Assembly (NCBI RefSeq): GCF_014640255.1
Contig: NZ_BMGP01000006.1
Span: 124,001 to 188,000, forward strand
Source: Subtercola lobariae
GTDB lineage: Bacteria; Actinomycetota; Actinomycetes; Actinomycetales; Microbacteriaceae
DNA: 64,000 nt
Direction: 5' to 3'
Below the pieces are notes generated by a model. The model ran no database searches. It saw only the letters and a program-made list of their open reading frames with translations, and was not told the origin of the DNA. Position 1 is the stretch's first letter. Every line of letters starts with the position of its first letter. Shown piece after piece: positions 1 through 64,000 of the stretch. The translations under genes and the position numbers were made by a program.

Positions 1-449
1 AGCGTGCCGACAATCGAGGTGGCGTTGGCTTTCAAGCCGCCCGAGCCGATGGCGATGCAAATGAGGCCGACTGCAACGCCCGCGCCGCCGGGAATGAGGG
101 CGAGCGCGATGTGACCGAACATGATGAGCACGGCGCTGAAGAACAGCACGCGCTCAGAGCCGAGAATGCGGTCGGCCAGCCACGCACCGAGAATGGTGGA
201 GAGGTACACCGCTCCGCCGTATGCACCCACGATGCCGGTGGCGGTGTCTTTGGGCAGACCAAGGCCGCCTTGCGATGCCGGATAGAACAAGTACAGCAGC
301 AAGATGCCTTGCATGCCGTAGAACGAGAACCGTTCCCACGCCTCAACGCCGAAGATGTTCGCGAGCTGCCGAGGCTGCCCGAAGAACGTCTTACCGTTGC
401 TGGCAGGTGGCTCTGCGCCGACTTGTACCCCCGTGTCTACATCGCTCAC
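1..449 (-). CDS. POT/PTR2 family proton-dependent oligopeptide transporter, N-terminal part
   Basis: The gene runs off the left edge, so only about 149 N-terminal residues are present. Family members are inner-membrane proton symporters that import di- and tripeptides. After a short polar leader the frame reads GKTFFGQPRQLANIFGVEAW, then the family's ERFSFYGMQGILLLYLF helix, a second segment with LSTILGAWLADRILG, and a third ending GSGGLKANATSIVGT, which matches the PTR2 signature region. The start used is GTG at 449; another GTG two codons upstream is possible, and neither has a clear ribosome site. It is co-oriented with the catabolic island but separated from it by 194 bases containing a 50-base palindromic element, so it may be a separate unit. 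Confidence 0.8.
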   Translation of the reverse strand, partial: MSDVDTGVQVGAEPPASNGKTFFGQPRQLANIFGVEAWERFSFYGMQGILLLYLFYPASQGGLGLPKDTATGIVGAYGGAVYLSTILGAWLADRILGSERVLFFSAVLIMFGHIALALIPGGAGVAVGLICIAIGSGGLKANATSIVGT

Positions 450-505
450 ACCCACACTGTATCTATTTGTGCGTGCGGCAGCTTGTTGTGCCGCGCCGAC
501 GTCAC

Positions 506-555
506 GGTTGCGCAAAAGCACCTCTGCAGAGCGGCAAAGGTGCCTTTTCGCAACC
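506..555. repeat. 50-base palindromic intergenic element, copy A
   Basis: The left arm GGTTGCGCAAAAGCACCT pairs with the right arm AAGGTGCCTTTTCGCAACC with one mismatch and one bulge, around a 13-base loop that itself contains CTCTGCAGAG. It lies 89 bases downstream of the SDR stop and upstream of the peptide transporter. A related 50-base element is at 39938-39987. It could act as a terminator or be a dispersed REP-like repeat. The structure is read directly from the sequence; the role is inference. Confidence 0.6.
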
Positions 556-643
556 TGCAGGGCACGCAGCTGCTCGCAGGCGCGTGCGGAGACGACAATT
601 CGACGAACTCGACAGTGACTCCGTTCACTCCCTGAGCTACTGG

Positions 644-1444
644 CTAGAACACACTGCGAACAATGCCACCTTCGATGCGCAGGGCGGCCCCGTTGATCGC
701 CGCCGCGAGCGGGCTGCTCACGTAGGCCACGAAAGAACCGATCTCCCCTGGCTCAATCAGCCGGCCGATCAGCGAGGTTCCTCGTGCGGCGCCAAGGCCC
801 ATGAACTGCGCCTCCGCTTCTGCGTACGGAATGCCCGAATACACCTGGCCGATAAACGAGACGGCGCCGGCGGTTTTTGTCGGACCGGCCACGATCGCGT
901 TAGATGTCACCGCCGTGCCTTTCGTCAGCTCGGCAATGCCGCGCGACACCCCGAGCACCATGGTTTTCGAGGCGCTGTAGTGCACCATTTCCGCTGATGG
1001 CGTCACGGCCGCCTCGCTGGCAATGAAGATCAACCTGCCGCTGTTCTTCGAAAGCATTCCAGCGAGGTAGTGGCGAGACAGGCGCACCCCGCTCATCACG
1101 TTCACCTCGAACATCCGCTGCCAGGCATCGTCGGTGATATCGAAGAAGTCGACTGCGCCGTACACACCCAGGTTATTCACGAGAATGTCGATTTCGGGAA
1201 AGCGCGACACCGTCTCGATCGTGCCCTCTGCGGTGCCGTTGTCTGCGACGAGCCGTTCAAACCGCCCACCGACGACGCGGGTACGCAAGTCGTCAATCGC
1301 CTCATCGACCGTCTCGACGGTTCGCCCGTTCACGATCACCCGAGCTCCCTCGCGCGCGAGGCTCGCGGCGATATCTTTTCCGATGCCGCCGGTAGAGGCC
1401 GTGACGAGTACCAGGCTGCCGTCTAGGTGCAGATCCATGGTCAT
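644..1444 (-). CDS. SDR family NAD(P)-dependent oxidoreductase
   Basis: A 266-residue classical short-chain dehydrogenase. It has the Rossmann glycine motif TASTGGIG near residue 17, the NNLG motif, the catalytic serine in FIASEAA and the YSASK active-site pair. These enzymes oxidise or reduce hydroxyl/keto groups of sugars, polyols or similar compounds. The start ATG at 1444 (MTMDLHLDGS) is preceded by AGGGA; a longer frame reaching into the neighbouring gene is not credible. It is the last gene of the catabolic run, 28 bases after the epimerase-like gene. The substrate cannot be read from the sequence. Confidence 0.85.
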   Translation of the reverse strand: MTMDLHLDGSLVLVTASTGGIGKDIAASLAREGARVIVNGRTVETVDEAIDDLRTRVVGGRFERLVADNGTAEGTIETVSRFPEIDILVNNLGVYGAVDFFDITDDAWQRMFEVNVMSGVRLSRHYLAGMLSKNSGRLIFIASEAAVTPSAEMVHYSASKTMVLGVSRGIAELTKGTAVTSNAIVAGPTKTAGAVSFIGQVYSGIPYAEAEAQFMGLGAARGTSLIGRLIEPGEIGSFVAYVSSPLAAAINGAALRIEGGIVRSVF

Positions 1445-1472
1445 TCCCTGTCTTTCGCGTGGTGTGATGCGT

Positions 1473-2414
1473 TCAGTGCTGGGCTGGCGTGTGGTCGTGC
1501 GGGTCACCCTTGAATGACCAGACACGCTTGTACGATCCGGCGGTCAGATCGTCGACCAATGCCGGGCCCAACGGATTCCAGCCCAGCTCCTCGCGCGCCT
1601 TCGTAGAGTCGACGCGGCTGTTGCTCGAAAGCGCAACCTCCACCCAGCGCTGCCCGAATAGGCCGAACGCCTCTTCTGGTGAAACCGATTCGGCCGACCC
1701 TGCACCGATCAGCGTCGCCACGGCTGCGGCGATGTTGCCGAGCGATTCTTCGCCAGCCCCGATGTTATAGATACTGCCAGGCGCAGCCTTCTCGATCGCC
1801 AGCGCATACACCTCGGCGAGGTCGGGCAGGTAGACGTTCGACCAACGGTTCTCACCCGCGCCAACGTAGACACTCCTGTTCGAGATGATAGCTCGACGGA
1901 TGAGCAGCGGCAGCTGTTCGCTCGCACCGTCGCCGTAGATCATCGAGGGCCGAATGACGATCGTTCGGATGCCGCGCTCGGCCGCATCGCTCACCGCGAA
2001 GTCCGAGGCATACCGCGCGGCCACCACCTCGGCCGGAGTGTGCAGCGTCGACTCCGTGAACACCCTGTCAGACGCAGAGCCGTGGGCGAGATCGGTGTAC
2101 ACACCCGTTCCACTGGTGCGCACGTACGTCTTGTTCGAGCCTTCGAGGCCACGAAGAAATGCGGCGGTCGATTCCGCATGATCTGCGGTGGCGGTGTCGA
2201 CGATCACGTCGAAGTCGCGCGCGAGTCGCTCGAGCAGCACAACATCGTCGAGGTCGCCCCGAACGGGAGTGATCCCCCGGGCATCCAGAGCGCCTAAGCC
2301 AGCGGCTGAGCGGGTGAGGCCGCTCACGTCGTAACCACCGATCTGAAGTCGCTGGCTGACCGCTTGGCCGATGTAGCCCACCGCTCCGGTTACCAGCACT
2401 CGGGTCTTCGTCAT
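1473..2414 (-). CDS. NAD(P)-binding extended-SDR (epimerase/dehydratase-like) protein
   Basis: A 313-residue extended SDR. The N-terminus MTKTRVLVTGAVGYIG carries the TGxxGxxG cofactor motif, and later motifs (RTSGTGVYTD, IRPSMIYGDG, NVYLPDLAEVYALAIE) are typical of NAD-dependent epimerase/dehydratase-like proteins. The place where YxxxK is expected reads RYASDFAVSDAAE, so the catalytic lysine seems absent, as in some atypical extended SDRs. It may act as a reductase or lactone/aldehyde-handling protein rather than a true epimerase. It starts 3 bases after the ABM gene stops, clearly within the same operon. Confidence 0.8.
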   Translation of the reverse strand: MTKTRVLVTGAVGYIGQAVSQRLQIGGYDVSGLTRSAAGLGALDARGITPVRGDLDDVVLLERLARDFDVIVDTATADHAESTAAFLRGLEGSNKTYVRTSGTGVYTDLAHGSASDRVFTESTLHTPAEVVAARYASDFAVSDAAERGIRTIVIRPSMIYGDGASEQLPLLIRRAIISNRSVYVGAGENRWSNVYLPDLAEVYALAIEKAAPGSIYNIGAGEESLGNIAAAVATLIGAGSAESVSPEEAFGLFGQRWVEVALSSNSRVDSTKAREELGWNPLGPALVDDLTAGSYKRVWSFKGDPHDHTPAQH

Positions 2415-2417
2415 GAT

Positions 2418-2729
2418 TTATGTTCCTGTCTGTCGGGTGTGCAAAAGATGAACGATCGGAGGCGCCGCAAGGCAGTCATCGAACGCAGCGACCAGGGCGA
2501 TGGCAGCTGCGGATCGATCGTGTTCTTCGACGGCGTTCTCGTTAAGAAAGCTTTCGTACAGCGCGAGCGTCGTGGGATCGTCGCTGTCATCGTGCAGCTG
2601 CCACTGAAGGGTGCCGGGCTCGCGGGTGCTCGCAACGCGGGTAGCTTCGAGTAGGGCGAGCAACTCATTGCGCCGGTCGTCTCGAACGGTCAGGAGCACC
2701 ATCTTCGCGATGAGCGGGGCACCACCCAT
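2418..2729 (-). CDS. ABM-fold antibiotic-biosynthesis-type monooxygenase-like protein
   Basis: A small 103-residue protein. The segment KMVLLTVRDDRRNELLALLE, followed by REPGTLQWQLHDDSDD, LALYESFLNENAVEEHDRS and an Ala-rich helix, is the dimeric alpha+beta barrel (ABM) pattern. Family members include quinol monooxygenases and proteins degrading or sensing small molecules; some have no known catalysis. Its ATG shares its A with the stop of the aldehyde dehydrogenase (TGATG), so translation is coupled. The context suggests a supporting role in the sugar-like catabolic pathway. Function beyond the fold is not supported. Confidence 0.75.
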   Translation of the reverse strand: MGGAPLIAKMVLLTVRDDRRNELLALLEATRVASTREPGTLQWQLHDDSDDPTTLALYESFLNENAVEEHDRSAAAIALVAAFDDCLAAPPIVHLLHTRQTGT

Positions 2730-4195
2730 CACAGCGCGCTCGGAATCAGGCTGTACTTGGTCTCGAGGTATTCGTAGATGCCCTCTGCACCGCCCTCGCG
2801 CCCGAGCCCCGACTGTTTGACCCCGCCGAATGGCGCGGCAGCGTTTGAGATGACGCCTGCGTTGACACCCATCATTCCGCTGTCGATGAGCTCGATCATC
2901 CGCCGGGCACGTTGCAGATCGCGTGTGTAAACGTAGGCGGCAAGGCCGTACTCCGAGGCATTCGCGAGCGCAACAGCCTCGTCTTCGCTGCCGAATCGCA
3001 CGATCGACACCACAGGGCCGAAGATCTCTTCGGCGAAAATACGCGAACCCGCATCGACATCGGTCAGAACGCTCGGCTCGTAGAAGCTGCCCGCTCCGTC
3101 GATGGGAGATCCGCCCGCGAGCAAGCGCGCACCTCGCGACACGGCATCGTGAACCAGCGAATCGGCCTTGGTCACTGCAGCATCGTCGATAAGCGGGCCG
3201 ATGGTGACACCCGGCTCGGTACCACGCCCCACCCGCATGGCCCGCACCCGATCGGCGAGCGTCGCGGCGAACCGATCGGCAACCGACTCGTGAACGAGAA
3301 AGCGATTGGCGGCAGTGCACGCTTGCCCAGTGTTGCGGAACTTCGCCGCGAGCGCTCCCTGAACAGCGTCATCGAGGTCGGCATCGTCGAAGACGATGAA
3401 CGGAGCGTTGCCACCGAGCTCCATCGACGTGCGCAGCACCGAGTCGGCGGCCTGGCGCAACAGCGCACGACCCACGTCGGTCGAGCCGGTGAAGCTCAAT
3501 TTGCGCAGCCGGGGGTCGGCGATGATCGGTGCGCAGACGGCGCCGGAGCGGCTGGTCGTGACCACGTTGATGACCCCCGCTGGCACCCCCGCCTCTTCGA
3601 ATAGCCGAGCGACGTACAAAGTGGTCAGCGGGGTGAGCGCGGCCGGCTTGATGATGACCGTGCAGCCGGCGGCGAGCGCGGGAGCGATCTTTCGAGTGGC
3701 CATCGCCAGCGGAAAATTCCACGGCGTGATCAACAGGCACGGCCCGACAGGTCGGTGCGTCACCACCATCGTTCCCGTTCCTTCGGGAACAGGTGTGTAG
3801 CGCCCGTTCACTCGAACGGCCTCTTCGGCGAACCAGCGGAGGAATTCAGCCCCGTAGCCGATCTCGGCATGAGACTCGGCCAGCGGTTTGCCCATCTCGA
3901 GAGTCATGATCAGTGCGAGCCGATCCTCGTGCTCGTGAACGAGCTGGTATGCCCGCTGCAGAATGTCGCTGCGGGTTCTCGGAGAGGTTCTCGCCCAGGC
4001 CGCCTGTGCCGCGACCGCGAGATCGAGCGCTCGCATGCCGTCGGCCGGGCTGGCGTCGGCGACCGAACACAGCACTTCGCCAGTGGAGGGGTCGAGTACG
4101 TCGAATCGAGCATCCCCCTCTGCGGCACGCCATTCGCCGCCGAGCAGGAGCTTGGTCGGCACATTGGTAATCAGTAGTTTTTCAGTGTCATTCAT
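2729..4195 (-). CDS. NAD(P)-dependent aldehyde dehydrogenase, succinate-semialdehyde (GabD) type
   Basis: A 488-residue class-3 ALDH superfamily enzyme. TPWNFPLAMATRKIAPAL at about 158-175 is the family signature, SFTGSTDVG the nucleotide loop, Glu259 in MELGG the general base and Cys293 in NTGQACTAANRF the nucleophile. The QSGLGREGG motif near the C-terminus is also typical. It resembles GabD-type enzymes, which oxidise succinate semialdehyde and related short aldehydes to acids. Its ATG overlaps the stop of the upstream kinase by four bases. In this operon it probably oxidises an aldehyde released by the transketolase or kinase branch; the exact aldehyde is unknown. Confidence 0.88.
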   Translation of the reverse strand: MNDTEKLLITNVPTKLLLGGEWRAAEGDARFDVLDPSTGEVLCSVADASPADGMRALDLAVAAQAAWARTSPRTRSDILQRAYQLVHEHEDRLALIMTLEMGKPLAESHAEIGYGAEFLRWFAEEAVRVNGRYTPVPEGTGTMVVTHRPVGPCLLITPWNFPLAMATRKIAPALAAGCTVIIKPAALTPLTTLYVARLFEEAGVPAGVINVVTTSRSGAVCAPIIADPRLRKLSFTGSTDVGRALLRQAADSVLRTSMELGGNAPFIVFDDADLDDAVQGALAAKFRNTGQACTAANRFLVHESVADRFAATLADRVRAMRVGRGTEPGVTIGPLIDDAAVTKADSLVHDAVSRGARLLAGGSPIDGAGSFYEPSVLTDVDAGSRIFAEEIFGPVVSIVRFGSEDEAVALANASEYGLAAYVYTRDLQRARRMIELIDSGMMGVNAGVISNAAAPFGGVKQSGLGREGGAEGIYEYLETKYSLIPSAL

Positions 4196-5256
4196 GCGTG
4201 TACTCCAGTGAGACCCGAACGCGCAGCTGCGCCGCGATGCACGCTGAGCTCTCGGTCGAGATCGATCGGGTGAACAGAAACGAGGGGTTCCGCCGGCAGG
4301 TGCGGCGGCCTGCTGGTGGGGTGGGCGACGGCCAGAGACCCCCAGGTCGCCCCCAGTGCGATCGCCTTGTCGAGTGGATGCTCGGTACTCGGTTCTCGGT
4401 CGATTACGCTGAGCACTCCAGCCAGGGCCGCGTCACCGGCCCCGGTGGTGTTGGCGACGGCAACCGTCAGCGCCGGCGCCCAGCTCACCGCATCGGCGCG
4501 CACCCCGAGAAGGCCGTCTTCACCCAGGCTGACGACGACGGTGAGCGGTGCACCATGATGCCGGATGACTGCGCGGGCTGCCGCAACCACGTCACCGAAC
4601 GTTCGCAACGGCTCGAGCGCGATCTGCTGCAATTCTGAGAGGTTCGGTTTGATGATGTCGACGAGAGGATGCCGGGCGTAGCGCGACAGCGCGGTTCCGC
4701 TCATGTCTATCGCGATGAGTGCCCCTCGTGCGCGGGCCTGTTCGAGCAGCGGAACGAGATCCACGCTGCCGCCCGTGTCGGCCGCCCGTGGGAGCGCCCC
4801 GCCGATCACCAGGCGGTCAGCCTTGATGTGCTCGATCATCGCGAGAGTGCGATCGACTGTCGCCGCCCATTCAGCGGGATCGAGTGCTGCGGGCTCCTCG
4901 TTGAGGTTCGTCGTGTGCCCATCGACGGTCGTGATGATGGAGTTCTGCCGTACGGGGCGGCGCACGTCGACCACCTCGACGACGCCGTCGGCGAGGTCGG
5001 GCCACCAACCGCGATGAGCCGGTGCGCCGTCGATGGGGCCGAGCGCGACAACCGCCTTCACATGCGGCGACACAAGCGAGAGCCCGTGGGCGATGTTCAG
5101 TCCTTTTCCGGCGAGCAAGGAGTTCTGATAACTCACCCGGTTGACCACTCCAGGCACAATGCCGTCGCTGACGTAGACACGATCGACCGCCGGAGCCGGC
5201 GTAAGCGTGACGACTCGGGGCGGCGACTGTGTCGAACGGCTTCTGTGTTCGGCCAC
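4192..5256 (-). CDS. PfkB-family sugar or sugar-phosphate kinase (1-phosphofructokinase/LacC-like)
   Basis: A 354-residue ribokinase-fold kinase. It has LTPAPAVDRV at 18-27, as in FruK/LacC enzymes (usually LNPAIDxT), the GKGLN substrate-binding motif near 50-54, KPNLSELQ near 203-210, and the TGAGDAALAG anion-hole motif with catalytic Asp275. Such kinases phosphorylate a sugar or sugar phosphate with ATP. It sits 3 bases after the transketolase C-subunit and overlaps the aldehyde dehydrogenase by four bases, so it is firmly in the operon. The divergence of LNPAIDxT suggests a substrate other than fructose-1-phosphate or tagatose-6-phosphate. Confidence 0.82.
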   Translation of the reverse strand: MAEHRSRSTQSPPRVVTLTPAPAVDRVYVSDGIVPGVVNRVSYQNSLLAGKGLNIAHGLSLVSPHVKAVVALGPIDGAPAHRGWWPDLADGVVEVVDVRRPVRQNSIITTVDGHTTNLNEEPAALDPAEWAATVDRTLAMIEHIKADRLVIGGALPRAADTGGSVDLVPLLEQARARGALIAIDMSGTALSRYARHPLVDIIKPNLSELQQIALEPLRTFGDVVAAARAVIRHHGAPLTVVVSLGEDGLLGVRADAVSWAPALTVAVANTTGAGDAALAGVLSVIDREPSTEHPLDKAIALGATWGSLAVAHPTSRPPHLPAEPLVSVHPIDLDRELSVHRGAAARSGLTGVHA

Positions 5257-5259
5257 GGT

Positions 5260-6210
5260 TCAGTGCACCGCCGTCGGCAGGTCGGCCAGCACGGCAGCGG
5301 TTACTCGCTCGGCAACACGCCCGGCCGAGAGCCCGTACTTGTCGAGCAGAAATTCGTTCGGGCCCGACTCCGACCACGAGTCGGCGAGGCCGAGTCTCGT
5401 CACGGGCACGGCGATTCCGTGCGATGTCAGAGTCTCCGCCACCAACCCGCCGAGACCCCCGATGATCGTGTGTTCTTCGATGGTGATGACGTGCGTGCAT
5501 CCGTCGATCGCAGCGAGCAGAGACGTCTCGTCGAGCGGTTTGATCGTCGGTACGTGCACCACGCGCGCATCGATGCCCTGGGCGGCGAGCAGTTCAGCGG
5601 CGTCGAACACGCGAGACGACTGCACCCCGGTCGATACGAGTGCAACGGGCCCACCGTGACGGAGCACCACCACCGAGCCGAGCTCGAACATGTAATCGAC
5701 CGGCAGCACCGGCGCCACAGCGTCGCGCGCAAGTCGCACGTAGACCGGCCCGTCGTGAGCGCACGACCATCGAACTACCGCGGCAGCTTCGACTTCGTCG
5801 ACAGGCGCGATCACCGTGAGATTGGGCATCGCCCGCATGATGGCCAGGTCTTCGATGTCTTGGTGCGTCTTTCCGCTGCTGCCGTTCAGCAGGCCGCTGT
5901 ACGCGCCCGCGAGTCGCACCGATGCGTGAGTCTGCGACACGAGCATCCGAATCGGGTCGAGGGCTCGATGGGTCAGAAACACTCCGAAGGTCGACAGCCA
6001 CGGGCGGTAGCCGAGAGTCGACAGCCCGAACGCGATGCCCACCATGTTCTGTTCGGCGATACCGACCTCGACGAAGCGGTCGGGGAAGGCCTTGGCGAAC
6101 AGGTCAGCTTTCGTCGAGTTTGCGAGGTCGCCGTCGACCACCATGACCGTGTCGTCAAGCCCCGCGACCTCGACGAGCGTTTCTGCCCACACATCACGCT
6201 GCGCCTTCAT
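5260..6210 (-). CDS. Two-subunit transketolase, C-terminal (pyrimidine-binding) subunit
   Basis: The 316-residue small subunit corresponds to the Pyr and C-terminal domains of transketolase. VVDGDLANSTKADLF and EVGIAEQNMVGIAFG hold the conserved Glu53 that activates thiamine diphosphate; a transketolase C-domain starts near residue 190 (PVALVSTGVQ). The subunit must pair with the product of the upstream gene, whose stop overlaps its ATG by four bases. Together they move two-carbon ketol units between sugar phosphates. Split transketolases are found in Archaea and in several bacterial sugar catabolic operons, where they often act on unusual sugars; here the operon context suggests a dedicated catabolic enzyme rather than the housekeeping one. 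Confidence 0.9.
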   Translation of the reverse strand: MKAQRDVWAETLVEVAGLDDTVMVVDGDLANSTKADLFAKAFPDRFVEVGIAEQNMVGIAFGLSTLGYRPWLSTFGVFLTHRALDPIRMLVSQTHASVRLAGAYSGLLNGSSGKTHQDIEDLAIMRAMPNLTVIAPVDEVEAAAVVRWSCAHDGPVYVRLARDAVAPVLPVDYMFELGSVVVLRHGGPVALVSTGVQSSRVFDAAELLAAQGIDARVVHVPTIKPLDETSLLAAIDGCTHVITIEEHTIIGGLGGLVAETLTSHGIAVPVTRLGLADSWSESGPNEFLLDKYGLSAGRVAERVTAAVLADLPTAVH

Positions 6211-7094
6211 GACTGGTCTCCTTCTGTCAATAGTTCGGCACGAGCAAGAGCCAGCTGAGTTTCATCGGCCACACCGTTGTGCCACTTGTACGTTCCCCGC
6301 GTGAACGAGATGCCGTGCCCTTTCTCGGTGCGAGCCACGATGACGCTCGGCCCGGCACCCGACTCGGCCGCGCGCTTCACCTGGTCGAATGCGTCGAAGA
6401 TCTCGGCGAACGAGTGCCCGTTGATCTCGATCACCGTCCAGCCGTATCCGCGCAAGATCATCGGAAGGTCTGCGTGACCCCACGGTTCGCTGCGGTCGAA
6501 GCGGTCTCGCCCCTGCTGCGCGGCCCAGCCGTACTGCTGCAACCCATTGAGATCGATGATCGCCGTGAGGTTACTCAGCCCGAAACGTCGTGCGGAGTTG
6601 ACGGCCTCCCACACCATTCCCTCTTGAAGTTCGCCGTCGCCGAGCACGACCCACGTATGAAAGTCGCGCCCTCGCTTTTGCGCGCCGAGCGCGATTCCCA
6701 CCGCGGCCGAGAGCCCTTGGCCGAGCGAACCGCTCGACACATCGACGCCAGGGGTCAGTCGCATATCGGGGTGCCCCTGCAAGCGGGAATCGCCGTGGTC
6801 GAAGCTCGCCAACTCGTCGATCGGAAAGTAGCCGCGCAGCGCCAGAACCGAATAGAGCCCGATGGCCGAGTGCCCCTTCGACAGCACGAACCGGTCGCGC
6901 TCCGGGTCGTCTGGATGCTCGGGGTCGATCGACAACTCCGAGAAGTAGAGCGCCACCAGCAGATCGGCCATCGAAAGGGGCCCGCCGATGTGGCCGGCTT
7001 TGCTCTGGGTGACCGTGTTGAGCACGTGCCAGCGCACGAGGCGCGCGAGTCGCTCCAACTCGCGCACTGGCGGTCGTTCGATTCGTTCGGTCAT
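6207..7094 (-). CDS. Two-subunit transketolase, N-terminal (PP-binding) subunit
   Basis: The 295-residue large subunit carries the diphosphate-binding domain. SKAGHIGGPLSMADLLVALY near 31-50 and LSKGHSA near 71-77 give the conserved histidines, and GDGELQEG at 152-159 followed by DLNGLQQYG is the ThDP/metal motif. It is the first gene of its transcript segment: AGGAGC lies 7 bases before the ATG, and upstream are 73 bases with an AT-rich stretch and the palindrome TGGACACTAAGTCCA. That layout suggests an IclR-controlled promoter for the downstream genes. Confidence 0.9.
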   Translation of the reverse strand: MTERIERPPVRELERLARLVRWHVLNTVTQSKAGHIGGPLSMADLLVALYFSELSIDPEHPDDPERDRFVLSKGHSAIGLYSVLALRGYFPIDELASFDHGDSRLQGHPDMRLTPGVDVSSGSLGQGLSAAVGIALGAQKRGRDFHTWVVLGDGELQEGMVWEAVNSARRFGLSNLTAIIDLNGLQQYGWAAQQGRDRFDRSEPWGHADLPMILRGYGWTVIEINGHSFAEIFDAFDQVKRAAESGAGPSVIVARTEKGHGISFTRGTYKWHNGVADETQLALARAELLTEGDQS

Positions 7095-7142
7095 TTCGCT
7101 GCTCCTGAGACCTTGATGGTGTGGATCAAAACTAACATAAAT

Positions 7143-7157
7143 TGGACACTAAGTCCA
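7143..7157. promoter_or_regulatory. IclR-type operator palindrome upstream of the transketolase operon
   Basis: The sequence TGGACACTAAGTCCA has perfect 5-base arms around 5 bases. Its architecture equals the IclR-family box TGGA-N7-TCCA known from E. coli IclR. It lies 49 bases before the transketolase start, in the only AT-rich gap of this run. Two IclR genes are encoded at 15110-16650. That one of them binds here is inference. Confidence 0.6.
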
Positions 7158-7167
7158 CTTTCTATCA

Positions 7168-8220
7168 CTACTGTGGAATATATCCGGCTTCTCTGAGCCC
7201 GAAGAGATGATCGAGCACGCTCTGATGCGAATCGATGGCGTCGCCGAAGCCCGCCAGGCGAATCTTGATGGTGCTCTGCACCATGTCGTAGCCCGTATCC
7301 ATCCAGCCCTGAACGAACGGCCAGCGCACGAAGTCATCGAGGGTCTTCTCGCGAAGACCCTCTCGTTCGCCGATGCGTTGCCAGACACCCCCGAGGCCCG
7401 CCATGTGGCTTGCGAGGTCGAGCGGCTGAGGGTCTGCGGGGGGCATCTCGAAGAATGCGGCGATGTCTGCCCAAAGGTGTCGCCAGCGAAAATGATCGCC
7501 ATTGGTGACGTTGAAGATCTCGTCGCGCGCGGTCTCGGCGTCGAGAGCCCACGCCACCGCCCGGGCTAGAATCCGGGAATCGGTGGCCTGATGCAGTGCA
7601 TTCCAGCCGGCGAGCGAACCGGGATACCGCAACGGCACCCCCTCCTCTCGGCTCAGCACGGCGAACGCCGCAACTCCGGTGAGAATGTTCATCGGTGAGC
7701 CGAGGCTGTGCCCGATGATTCCGTCGGGCCGCAGTACCGTGTAGCTCCAGCCGAAGCGGCGAACGCCGGCCTGCACCAGGTCTTCTTGCGGGTTGTACAG
7801 AATCGGTCCGAGCAGGCGGGGATCGGATTCCTTCGCCGGCGTTCGGTACGGGCCGAGGTGCTCGCCGTACGACTTACCTCCCCCCATCAGCACAAAACGT
7901 TCGGGGGCAGCGCCATCGCGTTCGAGGGCCTGCAGCAGTCCGCTGAGCATCCGGGCGTTCAGGTCGGTGGTTTCGCCGAAGCTCGATCGCTCGGCGTAGC
8001 CGGCGTACACGATCTCCGTGATGCTCGACAGCGCGCCACGGGGTATGGAGTCGGTGTCGAGAAGGTCGGCCTGCAGGTGACGACGATCGTTCGCCGCGCC
8101 GCCGTCGTCGAGAGCCACGGGCCTGCGGGCGAGGGTCGTCACCGCCCGACCGTGCGACGAGAGGTGCTCTGCGGCCGCCGACCCAGCGACACCGTGCGCT
8201 CCCACCACGAGAACACTCAT
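7168..8220 (-). CDS. PRISE-like SDR (progesterone 5-beta-reductase/iridoid-synthase family)
   Basis: A 350-residue atypical SDR. The N-terminus MSVLVVGAHGVAGSAAAEHL is the cofactor motif; LMGGGKSYGEHLGP and LGPILYNPQEDLV match the Lys and Tyr motifs of the PRISE group, followed by YTVLRPDGIIGHS and NVTNGDHFRW. Plant PRISE enzymes reduce activated enones; bacterial relatives are commonly annotated as epimerases and have few assigned substrates. The ATG at 8220 overlaps the NifU-domain stop by four bases, which excludes longer starts. It ends the upstream half of the island, just before the IclR-type operator. Confidence 0.8.
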   Translation of the reverse strand: MSVLVVGAHGVAGSAAAEHLSSHGRAVTTLARRPVALDDGGAANDRRHLQADLLDTDSIPRGALSSITEIVYAGYAERSSFGETTDLNARMLSGLLQALERDGAAPERFVLMGGGKSYGEHLGPYRTPAKESDPRLLGPILYNPQEDLVQAGVRRFGWSYTVLRPDGIIGHSLGSPMNILTGVAAFAVLSREEGVPLRYPGSLAGWNALHQATDSRILARAVAWALDAETARDEIFNVTNGDHFRWRHLWADIAAFFEMPPADPQPLDLASHMAGLGGVWQRIGEREGLREKTLDDFVRWPFVQGWMDTGYDMVQSTIKIRLAGFGDAIDSHQSVLDHLFGLREAGYIPQ

Positions 8221-8504
8221 GACACGATTCCCAGTCGACGACGGATGCTCAGCAGCGCTCTCGGCGAAGCGTGCACCTGCTCGGCACGCACCTCCGTCAC
8301 ACCAGGCACCTTCTCCAATGCCGTCGATACCAGCCCCGCGTACGTGACGGCCATCGCTGGGCAACTCTCGCACGCACCCCAAAAGGTGACCTCGACCACG
8401 CCTTCGTCATCGTCGACCTGCACATCCATATCGCCCGCATGCCCGCGCAGTCGCGGACGGATGAATTCGATGGCGCTCGCCAGCTCATTTCGATCGACGG
8501 TCAC
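8217..8504 (-). CDS. Stand-alone NifU C-terminal-like iron-sulfur domain protein
   Basis: A 95-residue protein starting at a GTG (VTVDRNELASAIEFIRPRLR) that overlaps the amidohydrolase stop. The features HAGDMDVQVDD, EVTFWGACESCPA with the CxxC pair Cys45/Cys48, and a C-terminal VPGVTEV helix are those of NifU C-terminal/NfuA-type domains, which bind or deliver [4Fe-4S] clusters. It is coupled on both sides by four-base overlaps to an amidohydrolase and a PRISE-like SDR. This suggests an Fe-S or metal delivery task specific to this pathway rather than general cluster assembly. That task is inference. Confidence 0.82.
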   Translation of the reverse strand: MTVDRNELASAIEFIRPRLRGHAGDMDVQVDDDEGVVEVTFWGACESCPAMAVTYAGLVSTALEKVPGVTEVRAEQVHASPRALLSIRRRLGIVS

Positions 8505-9511
8505 GCCCGGTCGCCTCCGCGGTACTGTTCGGGAATCTCGTATCCGAGGGCCGCGGCGAAGTTGAGACCGAAGATCTTCTCTTTGATCTCGCGCGTGAGC
8601 TCGGGGTAGCCGTAGCGGTCTTGCAGCTCGTCTGGCATCTCGAGATTCGCCCACATCGTGATGTACGCCTGTACGTCGGGCCAAATGAACCCTTCCGAGC
8701 CGTAGGCGAGCCGGTCGGGGCCCACAGACAGCAGCGCCTGCCCGATGCGGTGCAGCATGGGGTACGGCTGTAGAAAGTATTGGTTGAACCACAGCGGCAA
8801 CATGAGGTGGATGTTCGGAAAACGCCCCGCGATCGAGATCGTCTCGTCGACATACGGGTCGCCCATGTGGTGGATTCCGAAGTTGAGCTCAGGAAAGTCG
8901 TACGCGGCCATCTGCAGGTCGTTCGGCCGGAACGCCTCGACCGGATGCATGCCGAGCGGGTACCCCTTGTGAAACTGAACCAGCTTGATGCCCAGCTCGA
9001 GCGCCTTCTCGTAAAGTGGATACGCCAGCTCGGGGTCGTCTGCACGCCAATGGTGATCACGATCCTGGTAACCGTAGAACTTGAAGCTCTTGGCCCCCCA
9101 CTCCACCACCTGACGCTCCATCTCGTCGAGCGCGAACTCGAGACCCTGCCAGCTCGGGTCGACGCCGCCGCAGAAGATCAGCCGCTCGGGGTCGCGCTGA
9201 GCGAGGTCGTAGCAGAGCTGCGCGGGCCCGAGCGAATCCTTCCACGGCCCGAAGAGCGGAACCGTCTGCACCATTGCGATGTCGGTCTGCGACCGCTCGA
9301 AGAGCTGAGCGCGCGCCCAATCCGGGTCGACCGGGTTGTAGAAATCGGGCTTGTCAGCCGGGCCGCCCTTGCTGGCCATCAGACGATTGAAGCTCTGCTG
9401 GTTTTGACGATGCGCAACGACGTTCTTGCCGTCGGTTCCGGGCGCGATCTGTCGATCGGTGAAATCCTGCGTGTGTACTACGCAGTCGAAGATGAACATA
9501 CCGTCGTTCAT
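8501..9511 (-). CDS. Amidohydrolase-2 family (ACMSD-like) protein with altered metal ligands
   Basis: A 336-residue TIM-barrel protein of the amidohydrolase-2 group, which includes metal-dependent hydrolases and decarboxylases. Expected ligand positions: strand 1 reads FDCVVHTQD instead of DxHxH, so the second histidine is Gln15; strand 5 has VQFHKGYP; strand 6 has GIHHMGDP; strand 8 reads LAYGSEGF where GSD is usual. Two of the usual ligands are therefore substituted. Overlap with the NifU-type gene is four bases. It may act as decarboxylase or lactonase with an unusual metal, or may have another catalytic mode. Confidence 0.8.
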   Translation of the reverse strand: MNDGMFIFDCVVHTQDFTDRQIAPGTDGKNVVAHRQNQQSFNRLMASKGGPADKPDFYNPVDPDWARAQLFERSQTDIAMVQTVPLFGPWKDSLGPAQLCYDLAQRDPERLIFCGGVDPSWQGLEFALDEMERQVVEWGAKSFKFYGYQDRDHHWRADDPELAYPLYEKALELGIKLVQFHKGYPLGMHPVEAFRPNDLQMAAYDFPELNFGIHHMGDPYVDETISIAGRFPNIHLMLPLWFNQYFLQPYPMLHRIGQALLSVGPDRLAYGSEGFIWPDVQAYITMWANLEMPDELQDRYGYPELTREIKEKIFGLNFAAALGYEIPEQYRGGDRA

Positions 9512-9556
9512 GGCGGTCCTTTCACAAGTGGGTGCAGAAAATCGGCAACGGATTGC

Positions 9557-10363
9557 CTAGTCGACGAAATCGCCGTTCGGCTGACCATTCCAGGCTGTCA
9601 CGCCGCCATCGATCGGCACTATCGCACCAGTGATGAACGATGCAGCCGGTGAAGCCAGAAACACCACGGCATCGGCCACTTCGGCAGGTTCGGCGATGCG
9701 GCCGAGCGGAATGAATCGCGCGAAGGCCCGTTCGAGGGTGGGCAGGGCGTCGAGGTTGCGCTCCAGTAACGGAGTGCGCACCGGCCCTGGCGCAATGGCA
9801 TTGACCCGCACGCTCTTCTTGCCGTAGTCGATCGCCAGACTGCGCGTCAGATTCACGATCGCGCCCTTGGCTGCGTTATAGGCAGCGTAGTTGAAGTCGG
9901 CGCCGATGCCAGAGACCGAGGCCGTATTGACGATCGAGCCGGCGGCCTCGATCAGCACGGGCAGTGCCGCCCTGGCCAGAAAGAAGGCGCCGTCGAGATC
10001 AACGGCCATCACGTGACGCCAGGTCTCGTCGGTCGTGTCTGTCACCGAGCCCACTGGGGCGACTCCTGCGTTGTTGACGAGCACGTCGAGCCGCTTTTCG
10101 TGCGTACGGATGCCCGCAATGAAGTCGTTCGCCGAAGCCGAACTCGAGACATCCAACCGGGCCGCGCGAAACCTCGGGCGAATCGCCTCTGGCAGCGAGT
10201 CGGCGTAGCTCTGCACCGCCTTCTCGTCGATATCACCGCCGACCACCGACGCACCGACGTCGAGAAAGGCCCGCGAAATCGCCGCACCTATGCCCGACGC
10301 GGCTCCACTGACGGCAACGACACGACCTTCGAACAGCGTCTCGTTCCACACCCTCGCGGTCAT
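9557..10363 (-). CDS. SDR family NAD(P)-dependent oxidoreductase
   Basis: A 268-residue classical SDR with SGAASGIGAA (glycine motif), NNAGVAPVG, the catalytic Ser in TASVSGIG and YNAAK. The C-terminal FITGAIVPIDGGVTAW is typical of FabG/glucose-dehydrogenase-like members. The ATG at 10363 overlaps the stop of the ABC permease by four bases; a longer frame upstream overlaps that permease and is rejected. Tight linkage to the importer suggests the enzyme performs an early oxidation of the imported compound. Confidence 0.86.
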   Translation of the reverse strand: MTARVWNETLFEGRVVAVSGAASGIGAAISRAFLDVGASVVGGDIDEKAVQSYADSLPEAIRPRFRAARLDVSSSASANDFIAGIRTHEKRLDVLVNNAGVAPVGSVTDTTDETWRHVMAVDLDGAFFLARAALPVLIEAAGSIVNTASVSGIGADFNYAAYNAAKGAIVNLTRSLAIDYGKKSVRVNAIAPGPVRTPLLERNLDALPTLERAFARFIPLGRIAEPAEVADAVVFLASPAASFITGAIVPIDGGVTAWNGQPNGDFVD

Positions 10364-11418
10364 GACCTGCGCCGCATCCGTGAACGCAGCTGACCGATCA
10401 GCTTGCCGTCGCTGAGCACGGCAAGAATGATCACTGCCCCGATGACTACGGGCTGAAGATAGGGCGAGACGTTGAGCAGGGTGAGCCCATTGTTCAGCAC
10501 GCCGATGATGAGCAGACCGATGAACGTGCCGCGCATCGACCCGATACCGCCGGCGAGGCTCGCCCCGCCGATCACGACCGCCGCGATCACGCTCAGCAGA
10601 TCGCTCGAGTTTCCGGCCGACGGCTGCGCGGCGTTCAGCCGAGCACCCACGACCAGACCCGCCACAGCCGCCAACAGACCCGCAATGGCATAGACGCGCA
10701 ATTGCATCGCCTTGACCCGGATGCCCGAAAGCCGAGCGACTTCGTCGTTGCTGCCGATTGCATATAGTGAGCGGCCCGCCGGGCGGTACTTCAGCCACAG
10801 CCCGCCGATCACGAACACACCGATCATCAAGAAGACCTGCAGTGAGATGCCGAAGACCCTGATGTGCGACAAACCCTGAAACCAGTCGGGAAGGCCGAGA
10901 ATAGGTGTTCCGTTGGTGAGGTACAGCGAGAGCCCGGTTGCGGCGAACATCGTCGACAGCGTCGCGATGAATGGCTGCACATTTCCGAAGGCGATCAGAA
11001 CGCCGTTCACCAGCCCCACGCCGGCACCGACGGCGAGGCCGGCGACGATACAGAGCCAGAACGGCCAGCCGAGGTTCTGGTAGAGAACGGCGACCACCAT
11101 GAAGCTGAATCCCAGCACCGCGGCGACGGATAAATCGATGCCGCCGAGAATGATCACCAGCGTCGCACCGGCCGCCATTATGCCGATGTATGACACTTGC
11201 ACCAGGATATTGACCAGGTTGTTCGCCGTGAAGAACACCGGGGACAACACCGATAGCACGATGATCAGCAGAACGAGCCCGACGAGCGGCCCTGAGATCG
11301 ATCGCAGGGCGTGTCGAAGTCGGCTGCTGGTAGGCGAGAGGGCCGGCGTCGTTTCAGGCGGCGCGCTCGGCGGTGCGCTCGCCGAAGCGGGCGCCGCTGG
11401 GTTCAATTGACTGGTCAC
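10360..11418 (-). CDS. Ribose/xylose-type ABC importer permease
   Basis: A 352-residue integral membrane protein. About 45 Pro/Ala/Ser-rich residues precede the first membrane helix (ISGPLVGLVLLIIVLSVLSP); eight to ten hydrophobic segments follow. AGATLVIILGGIDLSVAAVLG and GNSSDLLSVIAAVVIGGASL are hallmark stretches of RbsC/AraH-type permeases. The GTG start at 11418 has a strong AAAGGAG six to seven bases upstream. It pairs with the double ATPase upstream and the lipoprotein gene before it. Confidence 0.9.
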   Translation of the reverse strand: MTSQLNPAAPASASAPPSAPPETTPALSPTSSRLRHALRSISGPLVGLVLLIIVLSVLSPVFFTANNLVNILVQVSYIGIMAAGATLVIILGGIDLSVAAVLGFSFMVVAVLYQNLGWPFWLCIVAGLAVGAGVGLVNGVLIAFGNVQPFIATLSTMFAATGLSLYLTNGTPILGLPDWFQGLSHIRVFGISLQVFLMIGVFVIGGLWLKYRPAGRSLYAIGSNDEVARLSGIRVKAMQLRVYAIAGLLAAVAGLVVGARLNAAQPSAGNSSDLLSVIAAVVIGGASLAGGIGSMRGTFIGLLIIGVLNNGLTLLNVSPYLQPVVIGAVIILAVLSDGKLIGQLRSRMRRRS

Positions 11419-11470
11419 AGTAAGTCTCCTTTGATCTTCGTTATCGGCGATGCTGCGCGGGCCGATGGCT

Positions 11471-12958
11471 TCACGACGGCACCGAGAGCTGCATGATGCG
11501 CTCGGGCGTGGCCTGGTCGCGGTCGAGCACATCGCGCGCACGTCCGCCCGCGACCACCATGACGCGGTGCGACAGCAGCAACACCTCTTCGAGTTCAGAC
11601 GACACGACGATGACAGCCACGCCTTGGGCCGCGAGGCCCCGGATGATCTCGTAAATCGCCTCTTTCGCCCCCACATCGACGCCGCGGGTGGGCTCATCGA
11701 GAATGAGCACGGTCGGTGTGCGCACGAGCCACTTGCCGAGCAGCACCTTCTGCTGGTTACCGCCCGAAAGAAGACCCACCGGCTTGTCGAGGTCACCCCG
11801 AATGTCGAGCTCGTCGGCCATGCGCGTCTTAAGACGGTTGAGAAAGCGGCGAGTCACGAACCCGCCCTTCACCAACCGCGACTCCCACGGTGTCGCGATG
11901 TTCTCGGCACTCGATCGGTTGAGGTTGAGCCCCTGCGTCTTGCGGTCTTCGGGCACCATGTAGATGCCCGCGGCGATCGCGTCGCTCATCCTTCGGATGC
12001 GCACCCGCCGCCCTCGTACCTGCACCTCACCCGAGCGGAACGGGTCGGCTCCGGCGAGCGCACGCACAATCTCGGTGCGCCCGGCACCGACCAGCCCCGA
12101 CAAACCCAGAATCTCTCCTTCATGCAACTCGAAGGACACGTTGTCGAAGTGCTCGGAACACAGACCGGTCACCTTCGCGACCACCGTGGGGCCGTGGGGC
12201 TCGGGTTCGATTGCCCGGCGGTCGAGAGACCGGCCGACCATGGCCCTGATCATCCCGTCGCGGTCGATCTCGTCGGCCGCCCAGTCGCCGACCTTGGCCC
12301 CATCTCGCAGGCACACCACACGATCGGAGATCGTCGAGACCTCGTCGAGACGGTGGCTGATGTAGACCACGCCGGTGCCGCGAGAGCGCAGCAGATCGAT
12401 CTGCTCGAGAACACGCTCGGTCTCTTCTTGCCCGAGCGAAGCAGAGGGCTCATCGAAGATGACGAACGAGGGTTCGCGCAGAATCGCCCGCGCGATCTCG
12501 ATCTCCTGTTGGGTGGCCGTCGACAGGCCGCCGACGAGCGTACGAGGGTCGAGACGAACGCCCAGCTGGGCGAGCACCTCAGCCGCCTGCGCCTTCATGG
12601 CCGCATAGTCGACACGCCCCCGCCGCGTCGGAACGCGCCCCAGAAACATGTTCTCGGCCACCGAGAGTTCAGGAATCATCTTGATCTCCTGGTGGATGAT
12701 CGCGACCCCGGAGTTCAGTGCTTCGAGCGGACCCGATGGCGCATAGGCGACGCCGTCTATCGTCATCGTGCCGCCGTCGGGCTGCTTGATCCCCGCGATG
12801 ATCGAGCTGAGCGTCGACTTGCCAGCGCCGTTCTCGCCGATCAACCCCACCACTGTTCCGGCGCGCAGGGAGAAGTCCACTCCCCGAAGCACCGTGGCCT
12901 CGCCGTAACGCTTGATCAACCCCGTGGCCGTCAAGGTGGTGGCTGCATTCTCGGTCAT
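11471..12958 (-). CDS. Sugar-type ABC importer ATP-binding protein (duplicated ATPase)
   Basis: A 495-residue RbsA-type protein with two ABC domains. In the first, GLIGENGAGKSTLSS is Walker A and VIFDEPSASLG the Walker B region. In the second, LSGLVGAGRTEIVRAL is the degenerate Walker A usual for this family, with LSGGNQQKVLLGKWL as signature and LILDEPTRGVDVGAK as Walker B. The ATG at 12958 has AGGAG seven bases upstream; a farther ATG exists without a site. It energises the permease encoded next. Confidence 0.92.
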   Translation of the reverse strand: MTENAATTLTATGLIKRYGEATVLRGVDFSLRAGTVVGLIGENGAGKSTLSSIIAGIKQPDGGTMTIDGVAYAPSGPLEALNSGVAIIHQEIKMIPELSVAENMFLGRVPTRRGRVDYAAMKAQAAEVLAQLGVRLDPRTLVGGLSTATQQEIEIARAILREPSFVIFDEPSASLGQEETERVLEQIDLLRSRGTGVVYISHRLDEVSTISDRVVCLRDGAKVGDWAADEIDRDGMIRAMVGRSLDRRAIEPEPHGPTVVAKVTGLCSEHFDNVSFELHEGEILGLSGLVGAGRTEIVRALAGADPFRSGEVQVRGRRVRIRRMSDAIAAGIYMVPEDRKTQGLNLNRSSAENIATPWESRLVKGGFVTRRFLNRLKTRMADELDIRGDLDKPVGLLSGGNQQKVLLGKWLVRTPTVLILDEPTRGVDVGAKEAIYEIIRGLAAQGVAVIVVSSELEEVLLLSHRVMVVAGGRARDVLDRDQATPERIMQLSVPS

Positions 12959-13030
12959 CTGTCTGCTCCTCAGCCGCCGGCTCCGAGTTGCGGAGCCGGC
13001 GGCATTCGTCATGGATAGGGAGTGAGGGTG

Positions 13031-14035
13031 TCAGCCCTGGGTGCCGTAGTAGTGCGCGGCTTGTGCTTCGGCGAGATTGTCTTTGGTGACGAGAACCGAA
13101 TCCTGAATCTGCGTCTTCGGAATGCTGGCTGCGTCACCCTTCATCGCCTGGATGGCGTTCTTCACCGCGAGCTTGCCCATGTTGTAGGGCTGCTGACTCA
13201 TCGTCGCGGTCATCGTTCCGGCCTGGATCGCCGCGTAGGCCGCAGGGAATCCGTCGATGCTGACCAGTGGAATCGACGGAGCGCCGGCGGTCTGGATGGC
13301 GCTGGCCACGCCGAGCGCCATGTCATCGTTCTGCGCGAACACGCCCTGCAAGCCGGGGTTCGCCGTCAGCACGTTCGTGAACACGCTCACGGCCTTGTTC
13401 TGATCCCAGTCCGCACTCGTTGTCGAGACCACATCGATGCCCGGATTCGCGCTGAGCGAGGTGGCACAGCCCTGCGTGCGCTGCACCTGAGTGGACGAGG
13501 CCGGAATCCCGTTCACGATTGCGACCTTGCCGCTGCCGCCTATGGTCTTGAACAGATAGTCGCACGCCTGTTTCGCCATCGCGACGCTGTCACTGCCGAT
13601 ATACGTAACGTAGTTGCCGCTGGTGGGCACCTGGTCGACCGCGATGACCGGAATTCCTGCGGCGCTTGCCTGGTCGAGAGAAGCTCCTCCCGATGACGCG
13701 TCGAGTTGAATGAAGATGAGCGAACCAACGCCCTGGCTCACGAGGTTCTGCACCTGATTCACCTGAGTGGAGCTGTTGCCCTGTGCGTTCTGAATGGTCA
13801 GCTCATAGCCTTCGGCCTTCGCTTCGTCTTGCATGCCTTCTTGAGCGGCCGAATAGAACTGGTTGACGAACGACATCGAGACGCCGATCTTCTTCGAGCC
13901 GCTTGCTGTCGAGCCCGCCGAAGCTGAGGCATCGGTCGAGCATCCGGCCAATACGAGTGCGGCGGAGCCGACGAGGGCGACCATTCCGACGATTCGAGCG
14001 CGAGTGCGTGTTCTCGGGCTGTTGACGATGTTCAT
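13031..14035 (-). CDS. Ribose-type ABC importer substrate-binding lipoprotein
   Basis: A 334-residue periplasmic-binding-protein-4 family lipoprotein. It has an Arg-rich n-region, a hydrophobic core and the lipobox LVLAGC with Cys32, then a Ser/Ala linker and KKIGVSMSFVNQFYSAAQEG. GVFAQNDDMALG and PLVSIDGFPAA are family motifs of sugar-binding members. The start has a near-perfect AAAGGAGG. A hairpin at 14064-14080 lies between this gene and the upstream SDR, which may favour high expression of the binding protein. The ligand cannot be deduced. Confidence 0.9.
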   Translation of the reverse strand: MNIVNSPRTRTRARIVGMVALVGSAALVLAGCSTDASASAGSTASGSKKIGVSMSFVNQFYSAAQEGMQDEAKAEGYELTIQNAQGNSSTQVNQVQNLVSQGVGSLIFIQLDASSGGASLDQASAAGIPVIAVDQVPTSGNYVTYIGSDSVAMAKQACDYLFKTIGGSGKVAIVNGIPASSTQVQRTQGCATSLSANPGIDVVSTTSADWDQNKAVSVFTNVLTANPGLQGVFAQNDDMALGVASAIQTAGAPSIPLVSIDGFPAAYAAIQAGTMTATMSQQPYNMGKLAVKNAIQAMKGDAASIPKTQIQDSVLVTKDNLAEAQAAHYYGTQG

Positions 14036-14063
14036 GTGACTCTTTACCTCCTTTGGTAAGTGC

Positions 14064-14080
14064 CTCGTCGTGGTGACGAG
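14064..14080 (-). promoter_or_regulatory. Intercistronic hairpin before the binding-protein gene
   Basis: CTCGTC-GTGGT-GACGAG forms a perfect 6-bp stem 29 bases upstream of the lipoprotein start and just before its ribosome site. Stems in this position often stabilise processed transcripts of binding-protein genes. Read from sequence; the role is inference. Confidence 0.4.
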
Positions 14081-14119
14081 TCGGGTGGGGTGCCTTCTCC
14101 AGAGCGGAGCCGGCATAGA

Positions 14120-14881
14120 TCACAGCAATGTGAAGCCGCCGTCGACGACGAGGTTCACACCGGTGCAATACGAGCTTGCTTCGGAGAGCAAGAAGATCGC
14201 GGGGCCCACGAGTTCGCCGGGTTCGGCGAAACGACCGAGCGGAATCTGCTGAGAGACATCGCCTCGAATTGAGGCGACTTCTTCGCGCAGATTCATCGGA
14301 GTGAGAGTGAAGCCTGGAGCCAGAGCGTTGACCCTGATACCGTCGGCCGCCCACTCGGTGGCCAGCGAGCGCGTGAGGTGAGCGACGGCCGCCTTCGAGC
14401 TGTTGTAATGCGCCTGCAGCATCTCGCGGTGCGACACGATGCCGCTGATCGAAGCGAGGTTGACGATTACGCCACCACCGTTCGCCGCCATCGCACGCGC
14501 TTCGGCCTGACAGCTGCGAAAGACTCCCGTGACGTTGATGCGGTACATCCCCTCGAACTGCTCTACGGTCATGTCGCGAGCGGCAACAGCACCCGCTATT
14601 CCCGCCGAGTTGACAGCAAGACTGAGCGCACCGAGCGTGTGTTGCGCTTCGTCGACCGCATCCGAGATCTCATCGGTGGTGACGTCGGCGGCGATATCGA
14701 TGGCTCGGCCGCCCGCCCGCTCGATCTCGGCCACGGTCTCCGCCACCCGATCGTTCGTGAGATCGACTGCCGCAACGGATGCTCCCGCCTCGGCGAGACC
14801 GAGGGCAATGGCCTTTCCGATGCCTGAACCCGCACCCGTCACCAACGCAACGCCACCGTCAAGGCGGAATTGGTTTTTCAT
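14120..14881 (-). CDS. SDR family NAD(P)-dependent oxidoreductase, first gene of the island
   Basis: A 253-residue classical SDR: VALVTGAGSGIGKAIALG, NSAGIAG, catalytic Ser in LASISGI, then YNSSK and the C-terminal GVNLVVDGGFTLL. AAGGGAG precedes the ATG. It is the promoter-proximal gene of the minus-strand run, divergent from the two IclR genes across a 228-base AT-rich gap. Likely acts on the same imported compound as the other SDRs. The three classical SDRs in the island are clearly non-identical, so each probably has its own step. Confidence 0.87.
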   Translation of the reverse strand: MKNQFRLDGGVALVTGAGSGIGKAIALGLAEAGASVAAVDLTNDRVAETVAEIERAGGRAIDIAADVTTDEISDAVDEAQHTLGALSLAVNSAGIAGAVAARDMTVEQFEGMYRINVTGVFRSCQAEARAMAANGGGVIVNLASISGIVSHREMLQAHYNSSKAAVAHLTRSLATEWAADGIRVNALAPGFTLTPMNLREEVASIRGDVSQQIPLGRFAEPGELVGPAIFLLSEASSYCTGVNLVVDGGFTLL

Positions 14882-15000
14882 GTGCGCTCCCTTGCGGCTT
14901 CAGGTTTGACCTCGTGCACCTGATTTGCATCGGATCTCAATGCCATTTCAGGTCTACATTCGAAATATAGCAAGGATTAGTTCTTGTTGTCTAGTTAATT

Positions 15001-15015
15001 TGGACATGATGTTCG
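15001..15015. promoter_or_regulatory. Degenerate IclR-type box in the divergent control region
   Basis: TGGACATGATGTTCG has the left arm and spacing of the box at 7143-7157 but an imperfect right arm. Two TTCGAAA motifs (14959 and 15012) lie in the same 14882-15109 gap, which is AT-rich compared with its surroundings. It is a candidate site for control of both the island and the IclR genes. Confidence 0.35.
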
Positions 15016-15109
15016 AAAATTGACAATAGGCGGTGCGAGTCACGTTGAAGAGCGTCCGGATGCGTAGTTCGAATTTCGGTAGAGTCGTGTCCAGAAACCA
15101 GGAGGATCT

Positions 15110-15892
15110 GTGTCTTCAATCGAGGTCGCCGCCGACGCCACGGGGATGAGCGCCGTGAGCAAGGCCATGCGCGTGCTCACGGCCCTCGCCCACACCGGAG
15201 AGCTCACGGCAGCCGAGCTCGCGGCGGCTCTCGATGAGCCCATCACCACGGTCTACCGCATGCTCAGCAACCTCGAGGCGATCGGCTGGATCGAACGCGA
15301 GAACAAAAGAGGCGGGGTGGTGCGACTCGGTATCGACCTCGTGGCGGTCGGCGAGTCGGTCGAAGAGTCGCTCGATTCGCGGCAGACAGCTTTCGCGGCC
15401 CTCTCCCGAATCAACGAGCAGACCCACGAGACCAGTTACCTCTGTGTGCGCGACGGCAACCGTGCTGCCTGCATCGAACGCATCGACGGTCGGTACACCC
15501 GCACAGCTGAGTTGCCGATCGGCGGCTCCCTTCCCCTTCATCAGGGGGCCGGGCCACGAGCGATTCTCGCCTTCGAGCCAGAAGTGTTTCAGGAACGCTA
15601 TCTCAGCGCGCTCGCCTCCGCTCAACTCAATCCGATGAATGAAGCAGACCTCGGACGCCTCACTGCCGAATTGCGGCAGGCACGAAGAACGGGAATCGCG
15701 ATCTCCGACGGAGATGTCACCCCTGGTATCTATAGCGTCGCCGCTCCGATTTTCAACCACCGCGCAGAGGTCGTCGGGTCGATCACCCTCAGCAGTCTCC
15801 GCGCCGGCAGCGACGCGCGCTTCGAAGAATACGACCAGCTCATTCGCAGCGAGGCGCGCACCATATCGACACAGCTCGGACATCAGGAGTGA
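15110..15892 (+). CDS. IclR family transcriptional regulator 1
   Basis: A 260-residue regulator. Residues 11-75 form the winged helix-turn-helix (SKAMRVLTALAHTGELTAAE, TTVYRMLSNLEAIGWIER); the rest is the IclR effector domain with ETSYLCVRDGNRAACIERID, GSLPLHQGAGPRAILAF and VTPGIYSVAAPIF. GGAGG lies four bases before the GTG start. It is divergent from the catabolic operon, so it probably controls it and itself. It is coupled to a second IclR gene by a TGATG overlap. Confidence 0.9.
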   Translation: MSSIEVAADATGMSAVSKAMRVLTALAHTGELTAAELAAALDEPITTVYRMLSNLEAIGWIERENKRGGVVRLGIDLVAVGESVEESLDSRQTAFAALSRINEQTHETSYLCVRDGNRAACIERIDGRYTRTAELPIGGSLPLHQGAGPRAILAFEPEVFQERYLSALASAQLNPMNEADLGRLTAELRQARRTGIAISDGDVTPGIYSVAAPIFNHRAEVVGSITLSSLRAGSDARFEEYDQLIRSEARTISTQLGHQE

Positions 15893-16650
15893 TGATGGCG
15901 GTCAGCGAAGGTACCAGTCGAGTGCTCGGTCATTGCCGCAATGCCGTTGAGACACTAGCGGCCAGAGGGCCGCTCCCGCCGGCCGAAGTGGCCAAGTCGA
16001 TCGGCGTGCCGCGGCCGAGCGCCTACCGGCTGGCCAGTGCGCTCGTGCACGCGGGCCTCGCCGTGCAGTATCCCGATGGAACGGTGGGCTTGAGTACGCT
16101 CTGGCTTGCGCTCGGAGACAGCGCGCTGGCGAGCGCGGCGAAATGGTTCACGCGCGACGACCTGCTTCGTACGCTGCGCGACGAAACGCGCCTCACCGTG
16201 TTTCTCTGCATTCCCAGGTCGAACCGAACGGTCTGCGTACGTCGATTGCACGGCAAGAGCGTTCAAGTACTCATTCTCAAGCCGGGAGGCAGCCTGCCCC
16301 TGAATATCGGTGGTGTGGGGCGAATCACCCTCGCCTTCGGCCCGCACTCCCTCGACGAATTCCTCCGCAGCGCCGACCCGCAGCCGGCCACCTCATTCAG
16401 CATCACTCAGGCAGACGATCTGCGCGCAGACGTTGCATTGAGCCGCAGCCAGGGCTACTGCCTCTCTGACAATGACTCCACAGTCGGCGTAGCCGCGATC
16501 GCCGTGCCCGTGTTCGGCGACGACGGCGAGTTTCTCGCCGCTCTCTCAGTGGCGGGTCGGCGAGAAGAAGTACTCGATGACGAGGCACAGTTCTCTCGCA
16601 CCCTGCTCGACACTGCAAGGCTGATCGCTCCCCGACGCGCCAACGGCTAA
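15892..16650 (+). CDS. IclR family transcriptional regulator 2
   Basis: A 252-residue regulator with an N-terminal winged helix (RNAVETLAARGPLPPAEVAK, RPSAYRLASALVHAGLAVQY) and an IclR effector domain (LTVFLCIPRSNRTVCVRRLH, GGSLPLNIGGVGRITLAFGP, GVAAIAVPVFGDDGEF). The start overlaps the stop of regulator 1, with a second ATG one codon later. Its stop codon overlaps the stop of rocD on the other strand. The two regulators differ greatly and may sense different intermediates or form a hetero-oligomer. Confidence 0.87.
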   Translation: MMAVSEGTSRVLGHCRNAVETLAARGPLPPAEVAKSIGVPRPSAYRLASALVHAGLAVQYPDGTVGLSTLWLALGDSALASAAKWFTRDDLLRTLRDETRLTVFLCIPRSNRTVCVRRLHGKSVQVLILKPGGSLPLNIGGVGRITLAFGPHSLDEFLRSADPQPATSFSITQADDLRADVALSRSQGYCLSDNDSTVGVAAIAVPVFGDDGEFLAALSVAGRREEVLDDEAQFSRTLLDTARLIAPRRANG

Positions 16651-17945
16651 CGCAGGTCTGCCAGAACCTCTTCGAGCTGGTCGACGGCCCAGTCGAGGTC
16701 TTCGGAAGAGATGACAAGCGGCGGGGCGAGACGGATGGTCGACCCGTGAGTGTCTTTCGCCAAGACGCCGCGCTGCATGAGTAGCTCGCAGACCTCGCGG
16801 CCGGAACCGAGTGCGGGGTCGATATCGATTCCCGCCCAGAGGCCCGCCGTACGAACGGCGACGACCCCGTGGCCGAGAAGCGCCGTCAGGCGCGCTGTGA
16901 GGCGCTTGCCCAGGGCATCCGCTCGCTCTTGGTATTCGCCCGTTGCCAGCAGGTCGACGACCGCGCGGCCGACTGCGGCGGCGAGCGGGTTTCCACCGAA
17001 GGTCGAGCCGTGTTCGCCGGGTTGCAGCACCCCGAGAATGTCGGCGTTGCCGACGACGGCCGACACGGGAACAATTCCGCCGCCGAGGGCCTTGCCGAGC
17101 AAGTAGAGGTCTGGGATGACGCCGACCCGGTCGCACGCGAAGGTGGCGCCCGTGCGGCCGAGGCCCGACTGAATCTCGTCGGCGATCATCAGCACGTTCG
17201 CGTTTGTACAGATCTGGCGAACCTCTGGCAGATACGACGCGGGCGGAACGATGATGCCCGCCTCACCCTGAATAGGCTCGAGCAGCACCGCGACAGTGTT
17301 CTCGTCGATGGCGGCGGCCAGGGCCGACGCATCGCCATAGGGAACCGAGCGAAAGCCCGGCGTGAACGGCCCGAAGCCGTCGCGTGCGGACAGGTCGTCG
17401 GAGAAGCTCACAATCGAAATGGTTCGGCCGTGAAAATTGCCGTCGGCAACGATGATGTTCGCGAGGCCGTCGGGTACGCCTTTCACCCGATAACCCCAGG
17501 CGCGGGCGACCTTCAGCCCAGACTCCACGGCCTCGGCTCCCGTGTTCATGGGCAAGACCATGTCTTTGCCGGCAAGGGCCGCGAGCGCCTCGACGAACGG
17601 GCCGAGCTGATCGTTGTGGAAGGCACGCGAGGTGAGCGTGATGCGTTCGAGCTGAGCGCGAGCTGCATCGAGCAGCACGGGATTCGAGTGGCCGAAGTTC
17701 ACCGCCGAATATGCGGCCAGGCAGTCGAGGTACCGCCGCCCGTCGATCGCTGTGACCCAGGCGCCGTCGCCCGACTCCACCACGATGGGCAGAGGGTGGT
17801 AGTTGTGCGCCGCGTGTGCTTCTTCGCGGGCGATCGCCGCGAGCGTTGTTTCAGCGAGCGCGACATCCTCAGACGAGAGCGACGACTGCTTCGATCGCTC
17901 TCGACCAGAACGATCGCTTTCGGTACTGACAGGCCGGGCGCTCAT
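16647..17945 (-). CDS. rocD: Ornithine aminotransferase
   Basis: A 432-residue class-III PLP aminotransferase. The pattern YSAVNFGHSNP, LPMNTGAEAVESGLKVARAW, GNFHGRTISIVSFSDD, ADEIQSGLGRTG (Asp256) and LLGKALGGG (PLP Lys285) is characteristic of RocD. It converts ornithine and 2-oxoglutarate to glutamate-5-semialdehyde and glutamate. Its ATG overlaps the stop of the guanidine hydrolase by four bases. With the nearby PutA this gives a route from ornithine to glutamate. Confidence 0.92.
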   Translation of the reverse strand: MSARPVSTESDRSGRERSKQSSLSSEDVALAETTLAAIAREEAHAAHNYHPLPIVVESGDGAWVTAIDGRRYLDCLAAYSAVNFGHSNPVLLDAARAQLERITLTSRAFHNDQLGPFVEALAALAGKDMVLPMNTGAEAVESGLKVARAWGYRVKGVPDGLANIIVADGNFHGRTISIVSFSDDLSARDGFGPFTPGFRSVPYGDASALAAAIDENTVAVLLEPIQGEAGIIVPPASYLPEVRQICTNANVLMIADEIQSGLGRTGATFACDRVGVIPDLYLLGKALGGGIVPVSAVVGNADILGVLQPGEHGSTFGGNPLAAAVGRAVVDLLATGEYQERADALGKRLTARLTALLGHGVVAVRTAGLWAGIDIDPALGSGREVCELLMQRGVLAKDTHGSTIRLAPPLVISSEDLDWAVDQLEEVLADLR

Positions 17946-18820
17946 CGGCGCAGCTCCAGTGTGCAGCACTTCACTCCGCCGCCGCCGAGCAACAGCTCGG
18001 AGAGGTCGACGCCGATGGGGTTGTAGCCGCGTTCGCGCAGCTGCGCCTCGAATCCCGTTGCCCGCGAGGCGATCACCACGTTGTATCCGTCAGAGATCGA
18101 GTTGAGGCCGAGCACGCCGGCGTCGGTCTCGCTGACCAGAATCGCATCGGGATACCTGCGCTCGAGTTCGGCGCGACTCGGGGCGTCGAAAGCACTCGGC
18201 AGGTAGGCGATGTTCCCGGCATCCGGAGCCTGGCTGGCAGACTCGTTCAGCACGGCGATGGCGGTATCGAGATGGTAGAACGCGGGGTTCACGAGGTTCA
18301 GCGTGACGACCTCCCGGCCGTAGATTCGCGCGACCTCAGCATGGGAATCGGATGCGCTGCGAAACCCGGTGCCGGCGAGAATCGTATCGCCGACCAGCAT
18401 GAAATCGCCCTCGCCTTCGTTCACGTTCGCGGGTACCCGCACGTCGTAGCCGTGGTCTTCGAACCAACGCATGTACGCGGGGCCCTCAGCCTGGCGTTCG
18501 GGATGGGTGAAACGAGCTCCGTAGGCGATGTTGTCGATGACGAAGCCACCGTTCGCCGAGTAGACCATGTCGGGCAGGCCGTCGATCTGGTCGATGAGTT
18601 CGACGGTGTGGCCGAGCGCGATGTACGTGTCGTAGAGCGTCTGCCACTGACGCACGGCAAGGGATGTATCGGTGGGGATCGCGGGATCCATCCACGGATT
18701 GATCTTGTACGTGACGGTGAAGAAATCGGGGCGGCACATGAGGTAGGTGTGCGCAGCGGCTTGCCGGTCGGAAGCGCGCCGGTCTTCTACTTCGGGGAAT
18801 GACGAAACAGGGGTAGACAT
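17942..18820 (-). CDS. Guanidine-modifying hydrolase (dimethylargininase, possibly arginine dihydrolase)
   Basis: A 292-residue protein of the DDAH/arginine deiminase-like superfamily. Visible motifs are YLMCRPDFFTVTYKINPWM, GLPDMVYSANGGFV with Asn90, NEGEGDF with Glu137, FYHLDT with His183 and the C-terminal GGGGVKCCTLEL with Cys285/286 as nucleophile candidates. The second ATG (18820) is chosen because AGGAGG lies six bases before it; the first ATG at 18826 abuts that site. Streptomyces relatives are called dimethylargininase, but Asn in place of the acidic residue and the coupling to rocD fit an enzyme yielding ornithine. A Lrp-type regulator is divergent. Confidence 0.85.
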   Translation of the reverse strand: MSTPVSSFPEVEDRRASDRQAAAHTYLMCRPDFFTVTYKINPWMDPAIPTDTSLAVRQWQTLYDTYIALGHTVELIDQIDGLPDMVYSANGGFVIDNIAYGARFTHPERQAEGPAYMRWFEDHGYDVRVPANVNEGEGDFMLVGDTILAGTGFRSASDSHAEVARIYGREVVTLNLVNPAFYHLDTAIAVLNESASQAPDAGNIAYLPSAFDAPSRAELERRYPDAILVSETDAGVLGLNSISDGYNVVIASRATGFEAQLRERGYNPIGVDLSELLLGGGGVKCCTLELRR

Positions 18821-18884
18821 TGACATCCTCCTGGGCTAGATCTGCTGCTGGACGGATGGCGGACACTGTCTTACAAGCTCCGAG

Positions 18885-18915
18885 GAGCACGCCAAGCGTC
18901 TAGTCTGGCACGCTC
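18885..18915. promoter_or_regulatory. Imperfect inverted repeat in the ddaH-like/lrp divergent region
   Basis: GAGCACGCCA and TGGCACGCTC form 10-base arms with two mismatches around 11 bases, within the 177-base divergent gap. It is a candidate operator for the Lrp/AsnC protein encoded next to it; no binding evidence exists. Confidence 0.3.
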
Positions 18916-18997
18916 GTAATGTCAATAGTTGAGCTTCTCGCGCAGAAATGGTGCGCTGAATGCCACTCATCGCAAGAAAACGCCGTAGGCTCGCGTA

Positions 18998-19426
18998 GTG
19001 GACAATCTCGACTATCGAATAATCGACTTGCTGAAACTTAACGCGCGCACCGGATACGGTGACATCGGCCAGGTGATCGGGCTCTCCGCGTCTGCGGTAA
19101 AACGACGCATAGACAAGCTCATTTCTGACGGCATCATTCGCGGCTTCACCGTGCTGCTCGACACCTCTCTCGACGGCAAGGTGACCGAGGCGTACGTCGA
19201 ACTCTTCTGCCGAGGAACCGTCGCGCCGGCGGAGCTCAAGCGCATTCTCTCCGGCGTGCCAGAGGTGGTCGACGCGGGAACAGTCACCGGCAGCGCTGAC
19301 GCCATCGTGCACATGCGTTCGCGAGACATTCCGAGCCTCGAGCTGGCACTCGAAAGGGTTCGCATCGCGCCGAACGTCGATCACACTCGCAGCGCCATCG
19401 TGCTGTCGAACCTCATCAAGCGGTAG
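18998..19426 (+). CDS. Lrp/AsnC family transcriptional regulator
   Basis: A 142-residue regulator. The start at GTG 18998 gives MDNLDYRIIDLLKLNARTGY, an AsnC-type helix-turn-helix (GLSASAVKRRIDKLISDGII) and a C-terminal RAM-like domain (VPEVVDAGTVTGSADAIVHM). Lrp members bind amino acids and often activate divergent catabolic genes. Here it faces the guanidine hydrolase/rocD operon, so it is probably an arginine- or ornithine-responsive regulator. Confidence 0.9.
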   Translation: MDNLDYRIIDLLKLNARTGYGDIGQVIGLSASAVKRRIDKLISDGIIRGFTVLLDTSLDGKVTEAYVELFCRGTVAPAELKRILSGVPEVVDAGTVTGSADAIVHMRSRDIPSLELALERVRIAPNVDHTRSAIVLSNLIKR

Positions 19427-19523
19427 CGACAGGGCGTGGCGGGGGTGGCAGTGTCGCGGCGCGGGGCGGATCGTTTCGCCGGGGCGCGGCGACTCGTCGG
19501 GGCGAGTTGGTGACGGCGGCCAC

Positions 19524-19949
19524 ATGACTGCGCCATCAGCAACTGAGCCCAGTGAGCCGCGGTCGGCCGTGATCGCCGGCTCTTTCGTCGTGAGAGTGGA
19601 TGCTCTCTCGCGCACCCCCGCCTCCGAACAGTTGCGCGTGCAAGTGCTCGGCGCCGTTCAACGGGGTGATCTCGTGGCGGGCGCGCAACTGCCGCCCGTG
19701 CGGCAGCTCGCCGACGAGCTGCATCTCGCGCCGAACACCGTCGCGAAGGTGTACCGCGAGCTCGAACGCGACGAGGTGGTGGTCACCCGCGGCCGCAACG
19801 GAACCTCGATCGCCCCCACCGGCGTCGGCCCCGAGCGTCAGGCGCAGCTCGCCGCGCTCGAGTACGCCGGGCGGGTGCGGGAGCTGGGCATCCACTCGGC
19901 CCGTGCGCTCGAGATCGTGGCGGAGGCGCTCGGCGAGCCCAGCGCGTGA
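19524..19949 (+). CDS. GntR family regulator, short YtrA-like form
   Basis: A 141-residue protein. After about 28 residues the GntR winged helix follows: SEQLRVQVLGAVQRGDLVAG, LPPVRQLADELHLAPNTVAK, VYRELERDEVVVTRGRNGTS. Only about 45 residues remain, so there is no large effector domain, as in the YtrA subfamily that usually controls ABC transporters. No ABC genes adjoin it, so the target is not evident. ATG at 19524; no strong ribosome site. Confidence 0.85.
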   Translation: MTAPSATEPSEPRSAVIAGSFVVRVDALSRTPASEQLRVQVLGAVQRGDLVAGAQLPPVRQLADELHLAPNTVAKVYRELERDEVVVTRGRNGTSIAPTGVGPERQAQLAALEYAGRVRELGIHSARALEIVAEALGEPSA

Positions 19950-20084
19950 TTTCAGGCGGCGGCGAGCCGGGCGGGCTCGGCGTCGCTCTCGCGTCTGCGC
20001 GAAGGCATGGCCGGCTGCGCCGCCAGCGAGTGTCGGTGGCTGGGAGCACACTGTCAGCATGAAACTCTCATGGGTGGCGCCGCG

Positions 20085-20495
20085 ATGAGCGCCTGGCTGG
20101 GCGTGGTGTCACGCTCGCACGTCGAACGCGGGGTCGGCTTGGGCATCGCGCAGGTCAACCACGGCAAGATGTCGGGGCTGACGCGAATGTCGGGCGGCGA
20201 CTGGATCGCCTACTACTCGCCGCGCACCGATTACCCCGACGGCGACCCGTTGAAGCAATTCACCGCCATCGGCACGATCATCGACGACGACATCTACCAG
20301 GCCGACGACGGCGACTTTCATCCCTTTCGGCGACGCGTCGACTACCTCACGCTGAAGCGCGCGGTGCCGCTCGCCGAGGTCACCGATCGCCTCGACCTGA
20401 CCTCCGGGCCGAATTGGGGTTATCAGCTGCGCCGCGGGCTCATTCCGCTCTCAGACGCCGACTTCGAGGTGATCCGCGCCGCCGCCACCGACTGA
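20085..20495 (+). CDS. EVE domain-containing protein
   Basis: A 136-residue protein with the EVE/PUA-like pattern: WLGVVSRSHVERGVGLGIAQ, GDWIAYYSPRTDYPDG, LKQFTAIGTIIDDDIYQ, FHPFRRRVDYL and a C-terminal GYQLRRGLIPLSDADFEVI. EVE domains bind modified bases in DNA or RNA and occur in some restriction and stress systems. An ATG five codons upstream (20070) is an alternative start; neither has a good ribosome site. Its last 45 bases overlap the 3' end of putA on the other strand. No partner nuclease is adjacent. Confidence 0.85.
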   Translation: MSAWLGVVSRSHVERGVGLGIAQVNHGKMSGLTRMSGGDWIAYYSPRTDYPDGDPLKQFTAIGTIIDDDIYQADDGDFHPFRRRVDYLTLKRAVPLAEVTDRLDLTSGPNWGYQLRRGLIPLSDADFEVIRAAATD

Positions 20496-23400
20496 CGCGG
20501 CGCCACCACCACTGCCACCGCCCGCGCCGCCGCCGACGCCGGGCAGCAGCCCCGCGGCCAGCACGCTCGGGTTGCCGAAGCGGTGGTTCGTCACACTCAC
20601 CGCCTGCTCACGCACGAACGGCAGCAGTTCGACGCGCGCCGCCCGGGTGACCTCGCCTGTGTAGAGCGCCACGTCGGGCGACCCCCCGAGCGCGTTTGCG
20701 AGTGCCACCGGGTCTCCCCCGATCATCCGGATGCGCGACGCAGACCCACCCGCAACCCGCACCCGTTCGAGCCACTGTGCGTCGCGCTCGACGAACACCC
20801 TGACCGCCCGTTGTTTCAGCAGCGCCCGCAGCGGCCGCGGCAGCTTCACCGCCGTGCTCACGGCCAGCGCCGACCCGGCGCGCGTGCCCGCCGCGATCAC
20901 CCGAACGAGCTCACTGAACGCCTTACCCTCGGCCAATCGCACCACCACTGGAACGGCGCGATAGCGCAGAATGTTGCGCTCGACGCTGAGCCCCGACACG
21001 TCGCTCGCGGCGAAAAACCCCTGCCACGCCTCTTCGTCGCCCACCGCCGCCCGGCGAACCGCCTCGAACTCTTGCCAATCGAGCCCGCCCGTCGACGCCT
21101 CGAGCACCGCCCTGACCTCGGCACCCAGCGGCGCGAGACTGATGTCGTCACCCGCGACCCCCGGCTCCGTGCGCCACGAGCCGAGCTGCATGAGATAGTT
21201 GGGGCCGCCGGCTTTCGTGCCCGCGCCGACTGATGAGCGCTTCCATCCGCCGAACGGCTGCCGCTGTACGACCGCACCGGTGATGCCCCGGTTCACGTAC
21301 AGGTTGCCCGCCTCCACGGCACCCAGCCACTGCTCGATTTCGGCTTCGTCGAGCGAGTGGATGCCCGCGGTCAGCCCATAAGCGTTCGCATTCTGCAGCT
21401 CGACCGCTTCACCGAGGTTCGCCGCAGGCATGATGCCGAGCACCGGGCCGAAGTACTCGGTGAGGTGAAATTCCGACCCGGCGGCCACGCCCGTGCGCAC
21501 CCCCGGCGACCAGAGTCGCTCGGTTTCATCGAGCATCCGCGGCTCGACCAGCCAGCTCTCACCGTCGCCGAGCGTGGTCAGTGCGCCGCGCAGCTTGCCG
21601 CCCGCAGCAACGATGAGCGGGCCCATCTGTGCGGCGGGGTCGACCGGATACCCCACGCGCAACGACGTCACGGCGTCGACGAGCTGGTTTCTGAACCGCG
21701 CCGATTTGGCGACAGACCCCACGAGTATCACCAGGCTCGCCGCAGAGCACTTCTGGCCCGCGTGCCCGAACGCGCTCTTCACGATGTCGGCCACGGCCAG
21801 GTCGAGGTCGGCGCTCGGGGTGACGACGATGGCGTTCTTACCACTCGTCTCGGCAAGCAGCGGCAGGTCTGGAGCCCACGACCTGAACAGCTCGGCGGTC
21901 TCATACCCGCCGGTGAGAATCACGCGATCGACGAGCGGGTGCGTAATGAGCTGGTGCCCGAGCTCATTCTCGCTCAGGTCGACGAGCTTCAGCAGATCGC
22001 GCGGGATGCCCGATTCCCAGAGCGACTCGGCGATCACCGCCGCCGAGCGGCGCGCCTCGGGGGCTGGTTTCAGAATCACTCCGGCGCCGGCCGCGAGTGC
22101 CGCGAGCACACCGCCGGTGGGAATGGAGACCGGAAAATTCCACGGCGGCGCCACCACGATGAGCGCCGGCGGTACGAACGTGGCGCCCTCCACCTTCTCG
22201 AGTTCGGTCGCGAGAACGCTGTAGTAGCGGGCGAAGTCGACGGCCTCGCTGACCTCAGGGTCACCCTCGGCAATCGTCTTGCCTGTCTCGCTCGCCATCA
22301 CCTCAAGCAGAAGGTCACGGTTCGCCTCGAGCGCGAGCCCCGCTCTGCGCAGTGCGGCGGCGCGCACCTCGGCTGGCTGCCTACCCCATGCGCGACCCGC
22401 CTCGGCCACAGAATCGAGCAGGCCGTCAAGCAGGCCAGGGTCGGCGTACTGCACCTCGGCGAGCGTCGCGTTGCCGAGCTCAGACGCGGGCACGCGCGCG
22501 AGAATGTGGCGCGCCCACTCCCTGTTCGCGGGCAACGACGGGTCGGTGTCGGGCGTGTTCTCGAACACCCCTCGCGGTGGCGCGACGAGCGCCTCGGCGC
22601 TGCCGCGGTCTTGAGTGCGGTTGGCCGCCGGCGCCGCGGCAACCGAGTCGGCCGAGCCCGTGCTCTCGACGGAGGAGCCTGTCGAGCCGTCGGCATCCGG
22701 AGCCACCGCGGGCCCCGCGGCACGTTCGGCGTCGAGCACGGCGAGCGATGTCAGAAACCGGTCGCGCTCACGGTCGAAGACCGCCGTGTCGCTGTCGAGA
22801 TCGAAGACCGCCGACATGAAGTTCTCGTCGCTCGCGTTCTCTTCGAGCCGGCGCACTAGGTAGTTGATGGCCACGTTGAACTCACGCGGATGCACAACGG
22901 GCGTGTACAGCAGCAGATTTCCCACGTGCCGCCGCACCACATCGGCCTGCGCTGAAGCCATGCCCAGCAGCATCTCGAAGTCGATGCGTTCGGTGACGCC
23001 GCGGCGTTCGGCGAGCAACCACGCAAAAGCGATGTCGAAGAGGTTGTGGCCCGCGATGCCCACTTTCACGGCATCCGTTCGCTCAGGCGTCAACGCCCAG
23101 TTGAGCACCCGTTTGTAGTTCGTATCGGTGTCTTGTTTGCTGCCGTAGGTTGCCAGCGGCCAATCGTGGATGATCGCATCGACCCGCTCCATGGCCAGGT
23201 TCGCGCCTTTCACCAGCCGAACCTTGATGGGCGCGCCGCCCCCCGCCACGCGCTCGGACGCCCATCGCTGCAACCCCTGCATCGCCCCGAGCGCATCGGG
23301 CAGGTAGGCCTGCAGCACGATACCCGCCTCGAGCTCTGCGAACTGCGGCCGTTCGAGCACGCGCTGAAACACCGCGATCGTGAGGTCGAGGTCGGCGTAC

Positions 23401-24191
23401 TCCTCCATGTCGAGGTTGATGAACTTGGCCTGGCCGCCGGGTTTCGACGGCAGGGCGAGTTGGTACAACGGAACCAGGCTGTTCGCCACGCGCTCGACCG
23501 TTTCGTCGAACGCCCACATCGAAAGCTGACTGGCCACCGACGAGACCTTGACCGACACGTAGTCGACGTCGTCGCGGGCGAGTAGTTCAAGGGTTCCGGC
23601 GAGGCGGTTGCGAGCCTCTTTCTCACCCAGAACGGCTTCGCCGAGCAGGTTGAGGTTGAGGCGAGCGCCGTCGGCGCGAAGCGCGGTGATGGCCTTGCCG
23701 AGTTTGCCGGGGCTGGCGTCGGCGATCAAGTGCCCGACCATTCGGCGCAGCACCCGCTTCGAGGTGGGCACCACAACCCAGGGCAGCGCCTCGCCGAGCG
23801 CCGCGCCTACCTTGATGGCGGCGCGCAGCTGCGGCGGCAGAAACGCGGGAGTGAGTGCGGCGAGCTGTTCGAGGTTCTTGCCGGCGACCACCGTGTCTTC
23901 GGGCCGAGCGACACCGTCGACGAACCCCACCGTGAAGGCGAGCCCGTTCGGGTCTTTGAGCACGCCGGCGAGCCGGGCGGCCGACTGCTCGACGGGGGCG
24001 CCTTCGCTCTCGGCGAGCCACCGCCGCACGAGCGCGACGGCTTCGCCGCCGAGCGCCGCGAGCGCCTCCGGCTCGCCTCTCTCGCCAATCGTCTCGTCGG
24101 TAAGCAGGTGCATCTCGTCAGCAGACGGTTCGAGCGTCTCGTCGCTCGACGGGTCGATTATGGCCTCGGGGTCGTGCGCCTGGTCGAGCAT
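20451..24191 (-). CDS. putA: Bifunctional proline dehydrogenase / P5C dehydrogenase
   Basis: A 1246-residue fused enzyme that oxidises proline to glutamate. The N-terminal barrel is a FAD proline dehydrogenase (VSVKVSSVASQLSMW, FINLDMEEYADLDLT, KVRLVKGANLAMERV). A low-complexity Ala/Ser/Thr linker lies at about 489-545. The aldehyde dehydrogenase domain follows, with PPWNFPVSIPTGG, base Glu781 in LAETSGKN and nucleophile Cys815 in GHAGQKCSA. A C-terminal domain ends in a Gly-rich tail that overlaps the EVE gene. The start at 24191 (MLDQAHDPEA) lacks a clear ribosome site; an upstream ATG is possible. It completes the arginine/ornithine to glutamate route. Confidence 0.93.
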   Translation of the reverse strand: MLDQAHDPEAIIDPSSDETLEPSADEMHLLTDETIGERGEPEALAALGGEAVALVRRWLAESEGAPVEQSAARLAGVLKDPNGLAFTVGFVDGVARPEDTVVAGKNLEQLAALTPAFLPPQLRAAIKVGAALGEALPWVVVPTSKRVLRRMVGHLIADASPGKLGKAITALRADGARLNLNLLGEAVLGEKEARNRLAGTLELLARDDVDYVSVKVSSVASQLSMWAFDETVERVANSLVPLYQLALPSKPGGQAKFINLDMEEYADLDLTIAVFQRVLERPQFAELEAGIVLQAYLPDALGAMQGLQRWASERVAGGGAPIKVRLVKGANLAMERVDAIIHDWPLATYGSKQDTDTNYKRVLNWALTPERTDAVKVGIAGHNLFDIAFAWLLAERRGVTERIDFEMLLGMASAQADVVRRHVGNLLLYTPVVHPREFNVAINYLVRRLEENASDENFMSAVFDLDSDTAVFDRERDRFLTSLAVLDAERAAGPAVAPDADGSTGSSVESTGSADSVAAAPAANRTQDRGSAEALVAPPRGVFENTPDTDPSLPANREWARHILARVPASELGNATLAEVQYADPGLLDGLLDSVAEAGRAWGRQPAEVRAAALRRAGLALEANRDLLLEVMASETGKTIAEGDPEVSEAVDFARYYSVLATELEKVEGATFVPPALIVVAPPWNFPVSIPTGGVLAALAAGAGVILKPAPEARRSAAVIAESLWESGIPRDLLKLVDLSENELGHQLITHPLVDRVILTGGYETAELFRSWAPDLPLLAETSGKNAIVVTPSADLDLAVADIVKSAFGHAGQKCSAASLVILVGSVAKSARFRNQLVDAVTSLRVGYPVDPAAQMGPLIVAAGGKLRGALTTLGDGESWLVEPRMLDETERLWSPGVRTGVAAGSEFHLTEYFGPVLGIMPAANLGEAVELQNANAYGLTAGIHSLDEAEIEQWLGAVEAGNLYVNRGITGAVVQRQPFGGWKRSSVGAGTKAGGPNYLMQLGSWRTEPGVAGDDISLAPLGAEVRAVLEASTGGLDWQEFEAVRRAAVGDEEAWQGFFAASDVSGLSVERNILRYRAVPVVVRLAEGKAFSELVRVIAAGTRAGSALAVSTAVKLPRPLRALLKQRAVRVFVERDAQWLERVRVAGGSASRIRMIGGDPVALANALGGSPDVALYTGEVTRAARVELLPFVREQAVSVTNHRFGNPSVLAAGLLPGVGGGAGGGSGGGAASVGGGGADHLEVGV

Positions 24192-24355
24192 GTCTTGAGA
24201 ATATCCCGGCGCTTCGGGTTTGCCCCGATCATCCACACACCCACAGACGAACTTCTCGCCGCGCACCCAGATTCGCCGAATTCGTCAGCCCAACGCACTC
24301 TTTTTGCGCGCCCGCGATTCACTTGCGTCGCGCTTGCTTCTGCGACCATAGGCAG

Positions 24356-24874
24356 ATGAGTCACGCGTACGACGATCTCGCGCCGAACACGGCCGCGTTC
24401 GGGCGGGTCGCCGCTGATCCCGAATACGTTCCCGCGGGGTTTCGGCTCACCGAGCGGTCGCGGGTGATCGGGCAAGGTGACGCGTTCTACGAGGAGGCGC
24501 GGGCAGCGCTGTTCAGGTGGCAGGTGCAGCGCGGATCGGGGTTCGCGTTCGTCGATGTTCCGCTGCGCGTCGAGGTGGGTGCGGTTTCGGTGTTCCGTAT
24601 TCCGTTCGGGCCGCTGCGGCCCCGCGTGATCTGCCGCGTGTACGAGGTGAGCGACACGGGCACGCGGGCGGGGTTCGCGCATGTGGCGCTGGCCGGGCAT
24701 CCGCAGCTCGGCTGGGAGAGCTACCACGTCGAACGCAACCGTTTCGGCCAGGTGCGCCTGGCGATTCGGGTGGTGTGGCGCCCGTCGGCCTGGTGGATGC
24801 ACGCGGTCGGCCCCTTCGCCCGAGTGGCCTTGGCGCTCGTGTTGCGCCGCAACCTCGCGGCACTGCAGGCCTGA
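24356..24874 (+). CDS. DUF1990 family protein
   Basis: A 172-residue protein of unknown function. The pattern of an N-terminal helix, RLTERSRVIGQGDAFYEEAR, VDVPLRVEVGAVSVFRIPFG, GFAHVALAGHPQLGWESYHV and a C-terminal amphipathic segment is that of the DUF1990 (UPF0548) family, widespread in actinobacteria and plants. It is divergent from putA across 164 bases. No functional role can be assigned. Confidence 0.75.
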   Translation: MSHAYDDLAPNTAAFGRVAADPEYVPAGFRLTERSRVIGQGDAFYEEARAALFRWQVQRGSGFAFVDVPLRVEVGAVSVFRIPFGPLRPRVICRVYEVSDTGTRAGFAHVALAGHPQLGWESYHVERNRFGQVRLAIRVVWRPSAWWMHAVGPFARVALALVLRRNLAALQA

Positions 24875-24966
24875 GCAGCGCCGTCTGCGATACCCCGGGA
24901 GCTGTCGCGCATAGCCGGCCGAGGTCATTCACCGGGGGCGCGCAAACTCGCCGCACCGGGCCGCGG

Positions 24967-26073
24967 TCAGTGAAAGCGGTGGTCTTGAATGGTGGCGCGC
25001 GGGCCGAAGCGCGGCTTCGGAATGCCGCTTGCGAGAATGAGGCGCACAACGCGTTGTCGGTGGCCGCGCCATGGCTCGAGCAACTCGAGCATGCCGTCGT
25101 CGTCGACGGGCTTGCCCACGAGAACCCAGCCCACGTGCGCCGCGAGGTGGTAGTCGCCCACGCTGACGGCGTCCGGATGCCCGTGCGAACGCTGGCTCGT
25201 CTCGGCGGCCGTCCATCGCCCCACGCCGTGCACCGACTGCAGCTTCTCGAGAACGCCCGTGACATCTCGCACGGCCCTCACCGAGTAACCCGCACCGACG
25301 CCGAGTGTGGCGCTCTGAACCGCCGCGGGCGTCTGTGCCTGTGACTGCGTCTGCGTCTGCGTCTGCGACTGCATCTGCGTCTGAGCCTGCGTCTGTGCCT
25401 GTGTCTTCGACTGCGTTTGCGTCTGATCGCCGCGTGCCCCGCCAGACGCCAGACGGTCGAGGCCTGCCGCGAGCGCCGCCGCACCCACTATCGCGCGCGA
25501 ACGATCGGGGCCGACCCCGGCCCGATGCCACTCCCACGACGGAATCAGCTGCCACCCCCGCGCACTCGGCTGCACCCGCATGCCCTCCGGCGCCGGCCCC
25601 GGCGGCGCGTCGCCGAACTTACGCAGCAGGTAGTGCCACGACCTCCGCGCCTCAATCGTGGTGACTTTCTGCTCCAGGATGCTCGGCACGAGTGACTCGA
25701 ACACGAGCGACGTGCACGTGAGCCACATTCCCGGGTGATGACGCCGCACCTCGGCGAGCATAGGCACGCTCGTCAGGTCGAGCTCGTTCCAGGAGTCGCC
25801 CGCACCCAGGAGTTCTGGCAGGGCATCCAGAACCCACTCGGCCCCTGGCCCCCAGGCGCGAGCGTGCACGTCACCGCGCTCGTCAGACTCGGCCTGCAGG
25901 GTGACGGGGCCGAGCGGGGTGCGCATCACGCGCCAGAACCCGTTCGGCGTGAAGCGCATGGTCGGCTCGGTCGCACCGCGCAACAGGGTGCCGACGGTCT
26001 GCCGCAAGTTGAGCGGCCGCGACGGACGGTACGTCGTGGTGAGCGGCACGGCCGACTCGAGCAGGGCATCCAT
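24967..26073 (-). CDS. HhH-GPD family DNA glycosylase (AlkA-like) with a Gln-Thr repeat insert
   Basis: A 368-residue base-excision repair enzyme of the 3-methyladenine DNA glycosylase II type. An N-terminal AlkA-like domain (about 1-115) precedes FESLVPSILEQKVTTIEARR; the helix-hairpin-helix is LQSVHGVGRWTAAETSQRSH with catalytic Asp307 in VGDYHL. Residues 216-249 are an unusual run of Gln-Thr dipeptides encoded by a 6-base repeat, placed between helices before the HhH motif. The ATG at 26073 is chosen because the domain starts there; it has no good ribosome site. Single gene, convergent with DUF1990. Confidence 0.85.
   Translation of the reverse strand: MDALLESAVPLTTTYRPSRPLNLRQTVGTLLRGATEPTMRFTPNGFWRVMRTPLGPVTLQAESDERGDVHARAWGPGAEWVLDALPELLGAGDSWNELDLTSVPMLAEVRRHHPGMWLTCTSLVFESLVPSILEQKVTTIEARRSWHYLLRKFGDAPPGPAPEGMRVQPSARGWQLIPSWEWHRAGVGPDRSRAIVGAAALAAGLDRLASGGARGDQTQTQSKTQAQTQAQTQMQSQTQTQTQSQAQTPAAVQSATLGVGAGYSVRAVRDVTGVLEKLQSVHGVGRWTAAETSQRSHGHPDAVSVGDYHLAAHVGWVLVGKPVDDDGMLELLEPWRGHRQRVVRLILASGIPKPRFGPRATIQDHRFH
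25327..25430 (-). repeat. In-frame hexanucleotide repeat (Gln-Thr)n inside the DNA glycosylase gene
   Basis: About 17 imperfect copies of a CAG-ACG-type hexamer (plus strand: TGCGTC) encode alternating Gln and Thr, with occasional Ala, Ser, Lys or Met. Copy-number changes would keep the frame. Read directly from the sequence. Confidence 0.85.
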
Positions 26074-26355
26074 TGTGCTCAGAAGAATAGATCGTTCGGC
26101 TGACACTCGCCATGTGCCCACCCGGCCCTGTCGCCAACGTGCACCCCGCCTCAGTCATCCCATCGAACGTCGCCCACAGCTCAGCACTCGCTCTCGCCCC
26201 GCCCCGCACTCGCGCCGCCCACCACCCGCACCGCACCCGCACTCGCTCCACCCCATCACTCGCGCCAGCCGTCGCCCACAGCCACCGCTCGCGCCATGTG
26301 AGCCCACTACGCCCGTTTGAGCCCGGCACACCAGCCTCAATTCGCTTCAGCGGGC

Positions 26356-27057
26356 TCACGAAGCGAGCGGATGCGGCGCGAGAACCAGCGGCAGGAAGAT
26401 ATCGTCGACGATCTCCTCGATGACCGACTGCGGCACCGGCTTCATGGTCATCAGGGCTTCGTGCCGCAGCAGGTCGAAGGGCAGGCTCATCACGCGCGGA
26501 GTGAGGCGCGCCGCATCCACCTCGCCGCGGGCCACCGCACGAGCGACGATGTCATCCATGACGGTCGTGGCGCGGTCGCCGAGCAGAAACCGCCGCAGAT
26601 CGGCCATCGACGTGCCTGTATCGCGGTAGAACGCTCCGAGCTGCGTGCTCATCACGGCCGCGTAACCGAGCCGTGTCGAGCTCGCATGCTCGAGGTGGGC
26701 GAGCACGTCGCCGCGCAGCGAGCCGGTATCGAAATCGGGCACCTGTTGGCTGACGAAGGTGTGCCGGATGGCCGCGAACGCCAGCGACTCGCGATCGGGC
26801 CAGCGGCGGTAGATCACCGGGCGGCTGGTGGCCGCACGTTCAGCCACGCCATCGATGGTGAACGATCCGTAGCCGCGTTCGACGAGTTCGGCCCACGCGG
26901 CGTCGAGCAGCGCACGCTCGAGTTCAGGGCCGCGGCGGCGGCGCGCCGGCTCGAGTTCGGGTTCGGGTTCGGGTTCGGCTGCAGTCCCGGGCTCGACCCC
27001 GGCCCCGGCCCCGGGCGCAATGTCGGGCACCCGGGGCGCCTTCACGTCAAGATTCAC
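26356..27057 (-). CDS. TetR family transcriptional regulator
   Basis: A 233-residue regulator. The first 37 residues are low-complexity with an Glu-Pro repeat encoded by a hexamer; the TetR helix-turn-helix follows (RALLDAAWAELVERGYGSFT, IDGVAERAATSRPVIYRRWP). The C-terminal part is a TetR_C-type ligand/dimer domain. It is divergent from an MFS exporter gene with a perfect palindrome between them at 27094-27115, the usual arrangement for a repressor of a drug efflux pump. Upstream of its stop (26074-26355) lie 282 bases in which no gene was recognised. Confidence 0.9.
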   Translation of the reverse strand: MNLDVKAPRVPDIAPGAGAGVEPGTAAEPEPEPELEPARRRRGPELERALLDAAWAELVERGYGSFTIDGVAERAATSRPVIYRRWPDRESLAFAAIRHTFVSQQVPDFDTGSLRGDVLAHLEHASSTRLGYAAVMSTQLGAFYRDTGTSMADLRRFLLGDRATTVMDDIVARAVARGEVDAARLTPRVMSLPFDLLRHEALMTMKPVPQSVIEEIVDDIFLPLVLAPHPLAS

Positions 27058-27093
27058 TTGTGCATCTTATCGCGCTGAGTTAGTGTCTATCAG

Positions 27094-27115
27094 GAAGATA
27101 CATCAGTGTATCTTC
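27094..27115. promoter_or_regulatory. Probable TetR operator palindrome
   Basis: GAAGATACA and TGTATCTTC are perfect 9-base arms around TCAG, in the 128-base gap between the tetR-like gene and the exporter. It is the only such palindrome there, so binding by the adjacent TetR protein is a strong inference. Confidence 0.7.
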
Positions 27116-27185
27116 ACCGAACCGGCCAGACCGAGCCCAGAGACAGCAGGCCACATCACGGCGGCCCAAAAAAACGGAGGCACCC

Positions 27186-28691
27186 ATGAGCACGGCATCA
27201 GGCGGCGCAAGCGCGGTCAAAGAGCGCATCGACCCAGAGGTAGTGCGCATCGCCACCGTCGTGATCGTCGGCGCCATGGCCGTCATCTTCGACACCACCA
27301 TCGTCAGCGTTGCACTGCCGACACTGGCGCGCGAGCTCAATTCATCGGTCGCGACCATCCAATGGGTCAGCACCGGCTATCTGTTGGCGCTCGGCGTCAC
27401 GATTCCCCTGGTCGGCTGGGGTCAGAGCCGCTTTGGCGGCAAACGGCTCTGGATGTTCGCCCTCACGGTGTTCATGGTGGGCTCGATTCTCTGCAGTCTC
27501 GCCTGGAGCGCCGAGAGCCTCATCGCCTTCCGCGTACTTCAGGGCATCGGCGGCGGGGTCATGCTGCCGCTGATGTCGACGCTGGTTATGCAGGCGGCCA
27601 ATGGCAAGAACCTCGGCCGCATCATGTCGGCCGTCTCTCTGCCGGCCGTGCTCGGCCCAGTTCTCGGCCCGGTCGTCGGCGGCCTCATTCTCACCTCGCT
27701 CGACTGGCGCTGGCTGTTCTGGGTGAACGTTCCGTTCTGCGTGGTGGGCATCATCCTGGCCTGGCGCATGCTGCCCCGCGACGCGAAGACCCCGGCCATC
27801 CGCCTCGACCTGTTCGGGCTCGTGCTGCTCTCGCCGGGTCTCGTCGGCGTACTCTACGCCCTCTCGAACGTCAGCCAGCCGGGCGCGTTCGCCCGCGGCG
27901 ACGTTCTCGTGCCCCTGCTCGTGGGCGCCGCACTGCTGGTCGCCTTCGCTCTGTGGGCGTCGCGGCGAGGCGACAAGGCGCTGGTGGATGTTCGGCTCTT
28001 CAAACACCGCCCGGTCGCGTCTGCGTCGGCCCTTCTCTTCCTCTCGGGCGCGTCTCTCTATGGCGCAATGCTGCTGCTACCGCTCTACTGGCAGGAGGTG
28101 CGCGGGCTCGACCCGCTCGCAGCCGGGCTGCTGCTCGTGCCGCAGGGAATCGGCACCTTCTTCAGCCGCTCGATAGCCGGAAGGCTGACCGACCGCGTCG
28201 GGTCGAAGGTCGTGACTCTCGTCGGGTTCGCGATTGTGGGGCTGGCCACCATCCCATTCGCCCTCGCCACACCCGCGACGAACGAGTGGTGGCTGATGGG
28301 CGCACTGCTGCTGCGCGGATTCGGGCTAGGCGCGGTGACGATTCCGCTGATGTCGGTGGCCTTCCTGGGGCTCAAGCGGCCCGAGGTGCCCCACGCGAGC
28401 ATCCTGACCCGAATCGCGACGCAGATCGGTGGGGCGCTGGGCGTGGCGGTTCTGGCCGTGATTCTGGATGCAGCGGTGACGGCAGCGGGGTCTGGTTCGG
28501 GCGCGGCGGTGCCCGGCTCTGCTGCGCTGGCGTCGGCGTTCGACCAGGCGTTCTGGTGGGCGGTCGGGTTCACCGTGCTGGCGATGGCGCTCTCGTTCAC
28601 GCTGCCGGGCAGGCCGGCCGCCGCGCCGGTGTCAACCCCGACCGAGGCAATCCCGGCTGCAGAAGAAGCGCGATCTATGCTCAAGGAGTGA
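27186..28691 (+). CDS. MFS multidrug exporter, DHA2 (EmrB/QacA) family
   Basis: A 501-residue polytopic membrane protein with about 14 hydrophobic segments. MAVIFDTTIVSVALPTLARE is the DHA2 helix-1 motif, GWGQSRFGGKRLWM the MFS motif A loop, and LPAVLGPVLGPVVGGLI motif C for proton antiporters. CGGAGG precedes the ATG. Regulated probably by the divergent TetR protein. It overlaps the next gene by four bases, so exporter, flavoprotein and CorA may be co-transcribed. Confidence 0.92.
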   Translation: MSTASGGASAVKERIDPEVVRIATVVIVGAMAVIFDTTIVSVALPTLARELNSSVATIQWVSTGYLLALGVTIPLVGWGQSRFGGKRLWMFALTVFMVGSILCSLAWSAESLIAFRVLQGIGGGVMLPLMSTLVMQAANGKNLGRIMSAVSLPAVLGPVLGPVVGGLILTSLDWRWLFWVNVPFCVVGIILAWRMLPRDAKTPAIRLDLFGLVLLSPGLVGVLYALSNVSQPGAFARGDVLVPLLVGAALLVAFALWASRRGDKALVDVRLFKHRPVASASALLFLSGASLYGAMLLLPLYWQEVRGLDPLAAGLLLVPQGIGTFFSRSIAGRLTDRVGSKVVTLVGFAIVGLATIPFALATPATNEWWLMGALLLRGFGLGAVTIPLMSVAFLGLKRPEVPHASILTRIATQIGGALGVAVLAVILDAAVTAAGSGSGAAVPGSAALASAFDQAFWWAVGFTVLAMALSFTLPGRPAAAPVSTPTEAIPAAEEARSMLKE

Positions 28692-30526
28692 ACGAACCCT
28701 CCGCTGCCGAACCCGGCCCGACGAGCGATATCGTCATCGTCGGCGGCGGCCACAACGGCCTGGCGGCGGCGGCCTATCTCGCCCGCGAGGGGCTCTCGGT
28801 CACCGTGCTCGAACGCCTGCCCGCGGTCGGCGGCGCAGCGGTCTCCACCTCGCCATTCGAGGGGGTGGATGCCCGCATCTCCCGCTACTCGTACCTGGTG
28901 AGCCTCCTGCCGCAGAGCATCATCGACGATCTCGGGCTCACCCTCACCTTCGCGAAGCGCCGTTACTCGTCGTACACCCCCGTTCCCGGGCGCTTTCCGA
29001 ATGGGGTGGATAGCTCGGCCCCCCACAACACCCTCGCCGCCGCAGCGAGCACCGGCCGCACCAACGACACCGGCAGCCTCAACGACACCGGCGGCACCCA
29101 GGTCGCCCACGATACCGCCGGCGGCGACCGCGGCCTGCTCGTCGACACCACCGACCTCGCCGCCACCCGCGCCTCCTTCGCCGCCGTCGGCGCAGAAGGC
29201 GACGCCGACCTCTTCTTCGAGTTCTACAGGCACTGCCGCGACCTCACCGAAAAGCTCTGGCCCACCCTGACGCAACCGCTGCTTCGGCGCAGCGAAGCGC
29301 GCACGCTGGTCGACGCCGATCGCACTTGGCACTCGATGATCGAGCGGCCGATCGGCAAGATCATCGAGCGGCATCTGCAGAACGATCTGGTTCGGGGGGT
29401 CATTCTCACCGACGCGCTCATCGGCACCTTCGCCCGCGCACTCGACGAAGATCTGGCCCAGAACGTGTGCTTTCTCTATCACCTCATCGGGCAGGGAACA
29501 GGCGAGTGGAACGTTCCGGTCGGCGGCATGGGCGCCGTCACCGACGAGTTGCTGCGAGCCGCGGTGGAGGCGGGCGCGACGATCGTCACCGATGCCGAGG
29601 TACTGGCCATCGACGTCGGCAAGGTGCCGCAGCCGGCGAGCGCGAACGACCTGGCAGCATTCAGCACGAATTCACCCGCCGAGACTCCCGCGACGATTCG
29701 GTATGTCGTCGCGGGCGTTCGGCAGAGCATCCGGGCCCACACCGTGCTCTCGAACGTTGCACCGATCGAACTCGAGCGGCTGGTCGGCCGAGCGCGGTCG
29801 ACCACGTCAGCCGCAGCAAAACCCGAGGGCGCCCAGGTCAAGGTGAACCTGCTGCTCTCGCGCCTGCCGCGCCTGCGCGACCCGAACGTCACGCCCGAGC
29901 AGGCCTTTGGCGGAACGTTCCACATCAACGAGACGTACTCCCAGCTCGACGCCGCCTACCTCGAGGCTGCCGCCGGGCAGCTGCCGAACCCGCTGCCGTG
30001 CGAGATCTACTCGCACTCGCTGGCCGACCCGAGCATCCTCTCGCCCCAGTTGCAGGCCGCCGGAGCCCAGACCCTCACAGTGTTCGCGCTGCACACCCCC
30101 ACCCGGCTCGTCACTCCCGAGACCAACGACGTCTTCAGAACCGAAGCGCAGGCCGCCGTGCTCGCCTCGCTCAACAGCGTGCTGGCCGAGCCCATCGAAG
30201 ACTGCCTGCTGCTCGACGCTTCGGGCGAACCCTGCATCGAGACCAAAACCACTCTCGACATCGAAGAGGCGTTACGGATGCCCGGGGGCAACATCTTTCA
30301 CGCTCCCCTCTCGTGGCCCTTCGTCGACGACGATGCCCCCCTCTCCACTCCCGCCGAACGCTGGGGAGTCGCCACCCCGTACCCGCGGGTGCTGCTGTGC
30401 GGGTCAGGTGCGCGCCGCGGCGGAGCAGTCAGCGCACTCGGCGGACACAACGCCGCCATGGCGGTGCTCGAAGAACGTGCCGAGGCCGGTAGGCCTGGGC
30501 GATCATCGAAAGGCAGTTCCCGATGA
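28688..30526 (+). CDS. Phytoene-desaturase-like NAD(P)/FAD-dependent oxidoreductase
   Basis: A 612-residue flavoprotein. SDIVIVGGGHNGLAAAAYLA is the FAD dinucleotide motif; AVGGAAVSTSPFEG, GTGEWNVPVGGMGAVTDELL and the C-terminal LLCGSGARRGGAVSALGGHN are typical of CrtI/PYROXD2-like amine or carotenoid oxidoreductases. A low-complexity insert at about 104-146 (Asn/Thr/Asp/Gly-rich) interrupts the domain. The start is GTG 28688, overlapping the exporter stop; the AAGGAG here is too close to serve normally, so translation probably depends on coupling. The open frame extends far upstream, but only because of GC bias. Substrate unknown. Confidence 0.85.
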   Translation: MNEPSAAEPGPTSDIVIVGGGHNGLAAAAYLAREGLSVTVLERLPAVGGAAVSTSPFEGVDARISRYSYLVSLLPQSIIDDLGLTLTFAKRRYSSYTPVPGRFPNGVDSSAPHNTLAAAASTGRTNDTGSLNDTGGTQVAHDTAGGDRGLLVDTTDLAATRASFAAVGAEGDADLFFEFYRHCRDLTEKLWPTLTQPLLRRSEARTLVDADRTWHSMIERPIGKIIERHLQNDLVRGVILTDALIGTFARALDEDLAQNVCFLYHLIGQGTGEWNVPVGGMGAVTDELLRAAVEAGATIVTDAEVLAIDVGKVPQPASANDLAAFSTNSPAETPATIRYVVAGVRQSIRAHTVLSNVAPIELERLVGRARSTTSAAAKPEGAQVKVNLLLSRLPRLRDPNVTPEQAFGGTFHINETYSQLDAAYLEAAAGQLPNPLPCEIYSHSLADPSILSPQLQAAGAQTLTVFALHTPTRLVTPETNDVFRTEAQAAVLASLNSVLAEPIEDCLLLDASGEPCIETKTTLDIEEALRMPGGNIFHAPLSWPFVDDDAPLSTPAERWGVATPYPRVLLCGSGARRGGAVSALGGHNAAMAVLEERAEAGRPGRSSKGSSR

Positions 30527-31755
30527 ATCCGTCAGCAGAAAGCGCGACCGGCTCCGCCGGCCAGACCGGCAAACCGGTCACCGACGACGCGTCGAGCGGC
30601 GGCGACAGCCCAGACACCAACGACGACACACCCAACCCAGAAGGGCCGAGCATCACCGACAACGCCGTCTACGTCGACGGCAAGCGAACGGCCGAGCCCC
30701 GCACGCTCGACGAAACGTTCGAGGTCATGCGTGAAAACCACGGCGTGGCCTGGATCGACATGGTGCACCCCGATCGCGCCGAACTCCAGGCCGTGGCAGA
30801 TGAACTCAGCCTGCACCATCTCGCCGTGACCGACGCTCTGACCGGGCATCAGCGATCGAAACTCGAACGGTACGGCGAGACGCTCTTCGTGGTGCTGCGC
30901 CCCGCGAAATACCTCGACGACGTCGAGAAGGTGAAGTTCGGCGAGGTGCATGTGTTCATGGGGCCCGACTTCGTGGTGTCGGTGAAACACGGAGATTTTC
31001 CCGATATCGGGCTCGTTCGAAAGCGAATGGAAGAGCATCCCGAGCTCTTATCTGGTGGCCCGCGAATGATTCTGTACGGCTTCATCGACCTGGTCGTCGA
31101 TGGATACGCGCCCGTGCTCGAAGGTCTCGAGAACGACATCGATGAGATCGAAGATCAGCTTTTCAGTGGCGATCGAGAGGTTTCGCGCCGCATCTACGAT
31201 CTTTTGCGCGAGGTCATCGACTTTCAGCGGGCGACGCACCCTCTCGAGGAGATGCTGCAGAGCCTGATCGAGGGGCTTGAAGCGACTGAGCAAGGCCCGG
31301 TCGCTTCCTCTCCGGGCGCTTCCTCTCCGGGCGACGCCGCCCCTCCGGTCGACGCTCACGAACTCGCCGAAGACGACGCAGCCCAACTGCTCGAACTCAA
31401 ACGCCACCTGCGCGACGTGCTCGACCACGTCATTCGTATCATCGACCGCTCGGAATCGTTCAGAACCCTGCTCGAGAATGCCCTCACCGTTCATTCGACG
31501 CTGATCGCCCAGAAGCAGAACGACGAAATGACGCGCATGACCGAGACCAGCCTCGCCCAGGGCGAGCAGGTCAAGAAGATCTCGGGCTGGGCCGCCGTGC
31601 TTTTTGCGCCCACCCTCGTGGCGGCCATCTACGGCATGAACTTCACCAACATGCCCGAGCTGAAGTGGTTTCTGGGTTATCCCTTCGCGCTCGCCCTCAT
31701 GCTCGGCTCGGGAATCGGCCTCTACATCGTCTTCAAGAAGCGCGGCTGGCTCTGA
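30523..31755 (+). CDS. CorA-like magnesium/cobalt transporter
   Basis: A 410-residue CorA-family protein. A disordered 45-residue leader precedes the cytoplasmic domain (AWIDMVHPDRAELQAVADEL, VVSVKHGDFPDIGLVRKRME), a long helix with an Ala/Ser/Pro insert near 262-285, and two C-terminal membrane helices separated by the YGMNF motif required for Mg2+ selectivity. It ends in the usual basic KKRGWL tail. The ATG overlaps the preceding stop by four bases. Confidence 0.9.
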   Translation: MNPSAESATGSAGQTGKPVTDDASSGGDSPDTNDDTPNPEGPSITDNAVYVDGKRTAEPRTLDETFEVMRENHGVAWIDMVHPDRAELQAVADELSLHHLAVTDALTGHQRSKLERYGETLFVVLRPAKYLDDVEKVKFGEVHVFMGPDFVVSVKHGDFPDIGLVRKRMEEHPELLSGGPRMILYGFIDLVVDGYAPVLEGLENDIDEIEDQLFSGDREVSRRIYDLLREVIDFQRATHPLEEMLQSLIEGLEATEQGPVASSPGASSPGDAAPPVDAHELAEDDAAQLLELKRHLRDVLDHVIRIIDRSESFRTLLENALTVHSTLIAQKQNDEMTRMTETSLAQGEQVKKISGWAAVLFAPTLVAAIYGMNFTNMPELKWFLGYPFALALMLGSGIGLYIVFKKRGWL

Positions 31756-31800
31756 CGCCGGCCCCTGACTATGCCCAGGTGCAGCGGGTAAAATCGCCTG

Positions 31801-32769
31801 ATGGCCGTGCCCAAGATCATTCTGTACTACGTCTTCGCACCGCTGCCCGACCCCGAAGCCGTGCGGCTGTGGCAGCGCGACCTCTGCGAGAGCCTCGGGC
31901 TTCGGGGGCGCATCCTCATTTCGGCGCAGGGCATCAACGGAACCCTCGGCGGCGAACTGAACGCGGTCAAGAAGTACCTGCGCAAAACTCGCGAGTACCC
32001 CGCCTTCAAGAACCTCGACGTGAAGTGGAGCGAAGGCACCGCGCTCGACCCCACTACCGCGACCCCCGCGGCGCCACACGGATTCTCCACCGACTTTCCA
32101 CGCCTCACCGTGAAGGTGCGCGACGAGATCGTGAGCTTCGGCGCCCCGGGCGAACTCTTCGTCGATGACTCCGGCGTTGTCGGCGGCGGCACGAAGCTCT
32201 CACCCACCGAACTGCACGAGCTGGTCGAGGCGCAGAAGCAGGCCGGCGACGATGTGGTGTTCTTCGACGGGCGCAACTCCTTCGAGGCCGAGATCGGCCG
32301 CTTCGAGGGCGCCATCGTGCCCGACGTCAGCAACACCCGCGAGTTCGTCGCCGAGCTCGAGAGCGGCAAATACGACCACCTCAAATCGAAGCCCGTCGTC
32401 ACGTACTGCACGGGCGGCATCCGCTGTGAAGTGCTGTCGTCGCTGATGACCGCGCGCGGATTCTCGAACGTCTACCAACTCGACGGCGGAATCGCGCGCT
32501 ACGGCGAGACGTTCGGCGACTCCGGGCTCTGGCAGGGGTCGCTGTACGTTTTCGACAACCGGCTCTCCTTGAATTTCACTCCGGATGCTCGTACCATCGC
32601 CACCTGCGTTCGGTGCGCCTCACCGACCAGCGCCATGCAGAACTGTGCCGATCTGTCGTGTCGGGCGCAACTCGTCGTCTGCGGCGACTGCTCCTCCACA
32701 ACGGCGGTGTGGTGCGAGTTGCACACAGTGGAGGCGGCTCTCTCGCCTTCGGTCGGAGCCGAGTCATAG
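31801..32769 (+). CDS. trhO: tRNA uridine(34) hydroxylase (rhodanese domain)
   Basis: A 322-residue UPF0176-type protein. TrhO converts tRNA U34 to 5-hydroxyuridine in an oxygen-dependent, prephenate-independent reaction. The N-terminal domain ([29 protein letters not shown]) is followed by a rhodanese domain with [18 protein letters not shown] and catalytic Cys203 in YCTGGIRCE. The C-terminus has several Cys pairs (CVRC, CGDC), consistent with a zinc-binding end common in this family. Stands alone, 45 bases after corA. Confidence 0.9.
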
Positions 32770-32778
32770 GCTGAGGCC

Positions 32779-33573
32779 ATGACCTCCCTTCACCCCACAG
32801 CTTCTCTCCAGCACCGTGCCGACGAACTTCTTCGCCTGCACACCTCCGCCGAAATCTTGAGTGTCGTCAACGTTTGGGATGTGGTGAGTGCCAAAGCCAT
32901 CGCCGACATCTCCGAGACCACCGCGCTCGCCACGGCAAGTCACAGCATCGCGGCGCTCTTCGGGTACGAAGACGGTGAGCAGATTCCCGTCGATCTGATG
33001 ATCGACATGGTCGGTCGCATCGCAGCAGCCACCGACCTGCCGGTGAGTGCCGACCTCGAGGCAGGCTACGGGGCGCCCGGCGAGACCGTGCGCAAAGCCA
33101 TCGACGTGGGAGTCGTGGGTGCCAACCTCGAAGACCAGATGAAGCCGCTCGCCGATTCCGTCGCCGCCGTGGCAGAAGTGGTGGCGGCCGGCCAGGCCGA
33201 GGGCGTGAACTTCGTGCTGAACGCGCGCACCGACGCGTTCCTCCGTGCCGGTTCCCGCCCGCTCGACGACGTGATCGCCGATGCCATCGAGCGCGGCCGT
33301 GCCTTCCTCGACGCCGGCGCCGCCTGCGTCTTCGTTCCCGGCAAACTCGACGCCGACACCGTCGCCCGTCTGGTCGAGGGTATCGGCCCCCAACGCATCA
33401 GCGTCATCGGCGTTCCGGGCTCCCTGCGCCCGTCCACCCTCGAAAAGCTCGGCGTAGCCCGCATCTCCTACGGCCCCTGGAGCCAGCGCGTGGCCCTCAC
33501 GGCTCTCGCCGACCTAGCCATCTCCCTCTACGGCGACGGCACCCTCCCCGACAACGCCCGCGCCCTCAACTAA
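32779..33573 (+). CDS. Isocitrate lyase/PEP mutase superfamily protein
   Basis: A 264-residue barrel protein. SVVNVWDVVSAKAIADI, LPVSADLEAGYGAPGETVRK, GVVGANLEDQMKP and NFVLNARTDAF match the methylisocitrate lyase/PEP mutase fold with its Mg-binding acidic residues. The KKCGH catalytic loop of true isocitrate lyases is not present, so it belongs to the oxaloacetate decarboxylase/carboxyphosphonate-like subgroup of uncertain substrate. Nine bases after trhO, so probably co-transcribed. Confidence 0.82.
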   Translation: MTSLHPTASLQHRADELLRLHTSAEILSVVNVWDVVSAKAIADISETTALATASHSIAALFGYEDGEQIPVDLMIDMVGRIAAATDLPVSADLEAGYGAPGETVRKAIDVGVVGANLEDQMKPLADSVAAVAEVVAAGQAEGVNFVLNARTDAFLRAGSRPLDDVIADAIERGRAFLDAGAACVFVPGKLDADTVARLVEGIGPQRISVIGVPGSLRPSTLEKLGVARISYGPWSQRVALTALADLAISLYGDGTLPDNARALN

Positions 33574-34105
33574 CTCCGCCAGCAGCATCGTTTTTCGGCT
33601 TCGGCGAGAGTCAGCTGATTTATACGCGCAAAAGCTTGTCCGGCGCGACCTTCGCCCGGCGGCGTAGCTTCTCCGCTTCACACGTGCGGAGGGCGCCCAC
33701 AACGGCGTTAAAACCAGGCTATGCCGACGACGTCCAGGCCGGAATCGGGCCGTAGGCGCCGGCAGGGGCCTCTGACCGCGGCAAGCAGAAGGCGCGGCTG
33801 CCCGATGGGCCGGCAGCGCCGCACCGGCACCAGCCCCGCAGTTCCGTTCACGATCATCGGGTTTGTCATCGCCGTGTTCGTCGTGGGCCTGTACGTATGC
33901 CGAAGAAGTATGCGTGGACTCGCCGCAGCGACAGGAATATGCGTTCTCCCGCCGGGAGACATCTCTCTCGGCGGGTGGGTAGAAACACTGCCTCTTCCAT
34001 GGAGCACCGAATAGACACCACCAATCAGGCGCGAAAGGAGCGTCTCATCAGCGCAGCAACTGACGTGACGATCCGGTGCGTTCTTCTCAGGATGCGGCTG
34101 ATGGT
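33574..34105. other. Gene-poor gap between the PEP-mutase-like gene and ctaD
   Basis: In 532 bases no confident gene is seen. A stem CTCCGC/GCGGAG lies at 33671-33691, too weak to call a terminator. A short frame at 33805-34014 encodes one possible membrane helix and is listed separately. With the gap on the other side of ctaD this marks ctaD as isolated. Confidence 0.5.
33805..34014 (+). CDS. Possible small single-helix membrane protein
   Basis: A 69-residue frame: a basic N-terminus, then VPFTIIGFVIAVFVVGLYVC as a convincing membrane helix, then RRSMRGL and an uncharged tail. There is no clear ribosome site and no recognised family. It lies convergent with ctaD. It may be a real small subunit-like protein or chance coding in GC-rich DNA; it is kept because of the clean hydrophobic segment. 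Confidence 0.25.
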   Translation: MGRQRRTGTSPAVPFTIIGFVIAVFVVGLYVCRRSMRGLAAATGICVLPPGDISLGGWVETLPLPWSTE

Positions 34106-35803
34106 TTAGCTGATCTTGTGGTGGGGTGCGTCTGGTGCGTCGGCTGCCGGGCCGACTCCGACGGGGATGCCGGCCTCGGGGTGGTTGAGGTCGAACGCGG
34201 GGGATTCTGATCGGATGCGGGGCATGCTGGTGAAGTTGTGTCGTGGGGGCGGGCAGGAGGTTGCCCATTCGAGTGAGCGGCCGAATCCCCAGGGGTCGTT
34301 GACTGTGATTTTCGGGGAGTGGCGTGCGGTGATGTAGACGTTCAGGAAGAAGGGAATCATCGATGAGGCGAGGAGGAACGATCCGATGGTTGAGATTTGG
34401 TTCATCCAGGTGAAGCCGTCGGCGGCGGAGTAGGTGGCGTAGCGGCGCGGCATCCCGGCCACTCCGAGCCAGTGTTGGATGAGGAACGTGGTGTGGAAGC
34501 CGATGAAGAGCAGCCAGAAGTGCCACCGGCCGAGCTTTTCGTTCAGCATCCGGCCGGTGAATTTCGGCCACCAGAAATAGAATCCGGCGAACATCGCGAA
34601 AACGACGGTGCCGAACACGACGTAGTGGAAGTGCGCGACCACGAAGTACGAGTCAGAGACGTGGAAATCGAGCGGCGGCGACGCGAGGATGACGCCGGTG
34701 AGGCCGCCGAACGTGAACGTGATGAGAAAGCCGACAGCCCAGATCAGCGGTGTTTCGAAGGTGACGGATCCGCGCCACATGGTGCCGACCCAGTTGAAGA
34801 TCTTCACACCTGTCGGTACAGCGATGAGCATGGTCATCAGTGAGAAGAACGGCAGCAGAACCGACCCGGTGACGTACATGTGGTGCGCCCAGACCGTCAC
34901 CGACAGGGCGGCGATGGCGATCGTCGCGTAGACGAGTGTTTTGTAGCCGAACAGGGGTTTGCGGCTGAAGACGGGGAGCACTTCGCTGATGATGCCGAAG
35001 AACGGCAGTGCGATGATGTACACCTCTGGGTGGCCGAAGAACCAGAACAAGTGCTGCCAGAGCAGCGCGCCGCCGTTAGCGGGGTCGTAGATGTGCGCGC
35101 CGAAGACCCGGTCGATACCGAGTGCGGAGAGTGCCGCCGCGAGCACGGGGAACGCCATCAGGATGAGGATGGCGGTGACCAACGTTGTCCACGTGAACAG
35201 CGGCAGTCTGAACATTGTCATGCCGGGGGCGCGCATCGTGATGATGGTGGTGATGAAGTTCACCGCGCCGAGGATGGTGCCGAAGCCGCTGAGGATGAGC
35301 CCGAAGACCCAGAGGTTGCCGCCGTCTCCTGGTGTGAACGTCTGACTCGAGAGGGGGGCGTAGGCGAACCAGCCGAACGACGCGGCCCCTTGCGGGGTGA
35401 GGAAGCCGGAGACCGCGATGAGGGAGCCGAAGCTGTAGAGCCAGAAGGCGAGAGCGTTCAGCCTCGGGAATGCTACGTCGGGGGCGCCGACCTGCAGCGG
35501 CATGAGCACGTTCGCGAACCCCGAAAACAGCGGCGTCGCGAACATCAGCAGCATGATCGTGCCGTGCATGGTGAAGAGCTGGTTGTACTGATCGTTCGTC
35601 GCTAACAGCTGCTGGCCTGGTTCGAAAAGCTGCGCCCGCATCACCAAGGCCATGACCCCGCCGAAACAGAAATAGATGAACGACTCAATCAGGTAGAGGT
35701 ACCCGATGACTTTGTGGTCGGTCGAGGTGACCCAACGCACGAGCACATTGCCCTTGCGCTTCGCTGCCGGGCTGACTTCTACCCGGTCATCCACCCTGCT
35801 CAT
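34106..35803 (-). CDS. ctaD: Cytochrome c oxidase subunit I (orphan copy)
   Basis: A 565-residue haem-copper oxidase subunit with about 12 membrane helices. Ligands are all visible: His80 and His393 for haem a, His391 for haem a3, His258, His307 and His308 for CuB, Tyr262 for the His-Tyr cross-link, Glu260 and Asp109 on the D-channel, Lys334 on the K-channel; this is an intact A1-type enzyme. The C-terminal [16 protein letters not shown] is actinobacterial. AAGGAG precedes the ATG. No ctaC, ctaE or ctaF lies nearby, and it is flanked by two gaps of more than 500 bases, so it may be a second, stand-alone copy. Confidence 0.95.
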
Positions 35804-36037
35804 CAGCAGCTCCTTCCAGCCGCCGTGATCCGCCGTGTTGGTCGGCGGCCGATCATTGGCCTGCCTCCTGCGCGGAGGATTGAGAGGGAAATGCGGGGGA
35901 AAGAAATGTCACCACGCTGCCTCGATCCCGAACTTCGAACTGACTTTTCCGAGGGGAGATGTCCGCTCGGATGGGAAACCAGCAGCCGGGGTCTGAGGCG
36001 ACTACTGGTTAGTGTAGCGGCAGAGCATCGTTGTGGG

Positions 36038-36062
36038 TCGGGATGCGCGAGACGGATCCCGA
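36038..36062. repeat. Inverted repeat in the ctaD upstream gap
   Basis: TCGGGAT and ATCCCGA form perfect 7-base arms around 11 bases, about 235 bases upstream of ctaD. It could be an operator or a structural remnant. No T-run follows on either strand. Confidence 0.3.
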
Positions 36063-36266
36063 ATAGTAAATGGGTTAGGGAGTGAAGACCGCAGTGAGAG
36101 CCGCGAGCGAAAGCATCAAAACACGAACACGACATGCATATTCCACGTCCGTCTCAGTCCGGTATGCACCTGCTCTGGAGCAACGCCCGGAACACTGACG
36201 CCGAGTCGCAACGAGGCAGACACAACCCCTGGTGGATGCACAACCGATCGTCTTACGGTGAAACGC

Positions 36267-36289
36267 CTCTACCGCTTTCAGCGGCAGAG
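36267..36289 (-). terminator. Hairpin downstream of the LssY_C gene
   Basis: CTCTACCGCT and AGCGGCAGAG pair with one mismatch around TTC, 55 bases past the LssY_C stop. There is no long U-run, so it is only a candidate terminator, as is common in high-GC genomes. Confidence 0.35.
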
Positions 36290-36343
36290 AAAGCGAAACA
36301 GGAGAGCAACCTCTCACTCAGCGGAAGAACGATCGCATCTCGG

Positions 36344-37969
36344 TTAGGCGGCGAGAGCCGCCGGCGGCGGGGTGGCCGCGGAGCGGGCCGCAGCGGCGCG
36401 CGCAGCGCGGCGCTCTCTGCGGCCGAGGCGACGTTCGCGCGCGAAAGCTCGCGCGTCGGGGCTCGAGAGCGCGAAGAGCAGCAAGATGTCGAAGCTGAGG
36501 TTGACCAGGCCCGTGGTGGTACCGAGGTCGGCCTGGTTGTTCACGAACTCGATGGCCACGCTCGCCACCGTGATGAGGCTCAACGTCATCACCACGAACC
36601 GCGCCCAGTTATACCCCACGAACACCAGCTGCGCGAGCACCAGGTAGCCCACAAACGCCACAATCGCGAGGCCCACAATGACCCAGACGGCGATGTCGGC
36701 GAGCTGATCGCCATCGATGCCGGCACCCGAAGGCAGGTCGATTCGCACCGCCGCCACCGAGTCGGCCCACGTCGCGAACACCGCGATCACCGAGAGAGCC
36801 CCAATGGCACCACGGATGATCATCAGCAGATAACTCAAATAGATGGAGATGGGCCGCTTCACCCGGTTCGACGCCGCCGAATCTCGTGCCGTGTCGAGAA
36901 CCACGTGCCCGAGCAGCGTCGCATCGGCCGGCAACGGAGCCGAATCGACGACTTCGGCGCTCGCCGCCCCTTCAGCAGAAACCGGCACACGAGTGAGGTC
37001 GACAATGGGCAAATCGCCATCGGTGGTGATCGCGTCACCACCGCCGTTCACCGCGTGATACCCGGTGGAGAAGTTACGGATGACGGTGAAAACGCCTTCA
37101 GGGTTGGCATCTTGCAGGGTGGCGACGATGTGATCGCGTTCACGATCTGTTTCGCGCTCGATGCGGTGGGTTACCTGCAGTGTGAAAAGCGAGATACCCA
37201 CGTTGCGGTCGTAGGTTCCCGCGGCCATCCACTCAGCCTCGTAGCCGCCCGGCAGAAGCCAGCCTTCTGGCGTCTTCCAGAACCTCACGTGGTGGCGTTT
37301 GGCAGGGTTTCCGTCGACTTCTTGCTGATACGTGAAGTCTTGGATGTTTCCGAACAGGTACAGCGGGCTCACCGGTGCGTCAGAGTAGCTGCGCCTCGAG
37401 AGAGTGGATGTCACGATGCGAAGCGCACTGCGAAAGCCGACCTCGTCGGCACGATGCCATCCGGCAGCCAGCATGGCGGTGTGCAGCTGAGCCTCAGAGC
37501 CGAACAATGCGAGGTTGACCGGGTCACCGAGCAGGCCCTCGTTCGTGCGGGCGCGGCCGATGAAGTAGTCGGGCACGTAAATGTGAGTGAGCATGCTGTG
37601 CAACCGCGGCAGGAGCAGGTAGGCGAGCAGCGCGTAGAAGACGATCAAGAACCACAGGTACTGAAAACCGTGACTGAACGACTGCGAGAGCACGAGGTAG
37701 GCGAGCCATGCGGCCGAGGCGGCGCCTAAGAAGAAGTAGACGTTGTCGAGCGTCGCCATCAGCCGGCCCCGGCGGTCTTTCTTGGGCGGCAGCGGCGGGG
37801 CGAGCGAGGCGGCATCGGCGGTGGGGTCGAACGGGGCCGGCTGCATTCGAGGCAACGGTTCGATGGGCGGCCGCACCGTTGCCGGCAACGCGGCTTCGGC
37901 GGCGCTCTCGCGGTCGATCGGCGCGCTCTCGGGGGCCCTGCCTGCCGAATCGAGGGTACTTCCCGCCAT
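36344..37969 (-). CDS. LssY C-terminal domain membrane protein
   Basis: A 541-residue protein. A disordered N-terminus (about 1-65) precedes two membrane helices (VYFFLGAASAAWLAYLVLSQ and the following YLWFLIVFYALLAYLLL). The soluble domain at about 150-340 has ADEVGFRSALRIVTSTLSRR, VSPLYLFGNIQDFTYQQEVD, NPAKRHHVRFWKTPEGW and FSTGYHAVNGGGD, the LssY_C signature. Four more helices and a basic Ala-rich tail follow. LssY_C proteins occur next to PAP2/DedA-like lipid proteins in other genomes, but none is here. No clear ribosome site. Confidence 0.85.
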   Translation of the reverse strand: MAGSTLDSAGRAPESAPIDRESAAEAALPATVRPPIEPLPRMQPAPFDPTADAASLAPPLPPKKDRRGRLMATLDNVYFFLGAASAAWLAYLVLSQSFSHGFQYLWFLIVFYALLAYLLLPRLHSMLTHIYVPDYFIGRARTNEGLLGDPVNLALFGSEAQLHTAMLAAGWHRADEVGFRSALRIVTSTLSRRSYSDAPVSPLYLFGNIQDFTYQQEVDGNPAKRHHVRFWKTPEGWLLPGGYEAEWMAAGTYDRNVGISLFTLQVTHRIERETDRERDHIVATLQDANPEGVFTVIRNFSTGYHAVNGGGDAITTDGDLPIVDLTRVPVSAEGAASAEVVDSAPLPADATLLGHVVLDTARDSAASNRVKRPISIYLSYLLMIIRGAIGALSVIAVFATWADSVAAVRIDLPSGAGIDGDQLADIAVWVIVGLAIVAFVGYLVLAQLVFVGYNWARFVVMTLSLITVASVAIEFVNNQADLGTTTGLVNLSFDILLLFALSSPDARAFARERRLGRRERRAARAAAARSAATPPPAALAA

Positions 37970-38212
37970 TCGTTAACCGTAAGGCACACATGCCCCTCAC
38001 TGCACCCGATTGACCGCAAGATCCCATCACTCGCGCCCGACCCGCCACGAACATCCACCCCCTAATATGCCGCCAAGCGCATAGGCTGGTTGCCAATCAT
38101 CCGCAAGCGATTGTGCACCACGGCTCGCCTCGGTGCGCTGAGCGCCTGCGACGACCGAGGGCCCGCACCGCAGCCGAAAGGCTGTACCCGGGCCTGCACA
38201 CGAAGGGGTGAG

Positions 38213-39115
38213 ATGCCAGACGGCGTCACTATCGAGTTCACGAACGTCACAAAACGTTTCGGCTCGGTCGAAGCCGTCTCCGACCTCTCATTCACCGTCG
38301 AACCGGGGCAGATCACCGGCTTTCTGGGCCCCAATGGCGCCGGCAAAACGACGACACTCCGGATGCTCTTGGGCCTCGTCACCCCGACCAGCGGCACCGC
38401 CACCTTCGGCGGCGTCGCCTACCGTGACCTGCCATCGCCCCTCGGCACCGTGGGGGCCGCCCTCGAAGCCGCGAGCTTTCACCCTGGCCGCACGGCCGCC
38501 GACCACCTGCGCATCTATGCCCAAGCCGCCGCGCTGCCCCGCGCCCGCGTCGCCGTGGTGCTCGAACAGGTGGGCCTTGAGGGGTACGCGAATCGGCGTG
38601 TCGCGGGCTACTCGCTCGGCATGCGCCAACGGCTCGGACTCGCCTACGCGCTGCTGGGCGACCCGAGTGTTCTGGTGCTCGACGAGCCCATCAACGGGCT
38701 AGACCCGGAGGGCATCCGCTGGATACGCCTCTTCTTACGCCAGCTGGCGGCTGAAGGTCGAACGGTGCTGGTCAGCTCTCATTTGCTCTCTGAGGTGCAG
38801 CAGAGCGTTGACGAAGTGGTGATCATCGCGCACGGAAAGCTCATTCACCGCGGTACCCTCGCGAGCCTCGATATGGTCGACAGCAAGCAGGTCATCGTCG
38901 ATTCACCGAACCGCGACGGCCTCGGCTGGGCGCTGCAGGCCGCCGGGTACGCCTTTCGCAGCCTGCGCGGCGGCGTCATCGTCGACAACGCCGAGGCCAC
39001 CGAGATCGGGCGCATTGCCTTCGCGGCCGGCATTGCGCTCAGCTCGCTGTCGCAGAAGCACGCCGGTCTCGAAGACTCGTTTCTGGCGCTCGTCGGCGAA
39101 GAGGGTGCACTGTGA
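38213..39115 (+). CDS. ABC transporter ATP-binding protein (exporter type)
   Basis: A 300-residue single ABC domain: FLGPNGAGKTTTLRML is Walker A, YSLGMRQRLGLAYALL the signature, LVLDEPINGLDPEGI Walker B. The C-terminal extension resembles that of CcmA/BcrA-type drug or lantibiotic exporters. GAAGGGG precedes the ATG. The stop overlaps the permease GTG by four bases. Confidence 0.92.
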   Translation: MPDGVTIEFTNVTKRFGSVEAVSDLSFTVEPGQITGFLGPNGAGKTTTLRMLLGLVTPTSGTATFGGVAYRDLPSPLGTVGAALEAASFHPGRTAADHLRIYAQAAALPRARVAVVLEQVGLEGYANRRVAGYSLGMRQRLGLAYALLGDPSVLVLDEPINGLDPEGIRWIRLFLRQLAAEGRTVLVSSHLLSEVQQSVDEVVIIAHGKLIHRGTLASLDMVDSKQVIVDSPNRDGLGWALQAAGYAFRSLRGGVIVDNAEATEIGRIAFAAGIALSSLSQKHAGLEDSFLALVGEEGAL

Positions 39116-39915
39116 AGTCGCTCGGCCGCGCGGTGCACGCCGAATTCACCAAGGTCACGACCACCAGACTGTGGTGGATTCTCGCCCTCATCATGGTGAT
39201 CTACGTCGCTCTCGTCGCGGGTGGCCTGACCGCGATTCTCGGCACGGTCGGCAGCAGCCGCGGCCCGGTCATCTCGAGCGCAGAGCGCGCCCCGCTCATC
39301 TACAGCTTCGGGTCGTCGATCGGTTACGTCTTCCCTGTGCTTCTCGGCGCTCTCGTCACGACGGCCGAGTTTCGCCTCAAAACGCTGACGCCCACGTTCT
39401 TGGCTACGCCGAAACGCGGGCGCATCCTCGTGGCAAAACTCGTGGCGCTCACCGTTTTCGGCGCATTCTTCGGTGTGCTCGCCATGGCCGCATCGGTGGG
39501 CGCCGGCTCGGGGTTGATGGCTGCGTTCGGTCAGGATGCCCAATTAGGCTCATCTGCGATCTGGGCGCTCATCGGGCGAGCCATTCTGGCGATGGCGCTG
39601 TGGTGCGCGGTGGGTGTTGGACTAGGCGTTCTCGTGCCCAGCCAAGTCGCGGCCATCGTCATTGTGCTGGCGTTCACTCAGTTCGTCGAACCCATTCTGC
39701 GCTTCGCATCGGGTCTCACCGACTGGAGCGCCCAGGTGGGCAAGTTTCTGCCCGGCTCAGCCTCAGACGCTCTCGTCGGGTCGAGCTTCTATTCGCTCTC
39801 GGCTCCGTCGCTCGTGGCTCTCGATTGGTGGCAGGGCGCCCTTGTTCTGCTGGCGTATGCCGTGGTCGCCGCCGTTCTGGGCTACTTCACGTCGTGGCGC
39901 CGCGACGTCACCTGA
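39112..39915 (+). CDS. ABC-2 type transporter permease
   Basis: A 267-residue integral membrane protein with six hydrophobic segments. The N-terminus (RAVHAEFTKVTTTRLWWILA) is the typical amphipathic entry of ABC-2 permeases, followed by PVLLGALVTTAEFRLKTLTP, a common stretch in BcrB/NatB-like proteins. The GTG start overlaps the ATPase stop. The pair forms an exporter of unknown substrate. A 50-base palindromic element follows 22 bases after the stop. Confidence 0.88.
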   Translation: MKSLGRAVHAEFTKVTTTRLWWILALIMVIYVALVAGGLTAILGTVGSSRGPVISSAERAPLIYSFGSSIGYVFPVLLGALVTTAEFRLKTLTPTFLATPKRGRILVAKLVALTVFGAFFGVLAMAASVGAGSGLMAAFGQDAQLGSSAIWALIGRAILAMALWCAVGVGLGVLVPSQVAAIVIVLAFTQFVEPILRFASGLTDWSAQVGKFLPGSASDALVGSSFYSLSAPSLVALDWWQGALVLLAYAVVAAVLGYFTSWRRDVT

Positions 39916-39937
39916 GGCACGCCTAGGTCGTCACCTG

Positions 39938-39987
39938 GGTTGCGCACAAGCACCTTCAGCGCGCTCGCGCGGTGCCTTTGCGCAACC
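39938..39987. repeat. 50-base palindromic intergenic element, copy B
   Basis: Arms GGTTGCGCACAAGCACC and GGTGCCTTTGCGCAACC pair with two mismatches around a GC-rich loop; an outer pair AGGCACGC (39915-39922) and GCGTGCCT (40001-40008) extends the structure. It has exactly the length of copy A at 506-555 and shares 38 of 50 positions by eye when copy A is read on the minus strand. It lies just downstream of the permease stop and may end that transcript. Confidence 0.6.
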
Positions 39988-40019
39988 TCGGCTGCACCGC
40001 GCGTGCCTAGAGTAGAAGC

Positions 40020-40997
40020 ATGTTTCGCGCGATCGTTGTAGACGAAGGTAAACCGGCCGAGATCAGAGAGGTCGACGACGACTTCCTGCAACCGGGCGAG
40101 GTGACCATCGACGTCGAGTACTCGAGCGTCAACTTCAAAGACGGTCTGGCGCTCGCCGGCAACCGCGGGGTAGTGCGCACCTTTCCGATCATCCCGGGCA
40201 TCGATCTTGTCGGCACGGTTGCGGCATCTGATTCGGCGCGATTCGCCGTAGGCGATCTGGTGCTGCTGAACGGCGATGGCATCGGCGAGAGCCGGTTCGG
40301 CGGCCTCGCTGAGCGCGCACGGGTGCGAGCGGATGCCCTGATTCCGTTGCCCGAAAACCTCAGCGCCTCGCGTGCGGCCGCCATCGGTACCGCGGGGTTC
40401 ACCGCGATGATCGCTGTGTTGGCGATTGAGCGGCTGGGCATCCTGCCGACCGCCGGAGACGTGTTAGTCACGGGTGCAGCTGGCGGAGTGGGCTCGGTCG
40501 CCATTGCTATGCTCGCCGCCCGGGGCTATTCGGTCACCGCCTCGACGGGTCGCGCTGAGGCCGAAGGCGACTACCTGCGCCGGCTCGGTGCAGCCGACGT
40601 CATCGATCGCGCTCAGTTCTCTGATCCGGGCAAACCTCTGCAGAAGGCGCGCTGGGCGGGGGCCATCGACTCTGTGGGCAGCGCGACGCTGGCCAATGTG
40701 CTCGCCCAGACGAACTACGGCGGCGTGGTGGTGAGCTGCGGTCTCGCCCAGGGCGGCGACCTGCCGTCGAGTGTGATGCCGTTCATCCTGCGAGCCGTCA
40801 CGTTGACTGGTGCGAACTCAGTGGATGCTCCGCTCGCGTTGCGCGAGCAGGCGTGGGCCGCGCTTGCCACCGAACTCGACCTCGACCTGCTCGATTCGAT
40901 GACCTCGACCACCGACCTTGCCGGAGCCCTCGACGCCGGGCCGACGATTCTCGGTGGGCAGATTCGCGGACGCACGGTAGTGGATGTGCGGCGGTAG
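40020..40997 (+). CDS. Acrylyl-CoA reductase-like MDR protein (AcuI/YhdH family)
   Basis: A 325-residue medium-chain dehydrogenase/reductase without zinc ligands. FRAIVVDEGKPAEIREVDDD, VEYSSVNFKDGLALAGNRG, IPGIDLVGTV, VLVTGAAGGVGSVAIAMLAA and the C-terminal QIRGRTVVDVRR are family features of AcuI/YhdH, NADPH-dependent reducers of acryloyl-CoA or other enones. A stand-alone gene here; actual substrate not provable. Confidence 0.9.
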   Translation: MFRAIVVDEGKPAEIREVDDDFLQPGEVTIDVEYSSVNFKDGLALAGNRGVVRTFPIIPGIDLVGTVAASDSARFAVGDLVLLNGDGIGESRFGGLAERARVRADALIPLPENLSASRAAAIGTAGFTAMIAVLAIERLGILPTAGDVLVTGAAGGVGSVAIAMLAARGYSVTASTGRAEAEGDYLRRLGAADVIDRAQFSDPGKPLQKARWAGAIDSVGSATLANVLAQTNYGGVVVSCGLAQGGDLPSSVMPFILRAVTLTGANSVDAPLALREQAWAALATELDLDLLDSMTSTTDLAGALDAGPTILGGQIRGRTVVDVRR

Positions 40998-41068
40998 TGC
41001 CTGCGGGGAGGTAGCGCCTCGCGAGAGAACCCTCAGCAGAACAGTACTTTAGTGAGATAAAATCAGCT

Positions 41069-41100
41069 ATCATGAATGCTTCACGTGTTGCATTCATGAT
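41069..41100. promoter_or_regulatory. Perfect 10-base inverted repeat before the acyltransferase/TPR unit
   Basis: ATCATGAATG and CATTCATGAT are separated by 12 bases and end just before the GAGGAG ribosome site of the next gene. The region 41041-41100 is strikingly AT-rich. It can be an operator, or in RNA a hairpin that occludes the ribosome site. TATCAT at 41068 may be a -10 box overlapping the left arm. Confidence 0.55.
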
Positions 41101-41115
41101 GAGGAGCTGCGTTTT

Positions 41116-42858
41116 ATGGCACAAGTCGCCGATCGCCGGTCGGCGCCCGCCGCGACACCGGCCGCCGGCTCGATTGCCGCCGGGTCGATGGCCGCCGACT
41201 ATCGGGTAGGAGTCGCCGCCCTTCCGGCATCGGGCCTGGTCGCCCGGCTCTTCGGCGGCGAGCGCCGGGTGGTGGGCCTCGACGCGGCTCGCGGCGTGGC
41301 ACTGTTTCTGCTTCTGGCGAGCGCCGCCGCGAGCATGACGATGGGCGCATCGCCAGCGAGCGACCCGTTCAGCTTCAGCGATCTGGCCACGCTCTCCCTG
41401 ACGAACCCGGCCGGCTGGGCTGCGGCCCTCACGCCTGATCGGCTGTTCGCCGCTGCACTCGTTCTGTTCGCCACCGTCGCGGGCTCCTCGGTGAGCCTGT
41501 TTTCAGGGGGGTACGAGGGTTTCGCTGACGTAGCTTCGGTGCAGGCTCGCTTTCGGGTTGTGTTGCGCAGCTCCCTTTTCACGGTGTGCGCTGTGGCACT
41601 CGCCCTGATGGCGCAGCACCTGCACTTCGTCGCGCTCCTGCTGGCGGCAGAACTGCTGCTCTACATTGCGGTACTTTCGATGGTCGACGTGGTCATGGCC
41701 CGCTGCGGTGCGGCGCTGCTGTTCAGCCTTGCGGCCGCGAGCGCGTTCGGTTTTCCCCTTCTTGCGCGACTGATTTTCGACGCCGGGGGTTCGGCGGCGC
41801 TTCGGCAGCTGTCGTTTGTGTTGCCCTGGATCGCGCTCTTTCTCTGCGGAATGGCCATCGGCCGGCTGCCTCTGCGTCGCCTCGCGCCCCGACTTTTTCT
41901 GCTCGGCTCTGGGTTGCTGATCTGTGCCGCAGGCATCGCTGGGTTCTGGGCGGTGAATAATGTGAGCCTTCCGGGGTGGCTGCAGCTCGCTGCGGGCACC
42001 GAAAATGCGGCGACGGTCGCCGGCGGGTTCACGGGCATCACGTTCGGAGCGCCCGCTACTGTTCCGATTGTCGTCGCCGCGGGCGGGGTAGCACTCACGT
42101 GTCTCGCCCTGTGCCTTGTTATCGGCCGGGCCGCGAGATGGGCACTCGTATTCTTCAGTGCACCGGGCTCACTGTCGTTGAGCGTGACCACCGTTGTTGC
42201 GGCGGCGGCGATTGTCGGTGGAGTCGCCGCACCGGGCTCGCCGATGCAGGTGGCGATCGGCACGGCGATACGCGAGGTCAGCGGTGGCAATCGTGCTTTC
42301 TTGACTCTGGAGTTCATCGGCGCAACAGCGTTGCTGGGGGTCGCCTGGCGGTTGTGCCTCGGCACGGGGCCACTCGAGAGGCTCATCGCTCTGATCGGTA
42401 CGGCGCTGACTCGGGTGTCGGTGGCCGATTCAGTGGTGTCGAACGTGGCGGCAGAGGCGGCCCAGAACGCCAGTTCGTCGCACCAGACCCGGGCGGCCCT
42501 GGCACCACAGGCCGCTGGTTCTGCTGCTACCGCCGCTGCTGCCACTGCTGCCAAGGCACCTCATACGGCTCGGTCGACGTTCAGCTATCCGCCGATTCCT
42601 CCCGACGACCCGAGCTACGACGACCTGATCGTACCGCCGCGGGTGGCGCCAGCCCCGGCGTCTCGGGTGGCGCCCGTCGCGGCGGCTCCGATAGCGCCGG
42701 TCGAGGCGGTCGAGCCGGTCGAGGCGGTCGGGCCGGTCGAGGCGGTCGAGGCGGTCGAGCCGGTCGAGGCGGTCGAGGCCCAAGGGGTGCAGCGCACGGG
42801 CGCGCCGGTGCGCTCGTCGTGGAGCCCGGGCCAGTCCCTCGGGCGCCTGCCGTACTGA
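41116..42858 (+). CDS. HGSNAT-catalytic-like (DUF1624/acyltransferase) polytopic membrane protein
   Basis: A 580-residue protein. After about 50 polar residues, RRVVGLDAARGVALFLLLAS matches the start of heparan-alpha-glucosaminide N-acetyltransferase-like membrane domains (RxxxLDxxRG). About ten hydrophobic segments follow up to residue 430. The last 150 residues are cytosolic and low-complexity, with a Pro-Val-Glu-Ala repeat at 42697-42779. GAGGAG lies nine bases before the ATG. It is followed after 3 bases by a TPR protein gene, suggesting a membrane/scaffold pair. Substrate of any acyl transfer is unknown. Confidence 0.75.
   Translation: MAQVADRRSAPAATPAAGSIAAGSMAADYRVGVAALPASGLVARLFGGERRVVGLDAARGVALFLLLASAAASMTMGASPASDPFSFSDLATLSLTNPAGWAAALTPDRLFAAALVLFATVAGSSVSLFSGGYEGFADVASVQARFRVVLRSSLFTVCAVALALMAQHLHFVALLLAAELLLYIAVLSMVDVVMARCGAALLFSLAAASAFGFPLLARLIFDAGGSAALRQLSFVLPWIALFLCGMAIGRLPLRRLAPRLFLLGSGLLICAAGIAGFWAVNNVSLPGWLQLAAGTENAATVAGGFTGITFGAPATVPIVVAAGGVALTCLALCLVIGRAARWALVFFSAPGSLSLSVTTVVAAAAIVGGVAAPGSPMQVAIGTAIREVSGGNRAFLTLEFIGATALLGVAWRLCLGTGPLERLIALIGTALTRVSVADSVVSNVAAEAAQNASSSHQTRAALAPQAAGSAATAAAATAAKAPHTARSTFSYPPIPPDDPSYDDLIVPPRVAPAPASRVAPVAAAPIAPVEAVEPVEAVGPVEAVEAVEPVEAVEAQGVQRTGAPVRSSWSPGQSLGRLPY
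42697..42779 (+). repeat. In-frame 9/18-base repeat encoding Pro-Val-Glu-Ala units
   Basis: GTCGAGGCG and GTCGAGCCG units repeat about nine times, coding (P/A)VE repeats in the C-terminal tail of the acyltransferase-like protein. Multiples of nine bases keep the frame. Confidence 0.85.
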
Positions 42859-42861
42859 CGC

Positions 42862-45843
42862 ATGCAGCCTCAGAAGCACTGCGCCCGATTGCTCATCGCG
42901 GCTGAACAAGCAACGTCGCCGGCGCTCACAAGAGTCATTCTCGATGAAGCGGTCACTCTCGCCGATGCGCTCGGCGACGAATCACTCGGCTACGCCGCCC
43001 GGCTCACTCTCATCTCGGCTGCGGCCGACACCTGCGACACCACGACCCGTCTGAGCGCGTTCGATTGGTGTGTCTCACGGCACCTCAGTAACCCGACCGT
43101 CTACCCGGCGAGCATCGCAACCATCGATCTGCTGAACGAGTCAGTGCTCATTCCCGAGGTCGTTGCGAGAAATGCGTCGTGCTCGCTGGCCTCGATCACG
43201 AACGAGCTGGCGAGACTGCAGAGCCTCGTCGACGCGAACGGCCAAGCGCCCACTGCCGGGTTGTACGCCCGGCTGAAGGTTGCCCGCGTCACTCGGCAGC
43301 CTGGCGAACTCGAATCGATCACGGCACTGCTGCACAACGCGGCGCCCGACCGGTATACGCCGTGCCCCACCTGCAACCACCTGCGCGTGGCGCTCGACTT
43401 CGCCGCCGCCGAGCGCTTCGCGGAGTCGGCCGCCGCGTTCGACGTGTACTTCGACGCGACATCGCAGTGCGCAGCGTGCCTGCCCGAAGCCTACGCGCGA
43501 AGCCTCTCGGTCTACCTGGCCACGAGGCAACCCCTCAAAGCATCGAGTTCGCACCAACGCGGGTACGAACTTGTTCGATCGAACCCGCGCCAGCTGGCCC
43601 TGCTCGCTGCGCACCTGGAGTACTGCGGGATGATCGGCGATGTGCCTCGCGCGCTGACCCTGATCGAACGCCATCTGCTCTGGCTCGACGCCGACCCACT
43701 CGACTCCTACGCTCAATTCGAGGCACTGCGAGCACTCGCGGGCGTCTGCCGCGCGCTGGTAGGCACCGGTCACGGCGATCGTGCGATTCTCGTGACCGCA
43801 GATTCTGCACTACCGGGCTATCTGCGACTCGATTCGACGCCCGGTTCGACTCTGACCGTTCACTCACTCGGCGAACGATGCACTCGGGCCGCGCGAATCT
43901 TGGCCAGATGCTTCGACGAACGTCATGCCAATGAGTACTTCACCGCGCGTCTGGTCGCGATGCTCGACCTGGCCAACGTGGCCGACGTGGCCGGGCGCGA
44001 CCGGCCGTCGGTTCGCGCGCGCCAAGCCCTGGCGCTGCCGTTCGACGAGGTGAGCCCGGCACAGCTCTCGGCGCTCGGCCGCACCGCACCGGCCTCAGAG
44101 CTGTGGCTGCAACTCGCTCGCGAGAGAGCGAGCGTCGAAGACACGGCCACGGCAGAGTCGGCGCTTCAGCACGCCCACGAAGCACTCGAGCACGAGGTGC
44201 GAGCTGCCGGCGGTGGCGGCGGTGGCGGCGGAGGTGACGACTCCGGCGGTACTGGCGCCGGCTACCGCGGCAGCCGCGGCCACAGCGAGAGCGACGGTGG
44301 CAGCGAGAGCGACAGCACTAGCGTCGATCGGCTTCACGTCAGATGCCAGATCTACGGCCTGCAGATTTCGCTGGCCGTCGCTCGTGGCGATGACGGGCGT
44401 GCTCTCAACTTTCTCGGGTTACGAGCAGACACCCTCATTGCGGCTCGCCACCTCGATCTCGCCGAGGCCGAGTTGAATCTCGGTCTCGTGATGTTCGGCG
44501 CTGATCGGGCGGACGGCGCCGACAGGGGCGGGCGAGCCGACGGAGCCGACGGCGAGCAGGCGCTGCGTGCAGCACTTCGTCAGGCCCGCGAAGAGCGAGC
44601 GGAGCCGGAGGTCGAGCTGAGCATCCTGAACGCCCTGGCCGAACGCCTTCTTCGCACTCAGCAGCCGCAGGAGGCATCGGTGCTCGCGCTCGAGGCGGTG
44701 AAGCTCTGCGGTCACGACCCCGAGAATCCGCACATTCAGCGGTCACTGATGACGCTGGCGCACGCACAGTCGCTGTCGGGTCAGCTCGAGGCAGGCAGAG
44801 CGACCACGACTCGCCTTGTGCGGCACGATCTCGATCGAGCGACCAAAGCCAGGGCACTGCTACTGCGAGCCGCGTGCACTCTCGACCCCTCAGCGCTGAA
44901 CGATGCCGTCAGCGACGCCGACCGTGCACTCGCCCTGTACAGCGAACTCGGGTACGGCAAGGGCATCATCGACGCGTGCGCCCAGCTCGCCCTGCTGCTC
45001 GAAGAAGTGGGCGTGCAGGTCGGAGTCGTCGAGGCCTGGCGACAGGCGCTGCAGGAGTGCGAACGTCTGAACCAAGCCGGCACGAGTCTCATTCGCTTTC
45101 GACTCGCCCGCGCGCACCTCGCAGCCGGTGACGGCGACGCAGCGGCAGTGAATGTGGAGAGCGTGCTCGACGAGGCGTACCTGGGCCGTGCTCCGACGCC
45201 TGAGATCGTCGAACTTCTGTACTGGCTGGGGCACAGCTACCGGGCCACCGAGAACGACGAGCTTGCCTACAGCTGCTGGAGTGTCGCGCTTTCACTTGCC
45301 GTGCCGAGCGGCGCGATGCGCGAGGCCGTTCGGCTGGGGCTCGCCCTCGGTCGACTCTTATTCGATTGCAACGATTCTGACGCGGTCGACGTGCTTCTTG
45401 AAACCGTCAACCGCGCAAGGCAGCTCCCCGAGCCGTGGGAGCTCGTGGACTCATTGCATCTGCTCGGCCAAGCGCAGTGCGAGTTCGGGCAGGCCGAAGG
45501 GCTCGAGACGCTCGACGAAGCCATTCGTGTCGCCGATGAACACAAGTTCGACCTCGATGCGCTCGTGGCAAGCGTCACCGAGTCGCGAGCGCACGGGCTC
45601 GATGCGCTCGGGCGAGATGACGAAGCTCTGGAGACCGCTCGGCGTTCGGCGTGGCTGTTCGAGCGGGTGGGGGAGCGATCATCCGCTGGCCTGGCGCATC
45701 TGTTCGCGGCGCGAATGCTCGAGTGCGCCCACAGAACCGACGAGGCGCAGAGCGAATACGAACGGAGCCTCGAGCTTGTCGCGGGCGACAGTGCCGTCGC
45801 CCAGCTCGTGGCCGGCGAGTTGCACGCGCTGACCTCGGGTTAG
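42862..45843 (+). CDS. Large TPR-repeat protein with a CxxC pair
   Basis: A 993-residue helical protein. Many segments have TPR/SEL-like helix pairs, for example ALLLRAACTLDPSALNDAVS, DACAQLALLLEEVGVQVGVV, SLHLLGQAQCEFGQAEGLET and FAARMLECAHRTDEAQSEYE. Near 165-210 are two Cys pairs, CPTC and CAAC, that could bind zinc. A poly-Gly/Ser insert lies at about 448-490. No signal peptide or membrane segment. It starts 3 bases after the acyltransferase-like gene. TPR scaffolds gather partners; partner and role are unknown. No enzyme domain is visible. Confidence 0.75.
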   Translation: MQPQKHCARLLIAAEQATSPALTRVILDEAVTLADALGDESLGYAARLTLISAAADTCDTTTRLSAFDWCVSRHLSNPTVYPASIATIDLLNESVLIPEVVARNASCSLASITNELARLQSLVDANGQAPTAGLYARLKVARVTRQPGELESITALLHNAAPDRYTPCPTCNHLRVALDFAAAERFAESAAAFDVYFDATSQCAACLPEAYARSLSVYLATRQPLKASSSHQRGYELVRSNPRQLALLAAHLEYCGMIGDVPRALTLIERHLLWLDADPLDSYAQFEALRALAGVCRALVGTGHGDRAILVTADSALPGYLRLDSTPGSTLTVHSLGERCTRAARILARCFDERHANEYFTARLVAMLDLANVADVAGRDRPSVRARQALALPFDEVSPAQLSALGRTAPASELWLQLARERASVEDTATAESALQHAHEALEHEVRAAGGGGGGGGGDDSGGTGAGYRGSRGHSESDGGSESDSTSVDRLHVRCQIYGLQISLAVARGDDGRALNFLGLRADTLIAARHLDLAEAELNLGLVMFGADRADGADRGGRADGADGEQALRAALRQAREERAEPEVELSILNALAERLLRTQQPQEASVLALEAVKLCGHDPENPHIQRSLMTLAHAQSLSGQLEAGRATTTRLVRHDLDRATKARALLLRAACTLDPSALNDAVSDADRALALYSELGYGKGIIDACAQLALLLEEVGVQVGVVEAWRQALQECERLNQAGTSLIRFRLARAHLAAGDGDAAAVNVESVLDEAYLGRAPTPEIVELLYWLGHSYRATENDELAYSCWSVALSLAVPSGAMREAVRLGLALGRLLFDCNDSDAVDVLLETVNRARQLPEPWELVDSLHLLGQAQCEFGQAEGLETLDEAIRVADEHKFDLDALVASVTESRAHGLDALGRDDEALETARRSAWLFERVGERSSAGLAHLFAARMLECAHRTDEAQSEYERSLELVAGDSAVAQLVAGELHALTSG

Positions 45844-45853
45844 ATCCACTGCC

Positions 45854-45973
45854 GGCGGGTGGCGGGTGGCGGGTGGCGGGTGGCGGGTGGCGAGTTCGGG
45901 TGGCGGGTTCGGGTGGCAGGCTCGGGTGGCGGGTTCGGGTGGCAGGTTCGGGTGGCAAGTTCGGGTGGCAGCT
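45854..45973. repeat. Compound minisatellite between convergent genes
   Basis: Six copies of the 7-mer GGCGGGT (45854-45895, the last with one change) run into six copies of a 13-mer TCGGGTGGCGGGT (45896-45973) with single-base variants. The 13-mer equals the 7-mer plus TCGGGT. It fills the gap between the TPR gene and the PH-like gene. Confidence 0.9.
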
Positions 45974-46002
45974 GCAGCTCACTCGCGACGGCGTCGGCGT
46001 CG

Positions 46003-46038
46003 GCGTCAGGCGACTCAGTCGCGTCAGGCGACTCAGCC
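46003..46038. repeat. 18-base tandem duplication
   Basis: GCGTCAGGCGACTCAGTC is followed directly by the same unit with one change (CC for TC at the end), then a partial third copy that runs into the PH-like gene's stop region. It belongs to the same repeat-rich gap as the minisatellite. Confidence 0.8.
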
Positions 46039-46041
46039 GCG

Positions 46042-46428
46042 TCAGTCGGCCGCGATCTTCGTCGCGTCGGCCGACTCGAGCGGCGGCAGGCGCAAGGCGC
46101 GCAGCAGCGTGAGCGAATGGCGCGTGGTCACGATGATGCGTGAGAACTCCGAGTTCTCAAGGTCGATCACCACCGACGTGCGCGTGCCCTTGATGAGCAA
46201 GAAGTCTTTGCCGTCGTGAAACTTCCACGACCCCACGGCGAGCGTCAGCGGAATGGCGGTGCCGGGCGCCCGGATTCCGCGCACCCACACCCACGGGTCG
46301 TCGGTGAGCGCAGCCGAGCGGATGTTCTCGAGCGGCACCTCGATGTCGCTGCGCCTCAACGACATGAGCTTTTCGGCTCGCGTCAACCTGATCTCCAAAC
46401 GATCGGGGTGCACGAACAGAACTGCCAT
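46042..46428 (-). CDS. Small PH-like domain hypothetical protein
   Basis: A 128-residue protein. The pattern of short beta strands (VLFVHPDRLEIRLTRAEKLM, VPLENIRSAALTDDPWVWVR, GIRAPGTAIPLTLAVGSW, DFLLIKGTRTSVVIDLENSE) with a C-terminal helix fits bacterial PH-like proteins. GIRAPGT-type motifs recur in actinobacterial hypotheticals. It begins 4 bases after the hemL stop and is probably co-transcribed with the haem genes. No function can be stated. Confidence 0.7.
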   Translation of the reverse strand: MAVLFVHPDRLEIRLTRAEKLMSLRRSDIEVPLENIRSAALTDDPWVWVRGIRAPGTAIPLTLAVGSWKFHDGKDFLLIKGTRTSVVIDLENSEFSRIIVTTRHSLTLLRALRLPPLESADATKIAAD

Positions 46429-46432
46429 GGTT

Positions 46433-47965
46433 CTAGTCTGCCTGCGAAACCTCGCGAGCGGAACGAGCCGCGCCCGGGAGCGCCGACACAATGCGCTCGA
46501 TTGCAGCATCGTCGAGCGCCGCAGACACGAACCAGGCCTCGAAAACCGAGGGCGGCAGCGAAACTCCGGCGTCGAGCATGTGGTGAAAGAACGGCGCATA
46601 CCGAAACGACTGCTGCGCCTGAACCTCGGCGTAGGTGCGGGGGCCGCGGATGGCCGGGGCTGGCCCCGAATCGGCGGTGCTGCCGTCACCGCCGCCGACC
46701 GCCGCCGTGCCGGTGTCACCGAACGCGCCGAACTCGCCGAACTCGCCGAACGCGAAACTGAACAGATTGCCCGCGCGCTGCACCGAATGGGCCACACCTT
46801 CGGCCGCCAGCGCATCCGAAACCGCATTCGACACAGTGGATGCTGCACCGTCCAACGTCGCGTACACCTCATCATCGGCCAACCGCAGAGTCGCGAGCCC
46901 AGCAGCGACGGCCACCGGGTTCCCCGAGAGCGTACCGGCCTGATACACCGGGCCGAGCGGCGCCAAGTAGTCCATCACGTCAGCACGGCCGCCGAGCGCC
47001 GCGAGCGGCATTCCACCACCGATAACCTTGCCGAACGTGAACAGGTCGGGCTGGTAGGGCAGGTCAGCGCCCAGATCACGTGCGTCGGCCGCCCCCGTAC
47101 CGTCGCCGGGCGCGACGGGCGACCCGGGCGCGCCGAATTCGCCGCGCTCACCGCGCTCACCGACCGCCATCAGCGACCGGCCCGACACCTCGAGCCCCCA
47201 CCACCCCGCCGGCCCCACCCGAAAACCGGTGAGCACTTCATCGACGATCAGCAGGGCTCCGTGCTCGTGCACGATGCCCGCGAGCGCAGCATTGAACCCC
47301 GGGTCGGGCGCCACCACGCCCATGTTCGCGGCGGCAGCTTCGGTGATGACCGCCGCGATTTGCCCCGGGTGCGCCTCGAAAACCGCTCGAACCGCGTCGA
47401 GATCGTTGTACGGCAGCACGAGCGTCTGCGCGGCGGTCGCGGCGGTCACCCCCGCCGATGCCGGCATCGCGAGCGTGGCCAGCCCCGAACCGGCCTCGGC
47501 GAGCAACGAATCTGAATGACCGTGATAGTGCCCCGCGAACTTGACGAGCAGGTCGCGACCGGTGAATCCTCGTGCCAAACGAATGGCCGTCATGGTGGCT
47601 TCGGTGCCCGTCGACACCAGCCGAACCTTCTCAACGGGAGCGAGGCCAGCCGACTGGATTCGCGCCCGAACGGCTTCGGCGAGCTCGGTCTCACCGGGAG
47701 TCGACGCGCCGAACGAGAGGCCTCGCGCTGCGGCATCCTGAACCGCAGCAACCACCTCGGGGTGCGCGTGCCCCAGAATCGCGGGCCCCCACGAACTGAC
47801 CAGGTCGACGTACTCGATGCCGTCGGCATCGGTCACGTACGCCCCCTTCGCAGACACCATGAAGCGCGGCGTTCCACCGACCGAACGAAAGGCCCGCACG
47901 GGCGAATTCACTCCACCCGGAATCGACACGCTCGCCTTCGCGAACAGAACCTCAGACTCAGACAC
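46433..47965 (-). CDS. hemL: Glutamate-1-semialdehyde 2,1-aminomutase with two low-complexity inserts
   Basis: A 510-residue PLP enzyme that makes 5-aminolevulinate. [44 protein letters not shown] and [13 protein letters not shown] (PLP Lys313) identify it. The family is usually about 430 residues; the excess is two inserts, about 262-300 ([15 protein letters not shown]...) and about 404-441 ([13 protein letters not shown]...), both Gly-rich. The GTG at 47965 has GAGAGGG upstream. Second step of the C5 haem route, after HemA. Confidence 0.93.
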
Positions 47966-48001
47966 GTAGCACCCTCTCGTGACGCACAACAGCACTCGGC
48001 G

Positions 48002-49009
48002 TCATAGCAGCGGCTCGCGCAGCGCTCGCGCGATCTCGGGCGCGAAATAGGTCAGCACCACATCAGCCCCTGCGCGCCGGATGCTCGTGACCGACTCGAA
48101 GATGGCACGCTCTCTGTCGATCCAGCCGTTCGCTGCCGCGGCTTCGATCATGGCGTACTCACCCGACACCTGGTACGCCCACACCGGAACCGGCGAGATG
48201 GCAGCCACGTCGGCCAGCACGTCGAGGTAGCTCATGGCCGGCTTCACCATCACGATGTCGGCGCCCTGCTCGAGGTCGAGCATGGTTTCGCGGAGCCCCT
48301 CGCGGCGGTTCGCCGGGTCTTGCTGATAGGTCTTGCGATCGCCCTGCAGCGTTGAGCCGACCGCCTCGCGAAAAGGCCCGTAGAACGCCGAGGCGTACTT
48401 GGCCGAGTAGGCCAGAACCGCGGTGTTCTCGAACCCGTTGGTGTCGAGGGCGTCTCGCACGGCGGCGACCTGGTCGTCCATCATGCCAGAGAGGCCGAGC
48501 AGCTCAGAGCCGGCGGCGGCCTGGGCGAGCGCCATGTCGCGGTAGCGCAGCAGAGTGGCGTCGTTGTCGACACGGCCCTCAGAGTCGAGCACTCCGCAGT
48601 GCCCGTGGTCGGTGAATTCGTCGAGACAGAGGTCGGTCTGCACGACGAGCGCGTCGCCGACTTCGGCCACGACCACTCGAGTGGCTTCGTTGAGAATGCC
48701 GTCGGGGTCGGTTGCTCCCGAGCCGATGGCGTCTTTGGCGTCGGGCACACCGAACAGCATGACTCCGCCGAGGCCGAGATCAGCAGCCTCATTCACCGCA
48801 GCCCGAACACTTTCAGTGGTGTGCTGCAGGATGCCCGGCATCGAGCTCAGCGGGCGCGGCTCGTTACCCTCCCGCACGAAGAGCGGCAGCACCAGCTCGG
48901 CCGGGTTCAGTCGCGTCTCGGCAACGAGCCGCCGCATCGCAGGAGTAGCGCGCAACCGGCGCGGCCTGACCGTGAGGGCGCCGTCGCGGCCGCCGCCGTA
49001 AGAACTCAT
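48002..49009 (-). CDS. hemB: Porphobilinogen synthase (delta-aminolevulinic acid dehydratase)
   Basis: A 335-residue enzyme condensing two 5-aminolevulinates. Schiff-base Lys256 in VMVKPA and companion Lys204 in YSAKYAS are present. The metal site reads [14 protein letters not shown]: Cys128 and Cys138 are kept but the middle Cys is Asp130, intermediate between the Zn (CxC..C) and Mg (AxD..D) types. Lies 36 bases upstream of hemL in the same orientation. Confidence 0.94.
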
Positions 49010-49108
49010 GCCTTAAACCCTACGCGCCCGCGCTGTGTACTTCGGCCCAGGCACGTCGTTCCCAGAACGTCGCCCCGATTTGGCTCGTGCCAGCGCGAGA
49101 GAAGCAGG

Positions 49109-49894
49109 TCAGCGTGACTGCAGCGCCGCTTCTACCAGAGATGCGATCAGCGACTCCGCTGATCGGTCTTCGGCGATGAGGTCGACGCGAAGACCGTACC
49201 CACGGGCATCCTGAGCCGTCACCGGGCCGATGCACGCCACAATTGTGCCCTCGGGAATGGGCCCGAGCTGCAGTTGCACTTGCTCGGCCACGCTGCCCGA
49301 GGTCACCAGAATGGCGCGAATGGCGCCAGCCGCAATCTCGGCACGAATTGCGGGGTCGACCGGAACGCCGATGGTTCGGTACGCGATCACCGACTCCACC
49401 GAGTGCCCGCGCTTGATGAGCCCGTTCGTCAGCACCGGCTTCGCGAGCTCGCTGCGCAGCGTCAGAATGCGAAGCGACGCGCCAGCCTCTTCGAACTGCT
49501 TCATCTCTGAGAGCAGCCCTTTTGCCGAGTTGTCTTCGAGCGGAACCAAGTCGACCTTGTAACCCGCGACGGTCAACGCCGCCGCAGTGGTTTCGCCGAC
49601 GGCCGCGATGCGAGTGGATGCCGGAACCACTGCTTGGTGCGCCGACAGCACATCGACCGTGGTTGCACTCGTCACCGTGAGCCAGTCGAAGGCACCTGAG
49701 GCCAGTCGCTGCAGCGCATTGTCGAGCGCGGGAGCATCCTCGGTGGCGGCGAAGTTGATCAGCGGAGCGACGATGGGGGTAGCTCCGACAGCACGCAGAT
49801 CGCTGGCGACGCCGTGACCCCAGGGCCCGCCGCGCGGAACGAGCACCCGCCAGCCGTACAGCGGTTTCTGCGATGCGGCGCTCGAGAAGGTCAC
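49109..49894 (-). CDS. hemD: Uroporphyrinogen-III synthase
   Basis: A 261-residue two-domain protein of the poorly conserved HemD family. GWRVLVPRGGPWGHGVASDL, DWLTVTSATTVDVL, STRIAAVGETTAAALTVAG, AILVTSGSVAEQV and IVACIGPVTAQDARGYGLRV are its recognisable stretches. It closes hydroxymethylbilane to uroporphyrinogen III. Its ATG overlaps the hemC stop by four bases. Confidence 0.92.
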   Translation of the reverse strand: MTFSSAASQKPLYGWRVLVPRGGPWGHGVASDLRAVGATPIVAPLINFAATEDAPALDNALQRLASGAFDWLTVTSATTVDVLSAHQAVVPASTRIAAVGETTAAALTVAGYKVDLVPLEDNSAKGLLSEMKQFEEAGASLRILTLRSELAKPVLTNGLIKRGHSVESVIAYRTIGVPVDPAIRAEIAAGAIRAILVTSGSVAEQVQLQLGPIPEGTIVACIGPVTAQDARGYGLRVDLIAEDRSAESLIASLVEAALQSR

Positions 49895-50952
49895 GATCGT
49901 GCCCCCAGCTCGGCGAGTTCTGCCGCGCCATCGTCGAGCAGTTGAGCAGCGAGTTCGGCGCCGAGCGCTTCAGCTTGGTCGAGTTGAGCAGCGAAAACGT
50001 CGGTGCCGTCGATGAGACCGCTCTGCAGGAGCCCGGCGGCCAACGAGCCCGTCGCGCCAGCCGCACCAGAACCGGCCGGGCCCGCGCCAGCGCCAGCGCC
50101 AGCCACCCCACCGGCCAGCCGCACAGACCGCTCACTGCCGAGCTCTTCTGCCCCGTCGGCCCTGTACACCACCGCGGTCAGCGTGAGAATATCGGCCCCA
50201 CCCTCGGCCGAGATCGAAGCACTAGCCCCGATGGGCGCTGTGCACCCCGCCTCGAGGGCGGCCAGCACCGCGCGCTCGGCCGCGATAGACAGCCGCGTGT
50301 CTGCATGTTGTATCAGTGCCAACTCGGGAATGCTGTCCTCCTCGCGCGCTTCAAGTGCCAGTGCGCCCTGGCCGGGTGCGGTCGGCCATAGTGCGAGATC
50401 GAAGAATTCGGTGACAGTGTCGAGCCTGCCCAGTCTGGTGAGACCGGCGGCAGCAAGCACCACGGCGTCTAGTTCCCCGCTCGACACCTTTGCCAGCCTG
50501 GTGTCGACATTACCTCTAATATCGACAACCGTCGCATCGGGCCTCAGACTGAGCAGCTGAGCGACCCGCCTGGGCGAGCCTGTTCCCACCCGAAAACCTT
50601 CGGGCAGCTCGTCGAGGGTGACCCCGTCGCGCGTGATGAGAGCGTCTCGGGGGTCTTCGCGCGCCGGAACGGAGCCCAGCAGCAAACCCGGGTAGGCAGC
50701 CGTGGGCAGGTCTTTCAGCGAATGCACGACGATGTCGGCCTCGCCCGCAACCAGTACGGCGCGAAGTGCGCTGGCGAACACACCCGTTCCGCCGATGCTG
50801 GCAAGGGATGCCCGTGACGTATCGCCCTCGGTCGTGACCACGCTGATCTGCACCTCTACCCCGGTCAACCGGGTCAGCTCAGCAGCGATCATGCCGGTCT
50901 GGGCGAGTGCGAGCGCGCTGCCGCGAGTGGCGATTCGTAAGGTTCGGGTCAT
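49891..50952 (-). CDS. hemC: Hydroxymethylbilane synthase
   Basis: A 353-residue porphobilinogen deaminase. RTLRIATRGSALALAQTG, VVHSLKDLPT with catalytic Asp81, TGSPRRVAQL and the dipyrromethane-binding Cys237 in LEAGCTAPIGA are all present. Residues 281-318 are an Ala/Gly-rich stretch in the C-terminal domain not typical of the family. Start at 50952 (MTRTLRI); 39 bases separate it from cpfC. Confidence 0.93.
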   Translation of the reverse strand: MTRTLRIATRGSALALAQTGMIAAELTRLTGVEVQISVVTTEGDTSRASLASIGGTGVFASALRAVLVAGEADIVVHSLKDLPTAAYPGLLLGSVPAREDPRDALITRDGVTLDELPEGFRVGTGSPRRVAQLLSLRPDATVVDIRGNVDTRLAKVSSGELDAVVLAAAGLTRLGRLDTVTEFFDLALWPTAPGQGALALEAREEDSIPELALIQHADTRLSIAAERAVLAALEAGCTAPIGASASISAEGGADILTLTAVVYRADGAEELGSERSVRLAGGVAGAGAGAGPAGSGAAGATGSLAAGLLQSGLIDGTDVFAAQLDQAEALGAELAAQLLDDGAAELAELGARS

Positions 50953-50991
50953 GACTTTCGAGCGATTCGGTAAGGAGCAGATCAATAGATC

Positions 50992-52296
50992 TTACGGAGT
51001 AAGCCCCGCAAGAGCCGGTTTGAAGCCGAGGCGAACGTTCTCGCAGCACCCCGAACGGCACACGTCGTACCACGGGCCGAGCGTGGTGAGCGCGGGGCGA
51101 TCTGCCGTGGGCACACCGTTCACACGCTCGAGAACCAAGTCAATCAGGCCGCTGACGTACTCACGATGAACTCCCGGCGTCGGCACCCGAACACTGTACA
51201 AATCGTTATCGCGGGCGGTGTCGGTGGCCTCTTTGTCGAGATCCCATTTGACCTCCATGTGGTCGCTCACAAAGCCGAGCGGAACGATGACCACCGCACG
51301 CACGCCCGTAGCTGGCAGCTCGGCGATCACGTCGTTCACATCGGGTTCCAGCCAGGGCTGGCTGGGCGGCCCGCTGCGCGACTGAAACACCAGTTTCCAC
51401 TCCGGCACGGATGCCCGGCCGACCCCCACGGCCGCCATGACGACTTCGGCCACGGCCCGGTGCTGCGCCTCGTACGCGCCGCCGGTACCGAACCCGCGTT
51501 CGGGCGGCCCCGACCTGTCGGCATCGGCCATCGGAATCGAGTGCGTCGAGAACAGCACCTCCACCTCGGTGCCGAGGTCGATTCCGGGCAGGGCGCCCTC
51601 GATCTCGTCGAACGCTGCCGCAACACCGTCGATGAACGGCGAGACGAACCCGGGATGATCGAAGAACTGCCTGATCTTATCGATCTGCAGCACGCCGCCC
51701 AGCCCGGTCTCGTCAAGCGCCATCGCATAGTCTTCGCGGTATTGGCGGCAGCTCGAATACGAGCTGTACGCGCTCGTGCCGATGGCAATGAGCTTGGTGA
51801 ATCCGCGCTCGTTGGCTTCGACGAGTGCCTCGGGCAGGTACGGCGCCCAGTTGCGGTTGCCCCAGAGCACCGGCAGATCGATGCCGCGAGCCGCGAGTTC
51901 GGCCTCGAGAGCAGCCTTCAGTTCGCGGTTCTGCTCGTTGATGGGGCTGACGCCGCCGAACGCGCGGTAGTGGTGGGCGACCTCTTCGAGCCGCTCATCG
52001 GGTATTCCGCGGCCGCGAGTGACGTTGCGCAAGAACGGAATGACGTCGTCTTGGCCTTCGGGGCCGCCGAACGAGGCGAGCAAGATGGCGTCGTAGGTGG
52101 TGGGCTCTTCGACGTGTTCGGCACCGGATGCCGCGGCGGCAGTAGCGCCGGGTACGACGTCAGCGCCGGTCACGGAGTCTACGCTCGACGCATCGCCAGC
52201 GCTCGGCGTCTCAGGTGCCTCCGGCACCGCACCGGCCGTCGCGAAGACCGGCGCCGCCGTGATGCCCGTGTCGGCCACTCCAGGCAGGTCGCTCAC
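50992..52296 (-). CDS. cpfC: Coproporphyrin III ferrochelatase
   Basis: A 434-residue HemH-family enzyme. Catalytic His252 (STHSIP) and Glu348 (SDHMEVKWD) are present. Cys183, Cys413, Cys417 and Cys418 match the four-Cys set that holds the [2Fe-2S] cluster of actinobacterial ferrochelatases. The first 65 residues are an Ala/Pro/Asp-rich extension with no similarity to the core. With ChdC and CgoX beside it, it should insert iron into coproporphyrin III rather than protoporphyrin IX. GTG start overlaps the chdC stop by four bases. Confidence 0.93.
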   Translation of the reverse strand: MSDLPGVADTGITAAPVFATAGAVPEAPETPSAGDASSVDSVTGADVVPGATAAAASGAEHVEEPTTYDAILLASFGGPEGQDDVIPFLRNVTRGRGIPDERLEEVAHHYRAFGGVSPINEQNRELKAALEAELAARGIDLPVLWGNRNWAPYLPEALVEANERGFTKLIAIGTSAYSSYSSCRQYREDYAMALDETGLGGVLQIDKIRQFFDHPGFVSPFIDGVAAAFDEIEGALPGIDLGTEVEVLFSTHSIPMADADRSGPPERGFGTGGAYEAQHRAVAEVVMAAVGVGRASVPEWKLVFQSRSGPPSQPWLEPDVNDVIAELPATGVRAVVIVPLGFVSDHMEVKWDLDKEATDTARDNDLYSVRVPTPGVHREYVSGLIDLVLERVNGVPTADRPALTTLGPWYDVCRSGCCENVRLGFKPALAGLTP

Positions 52297-53075
52297 TGCA
52301 GTACCTCCACGATCTCGGCCGTGCTGATGCGGCGGCCGGTGAAGAAGGGCACTTCTTCGCGCACGTGCCGCCGAGCATCCGTTTGCCTGAGGTCTCGCAT
52401 CATGTCGACGAGGTTCAGGAGTTCGTCGTCTTCGAGCGCCAGAATCCACTCGTAGTCGCCCAGGGCGAAGCTCGCCACGGTGTTGGCGAGCGTGGTGCGG
52501 AAGGCGGCGCCCTTCATTCCGTGGTCGCGCAGCATGGCGCTGCGCTCGGCGTCGGGCAGCAGGTACCACTCGTACGACCGCACGAACGGGTAAACCGTCA
52601 CCCAGCCCTGCGGCGGTTTGCCGAGCATGAACGAGGGCATGTGGCGCTTGTTGAACTCGGCGTCGCGGTGCACGCCCATGGCGTTCCACACCGGCAGCAG
52701 GCCTCGAAGAAGCGCGGTGCGGCGCAGCTGCCGAAGTGCCCATTGCAGAGTCTCGGGCGTGCTGCCGTGAATCCACACCATCAGGTCGGCGTCTGACCGC
52801 AGACCCGACACGTCGTACCAGCCGCGCAGCGTGACGTCTTCGCTTTCGATGCTCAGCACCGCATCGTCGAGTTCTTCGACGATGGAGGGCACGTCATAGC
52901 CGTCGAAGCCGGAGCCGGCCGCGGTCGTCGCGGGGTCGCGGCGAAAAACGGCCCACAACGTGTACGCGGTGACCATGTCGCCGAGCGGCTCAGATGTCGA
53001 TGCAATCGATGACGGCTGCGGCGACGCGGATGAATCAGCAGAACTCTCTGCCCGATCGGGTGTCGGGGTTGTCAT
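52293..53075 (-). CDS. chdC: Coproheme decarboxylase (HemQ, chlorite-dismutase family)
   Basis: A 260-residue enzyme that decarboxylates coproheme III to haem b. After a 32-residue Ser/Pro-rich leader come YTLWAVFRR, LRGWYDVSGLRSDADLMVWI, VTVYPFVRSYEWYLLP with catalytic Tyr162, and DHGMKG with the axial His185. It defines the coproporphyrin-dependent pathway. Upstream are the three small envelope genes. Confidence 0.94.
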   Translation of the reverse strand: MTTPTPDRAESSADSSASPQPSSIASTSEPLGDMVTAYTLWAVFRRDPATTAAGSGFDGYDVPSIVEELDDAVLSIESEDVTLRGWYDVSGLRSDADLMVWIHGSTPETLQWALRQLRRTALLRGLLPVWNAMGVHRDAEFNKRHMPSFMLGKPPQGWVTVYPFVRSYEWYLLPDAERSAMLRDHGMKGAAFRTTLANTVASFALGDYEWILALEDDELLNLVDMMRDLRQTDARRHVREEVPFFTGRRISTAEIVEVLQ

Positions 53076-53131
53076 TTTCTTCTTTCTTCGCGGCCACGCG
53101 GCCGGTCACTCGATGTTCGGCGCCACCACAA

Positions 53132-53488
53132 TCAGCGCCGAACCACGCGAACGGTCAGCCACACCGCGCCACCGAAGACTGCTGCGACGGCGGCCGCACC
53201 AGCCACCAGAACGGCAGGGTTCTCGCGCCGCAATTCTTCGAACTTGTCTGAGGCACGCTTCGCAGCGAACCGGGCTTGCTTCGGAATGTTCAGTTTGAAC
53301 TCGATGGCGTCGAGCGTGTCTGAGAGGTCTTGCCTGTTCTTCACTACATCGAGCTTGATCTGCTCGCGAGTGCGAGTGTCGGCAGGCTTCTCGGGTGTCG
53401 GCGGCTGATTCTTCTTCAGGCCAGCTGCTGCCGCCTTCGAGGCTGCGCCCAGGGGGGCGCCCTGCGGAGCATCCGAGTGGTCACTCAT
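53132..53488 (-). CDS. DUF3618 domain membrane protein
   Basis: A 118-residue protein. TREQIKLDVVKNRQDLSDTL is the DUF3618 motif; a basic linker and one C-terminal helix (AVLVAGAAAVAAVFGGAVWL) follow. It overlaps the stop of the holin-like gene by eight bases (start ATG 53488). In actinobacteria this family is regularly found with phage-holin-like and YtxH-like genes; the joint role is unknown. Confidence 0.85.
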   Translation of the reverse strand: MSDHSDAPQGAPLGAASKAAAAGLKKNQPPTPEKPADTRTREQIKLDVVKNRQDLSDTLDAIEFKLNIPKQARFAAKRASDKFEELRRENPAVLVAGAAAVAAVFGGAVWLTVRVVRR

Positions 53489-53963
53489 GCGTTTCACCCA
53501 ATCCCTTGACGGCGTTCAGGTCTTTCTTGAGGCTGGTGATCGACTCTTCGGGCACGGGCGGAATGCCCTTCTTGATCGATGAGACACCCACCAGAATCAG
53601 AATGGCCGCGATGATGAACAGGCCACCGGCGACGATGAGCGCCGCGAGCCAGGCCGGCAGTGCGGTGGCGATTCCGAGAACAGCGGCCGCCACGAGCACG
53701 GCGAAAACGAAGAAGAGCAGAAAGAGTGCGGCGGCAATGAGACCGGCGCCGATGCCGAGCTTCGAGAGCCTGCTGATGAGCTCGGCTTTCAGCAGCGCCA
53801 GCTCGTCTTTCACGAGTGCGGTGACGAGCCCGGGCAGAGCCGTCACCAGCTCGGCGAGTGACTGCCTCGTCTTCACATTGTCGGTGTGCGGCCGGGTGCG
53901 ACGGGTCGCCCCGAGGCCAGTGCCCGGCGAATCGGCGTGCGGGGTAGTGCGGGTGTCAGCCAT
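53481..53963 (-). CDS. Phage holin 3_6 (Act-Holin) family membrane protein
   Basis: A 160-residue protein with an amphipathic helix (LVTALVKDELALLKAELISR) and two strong membrane helices (ALFLLFFVFAVLVAAAVLGI and ALIVAGGLFIIAAILILVGV). This is the actinobacterial holin-superfamily pattern; these proteins are chromosomal and not proof of a prophage. Twelve bases after the YtxH-like gene. Confidence 0.87.
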   Translation of the reverse strand: MADTRTTPHADSPGTGLGATRRTRPHTDNVKTRQSLAELVTALPGLVTALVKDELALLKAELISRLSKLGIGAGLIAAALFLLFFVFAVLVAAAVLGIATALPAWLAALIVAGGLFIIAAILILVGVSSIKKGIPPVPEESITSLKKDLNAVKGLGETHE

Positions 53964-53975
53964 GTCGCGCCCGGG

Positions 53976-54338
53976 TTATTCGGCGGCCGTCGTCGAAACC
54001 GGGGGAGTCAGCGGTGTCTCGCCGTCGTCACCCGTCGTGACCGGGGGTGTGGATGCCCGTGCCGGCCGTTTCGCCACAACAGTCACTTCGATGTTGCCCT
54101 TATCGAGCCCGAGCAGCTGCCCTAACACCTTACGAATCTGATCGGCGAGTTTGCCCGAGAGCTTGTCGACCTGCTGGTTCGCGAAGCCTTGAACCTGCCC
54201 GACGCCAGCCTGAACGGGCTGCGACGACCATACCTTGTCTGCACCCGCCTTGATCTGCTCGTATCGCTGGCGACCCGCCCGCGATCCGAGAACGTAGCCG
54301 GTACCGAGGCCGACCACGAAAAGCAGCTTTCCGCGCAT
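53976..54338 (-). CDS. YtxH-like small membrane protein
   Basis: A 120-residue protein beginning MRGKLLFVVGLGTGYVLGSR, a membrane or monotopic segment followed by AGRQRYEQIKAGADKVW as in YtxH-type proteins, then an amphipathic helix and a Thr/Pro-rich tail. First gene of the three-gene envelope set inside the haem cluster. Confidence 0.8.
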   Translation of the reverse strand: MRGKLLFVVGLGTGYVLGSRAGRQRYEQIKAGADKVWSSQPVQAGVGQVQGFANQQVDKLSGKLADQIRKVLGQLLGLDKGNIEVTVVAKRPARASTPPVTTGDDGETPLTPPVSTTAAE

Positions 54339-54384
54339 GATTACTCCGATCAGTCGTTGAGTCGCTTAGAGGTAAATCGTAGCC

Positions 54385-56166
54385 CTATGCACTGGCCAAG
54401 CGTTGCGCGAGGTCTCGGGCCTTGACGCGCGCTCCGTCGATGACATAGGCCAGGCCGGTTCCCGAAATCCACGCGCCCACTACCTCGAGCCCCGGATGCC
54501 CGTGCACGGCCTCCACGAGCTCATCGACCCGGGCGCGGTGGCCCACCGTCGCGAAGGCGAGCGAGTCGCGCCACTCGGTCAGGGCGAACCCGCGCACTTG
54601 GCCTTGCCGCAGCTCGACGCCGAGCAGGGTGCTCGCGTCGGCGAGCGCTTGCTCGCGGGTGACCGCCGGGGCTGTGCGGCTGGCGGGCGCGGCAGCGTCG
54701 GCGGTGGTCGTGTCGGGGGCGAACGCCATCCGCGCATCCCGTAGCTGTTGGCCGCCGCGACCGTAGGAGAGGCGCACCATGTGGCGGCCCGGCCCGGCGT
54801 CTCGGGCGAGCCATGGCCACTTCGCGGTGGCATGGGTCAGCGCCTTCGCCCCGACCGTCGTCACGTCTTCGGCCACCAGAACACCCGTGCCACGCGGAGC
54901 AGCGTCGAGTTCGGGTGCGTCGAGCACCAGCGTCGCGAGCGTCACCACACTCGACCCGGGCCACCCCGTGGCCGTGGTCAGGCGGGTGAGGTCTGATTCG
55001 AGAGGCGCTTCGCCGCTGAGCTTGGCCTCGACCGAGGGCTTCGGGCCTGCGTCAGCCGCGCCGCGCAAGAGGTCGAGCGCGGCGCGAAACCCGGCCGCGA
55101 CCACCACCCCGTGCGAGCCGAGCACGGTCTCGTCGTCGAGCACGGTCATCCACTCGGCTGCGCCATCAGACGCCGACGGTACTCGCCGGATGCTCCGCAC
55201 GCCCACCCCGAGCTGCACGTCGACGCCGAGCCGTTCGCAGTCGGCCAGCAGGGCCTCGACGAGCCGGTACATGCCCCCGTCGATGCCGCCGACGGCAGCC
55301 CCGGGCGCCAGCCCGACTGGTCGCGCGCGCCCCACTGCCGCGGCTCCGACCGGAGTAGCGTCGACCGGCCTAGCGTCGGCCGGAGTAGCGGCGGCCGACC
55401 TAGCGATGCCCGAGATGTCACTCGAGGCAGCCGCACTGGATGCTTGCGAGCGCGCGGATAGGCCCGCGTTGGCAGGAGATTCGCCAGCGGGGTCGCCTGC
55501 GATGTCGGGGCGGCCACCGCCAGCCGCCGGCGTGGAGGCGCCACCGCGACGCGCGATGAGTGACATCACGGCGCCAGAGAGCGAACCCTGGTTCGTCATG
55601 GCGGTGGTGAGTCCGGGGGCGACGGCGTGAACATCCACCAGGTCTGGGTGGGCCGAATGCACGCCCGAAACCACCGGCGCCACGAGCCTGTCGAGCACTT
55701 TCGAGCCCATGCGGCGGCGCACCAGGTCGCCTAAATCGGTCTCTTTGCGCACCCGCACGAAGGGCAGCACGCGGTCGAGCTGTGCTCGCAGAGCGCCGGC
55801 CAGGCCGAGAATCGCGCGCACATCTGTGGCGAGCGGCACTCCCGGAATTCCGAGCAGCGTGTTCTTGGGCAGCGGCGCCGCCTTGTTCTGCAGTTGCAGC
55901 CAGGCCCCGCGCGAATTCGGCGAAACCAGGCTCTCGCCCAGCCCGAGCTCGGTGAGAAACGCGGCCACTGTGCCGCCGCGGGTGGCGAAACTCTCCGCCC
56001 CGCTATCGAGGCGGATGCCCGCAACCACGTGCGTCGCAACACACCCCCCGGCGTGCTCAGCCGCGTCGAGAACCGTCACCGCGAAACCCGCACGGGCTAG
56101 CTCGCGGGCAGCGACCAGGCCGCCCACGCCCGCGCCGACCACGACGACGCTCTTCTGCAGCACCAC
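54385..56166 (-). CDS. cgoX: Coproporphyrinogen III oxidase (HemY/HemG type) with a large insert
   Basis: A 593-residue FAD enzyme. VVVVGAGVGGLVAARELARA binds FAD; GAESFATRGG, LLGIPGVPLATDVRAILG, APVVSGVHSAHPDLVDV and the C-terminal GAWISGTGLAYVIDGAR are family motifs. Homologues are about 460-500 residues; the surplus is an Ala/Pro/Ser-rich insert at about 208-292 just before GGIDGGMYRLVEALL. It oxidises coproporphyrinogen III to coproporphyrin III. The start codon is GTG 56166 or 56163; no ribosome site settles it. Confidence 0.93.
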   Translation of the reverse strand: MVLQKSVVVVGAGVGGLVAARELARAGFAVTVLDAAEHAGGCVATHVVAGIRLDSGAESFATRGGTVAAFLTELGLGESLVSPNSRGAWLQLQNKAAPLPKNTLLGIPGVPLATDVRAILGLAGALRAQLDRVLPFVRVRKETDLGDLVRRRMGSKVLDRLVAPVVSGVHSAHPDLVDVHAVAPGLTTAMTNQGSLSGAVMSLIARRGGASTPAAGGGRPDIAGDPAGESPANAGLSARSQASSAAASSDISGIARSAAATPADARPVDATPVGAAAVGRARPVGLAPGAAVGGIDGGMYRLVEALLADCERLGVDVQLGVGVRSIRRVPSASDGAAEWMTVLDDETVLGSHGVVVAAGFRAALDLLRGAADAGPKPSVEAKLSGEAPLESDLTRLTTATGWPGSSVVTLATLVLDAPELDAAPRGTGVLVAEDVTTVGAKALTHATAKWPWLARDAGPGRHMVRLSYGRGGQQLRDARMAFAPDTTTADAAAPASRTAPAVTREQALADASTLLGVELRQGQVRGFALTEWRDSLAFATVGHRARVDELVEAVHGHPGLEVVGAWISGTGLAYVIDGARVKARDLAQRLASA

Positions 56167-56178
56167 GGTTTCGAGCAG

Positions 56179-57396
56179 CTAGTTCTGTGCGTGCACGAAC
56201 TCGACGAGCCGGGTCAGCACGGCCGGATCGGTTTCGGGCGGAACCCCGTGACCGAGGTTCAGCACGTGCGCCGGCGCCGACTTTCCCCGTGCGAGAACGT
56301 CGAGCACGTGCGCCTCGAGCACCGGCCACGGCGCAGCGAGAAGCGCGGGGTCGATGTTGCCCTGAAGGGTGACGGTGCCGCCGAGACGCCGAGACGCTTC
56401 GTCGAGCGGAATGCGGTAGTCGACGCCCACGACGTCGGCGCCGACGTCGTGCATCGCCTTCAGCAGTTCGCCCGTGCCGACGCCGAAGTGCACGATGGGC
56501 ACGGTGCGGGTGGGATTGGTCGTGGCCGTGTCGCCGTGCGCCCCGGGTGCCGCCGACTCAGTGCCGACAGCGCGCGTGCCAGCCGCGCCGGCACCGCCAC
56601 CGGCCTCGTCGCCGCCGTATGTCAGCCCGTGCACCCGCGACAGCGCAAGCGCCGAAGCCGGCGCCACCTTCGAGGTGTAGTCGGCGAGCGAGAGCGCCCC
56701 GGCCCAGGAGTCGAACAGTTGGGCGGCGCTCGCGCCGGCGAGAATCTGCGCGCGCAGAAACGCTCCCGTGATGGTGGCCGTCCACTGCATGAGTTCGGCC
56801 CACGCATCAGGGTCGGAGTGCATGAGCGTGCGGGCGGCGAGGTGATCTTTCGACGGGCCACCTTCGACGAGATACGCCGCGAGCGTGAACGGTGCCCCCG
56901 CGAAACCGATGAGGGGCGTGTCGCCCAGAGCCGCCACCGTGAGAGCTACCGCCTCAGAGATGGGGGCGAGAGCGGCTTCGTCGAGGGTCGGCAGGTCACG
57001 AACATCCTGAGCCGTACGAACCGGATTGCCCAGAACAGGCCCGCGCCCGGGAACGATGCTCACATCGACCCCTGCCAACTTCATGGGAACCACGATGTCG
57101 CTGAAGAAGATGGCCGCGTCGACGCCGTGCCGCCGCACCGGTTGCAGCGTGATCTCGCTGGCCATCTCGGGGTTGAGGCACGCGTCGAGCATCTCGGTGC
57201 CGACACGCAGGTCGCGGTATTCGGGCAGCGAGCGCCCGGCCTGGCGCATGAACCACACCGGAGTACTGTCGCCGCGCACCCCCTGGTAGGTGGTGACGAG
57301 CGGGCTCGCGGATGTTCGGCCGACCTGAAGGGGATGCCCAGCCGGCAGCTCGCGCACATCGCGACTGGTGTCTATGGTGTCTAAACTCACGCTCAC
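56179..57396 (-). CDS. hemE: Uroporphyrinogen decarboxylase
   Basis: A 405-residue enzyme making coproporphyrinogen III. PVWFMRQAGRSLPEYRDLR is the HemE signature; FFSDIVVPMKLAGVDV, IGFAGAPFTLAAYLVEGG and LNLGHGVPPETDP are also typical. Residues 260-297 form a Gly/Ala/Thr-rich insert. Length exceeds the usual 340-360 by about that amount plus an N-terminal extension. The GTG start at 57396 faces the toxin-antitoxin pair. Confidence 0.94.
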   Translation of the reverse strand: MSVSLDTIDTSRDVRELPAGHPLQVGRTSASPLVTTYQGVRGDSTPVWFMRQAGRSLPEYRDLRVGTEMLDACLNPEMASEITLQPVRRHGVDAAIFFSDIVVPMKLAGVDVSIVPGRGPVLGNPVRTAQDVRDLPTLDEAALAPISEAVALTVAALGDTPLIGFAGAPFTLAAYLVEGGPSKDHLAARTLMHSDPDAWAELMQWTATITGAFLRAQILAGASAAQLFDSWAGALSLADYTSKVAPASALALSRVHGLTYGGDEAGGGAGAAGTRAVGTESAAPGAHGDTATTNPTRTVPIVHFGVGTGELLKAMHDVGADVVGVDYRIPLDEASRRLGGTVTLQGNIDPALLAAPWPVLEAHVLDVLARGKSAPAHVLNLGHGVPPETDPAVLTRLVEFVHAQN

Positions 57397-57437
57397 CAGT
57401 GTGTCAAAGTTTTCTGCGCCGCCGCTGTTCGCGCCCC

Positions 57438-57446
57438 TGTGGATAA
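57438..57446 (-). other. DnaA-box-like 9-mer
   Basis: TGTGGATAA is the reverse complement of the consensus DnaA box TTATCCACA. It lies between hemE and yefM, within a CCGCCG...CGGCGG stem. A single box may be chance. Confidence 0.3.
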
Positions 57447-57520
57447 CTCGGCGGCGACTTCGCGTGTGTGTGATTCACTACTTCTATGACACTAATTGAT
57501 ATTTCCTTACCTTCTGACTG

Positions 57521-57536
57521 GTACGATAAGTCGTAC
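57521..57536. promoter_or_regulatory. Palindromic operator upstream of yefM-yoeB
   Basis: GTACGATAAGTCGTAC has perfect 6-base arms around TAAG, 22 bases before the antitoxin start. YefM proteins bind palindromes overlapping their own promoter; TTGATA at 57496 may be a -35 and TACGAT at 57522 a -10, though with wide spacing. Confidence 0.5.
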
Positions 57537-57557
57537 GCATTCGAAGGAGGCTCCGCC

Positions 57558-57806
57558 ATGGCAATCACGGCATCTGAGGCACGAAAAAGTCTGTTCGGGC
57601 TCATCGAGCAAGTGAACGACGACCGCATCGAGATTGAAATCACCTCGAAGCGCGGTAGCGCGATTCTGATGTCTCGGGCCGAATACGACGCTATTCGTGA
57701 AACCTCCTACCTGCTCCGCTCGCTTCCCAACGCCGAAGCTCTCGTGCGCAGCCTGAACGAGGCGCACGCCGGTCAGGTGGAGGAGCACGAACTCGACCGA
57801 TCATGA
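57558..57806 (+). CDS. yefM: YefM/Phd family antitoxin
   Basis: An 82-residue antitoxin. MAITASEARKSLFGLIEQVN is the DNA-binding N-terminus; ITSKRGSAILMSRAEYDAI the core; the C-terminal half wraps the toxin. The ATG at 57558 is chosen because AAGGAGG sits seven bases before it; a frame opening upstream is not needed. The stop overlaps the yoeB ATG by four bases. Confidence 0.93.
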   Translation: MAITASEARKSLFGLIEQVNDDRIEIEITSKRGSAILMSRAEYDAIRETSYLLRSLPNAEALVRSLNEAHAGQVEEHELDRS

Positions 57807-58063
57807 AGCTCGTCTTCACGCCCACCGCCTGGGCGGAATACACGCAGTGGCAGAAGACCGATCGAACGATGCTTTCGCGAGTGAATCGCCTCCTCGACGA
57901 CACGTTGCGGCATCCTGCAACGGGAATCGGCAAACCCGAGACGCTTCGCTATGACCTCTCTGGCGTGTGGTCGCGACGCATCACCGAAGAGCACAGGCTG
58001 GTCTACCTCGCTGACGACGAGAAGGTCACTGTCATCCAGTGCCGATTTCACTACCAGCGCTGA
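57803..58063 (+). CDS. yoeB: YoeB (Txe) family mRNA interferase toxin
   Basis: An 86-residue toxin. Catalytic residues of E. coli YoeB are all conserved at the same numbers: Glu46 (GKPE), Arg65 (EEHR), His83 and Tyr84 (FHY). It cleaves mRNA on the translating ribosome and is neutralised by YefM. The pair looks intact and functional, and lies between hemE and hemA, which are divergently arranged. Confidence 0.94.
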   Translation: MKLVFTPTAWAEYTQWQKTDRTMLSRVNRLLDDTLRHPATGIGKPETLRYDLSGVWSRRITEEHRLVYLADDEKVTVIQCRFHYQR

Positions 58064-58171
58064 CGCTTTCGGTGCGTTGAGCCCAGTGCGAGATGGGGCG
58101 CATTTCTGAGTGAGCTCGAAGCTGTTCTACAGCCCGTCAATTTGCGTTCGAAAGGCGATTAGTATGAATTG

Positions 58172-59488
58172 GTGTTGATCTGCCTGACCGCGAGCCATCG
58201 GAACGCGAGCTTCGACCTCCTCGAAAAGCTCTCGATCGGTGCACCGACGGTGGCACACACTCTGGTCGCGAACAGCGATTTCATTCAAGGCGCTGTTCTG
58301 TTGGCAACCTGCAATCGTTTCGAGGCCTACCTCGACGTTGACGAGCCACTCACCGCCGGTGCCGCCCTCGCGGCCCGCGAAGTGATCGAAGCCGTAAGCG
58401 CCGCGTCGTCTGTCGATGCCGCAGACGTGGTCGACGCCGTCACCCTGCTGTCGGGCGATCCTGTTGCCGAGCACCTTTTCTCGGTGTCGAGCGGGCTCGA
58501 ATCGGTGGTGGTCGGTGAAGACGAGATCGCCGGTCAGGTTCGGCGCGCGCTGCAGAAGGCACGCGACGAAGGCACCACGTCGTCGGCGCTCGAGCGGTTG
58601 TTTCAGCGGGCATCCCACACCTCACGTGACGTCAAGTCGAAAACCGGCGTCGGCGCGGCCGGCCGGTCGCTCGTGCGCCTCGCCCTCGAACTTGCTGAGA
58701 GCCGCGTCACCGATTGGGCTCAAGCGAAGGTTCTACTCGTCGGAACCGGCAAGTACGCGCGCGTCAGCCTGCTCGCCCTGCAAGAACGCGGCGTGACCGA
58801 TGTCACCGTGTACTCGCCCTCGGCACGCATCGCGCCGTTCACCGCGCGTCACGGCATCGGGCAGGTGTTCGGCGACGATCTCGTTTCGACCATCGCGGCG
58901 AGCGACATCATCGTCACGGCCAGCCAATCGCCCACCGTCGTTCTGACCGCCGCGCACTTCAGCGCTGCCGCTGGGCTGCCGGATGCCCGTGAGCGCCGCC
59001 TCGTCATCGACCTCGGCCTGCCGCGAAACGTCGACCCGACGGTCGCGCACGTGTCGGGTATCGAACTACTCGATCTCGAAACGATCAGCCTGCACGCTCC
59101 CATCGACGAGTTCAGCGCCACGACCAGTGCGCGCGCGATGGTCGATGTGGCGGCGGCAGAATTCACCGCAGCTCGCACCGAGGCCGCCGTGACCCCGGCA
59201 GTGGTCGCGCTGCGCTCGCACTTCTTCGACGTGCTCGACGCCGAGATCGCCCGCGCGCACGCCCGCGGTGACAGCACTCCCGAGACCGAGGCTGCGCTGC
59301 GCCATCTCGTGGGAGTTCTGCTGCACACCCCCTCCGTTCGCGCCCGCGAACTCGCCCGTGCCGGCGAGGGCGACTCGTTCGTCTCGGCGCTCACCGCGCT
59401 CTTCGGCGTCACCCCCGCTGCGCCGGTGGCACATACACCGATCGCGAATATCGCGCCCATCGCCTCACGCGACGCCGCATCGGCATAA
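58172..59488 (+). CDS. hemA: Glutamyl-tRNA reductase
   Basis: A 438-residue enzyme making glutamate-1-semialdehyde from Glu-tRNA, first step of the C5 route. [20 protein letters not shown], the nucleophile Cys47 in [30 protein letters not shown] and [18 protein letters not shown] (NADPH) are present. The start may be TTG 58169, GTG 58172 or TTG 58175; none has a well-placed ribosome site, so weak initiation is possible. It is on the plus strand, unlike the other hem genes. Confidence 0.93.
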
Positions 59489-59513
59489 CCTCCGCGTTCG
59501 TAGAATGGGGGGC

Positions 59514-60122
59514 ATGAGCCTGGTCACCGTGCACGAACCGATTCAGACCGAACGGCTCGTGCTGCGGCCGTTCGTCGAAACCGATCTTGACGACGTGTAC
59601 GCCTACCAGAGCATTCCCGAGGTCGTCGAGTTCATGCTCTGGAGCCTGCGCGACCGCGACGAATCGCGCGAACACCTGGCCCGGCGCCTGAAGCTCACCT
59701 CGCTCGAGAACGACAACGACATTCTCGTGCTGGCCGTCGTTCTGCCGGGCGAACCGAGCCTCGGCGGCAGCGGCGACCGCGTCATCGGCGACCTCACCGT
59801 TTTTCTCCGCAGCGTCTCGAACCGCCAGGCCGAGCTCGGCTGGGCCTTTCACCCCGACTTTCAGCACCGTGGTTATGCCACCGAGGCGGCCGAACGGATG
59901 CTCGCCTTCGCCTTCACCGAACTGAACTCTCACCGCGTGACCGCCGACCTCGACCCGCGCAACAGCGCCTCCGCGGCCCTGGCCACTCGCCTCGGCATGC
60001 GCCAGGAGGCGCACTTTCGCGAAGACATCTTCACCAAGGGAGCCTTCGCCGACACCGCCATCTACGCGATTCTGCGTTCGGAATGGGATTCAGGCCGCTC
60101 CGCCCAAGGCTCACGTGCCTGA
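59514..60122 (+). CDS. GNAT family N-acetyltransferase (RimJ/RimL-like)
   Basis: A 202-residue acetyltransferase. ETERLVLRPF-type opening (IQTERLVLRPFVETDLDDVY), then LGWAFHPDFQHRGYATEAAE with the acetyl-CoA loop, and DLDPRNSASAALATRLGMRQ place it in the RimJ/RimL-like GNAT group. The target amine is unknown. It starts 25 bases after hemA. Confidence 0.9.
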   Translation: MSLVTVHEPIQTERLVLRPFVETDLDDVYAYQSIPEVVEFMLWSLRDRDESREHLARRLKLTSLENDNDILVLAVVLPGEPSLGGSGDRVIGDLTVFLRSVSNRQAELGWAFHPDFQHRGYATEAAERMLAFAFTELNSHRVTADLDPRNSASAALATRLGMRQEAHFREDIFTKGAFADTAIYAILRSEWDSGRSAQGSRA

Positions 60123-60170
60123 CCCGAAGCCCGGTCGTGCGAGCCGCCGCGCACGCCTGCACCCGACTCG

Positions 60171-60209
60171 ACGGCCACGTTGCCCCCCCCATCAGGGTGG
60201 CCGCCGTCG
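60171..60209. terminator. Bidirectional terminator-like hairpin
   Basis: GACGGCCAC and GTGGCCGCCGTC pair with a small bulge around a C-rich loop, between two convergent genes. There is no U-run, but the position and GC-rich stem fit a terminator for both. Confidence 0.45.
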
Positions 60210-60233
60210 TACTCCTGCGCGACCCGCGAGGAA

Positions 60234-61130
60234 TCAGTACACGTACTCGAGAATGTCGGTGCCCAGGGTGCGCATTCCGTCAAGCACAGCGAGCCGGCCG
60301 GTGAGCTCGGCGTCGTTGAACCGCATGGTCACCGCATAGGCCACGCTCGCCCGGGGCCCGCGCAGCACCCCCGCCTCCGAACGGATGCCCGGCCCAGACC
60401 CCGTCTTATTCACCAGCAGCAACCCGTGGTCGGAGTGCAGGTGTGTCAGCGGATCGAGCCCGAACGCACTCGATACCATCGACAGATCGGCGCCGAGCCC
60501 TAGCCAGGCGAGAACCTGCTGGCTGGTCGCCACATCGACCACAGCACCCTCGGCCAGGTTCCGAAAGAGCGTGGCGAGTTCGCGGGCCGACCCCACCGAG
60601 AAGTGCGGTGCGTCATCCGGCCCGCGGTGATCGCGAACCGTGTCGAGCAAGAAGGTCCGCGACAACCCGAGCGCCTCGCCGCGAGCGCGCACGGCGTCGA
60701 TTCCCACTCGCCGCAGCAGCACGTTCGTGGCGAGATTGTCGCTTGTCGCTCCCACCAGCACCGCGAGATCGGCGACCGGCAGCGTTGGCACTTGCAGGTG
60801 CTGCCACAGCCCCATCTCAGCGGCGGAGTCGACCACCGTTCGTTCGAGCAGACCGTGGGCCGAGGCATCCCGTTGCGTCAGGCGCGCCGCCACCTCGATG
60901 AGAAGCAGCACCTTGCCGAGCCCCGCCGTCGGCACCGACAGGTGATCGTCGATGGAGAACAGCACCTTCTCGGTCGACACATCGATGGCCGACGCCGTGA
61001 TCTGCACCCCCGAGAGCGCAAGATTCGTCAGCGAAACGAAGCCGCGCCGAAACGTGTCGGCGTCGTGCGCCTCGGCCGACCTGCGCCCGCTGGGCAGCTC
61101 AGGCCGGTCGCGACGCGAATTCTTGCGCAT
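60234..61130 (-). CDS. Class A beta-lactamase-like serine-hydrolase fold protein lacking the serine
   Basis: A 298-residue protein. Two of three penicillin-interacting motifs are intact: SDN at 130-132 and KTG at 242-244. Where SxxK should be, the sequence reads SVPTAGLGKVLL, so Gly70 replaces the nucleophilic Ser while Lys73 stays. No Glu166-type ExxLN motif is visible. No signal peptide; N-terminus is very basic (MRKNSRRDR). So it is probably cytoplasmic and not a working beta-lactamase; a binding role or another chemistry is more likely. Start ATG 61130. Confidence 0.8.
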   Translation of the reverse strand: MRKNSRRDRPELPSGRRSAEAHDADTFRRGFVSLTNLALSGVQITASAIDVSTEKVLFSIDDHLSVPTAGLGKVLLLIEVAARLTQRDASAHGLLERTVVDSAAEMGLWQHLQVPTLPVADLAVLVGATSDNLATNVLLRRVGIDAVRARGEALGLSRTFLLDTVRDHRGPDDAPHFSVGSARELATLFRNLAEGAVVDVATSQQVLAWLGLGADLSMVSSAFGLDPLTHLHSDHGLLLVNKTGSGPGIRSEAGVLRGPRASVAYAVTMRFNDAELTGRLAVLDGMRTLGTDILEYVY

Positions 61131-61144
61131 GGGGTTCTGACCTC

Positions 61145-63145
61145 TCACCAAATGGTGACACGTTCTTCTTCTGGTAGCCAGAGCTTGTCGCTCTCAGTCA
61201 CGTCGAAAGCGCTGTAGAACTCCGTGATGTTGCGCACGATCTGGTTGCACCGAAACTCGTTGGGCGAGTGCGGGTCGATGGCCAGCAGCCGAATTGCCTC
61301 TTCATCGCGCGACTTCTGTTGCCAGGCCTGCGCCCACGACAAGAAGAACCGCTCGGCGCCGGTGAGCCCGTCGATCACAGGAGGTTCTGACCCGCCGAGC
61401 GAAATCAGGTAGGCCTTCCAGGCGATGCCGAGGCCGCCGAGGTCACCGATGTTCTCGCCGATGGTCAGCGCGCCGTTCACGTGCTGATCGGGTACTTGCT
61501 GAGGAGCGAGAGCGTCATACTGCTCGATCAGCGAGGCCGTGAGCTTTTCAAACGCTTCGCGGTCTTCGGATGTCCACCAGTCGGTCAATCGACCGTCGCC
61601 GTCGAATCGCGAACCCTGATCGTCGAACCCGTGGCCGATCTCATGGCCGATGACAGCACCGATTGCGCCGTAGTTCGCAGCGGCATCCCGACCCTCGTCG
61701 AAGAACGGGTATTGCAGTATCGCCGCCGGAAAGACGATCTCGTTGAACCCGGGGTTGTAGTACGCGTTGATGGTCTGCGGGGTCATGAACCATTCATCGC
61801 GGTCGAGCGGTTTACCCACCTTGCCGAGTTCGCGCTGAAACTCGAATTCGCTGGTGGCACGCACATTTGCGAAGAGGCTCTCGGCGTCGAGGGCGAGCGC
61901 CGAGTAGTCGCGCCAGGTCACCGGAAAACCGATTTTCGGTGTGAACTTGTCGAGTTTCTCGAGCGCTCTAGTGCGGGTTGCGGGGGTCATCCAGGCCAGA
62001 TCGGTGATCGACTGACGGTATGCCTCGATGAGGTTGGCCACCAGAACATCCATCGCGGACTTGGCCGTCTGCGGAAAATATCGCTCGACATAAATACGAC
62101 CCACGGCTTCGCCCATGGCACCCTCGACCAGCGAGACCCCGCGCTTCCACCGGTCGCGCATCGACGGGGTGCCGGTGAGCGTGCGGCCGTAGAAGTCGAA
62201 GTTCTCCTCCACGAAGGCGGCGGGCAGCAGGGCGGCTGCGCCGTGAATCACCTTCCAGGCGAGCCAGTCTTTCCACGCCTCGAGGCGGTCTTCGGTGATC
62301 AGCGAAGCGAGCCCTTCGAGAAAGCTCGGCTCCCGCACCACGATCTCGTCGAACACTCCGGCGGGGGCATCGAGGGCGTCGCGCCAGAGCGTGAGCGCGC
62401 CCGCGGGCGACGAGTCGGCCGTACCGCTTTCGTAGAGGGCGAGCAGGTCGGCCCAGGAGAAGAGGTTGTAGGTGGCTTGCGCGTCGCGCGTCTTGACGTT
62501 GTCCCAGTGGTGCGACGCGATGGCGGTTTCGAGGTCGAAAACGCGCTGCGCCCGGGTGGGGGCGCTACCTTCGCCCGCTTCAGCGCCGCTTCCGGAGCCG
62601 GTGAGCTCGAACATCCGCTGCACATGATTCAGGTAGGCGTCGCGAATGCTCTGAAACTTCTCTTCGCGGTAGTAACTCTCGTTCGGCAGCGAGATGCCGC
62701 CCTGGTTCAGAAAAACGAGGTAACGCTCGGGGTTTCCCGGGTCGTTGTCGACGAACGTACCGAAGAAGCCGCCGACTCCTTGCCGTTCGAGCTTGCCGAC
62801 CGTGCGCACGAAGTCTTCGACGCTGGCGATGGCGTCGACAAGCGCGAGCTGACCGTCGATGGGCGTGGTGCCGAGCGACTCGATGCGCTCCTCATCCATG
62901 AAGCTGGTGTAGAGGTCGCCGAATTTGCGCTCTTCGGTGCCCTCTGCGGCACCCTGCGCCTCGATGATGATCCCTTGCACGGCCTGCTCGGCGGCCTCGG
63001 CGAGCAGGTAGAACGAGCCCCACCGCGCCTTGTCGTCGGGAATCTCGGTTTCGGCAAGCCATTTGCCGTTCACGTGCCTGAAGAGGTCGTCTTGCGCGCG
63101 AATCGTGGGGTCAAGGTCAGCAGTATCGATACCCGAAGAGGTCAT
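61145..63145 (-). CDS. M13 family zinc metallopeptidase (PepO/neprilysin type)
   Basis: A 666-residue peptidase. The zinc motif is His501-Glu-Ile-Gly-His505 in VIGHEIGHGFDDQGSRFDGD; ENIGDLGGLGIAWKAYL gives the third ligand, NAYYNPGFNEIVFPAAILQY precedes it, and the C-terminal Trp is typical. No signal peptide, as usual for actinobacterial cytosolic PepO. Stop is 14 bases before the start of the beta-lactamase-like gene, so they are probably co-transcribed. Confidence 0.94.
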   Translation of the reverse strand: MTSSGIDTADLDPTIRAQDDLFRHVNGKWLAETEIPDDKARWGSFYLLAEAAEQAVQGIIIEAQGAAEGTEERKFGDLYTSFMDEERIESLGTTPIDGQLALVDAIASVEDFVRTVGKLERQGVGGFFGTFVDNDPGNPERYLVFLNQGGISLPNESYYREEKFQSIRDAYLNHVQRMFELTGSGSGAEAGEGSAPTRAQRVFDLETAIASHHWDNVKTRDAQATYNLFSWADLLALYESGTADSSPAGALTLWRDALDAPAGVFDEIVVREPSFLEGLASLITEDRLEAWKDWLAWKVIHGAAALLPAAFVEENFDFYGRTLTGTPSMRDRWKRGVSLVEGAMGEAVGRIYVERYFPQTAKSAMDVLVANLIEAYRQSITDLAWMTPATRTRALEKLDKFTPKIGFPVTWRDYSALALDAESLFANVRATSEFEFQRELGKVGKPLDRDEWFMTPQTINAYYNPGFNEIVFPAAILQYPFFDEGRDAAANYGAIGAVIGHEIGHGFDDQGSRFDGDGRLTDWWTSEDREAFEKLTASLIEQYDALAPQQVPDQHVNGALTIGENIGDLGGLGIAWKAYLISLGGSEPPVIDGLTGAERFFLSWAQAWQQKSRDEEAIRLLAIDPHSPNEFRCNQIVRNITEFYSAFDVTESDKLWLPEEERVTIW

Positions 63146-63218
63146 ACACCAAGCCTATGCGCATTACTTTGGCCGCCGATGTGAGCGCGCCCTCTGACCA
63201 CCGCGCTACGGTGAATGG

Positions 63219-64000
63219 ATGCCCGAACCGAGTCATCACCCCGGCGAACCCGCCGCGCGTGGCCCGGCTGAACGCAGAGCACTCGACCGCGACATACTGA
63301 GGCTCGCAGTACCCGCACTCGGCGCGCTCGTCGCCGAACCCCTCTTCTTGCTCGTCGACACCGCCCTCGTCGGGCATCTCGGCGAGGTACCGCTCGCGGC
63401 GCTCGGTATCGCGAGCGCCATTCTTCAGACGGCCATCGGGCTGCTCATCTTTCTCGCCTACGCCACCACGCCTGCCGTTGCGCGGCGACTCGGCGCCGGC
63501 GACCGCACCGGGGCCATTCGCGCAGGTATCGACGGCATGTGGCTCGCTCTGGGGCTCGGCGTCGTCGTGGTCGCCTTCGGAGCGGTGACCGCAGGTGCAC
63601 TGGTCGGGCTCTTCACCACTGACCCCCGTGTCGCGGCCGACGCCACCACCTACCTGCACATTTCGCTCGGCGGAATACCGGCGATGCTGCTCGTCATTGC
63701 CGCGACGGGCCTGCTGCGCGGGCTCCACGACACCCGAACTCCGCTCGTCGTGGCGGTTTCGGGGTTCGCCGCGAACGCCGGGCTCAATGCGCTGTTCATC
63801 TACGGGCTCGGCTGGGGTATTGCCGGATCCGCTGCGGGAACAGTCGTGGCGCAGTGGGCGATGGCGAGTGTGTACATCGTCATCGCGGTGCGGGCCGCAC
63901 GAGCAAGTAGCGCGAGCCTCAAGCCCGGGCTCGACGGGGTGGGTTCGGCCGCGTCATCCGGCAGCTGGCTGTTCGTTCGAACACTCAGTCTGCGTGCGGC
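63219..64000 (+). CDS. MATE family efflux transporter (DinF-like), N-terminal part
   Basis: The gene runs off the right edge; about 260 residues are present. After a 25-residue polar leader come DRDILRLAVPALGALVAEPL, FLLVDTALVGHLGEVPLAAL and RGLHDTRTPLVVAVSG, typical of DinF-type MATE proteins, with at least six hydrophobic segments. Exports drugs or organic cations by Na+ or H+ antiport. It is divergent from the M13 peptidase gene across 73 bases. Confidence 0.88.
   Translation, partial: MPEPSHHPGEPAARGPAERRALDRDILRLAVPALGALVAEPLFLLVDTALVGHLGEVPLAALGIASAILQTAIGLLIFLAYATTPAVARRLGAGDRTGAIRAGIDGMWLALGLGVVVVAFGAVTAGALVGLFTTDPRVAADATTYLHISLGGIPAMLLVIAATGLLRGLHDTRTPLVVAVSGFAANAGLNALFIYGLGWGIAGSAAGTVVAQWAMASVYIVIAVRAARASSASLKPGLDGVGSAASSGSWLFVRTLSLRA

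Follow-up and report, generated by a model that had tools for sequence, protein, structure and literature searches.

In Subtercola lobariae, a gene directly behind that of an M13 metallopeptidase, and on the same strand, encodes a protein of the class A β-lactamase fold in which the nucleophilic Ser70 is replaced by glycine. Gly70 is fixed in a clade of Subtercola under purifying selection, and the assignment of the protein as a pseudoenzyme is well supported; a protein missing this nucleophile would be expected to lack activity. Among the sampled homologues, the nucleophile has changed repeatedly. Conservation of the protein and its linkage to the M13 gene suggest, tentatively, that it serves the peptidase as a binding partner or modulator.

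The Gly70 protein and its predicted fold

The gene lies in a window of 64,000 nucleotides, the whole stretch of DNA analysed here, and its reading frame is intact from the ATG start to the stop codon (Table 1). Counted from this ATG, residue numbers by chance nearly equal the standard class A numbering. The protein matches PF13354 (Beta-lactamase2), its only Pfam family at E 0.1, with an E-value of 9e-31 and a score of 107.3 bits, above the cutoff of 22. Against the NCBIfam equivalog bla_class_A it scores 23.3 bits, below the cutoff of 200. Of the features of a class A enzyme, the protein possesses Lys73, the SDN motif, and the KTG motif, and lacks Ser70 and Glu166. The preliminary description had presented it as class A-like with Gly at position 70, and the PF13354 match, the GGG codon, and the class A fold of the model bear this out; the retention of Lys73, SDN (130-132), and KTG, also claimed there, is confirmed in the translated sequence.

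The omega-loop region of the protein reads LLDTVRDHRGPDDAP and is without Glu166, as had been proposed earlier. Profile alignment with LRA-5 and with its V166E mutant chain puts Val165 at the position of Glu166, a column in which none of 207 ingroup rows has Glu (V in 139, F in 37, A in 26, T in 2, and M, N, and I in 1 each). Asp is frequent two positions further on, with D167 present in 176 of the 207. Within the same region, D163, R166, R169, G170, D172, A174, and P175 show no variation across the 207 rows, P171 is found in 206, and D173 in 202.

No hydrophobic N-terminal segment is seen in the protein, whose best 15-residue Kyte-Doolittle mean is 0.59, in agreement with the original reading that an export signal is absent. 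By the same measure, 1 of 218 homologue loci attains 1.6 and 17 attain 1.2, with readings that begin upstream of the probable start. The protein is predicted to be cytoplasmic.

An AlphaFold model, built from an alignment of 41 sequences, has a mean pLDDT of 76.6 and a pTM of 0.80, with low confidence in the omega-loop region. The model has the class A three-dimensional fold when compared with 4EWF, which is its top structural match (Z 27.0, rmsd 2.5, 253 aligned residues), with other class A chains tying within 1. LRA-5 (8EO5) aligns with Z 26.4 and rmsd 2.9 over 257 residues, and PBP-A (2J7V) with Z 25.7 and rmsd 3.0 over 254, many others being close behind. The fold is also modelled for a Microbacterium member without S70, K73, S130, and N132 (pLDDT 73.7; against 4EWF, Z 25.7 and rmsd 2.7 over 245 residues).

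Table 1. Features of the Gly70 gene and the adjoining M13 gene, in window positions.
Feature	Position	Strand	Basis or remark
Coding sequence of class A β-lactamase/PBP-A fold with Gly70	60234..61130	(-)	298 aa from ATG at 61130; TTG at 61151 would give 305 aa
Codon GGG, Gly replacing nucleophile Ser70	60921..60923	(-)	Sequence
Lys73 codon, retained	60912..60914	(-)	Sequence
Ser130-Asp131-Asn132, retained	60735..60743	(-)	Sequence
Omega-loop-region motif, D163 to P175 (D163, V165 as Glu166 equivalent, R166, R169-G-P-D-D-A-P175)	60606..60644	(-)	Alignment
Lys-Thr-Gly (242-244 counted from ATG), retained	60399..60407	(-)	Sequence
M13 metallopeptidase gene; HEIGH motif intact; by inspection, no export signal	61145..63145	(-)	Pfam, sequence; 14 bp upstream of the Gly70 gene, same strand

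Recurrent loss of Ser70

Within Subtercola, Gly70 is found in 4 of 12 genomes (G000, G002, G005, G009), each time as codon GGG, and it is thus fixed in a clade. The other 8 genomes carry Ser70, encoded by AGC or AGT. The preliminary description had called for homologues to be checked for the same Gly; the result is mixed, as the Gly marks a clade and not a single mutant, and sister species do have Ser. This presence of Ser in sister species is what a sequencing error or a recent single mutant would predict, an explanation left with almost no probability by the GGG codon common to four genomes, the dS of 0.67-0.81 in three of the 6 pairs within the clade, and the recurrence of the change across many genera. 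A sequencing error or lone mutant is ruled out by the presence of GGG in four assemblies, one of the three further GGG genomes being a single-contig assembly, and a pseudogene is ruled out by the open frames and purifying selection. In the Gly clade, the median dN/dS (NG86) is 0.048 over 6 pairs (range 0.026-0.066), and in the Ser clade 0.088 over 28 pairs, with a range of 0.027-0.163 that overlaps that of the Gly clade. K73, S130, D131, N132, and K234 are retained in all 4 Gly rows, and KTG is complete in 3, with KSG in L004. The clade looks like an early stage of decay in which only the nucleophile is gone. A loss fixed in a clade under purifying selection agrees with the earlier view of the protein as a conserved pseudoenzyme, which is further supported by the approximately 16 changes of Ser70 in the sampled family.

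A match to the window protein is present in 286 of 398 sampled family genomes and in 65 of 85 genera, and is absent from 112 of the 398. In 25 of the 286 matching genomes the best E-value exceeds 1e-60, and several of these 25 instead have a paralogue that is unlinked. Sampling across the whole phylum gives 22 matches in 296, most of them weak. Among plasmid records, 6 of 72,556 match, each with less than 60% identity (three in Streptomyces and one each in Nonomuraea, Rhodothermus, and Aureimonas). Homologues for closer comparison were chosen from search listings and a pattern search seeded with the window protein, and loss-rich genera were oversampled. The 229 loci yielded 220 distinct proteins once nine duplicates had been dropped before alignment. 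Removal of 11 outgroup rows left 209 ingroup rows, and removal of two further rows from genus g17 left 207 for column counts. A second piece (L029), the 95-base L163, and the repeats L232 and L233 were left out. Two g17 loci (L026 and L123) are M13-adjacent orthologues without the RGPDDAP region and KTG, which are near-invariant elsewhere. The locus L071 (JASDDH010000028.1) comes from a record titled Planococcus and holds a Microbacterium-type copy adjoining M13; the assembly is probably mislabelled or contaminated.

Ser70 is absent from 91 of the 209 distinct ingroup homologues and retained in 118, figures that, like those related to them, show recurrence and not prevalence because the sample is enriched for loss-rich genera. 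All five of S70, K73, S130, N132, and K234 (the KTG lysine) are present in 102 of the 209. Loss does not always begin with the serine, since 16 of the 118 Ser-bearing rows have already lost another of the five. At position 70, Gly is the replacement in 72 of the 91, and Gln, Glu, Asp, His, and Thr are found in the others. On a tree of the sampled family from which the five catalytic columns were excluded, parsimony counts 16 changes of Ser70; if only loss is allowed, there are 17 maximal Ser-less clades. A single common Ser-less clade is rejected by the AU test (p 6e-84) on a 44-row subset of our own choosing, for which the tree has 10 changes. Among 56 coded genera, 8 hold both states, nine are Ser-less only, and 39 have Ser only. 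The 16 changes at S70 compare with at most 7 at 58 other columns, a comparison that is partly circular, as those columns were picked in Ser-bearing rows.

The ancestor of the family was most likely Ser-bearing, since S70, K73, SDN, and KTG are retained in 11 of 11 outgroup rows, and more distant relatives outside the M13-linked group have Ser70 in all 19 loci in which the position is covered, of 23 examined. Around outgroup and distant loci, no M13 gene is present in the flank examined, which is about 1.5 kb for most. Five genomes (L114, L115, L116, L117, and L121) each carry two tandem paralogues with SxxK and SDN intact, and KTG where covered; no M13 gene is present in the flank examined, and the genomes yielded no homologue closer to the window protein. 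Since even the Ser-bearing ingroup members are without Glu166, they resemble LRA-5 or PBP-A and not true β-lactamases.

To compare retained and lost positions, we took the 114 columns that at least 90% of Ser-bearing rows conserve and followed them into the Ser-less rows, in which the median column has a retention of 94.5%. Retention is lowest at S70 (0, by definition), followed by S130 (0.09), K73 (0.14), N132 (0.26), and V165 (0.31). Three non-catalytic columns are also poorly kept, namely L228 (0.33), T68 (0.42), and R83 (0.42), and the KTG lysine is moderately depleted, being kept in 60%. These percentages are not independent because 46 of the 91 Ser-less rows come from a single clade of the Microbacterium type; with sequence weighting, retention is similar (K73 0.14, S130 0.10, N132 0.31, K234 0.53). 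Deeper Ser-less relatives have V, T, R, or another residue at position 73. In the ingroup, 45 of the 209 rows retain K234 as the sole one of the five catalytic residues, and 19 retain none. Co-loss of K73, S130, N132, or K234 with S70 does not reach significance over 9 independent pairs on well-supported branches (median p 0.125-0.25), as too few pairs differ, with the direction nearly always the same. Near-invariant in both forms are D131, W109, D163, R166, R169-G-P-D-D-A-P175, W209, H230, H235, R250, and E295. As losses cluster in the catalytic columns and both the near-invariant columns and the modelled fold persist, selection holds the fold and a set of non-catalytic residues rather than the catalytic ensemble.

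Linkage to an M13 metallopeptidase gene

The M13 family, which includes the mycobacterial Zmp1, is represented in the window by a gene, unmentioned in the preliminary description, immediately upstream of the Gly70 gene. The two probably form a transcription unit of their own, because the flanking genes are divergent upstream (a MATE-type transporter-like gene, judged by eye from its translation) and convergent downstream (a GNAT gene). Elsewhere in the window, a YefM/Phd-type antitoxin and YoeB toxin pair (57486-58063, plus strand) sits among haem-biosynthesis genes, between a gene that is hemE-like by eye and the gene for glutamyl-tRNA reductase. A flavin amine oxidoreductase, protoporphyrinogen-oxidase-like by eye, is encoded at 54385-56166 on the minus strand and has a long low-complexity stretch rich in Ala, Pro, and Ser in mid-protein.

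The same arrangement holds throughout most of the family. Among distinct ingroup loci with 600 bp or more of upstream flank (41 of the 209 had too little), a same-strand M13 match lies directly upstream, ending within 400 bp, in 81 of 82 Ser-less cases and in 77 of 86 Ser-bearing ones. Exceptions, in which M13 does not immediately precede the gene, are genus g98 (7 loci), g71 (1), g74 (1), and one locus of g84; in two g98 genomes examined, M13 occurs on the same strand at upstream distances of 3.6 and 9.5 kb. Of 179 loci examined for the HExxH motif of M13, 169 cover it and all 169 have it intact, as do all 99 aligned M13 proteins. No fusion of M13 with the β-lactamase-fold protein occurs in the 179 loci. 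M13 is present in 18 of 19 genomes without a match to the window protein, and in 30 of 31 genomes searched in all, and so the peptidase does not require the Gly70-family protein. M13 columns were also set against the presence of the partner, with 83 M13 proteins from genomes with it and 16 from genomes without it, there being only 4 changes in partner presence on the tree; like the search for fusions, this comparison yielded no support for a partnership. In one genome without a β-lactamase-fold match, two M13 metallopeptidase genes stand in tandem (L265, G034:C1:62700-68765).

Possible functions and known relatives

A binding or regulatory role, as suggested in the preliminary description, is plausible for the Gly70 protein. 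The account that we favour, with a confidence that stops slightly short of an even chance, is a protein retained for a function independent of catalysis, most likely that of binding to the M13 peptidase, or modulating it, in the cytoplasm. Gene linkage points to this partnership, and the role is placed ahead of others because the Gly70 gene is the second of a likely two-gene unit with M13. In the Subtercola Gly clade, the usual acyl-serine intermediate could not be formed, and the protein would descend from a Ser70-bearing ancestor that was already without Glu166. The selected function would not depend on catalysis: across the M13-linked family the nucleophile has changed approximately 16 times, often along with further catalytic residues in varying order, with the fold and a set of non-catalytic residues retained. 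The protein could act, for example, as a substrate-presenting, inhibitory, or stabilising subunit of M13; binding itself would have no need of an active site, and the neighbouring peptidase would be its likeliest target. Held more tentatively is the extension of this account to the whole M13-linked family, in which the class A fold would have taken on a role, independent of catalysis, as partner of a cytosolic M13 peptidase, after which the serine-hydrolase site would have been free to decay, as it did some 16 times, the Subtercola clade being at an early stage. Catalysis may matter in the Ser70-bearing members (118 of 209).

The pocket left behind by the lost serine could instead hold a ligand non-covalently, with the Gly form binding a D-Ala-type peptide, muropeptide, or β-lactam as a sensor or buffer. 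This is rather unlikely overall. The complete set of K73, S130, D131, N132, and K234 in the four Subtercola Gly rows, and of KTG in three, fits such a role, as does the crystallisation of LRA-5, itself without Glu166, with ceftazidime (available part of PMC12777564). The cytoplasmic location predicted for the protein speaks against a cell-wall ligand, however, and the pocket residues are also lost in other Ser-less lineages, so that the family as a whole has not preserved the pocket. As many Ser-less members are also without K73, S130, and N132, and sometimes K234, a β-lactam or muropeptide sensor is disfavoured family-wide; a pocket-binding sensor is possible for the Subtercola Gly clade and a poor account of the whole family.

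We likewise doubt that the protein is a dispensable enzyme under relaxed selection, with an ancestral DD-peptidase-like activity unneeded in some lineages and the protein heading for loss. The 112 family genomes without a match would agree with such a course, and dN/dS is raised in some Ser-less groups, up to 0.33 in single pairs. However, the medians of the seven Ser-less groups computed lie between 0.048 and 0.234 (g99, 0.216; g84, 0.234), the Subtercola Gly clade is below the Ser clade with overlapping ranges, and no in-frame stop occurs among the Microbacteriaceae matches listed. The near-invariant R169-P175 region in the 207 ingroup rows, the fold retained in the modelled Microbacterium member, and the concentration of change in the catalytic columns also argue against it. 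Least probable of the functional accounts is that the protein remains an enzyme and catalyses a different reaction via other residues, such as an invariant Asp, Arg, or His. Polar residues suitable for this are near-invariant in both forms (D131, D163, R166, R169, D172, H230, H235, R250, E295), but they are equally conserved in Ser-bearing forms and may be structural, and no motif of another enzyme class is recognisable in the protein, PF13354 being its sole Pfam match.

Known proteins resemble the window protein in part. LRA-5 (PDB 8EO5) shares the class A fold and has Val at the place of Glu166, aligned to Val165; in the available portion of its report, its activity without Glu166 is described as biologically insignificant, and it is treated as a β-lactamase precursor that binds ceftazidime (PMC12777564), whereas Gly70 distinguishes the window protein, in which no export signal is seen. 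PBP-A of Thermosynechococcus (PDB 2J7V) also has a class A-like fold, and the titles of its L158E mutant entries suggest that it has no Glu166 equivalent. The window protein is like the PBP-A type in having a class A fold without Glu166 and differs in having Gly70 in place of the active-site serine; PBP-A is an active DD-carboxypeptidase/endopeptidase according to the accessible text of PMC11189452, whereas the window protein is without the serine and shows no export signal. The Sphaerobacter thermophilus β-lactamase 4EWF (SPH-1 in the available passages of PMC12073871) is both the top structural match and the best sequence match among solved structures, with 20% identity over the structural alignment, and has SDN and KTG in the aligned stretch.

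Gly at the nucleophile is shared by 5IHV, the inactive class A protein of Burkholderia ambifaria MC40-6, which has an intact class A fold (available passages of PMC12073871). In 5IHV, Lys73 is replaced by Ala, giving a G-D-K triad, and the omega-loop column holds Glu (same passages), whereas the window protein keeps Lys73 and SDN and has no Glu166. The window protein is consequently outside the inactive class A group as defined in the available text, by Gly at the nucleophile and Ala at the base: it has the Gly and keeps Lys73 (PMC12073871). The 5IHV passages describe neither a link to M13 nor recurrence (PMC12073871). That 5IHV is not among the 50 entries listed as structural matches excludes nothing. 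In the open full-text literature, most subscription journals being outside this scope, no description was found of the M13-linked family, its recurrent inactivation, or its link to M13. Inactive class A folds are thus already known from 5IHV, as the available passages of PMC12073871 describe it, and it is the recurrence and the M13 link that appear new.

Relatives of the Gly70 protein are annotated as 'serine hydrolase' by fold, as in three of the six plasmid matches listed (H1, H2, H5), and H6 likewise. Across the family, the active site encoded by a single, mostly syntenic gene grades from intact to completely eroded, a natural experiment in the passage from enzyme to pseudoenzyme. The family may also represent an unrecognised partner of bacterial M13 peptidases and, if the partnership is true, the near-invariant non-catalytic residues would be direct targets for testing it.
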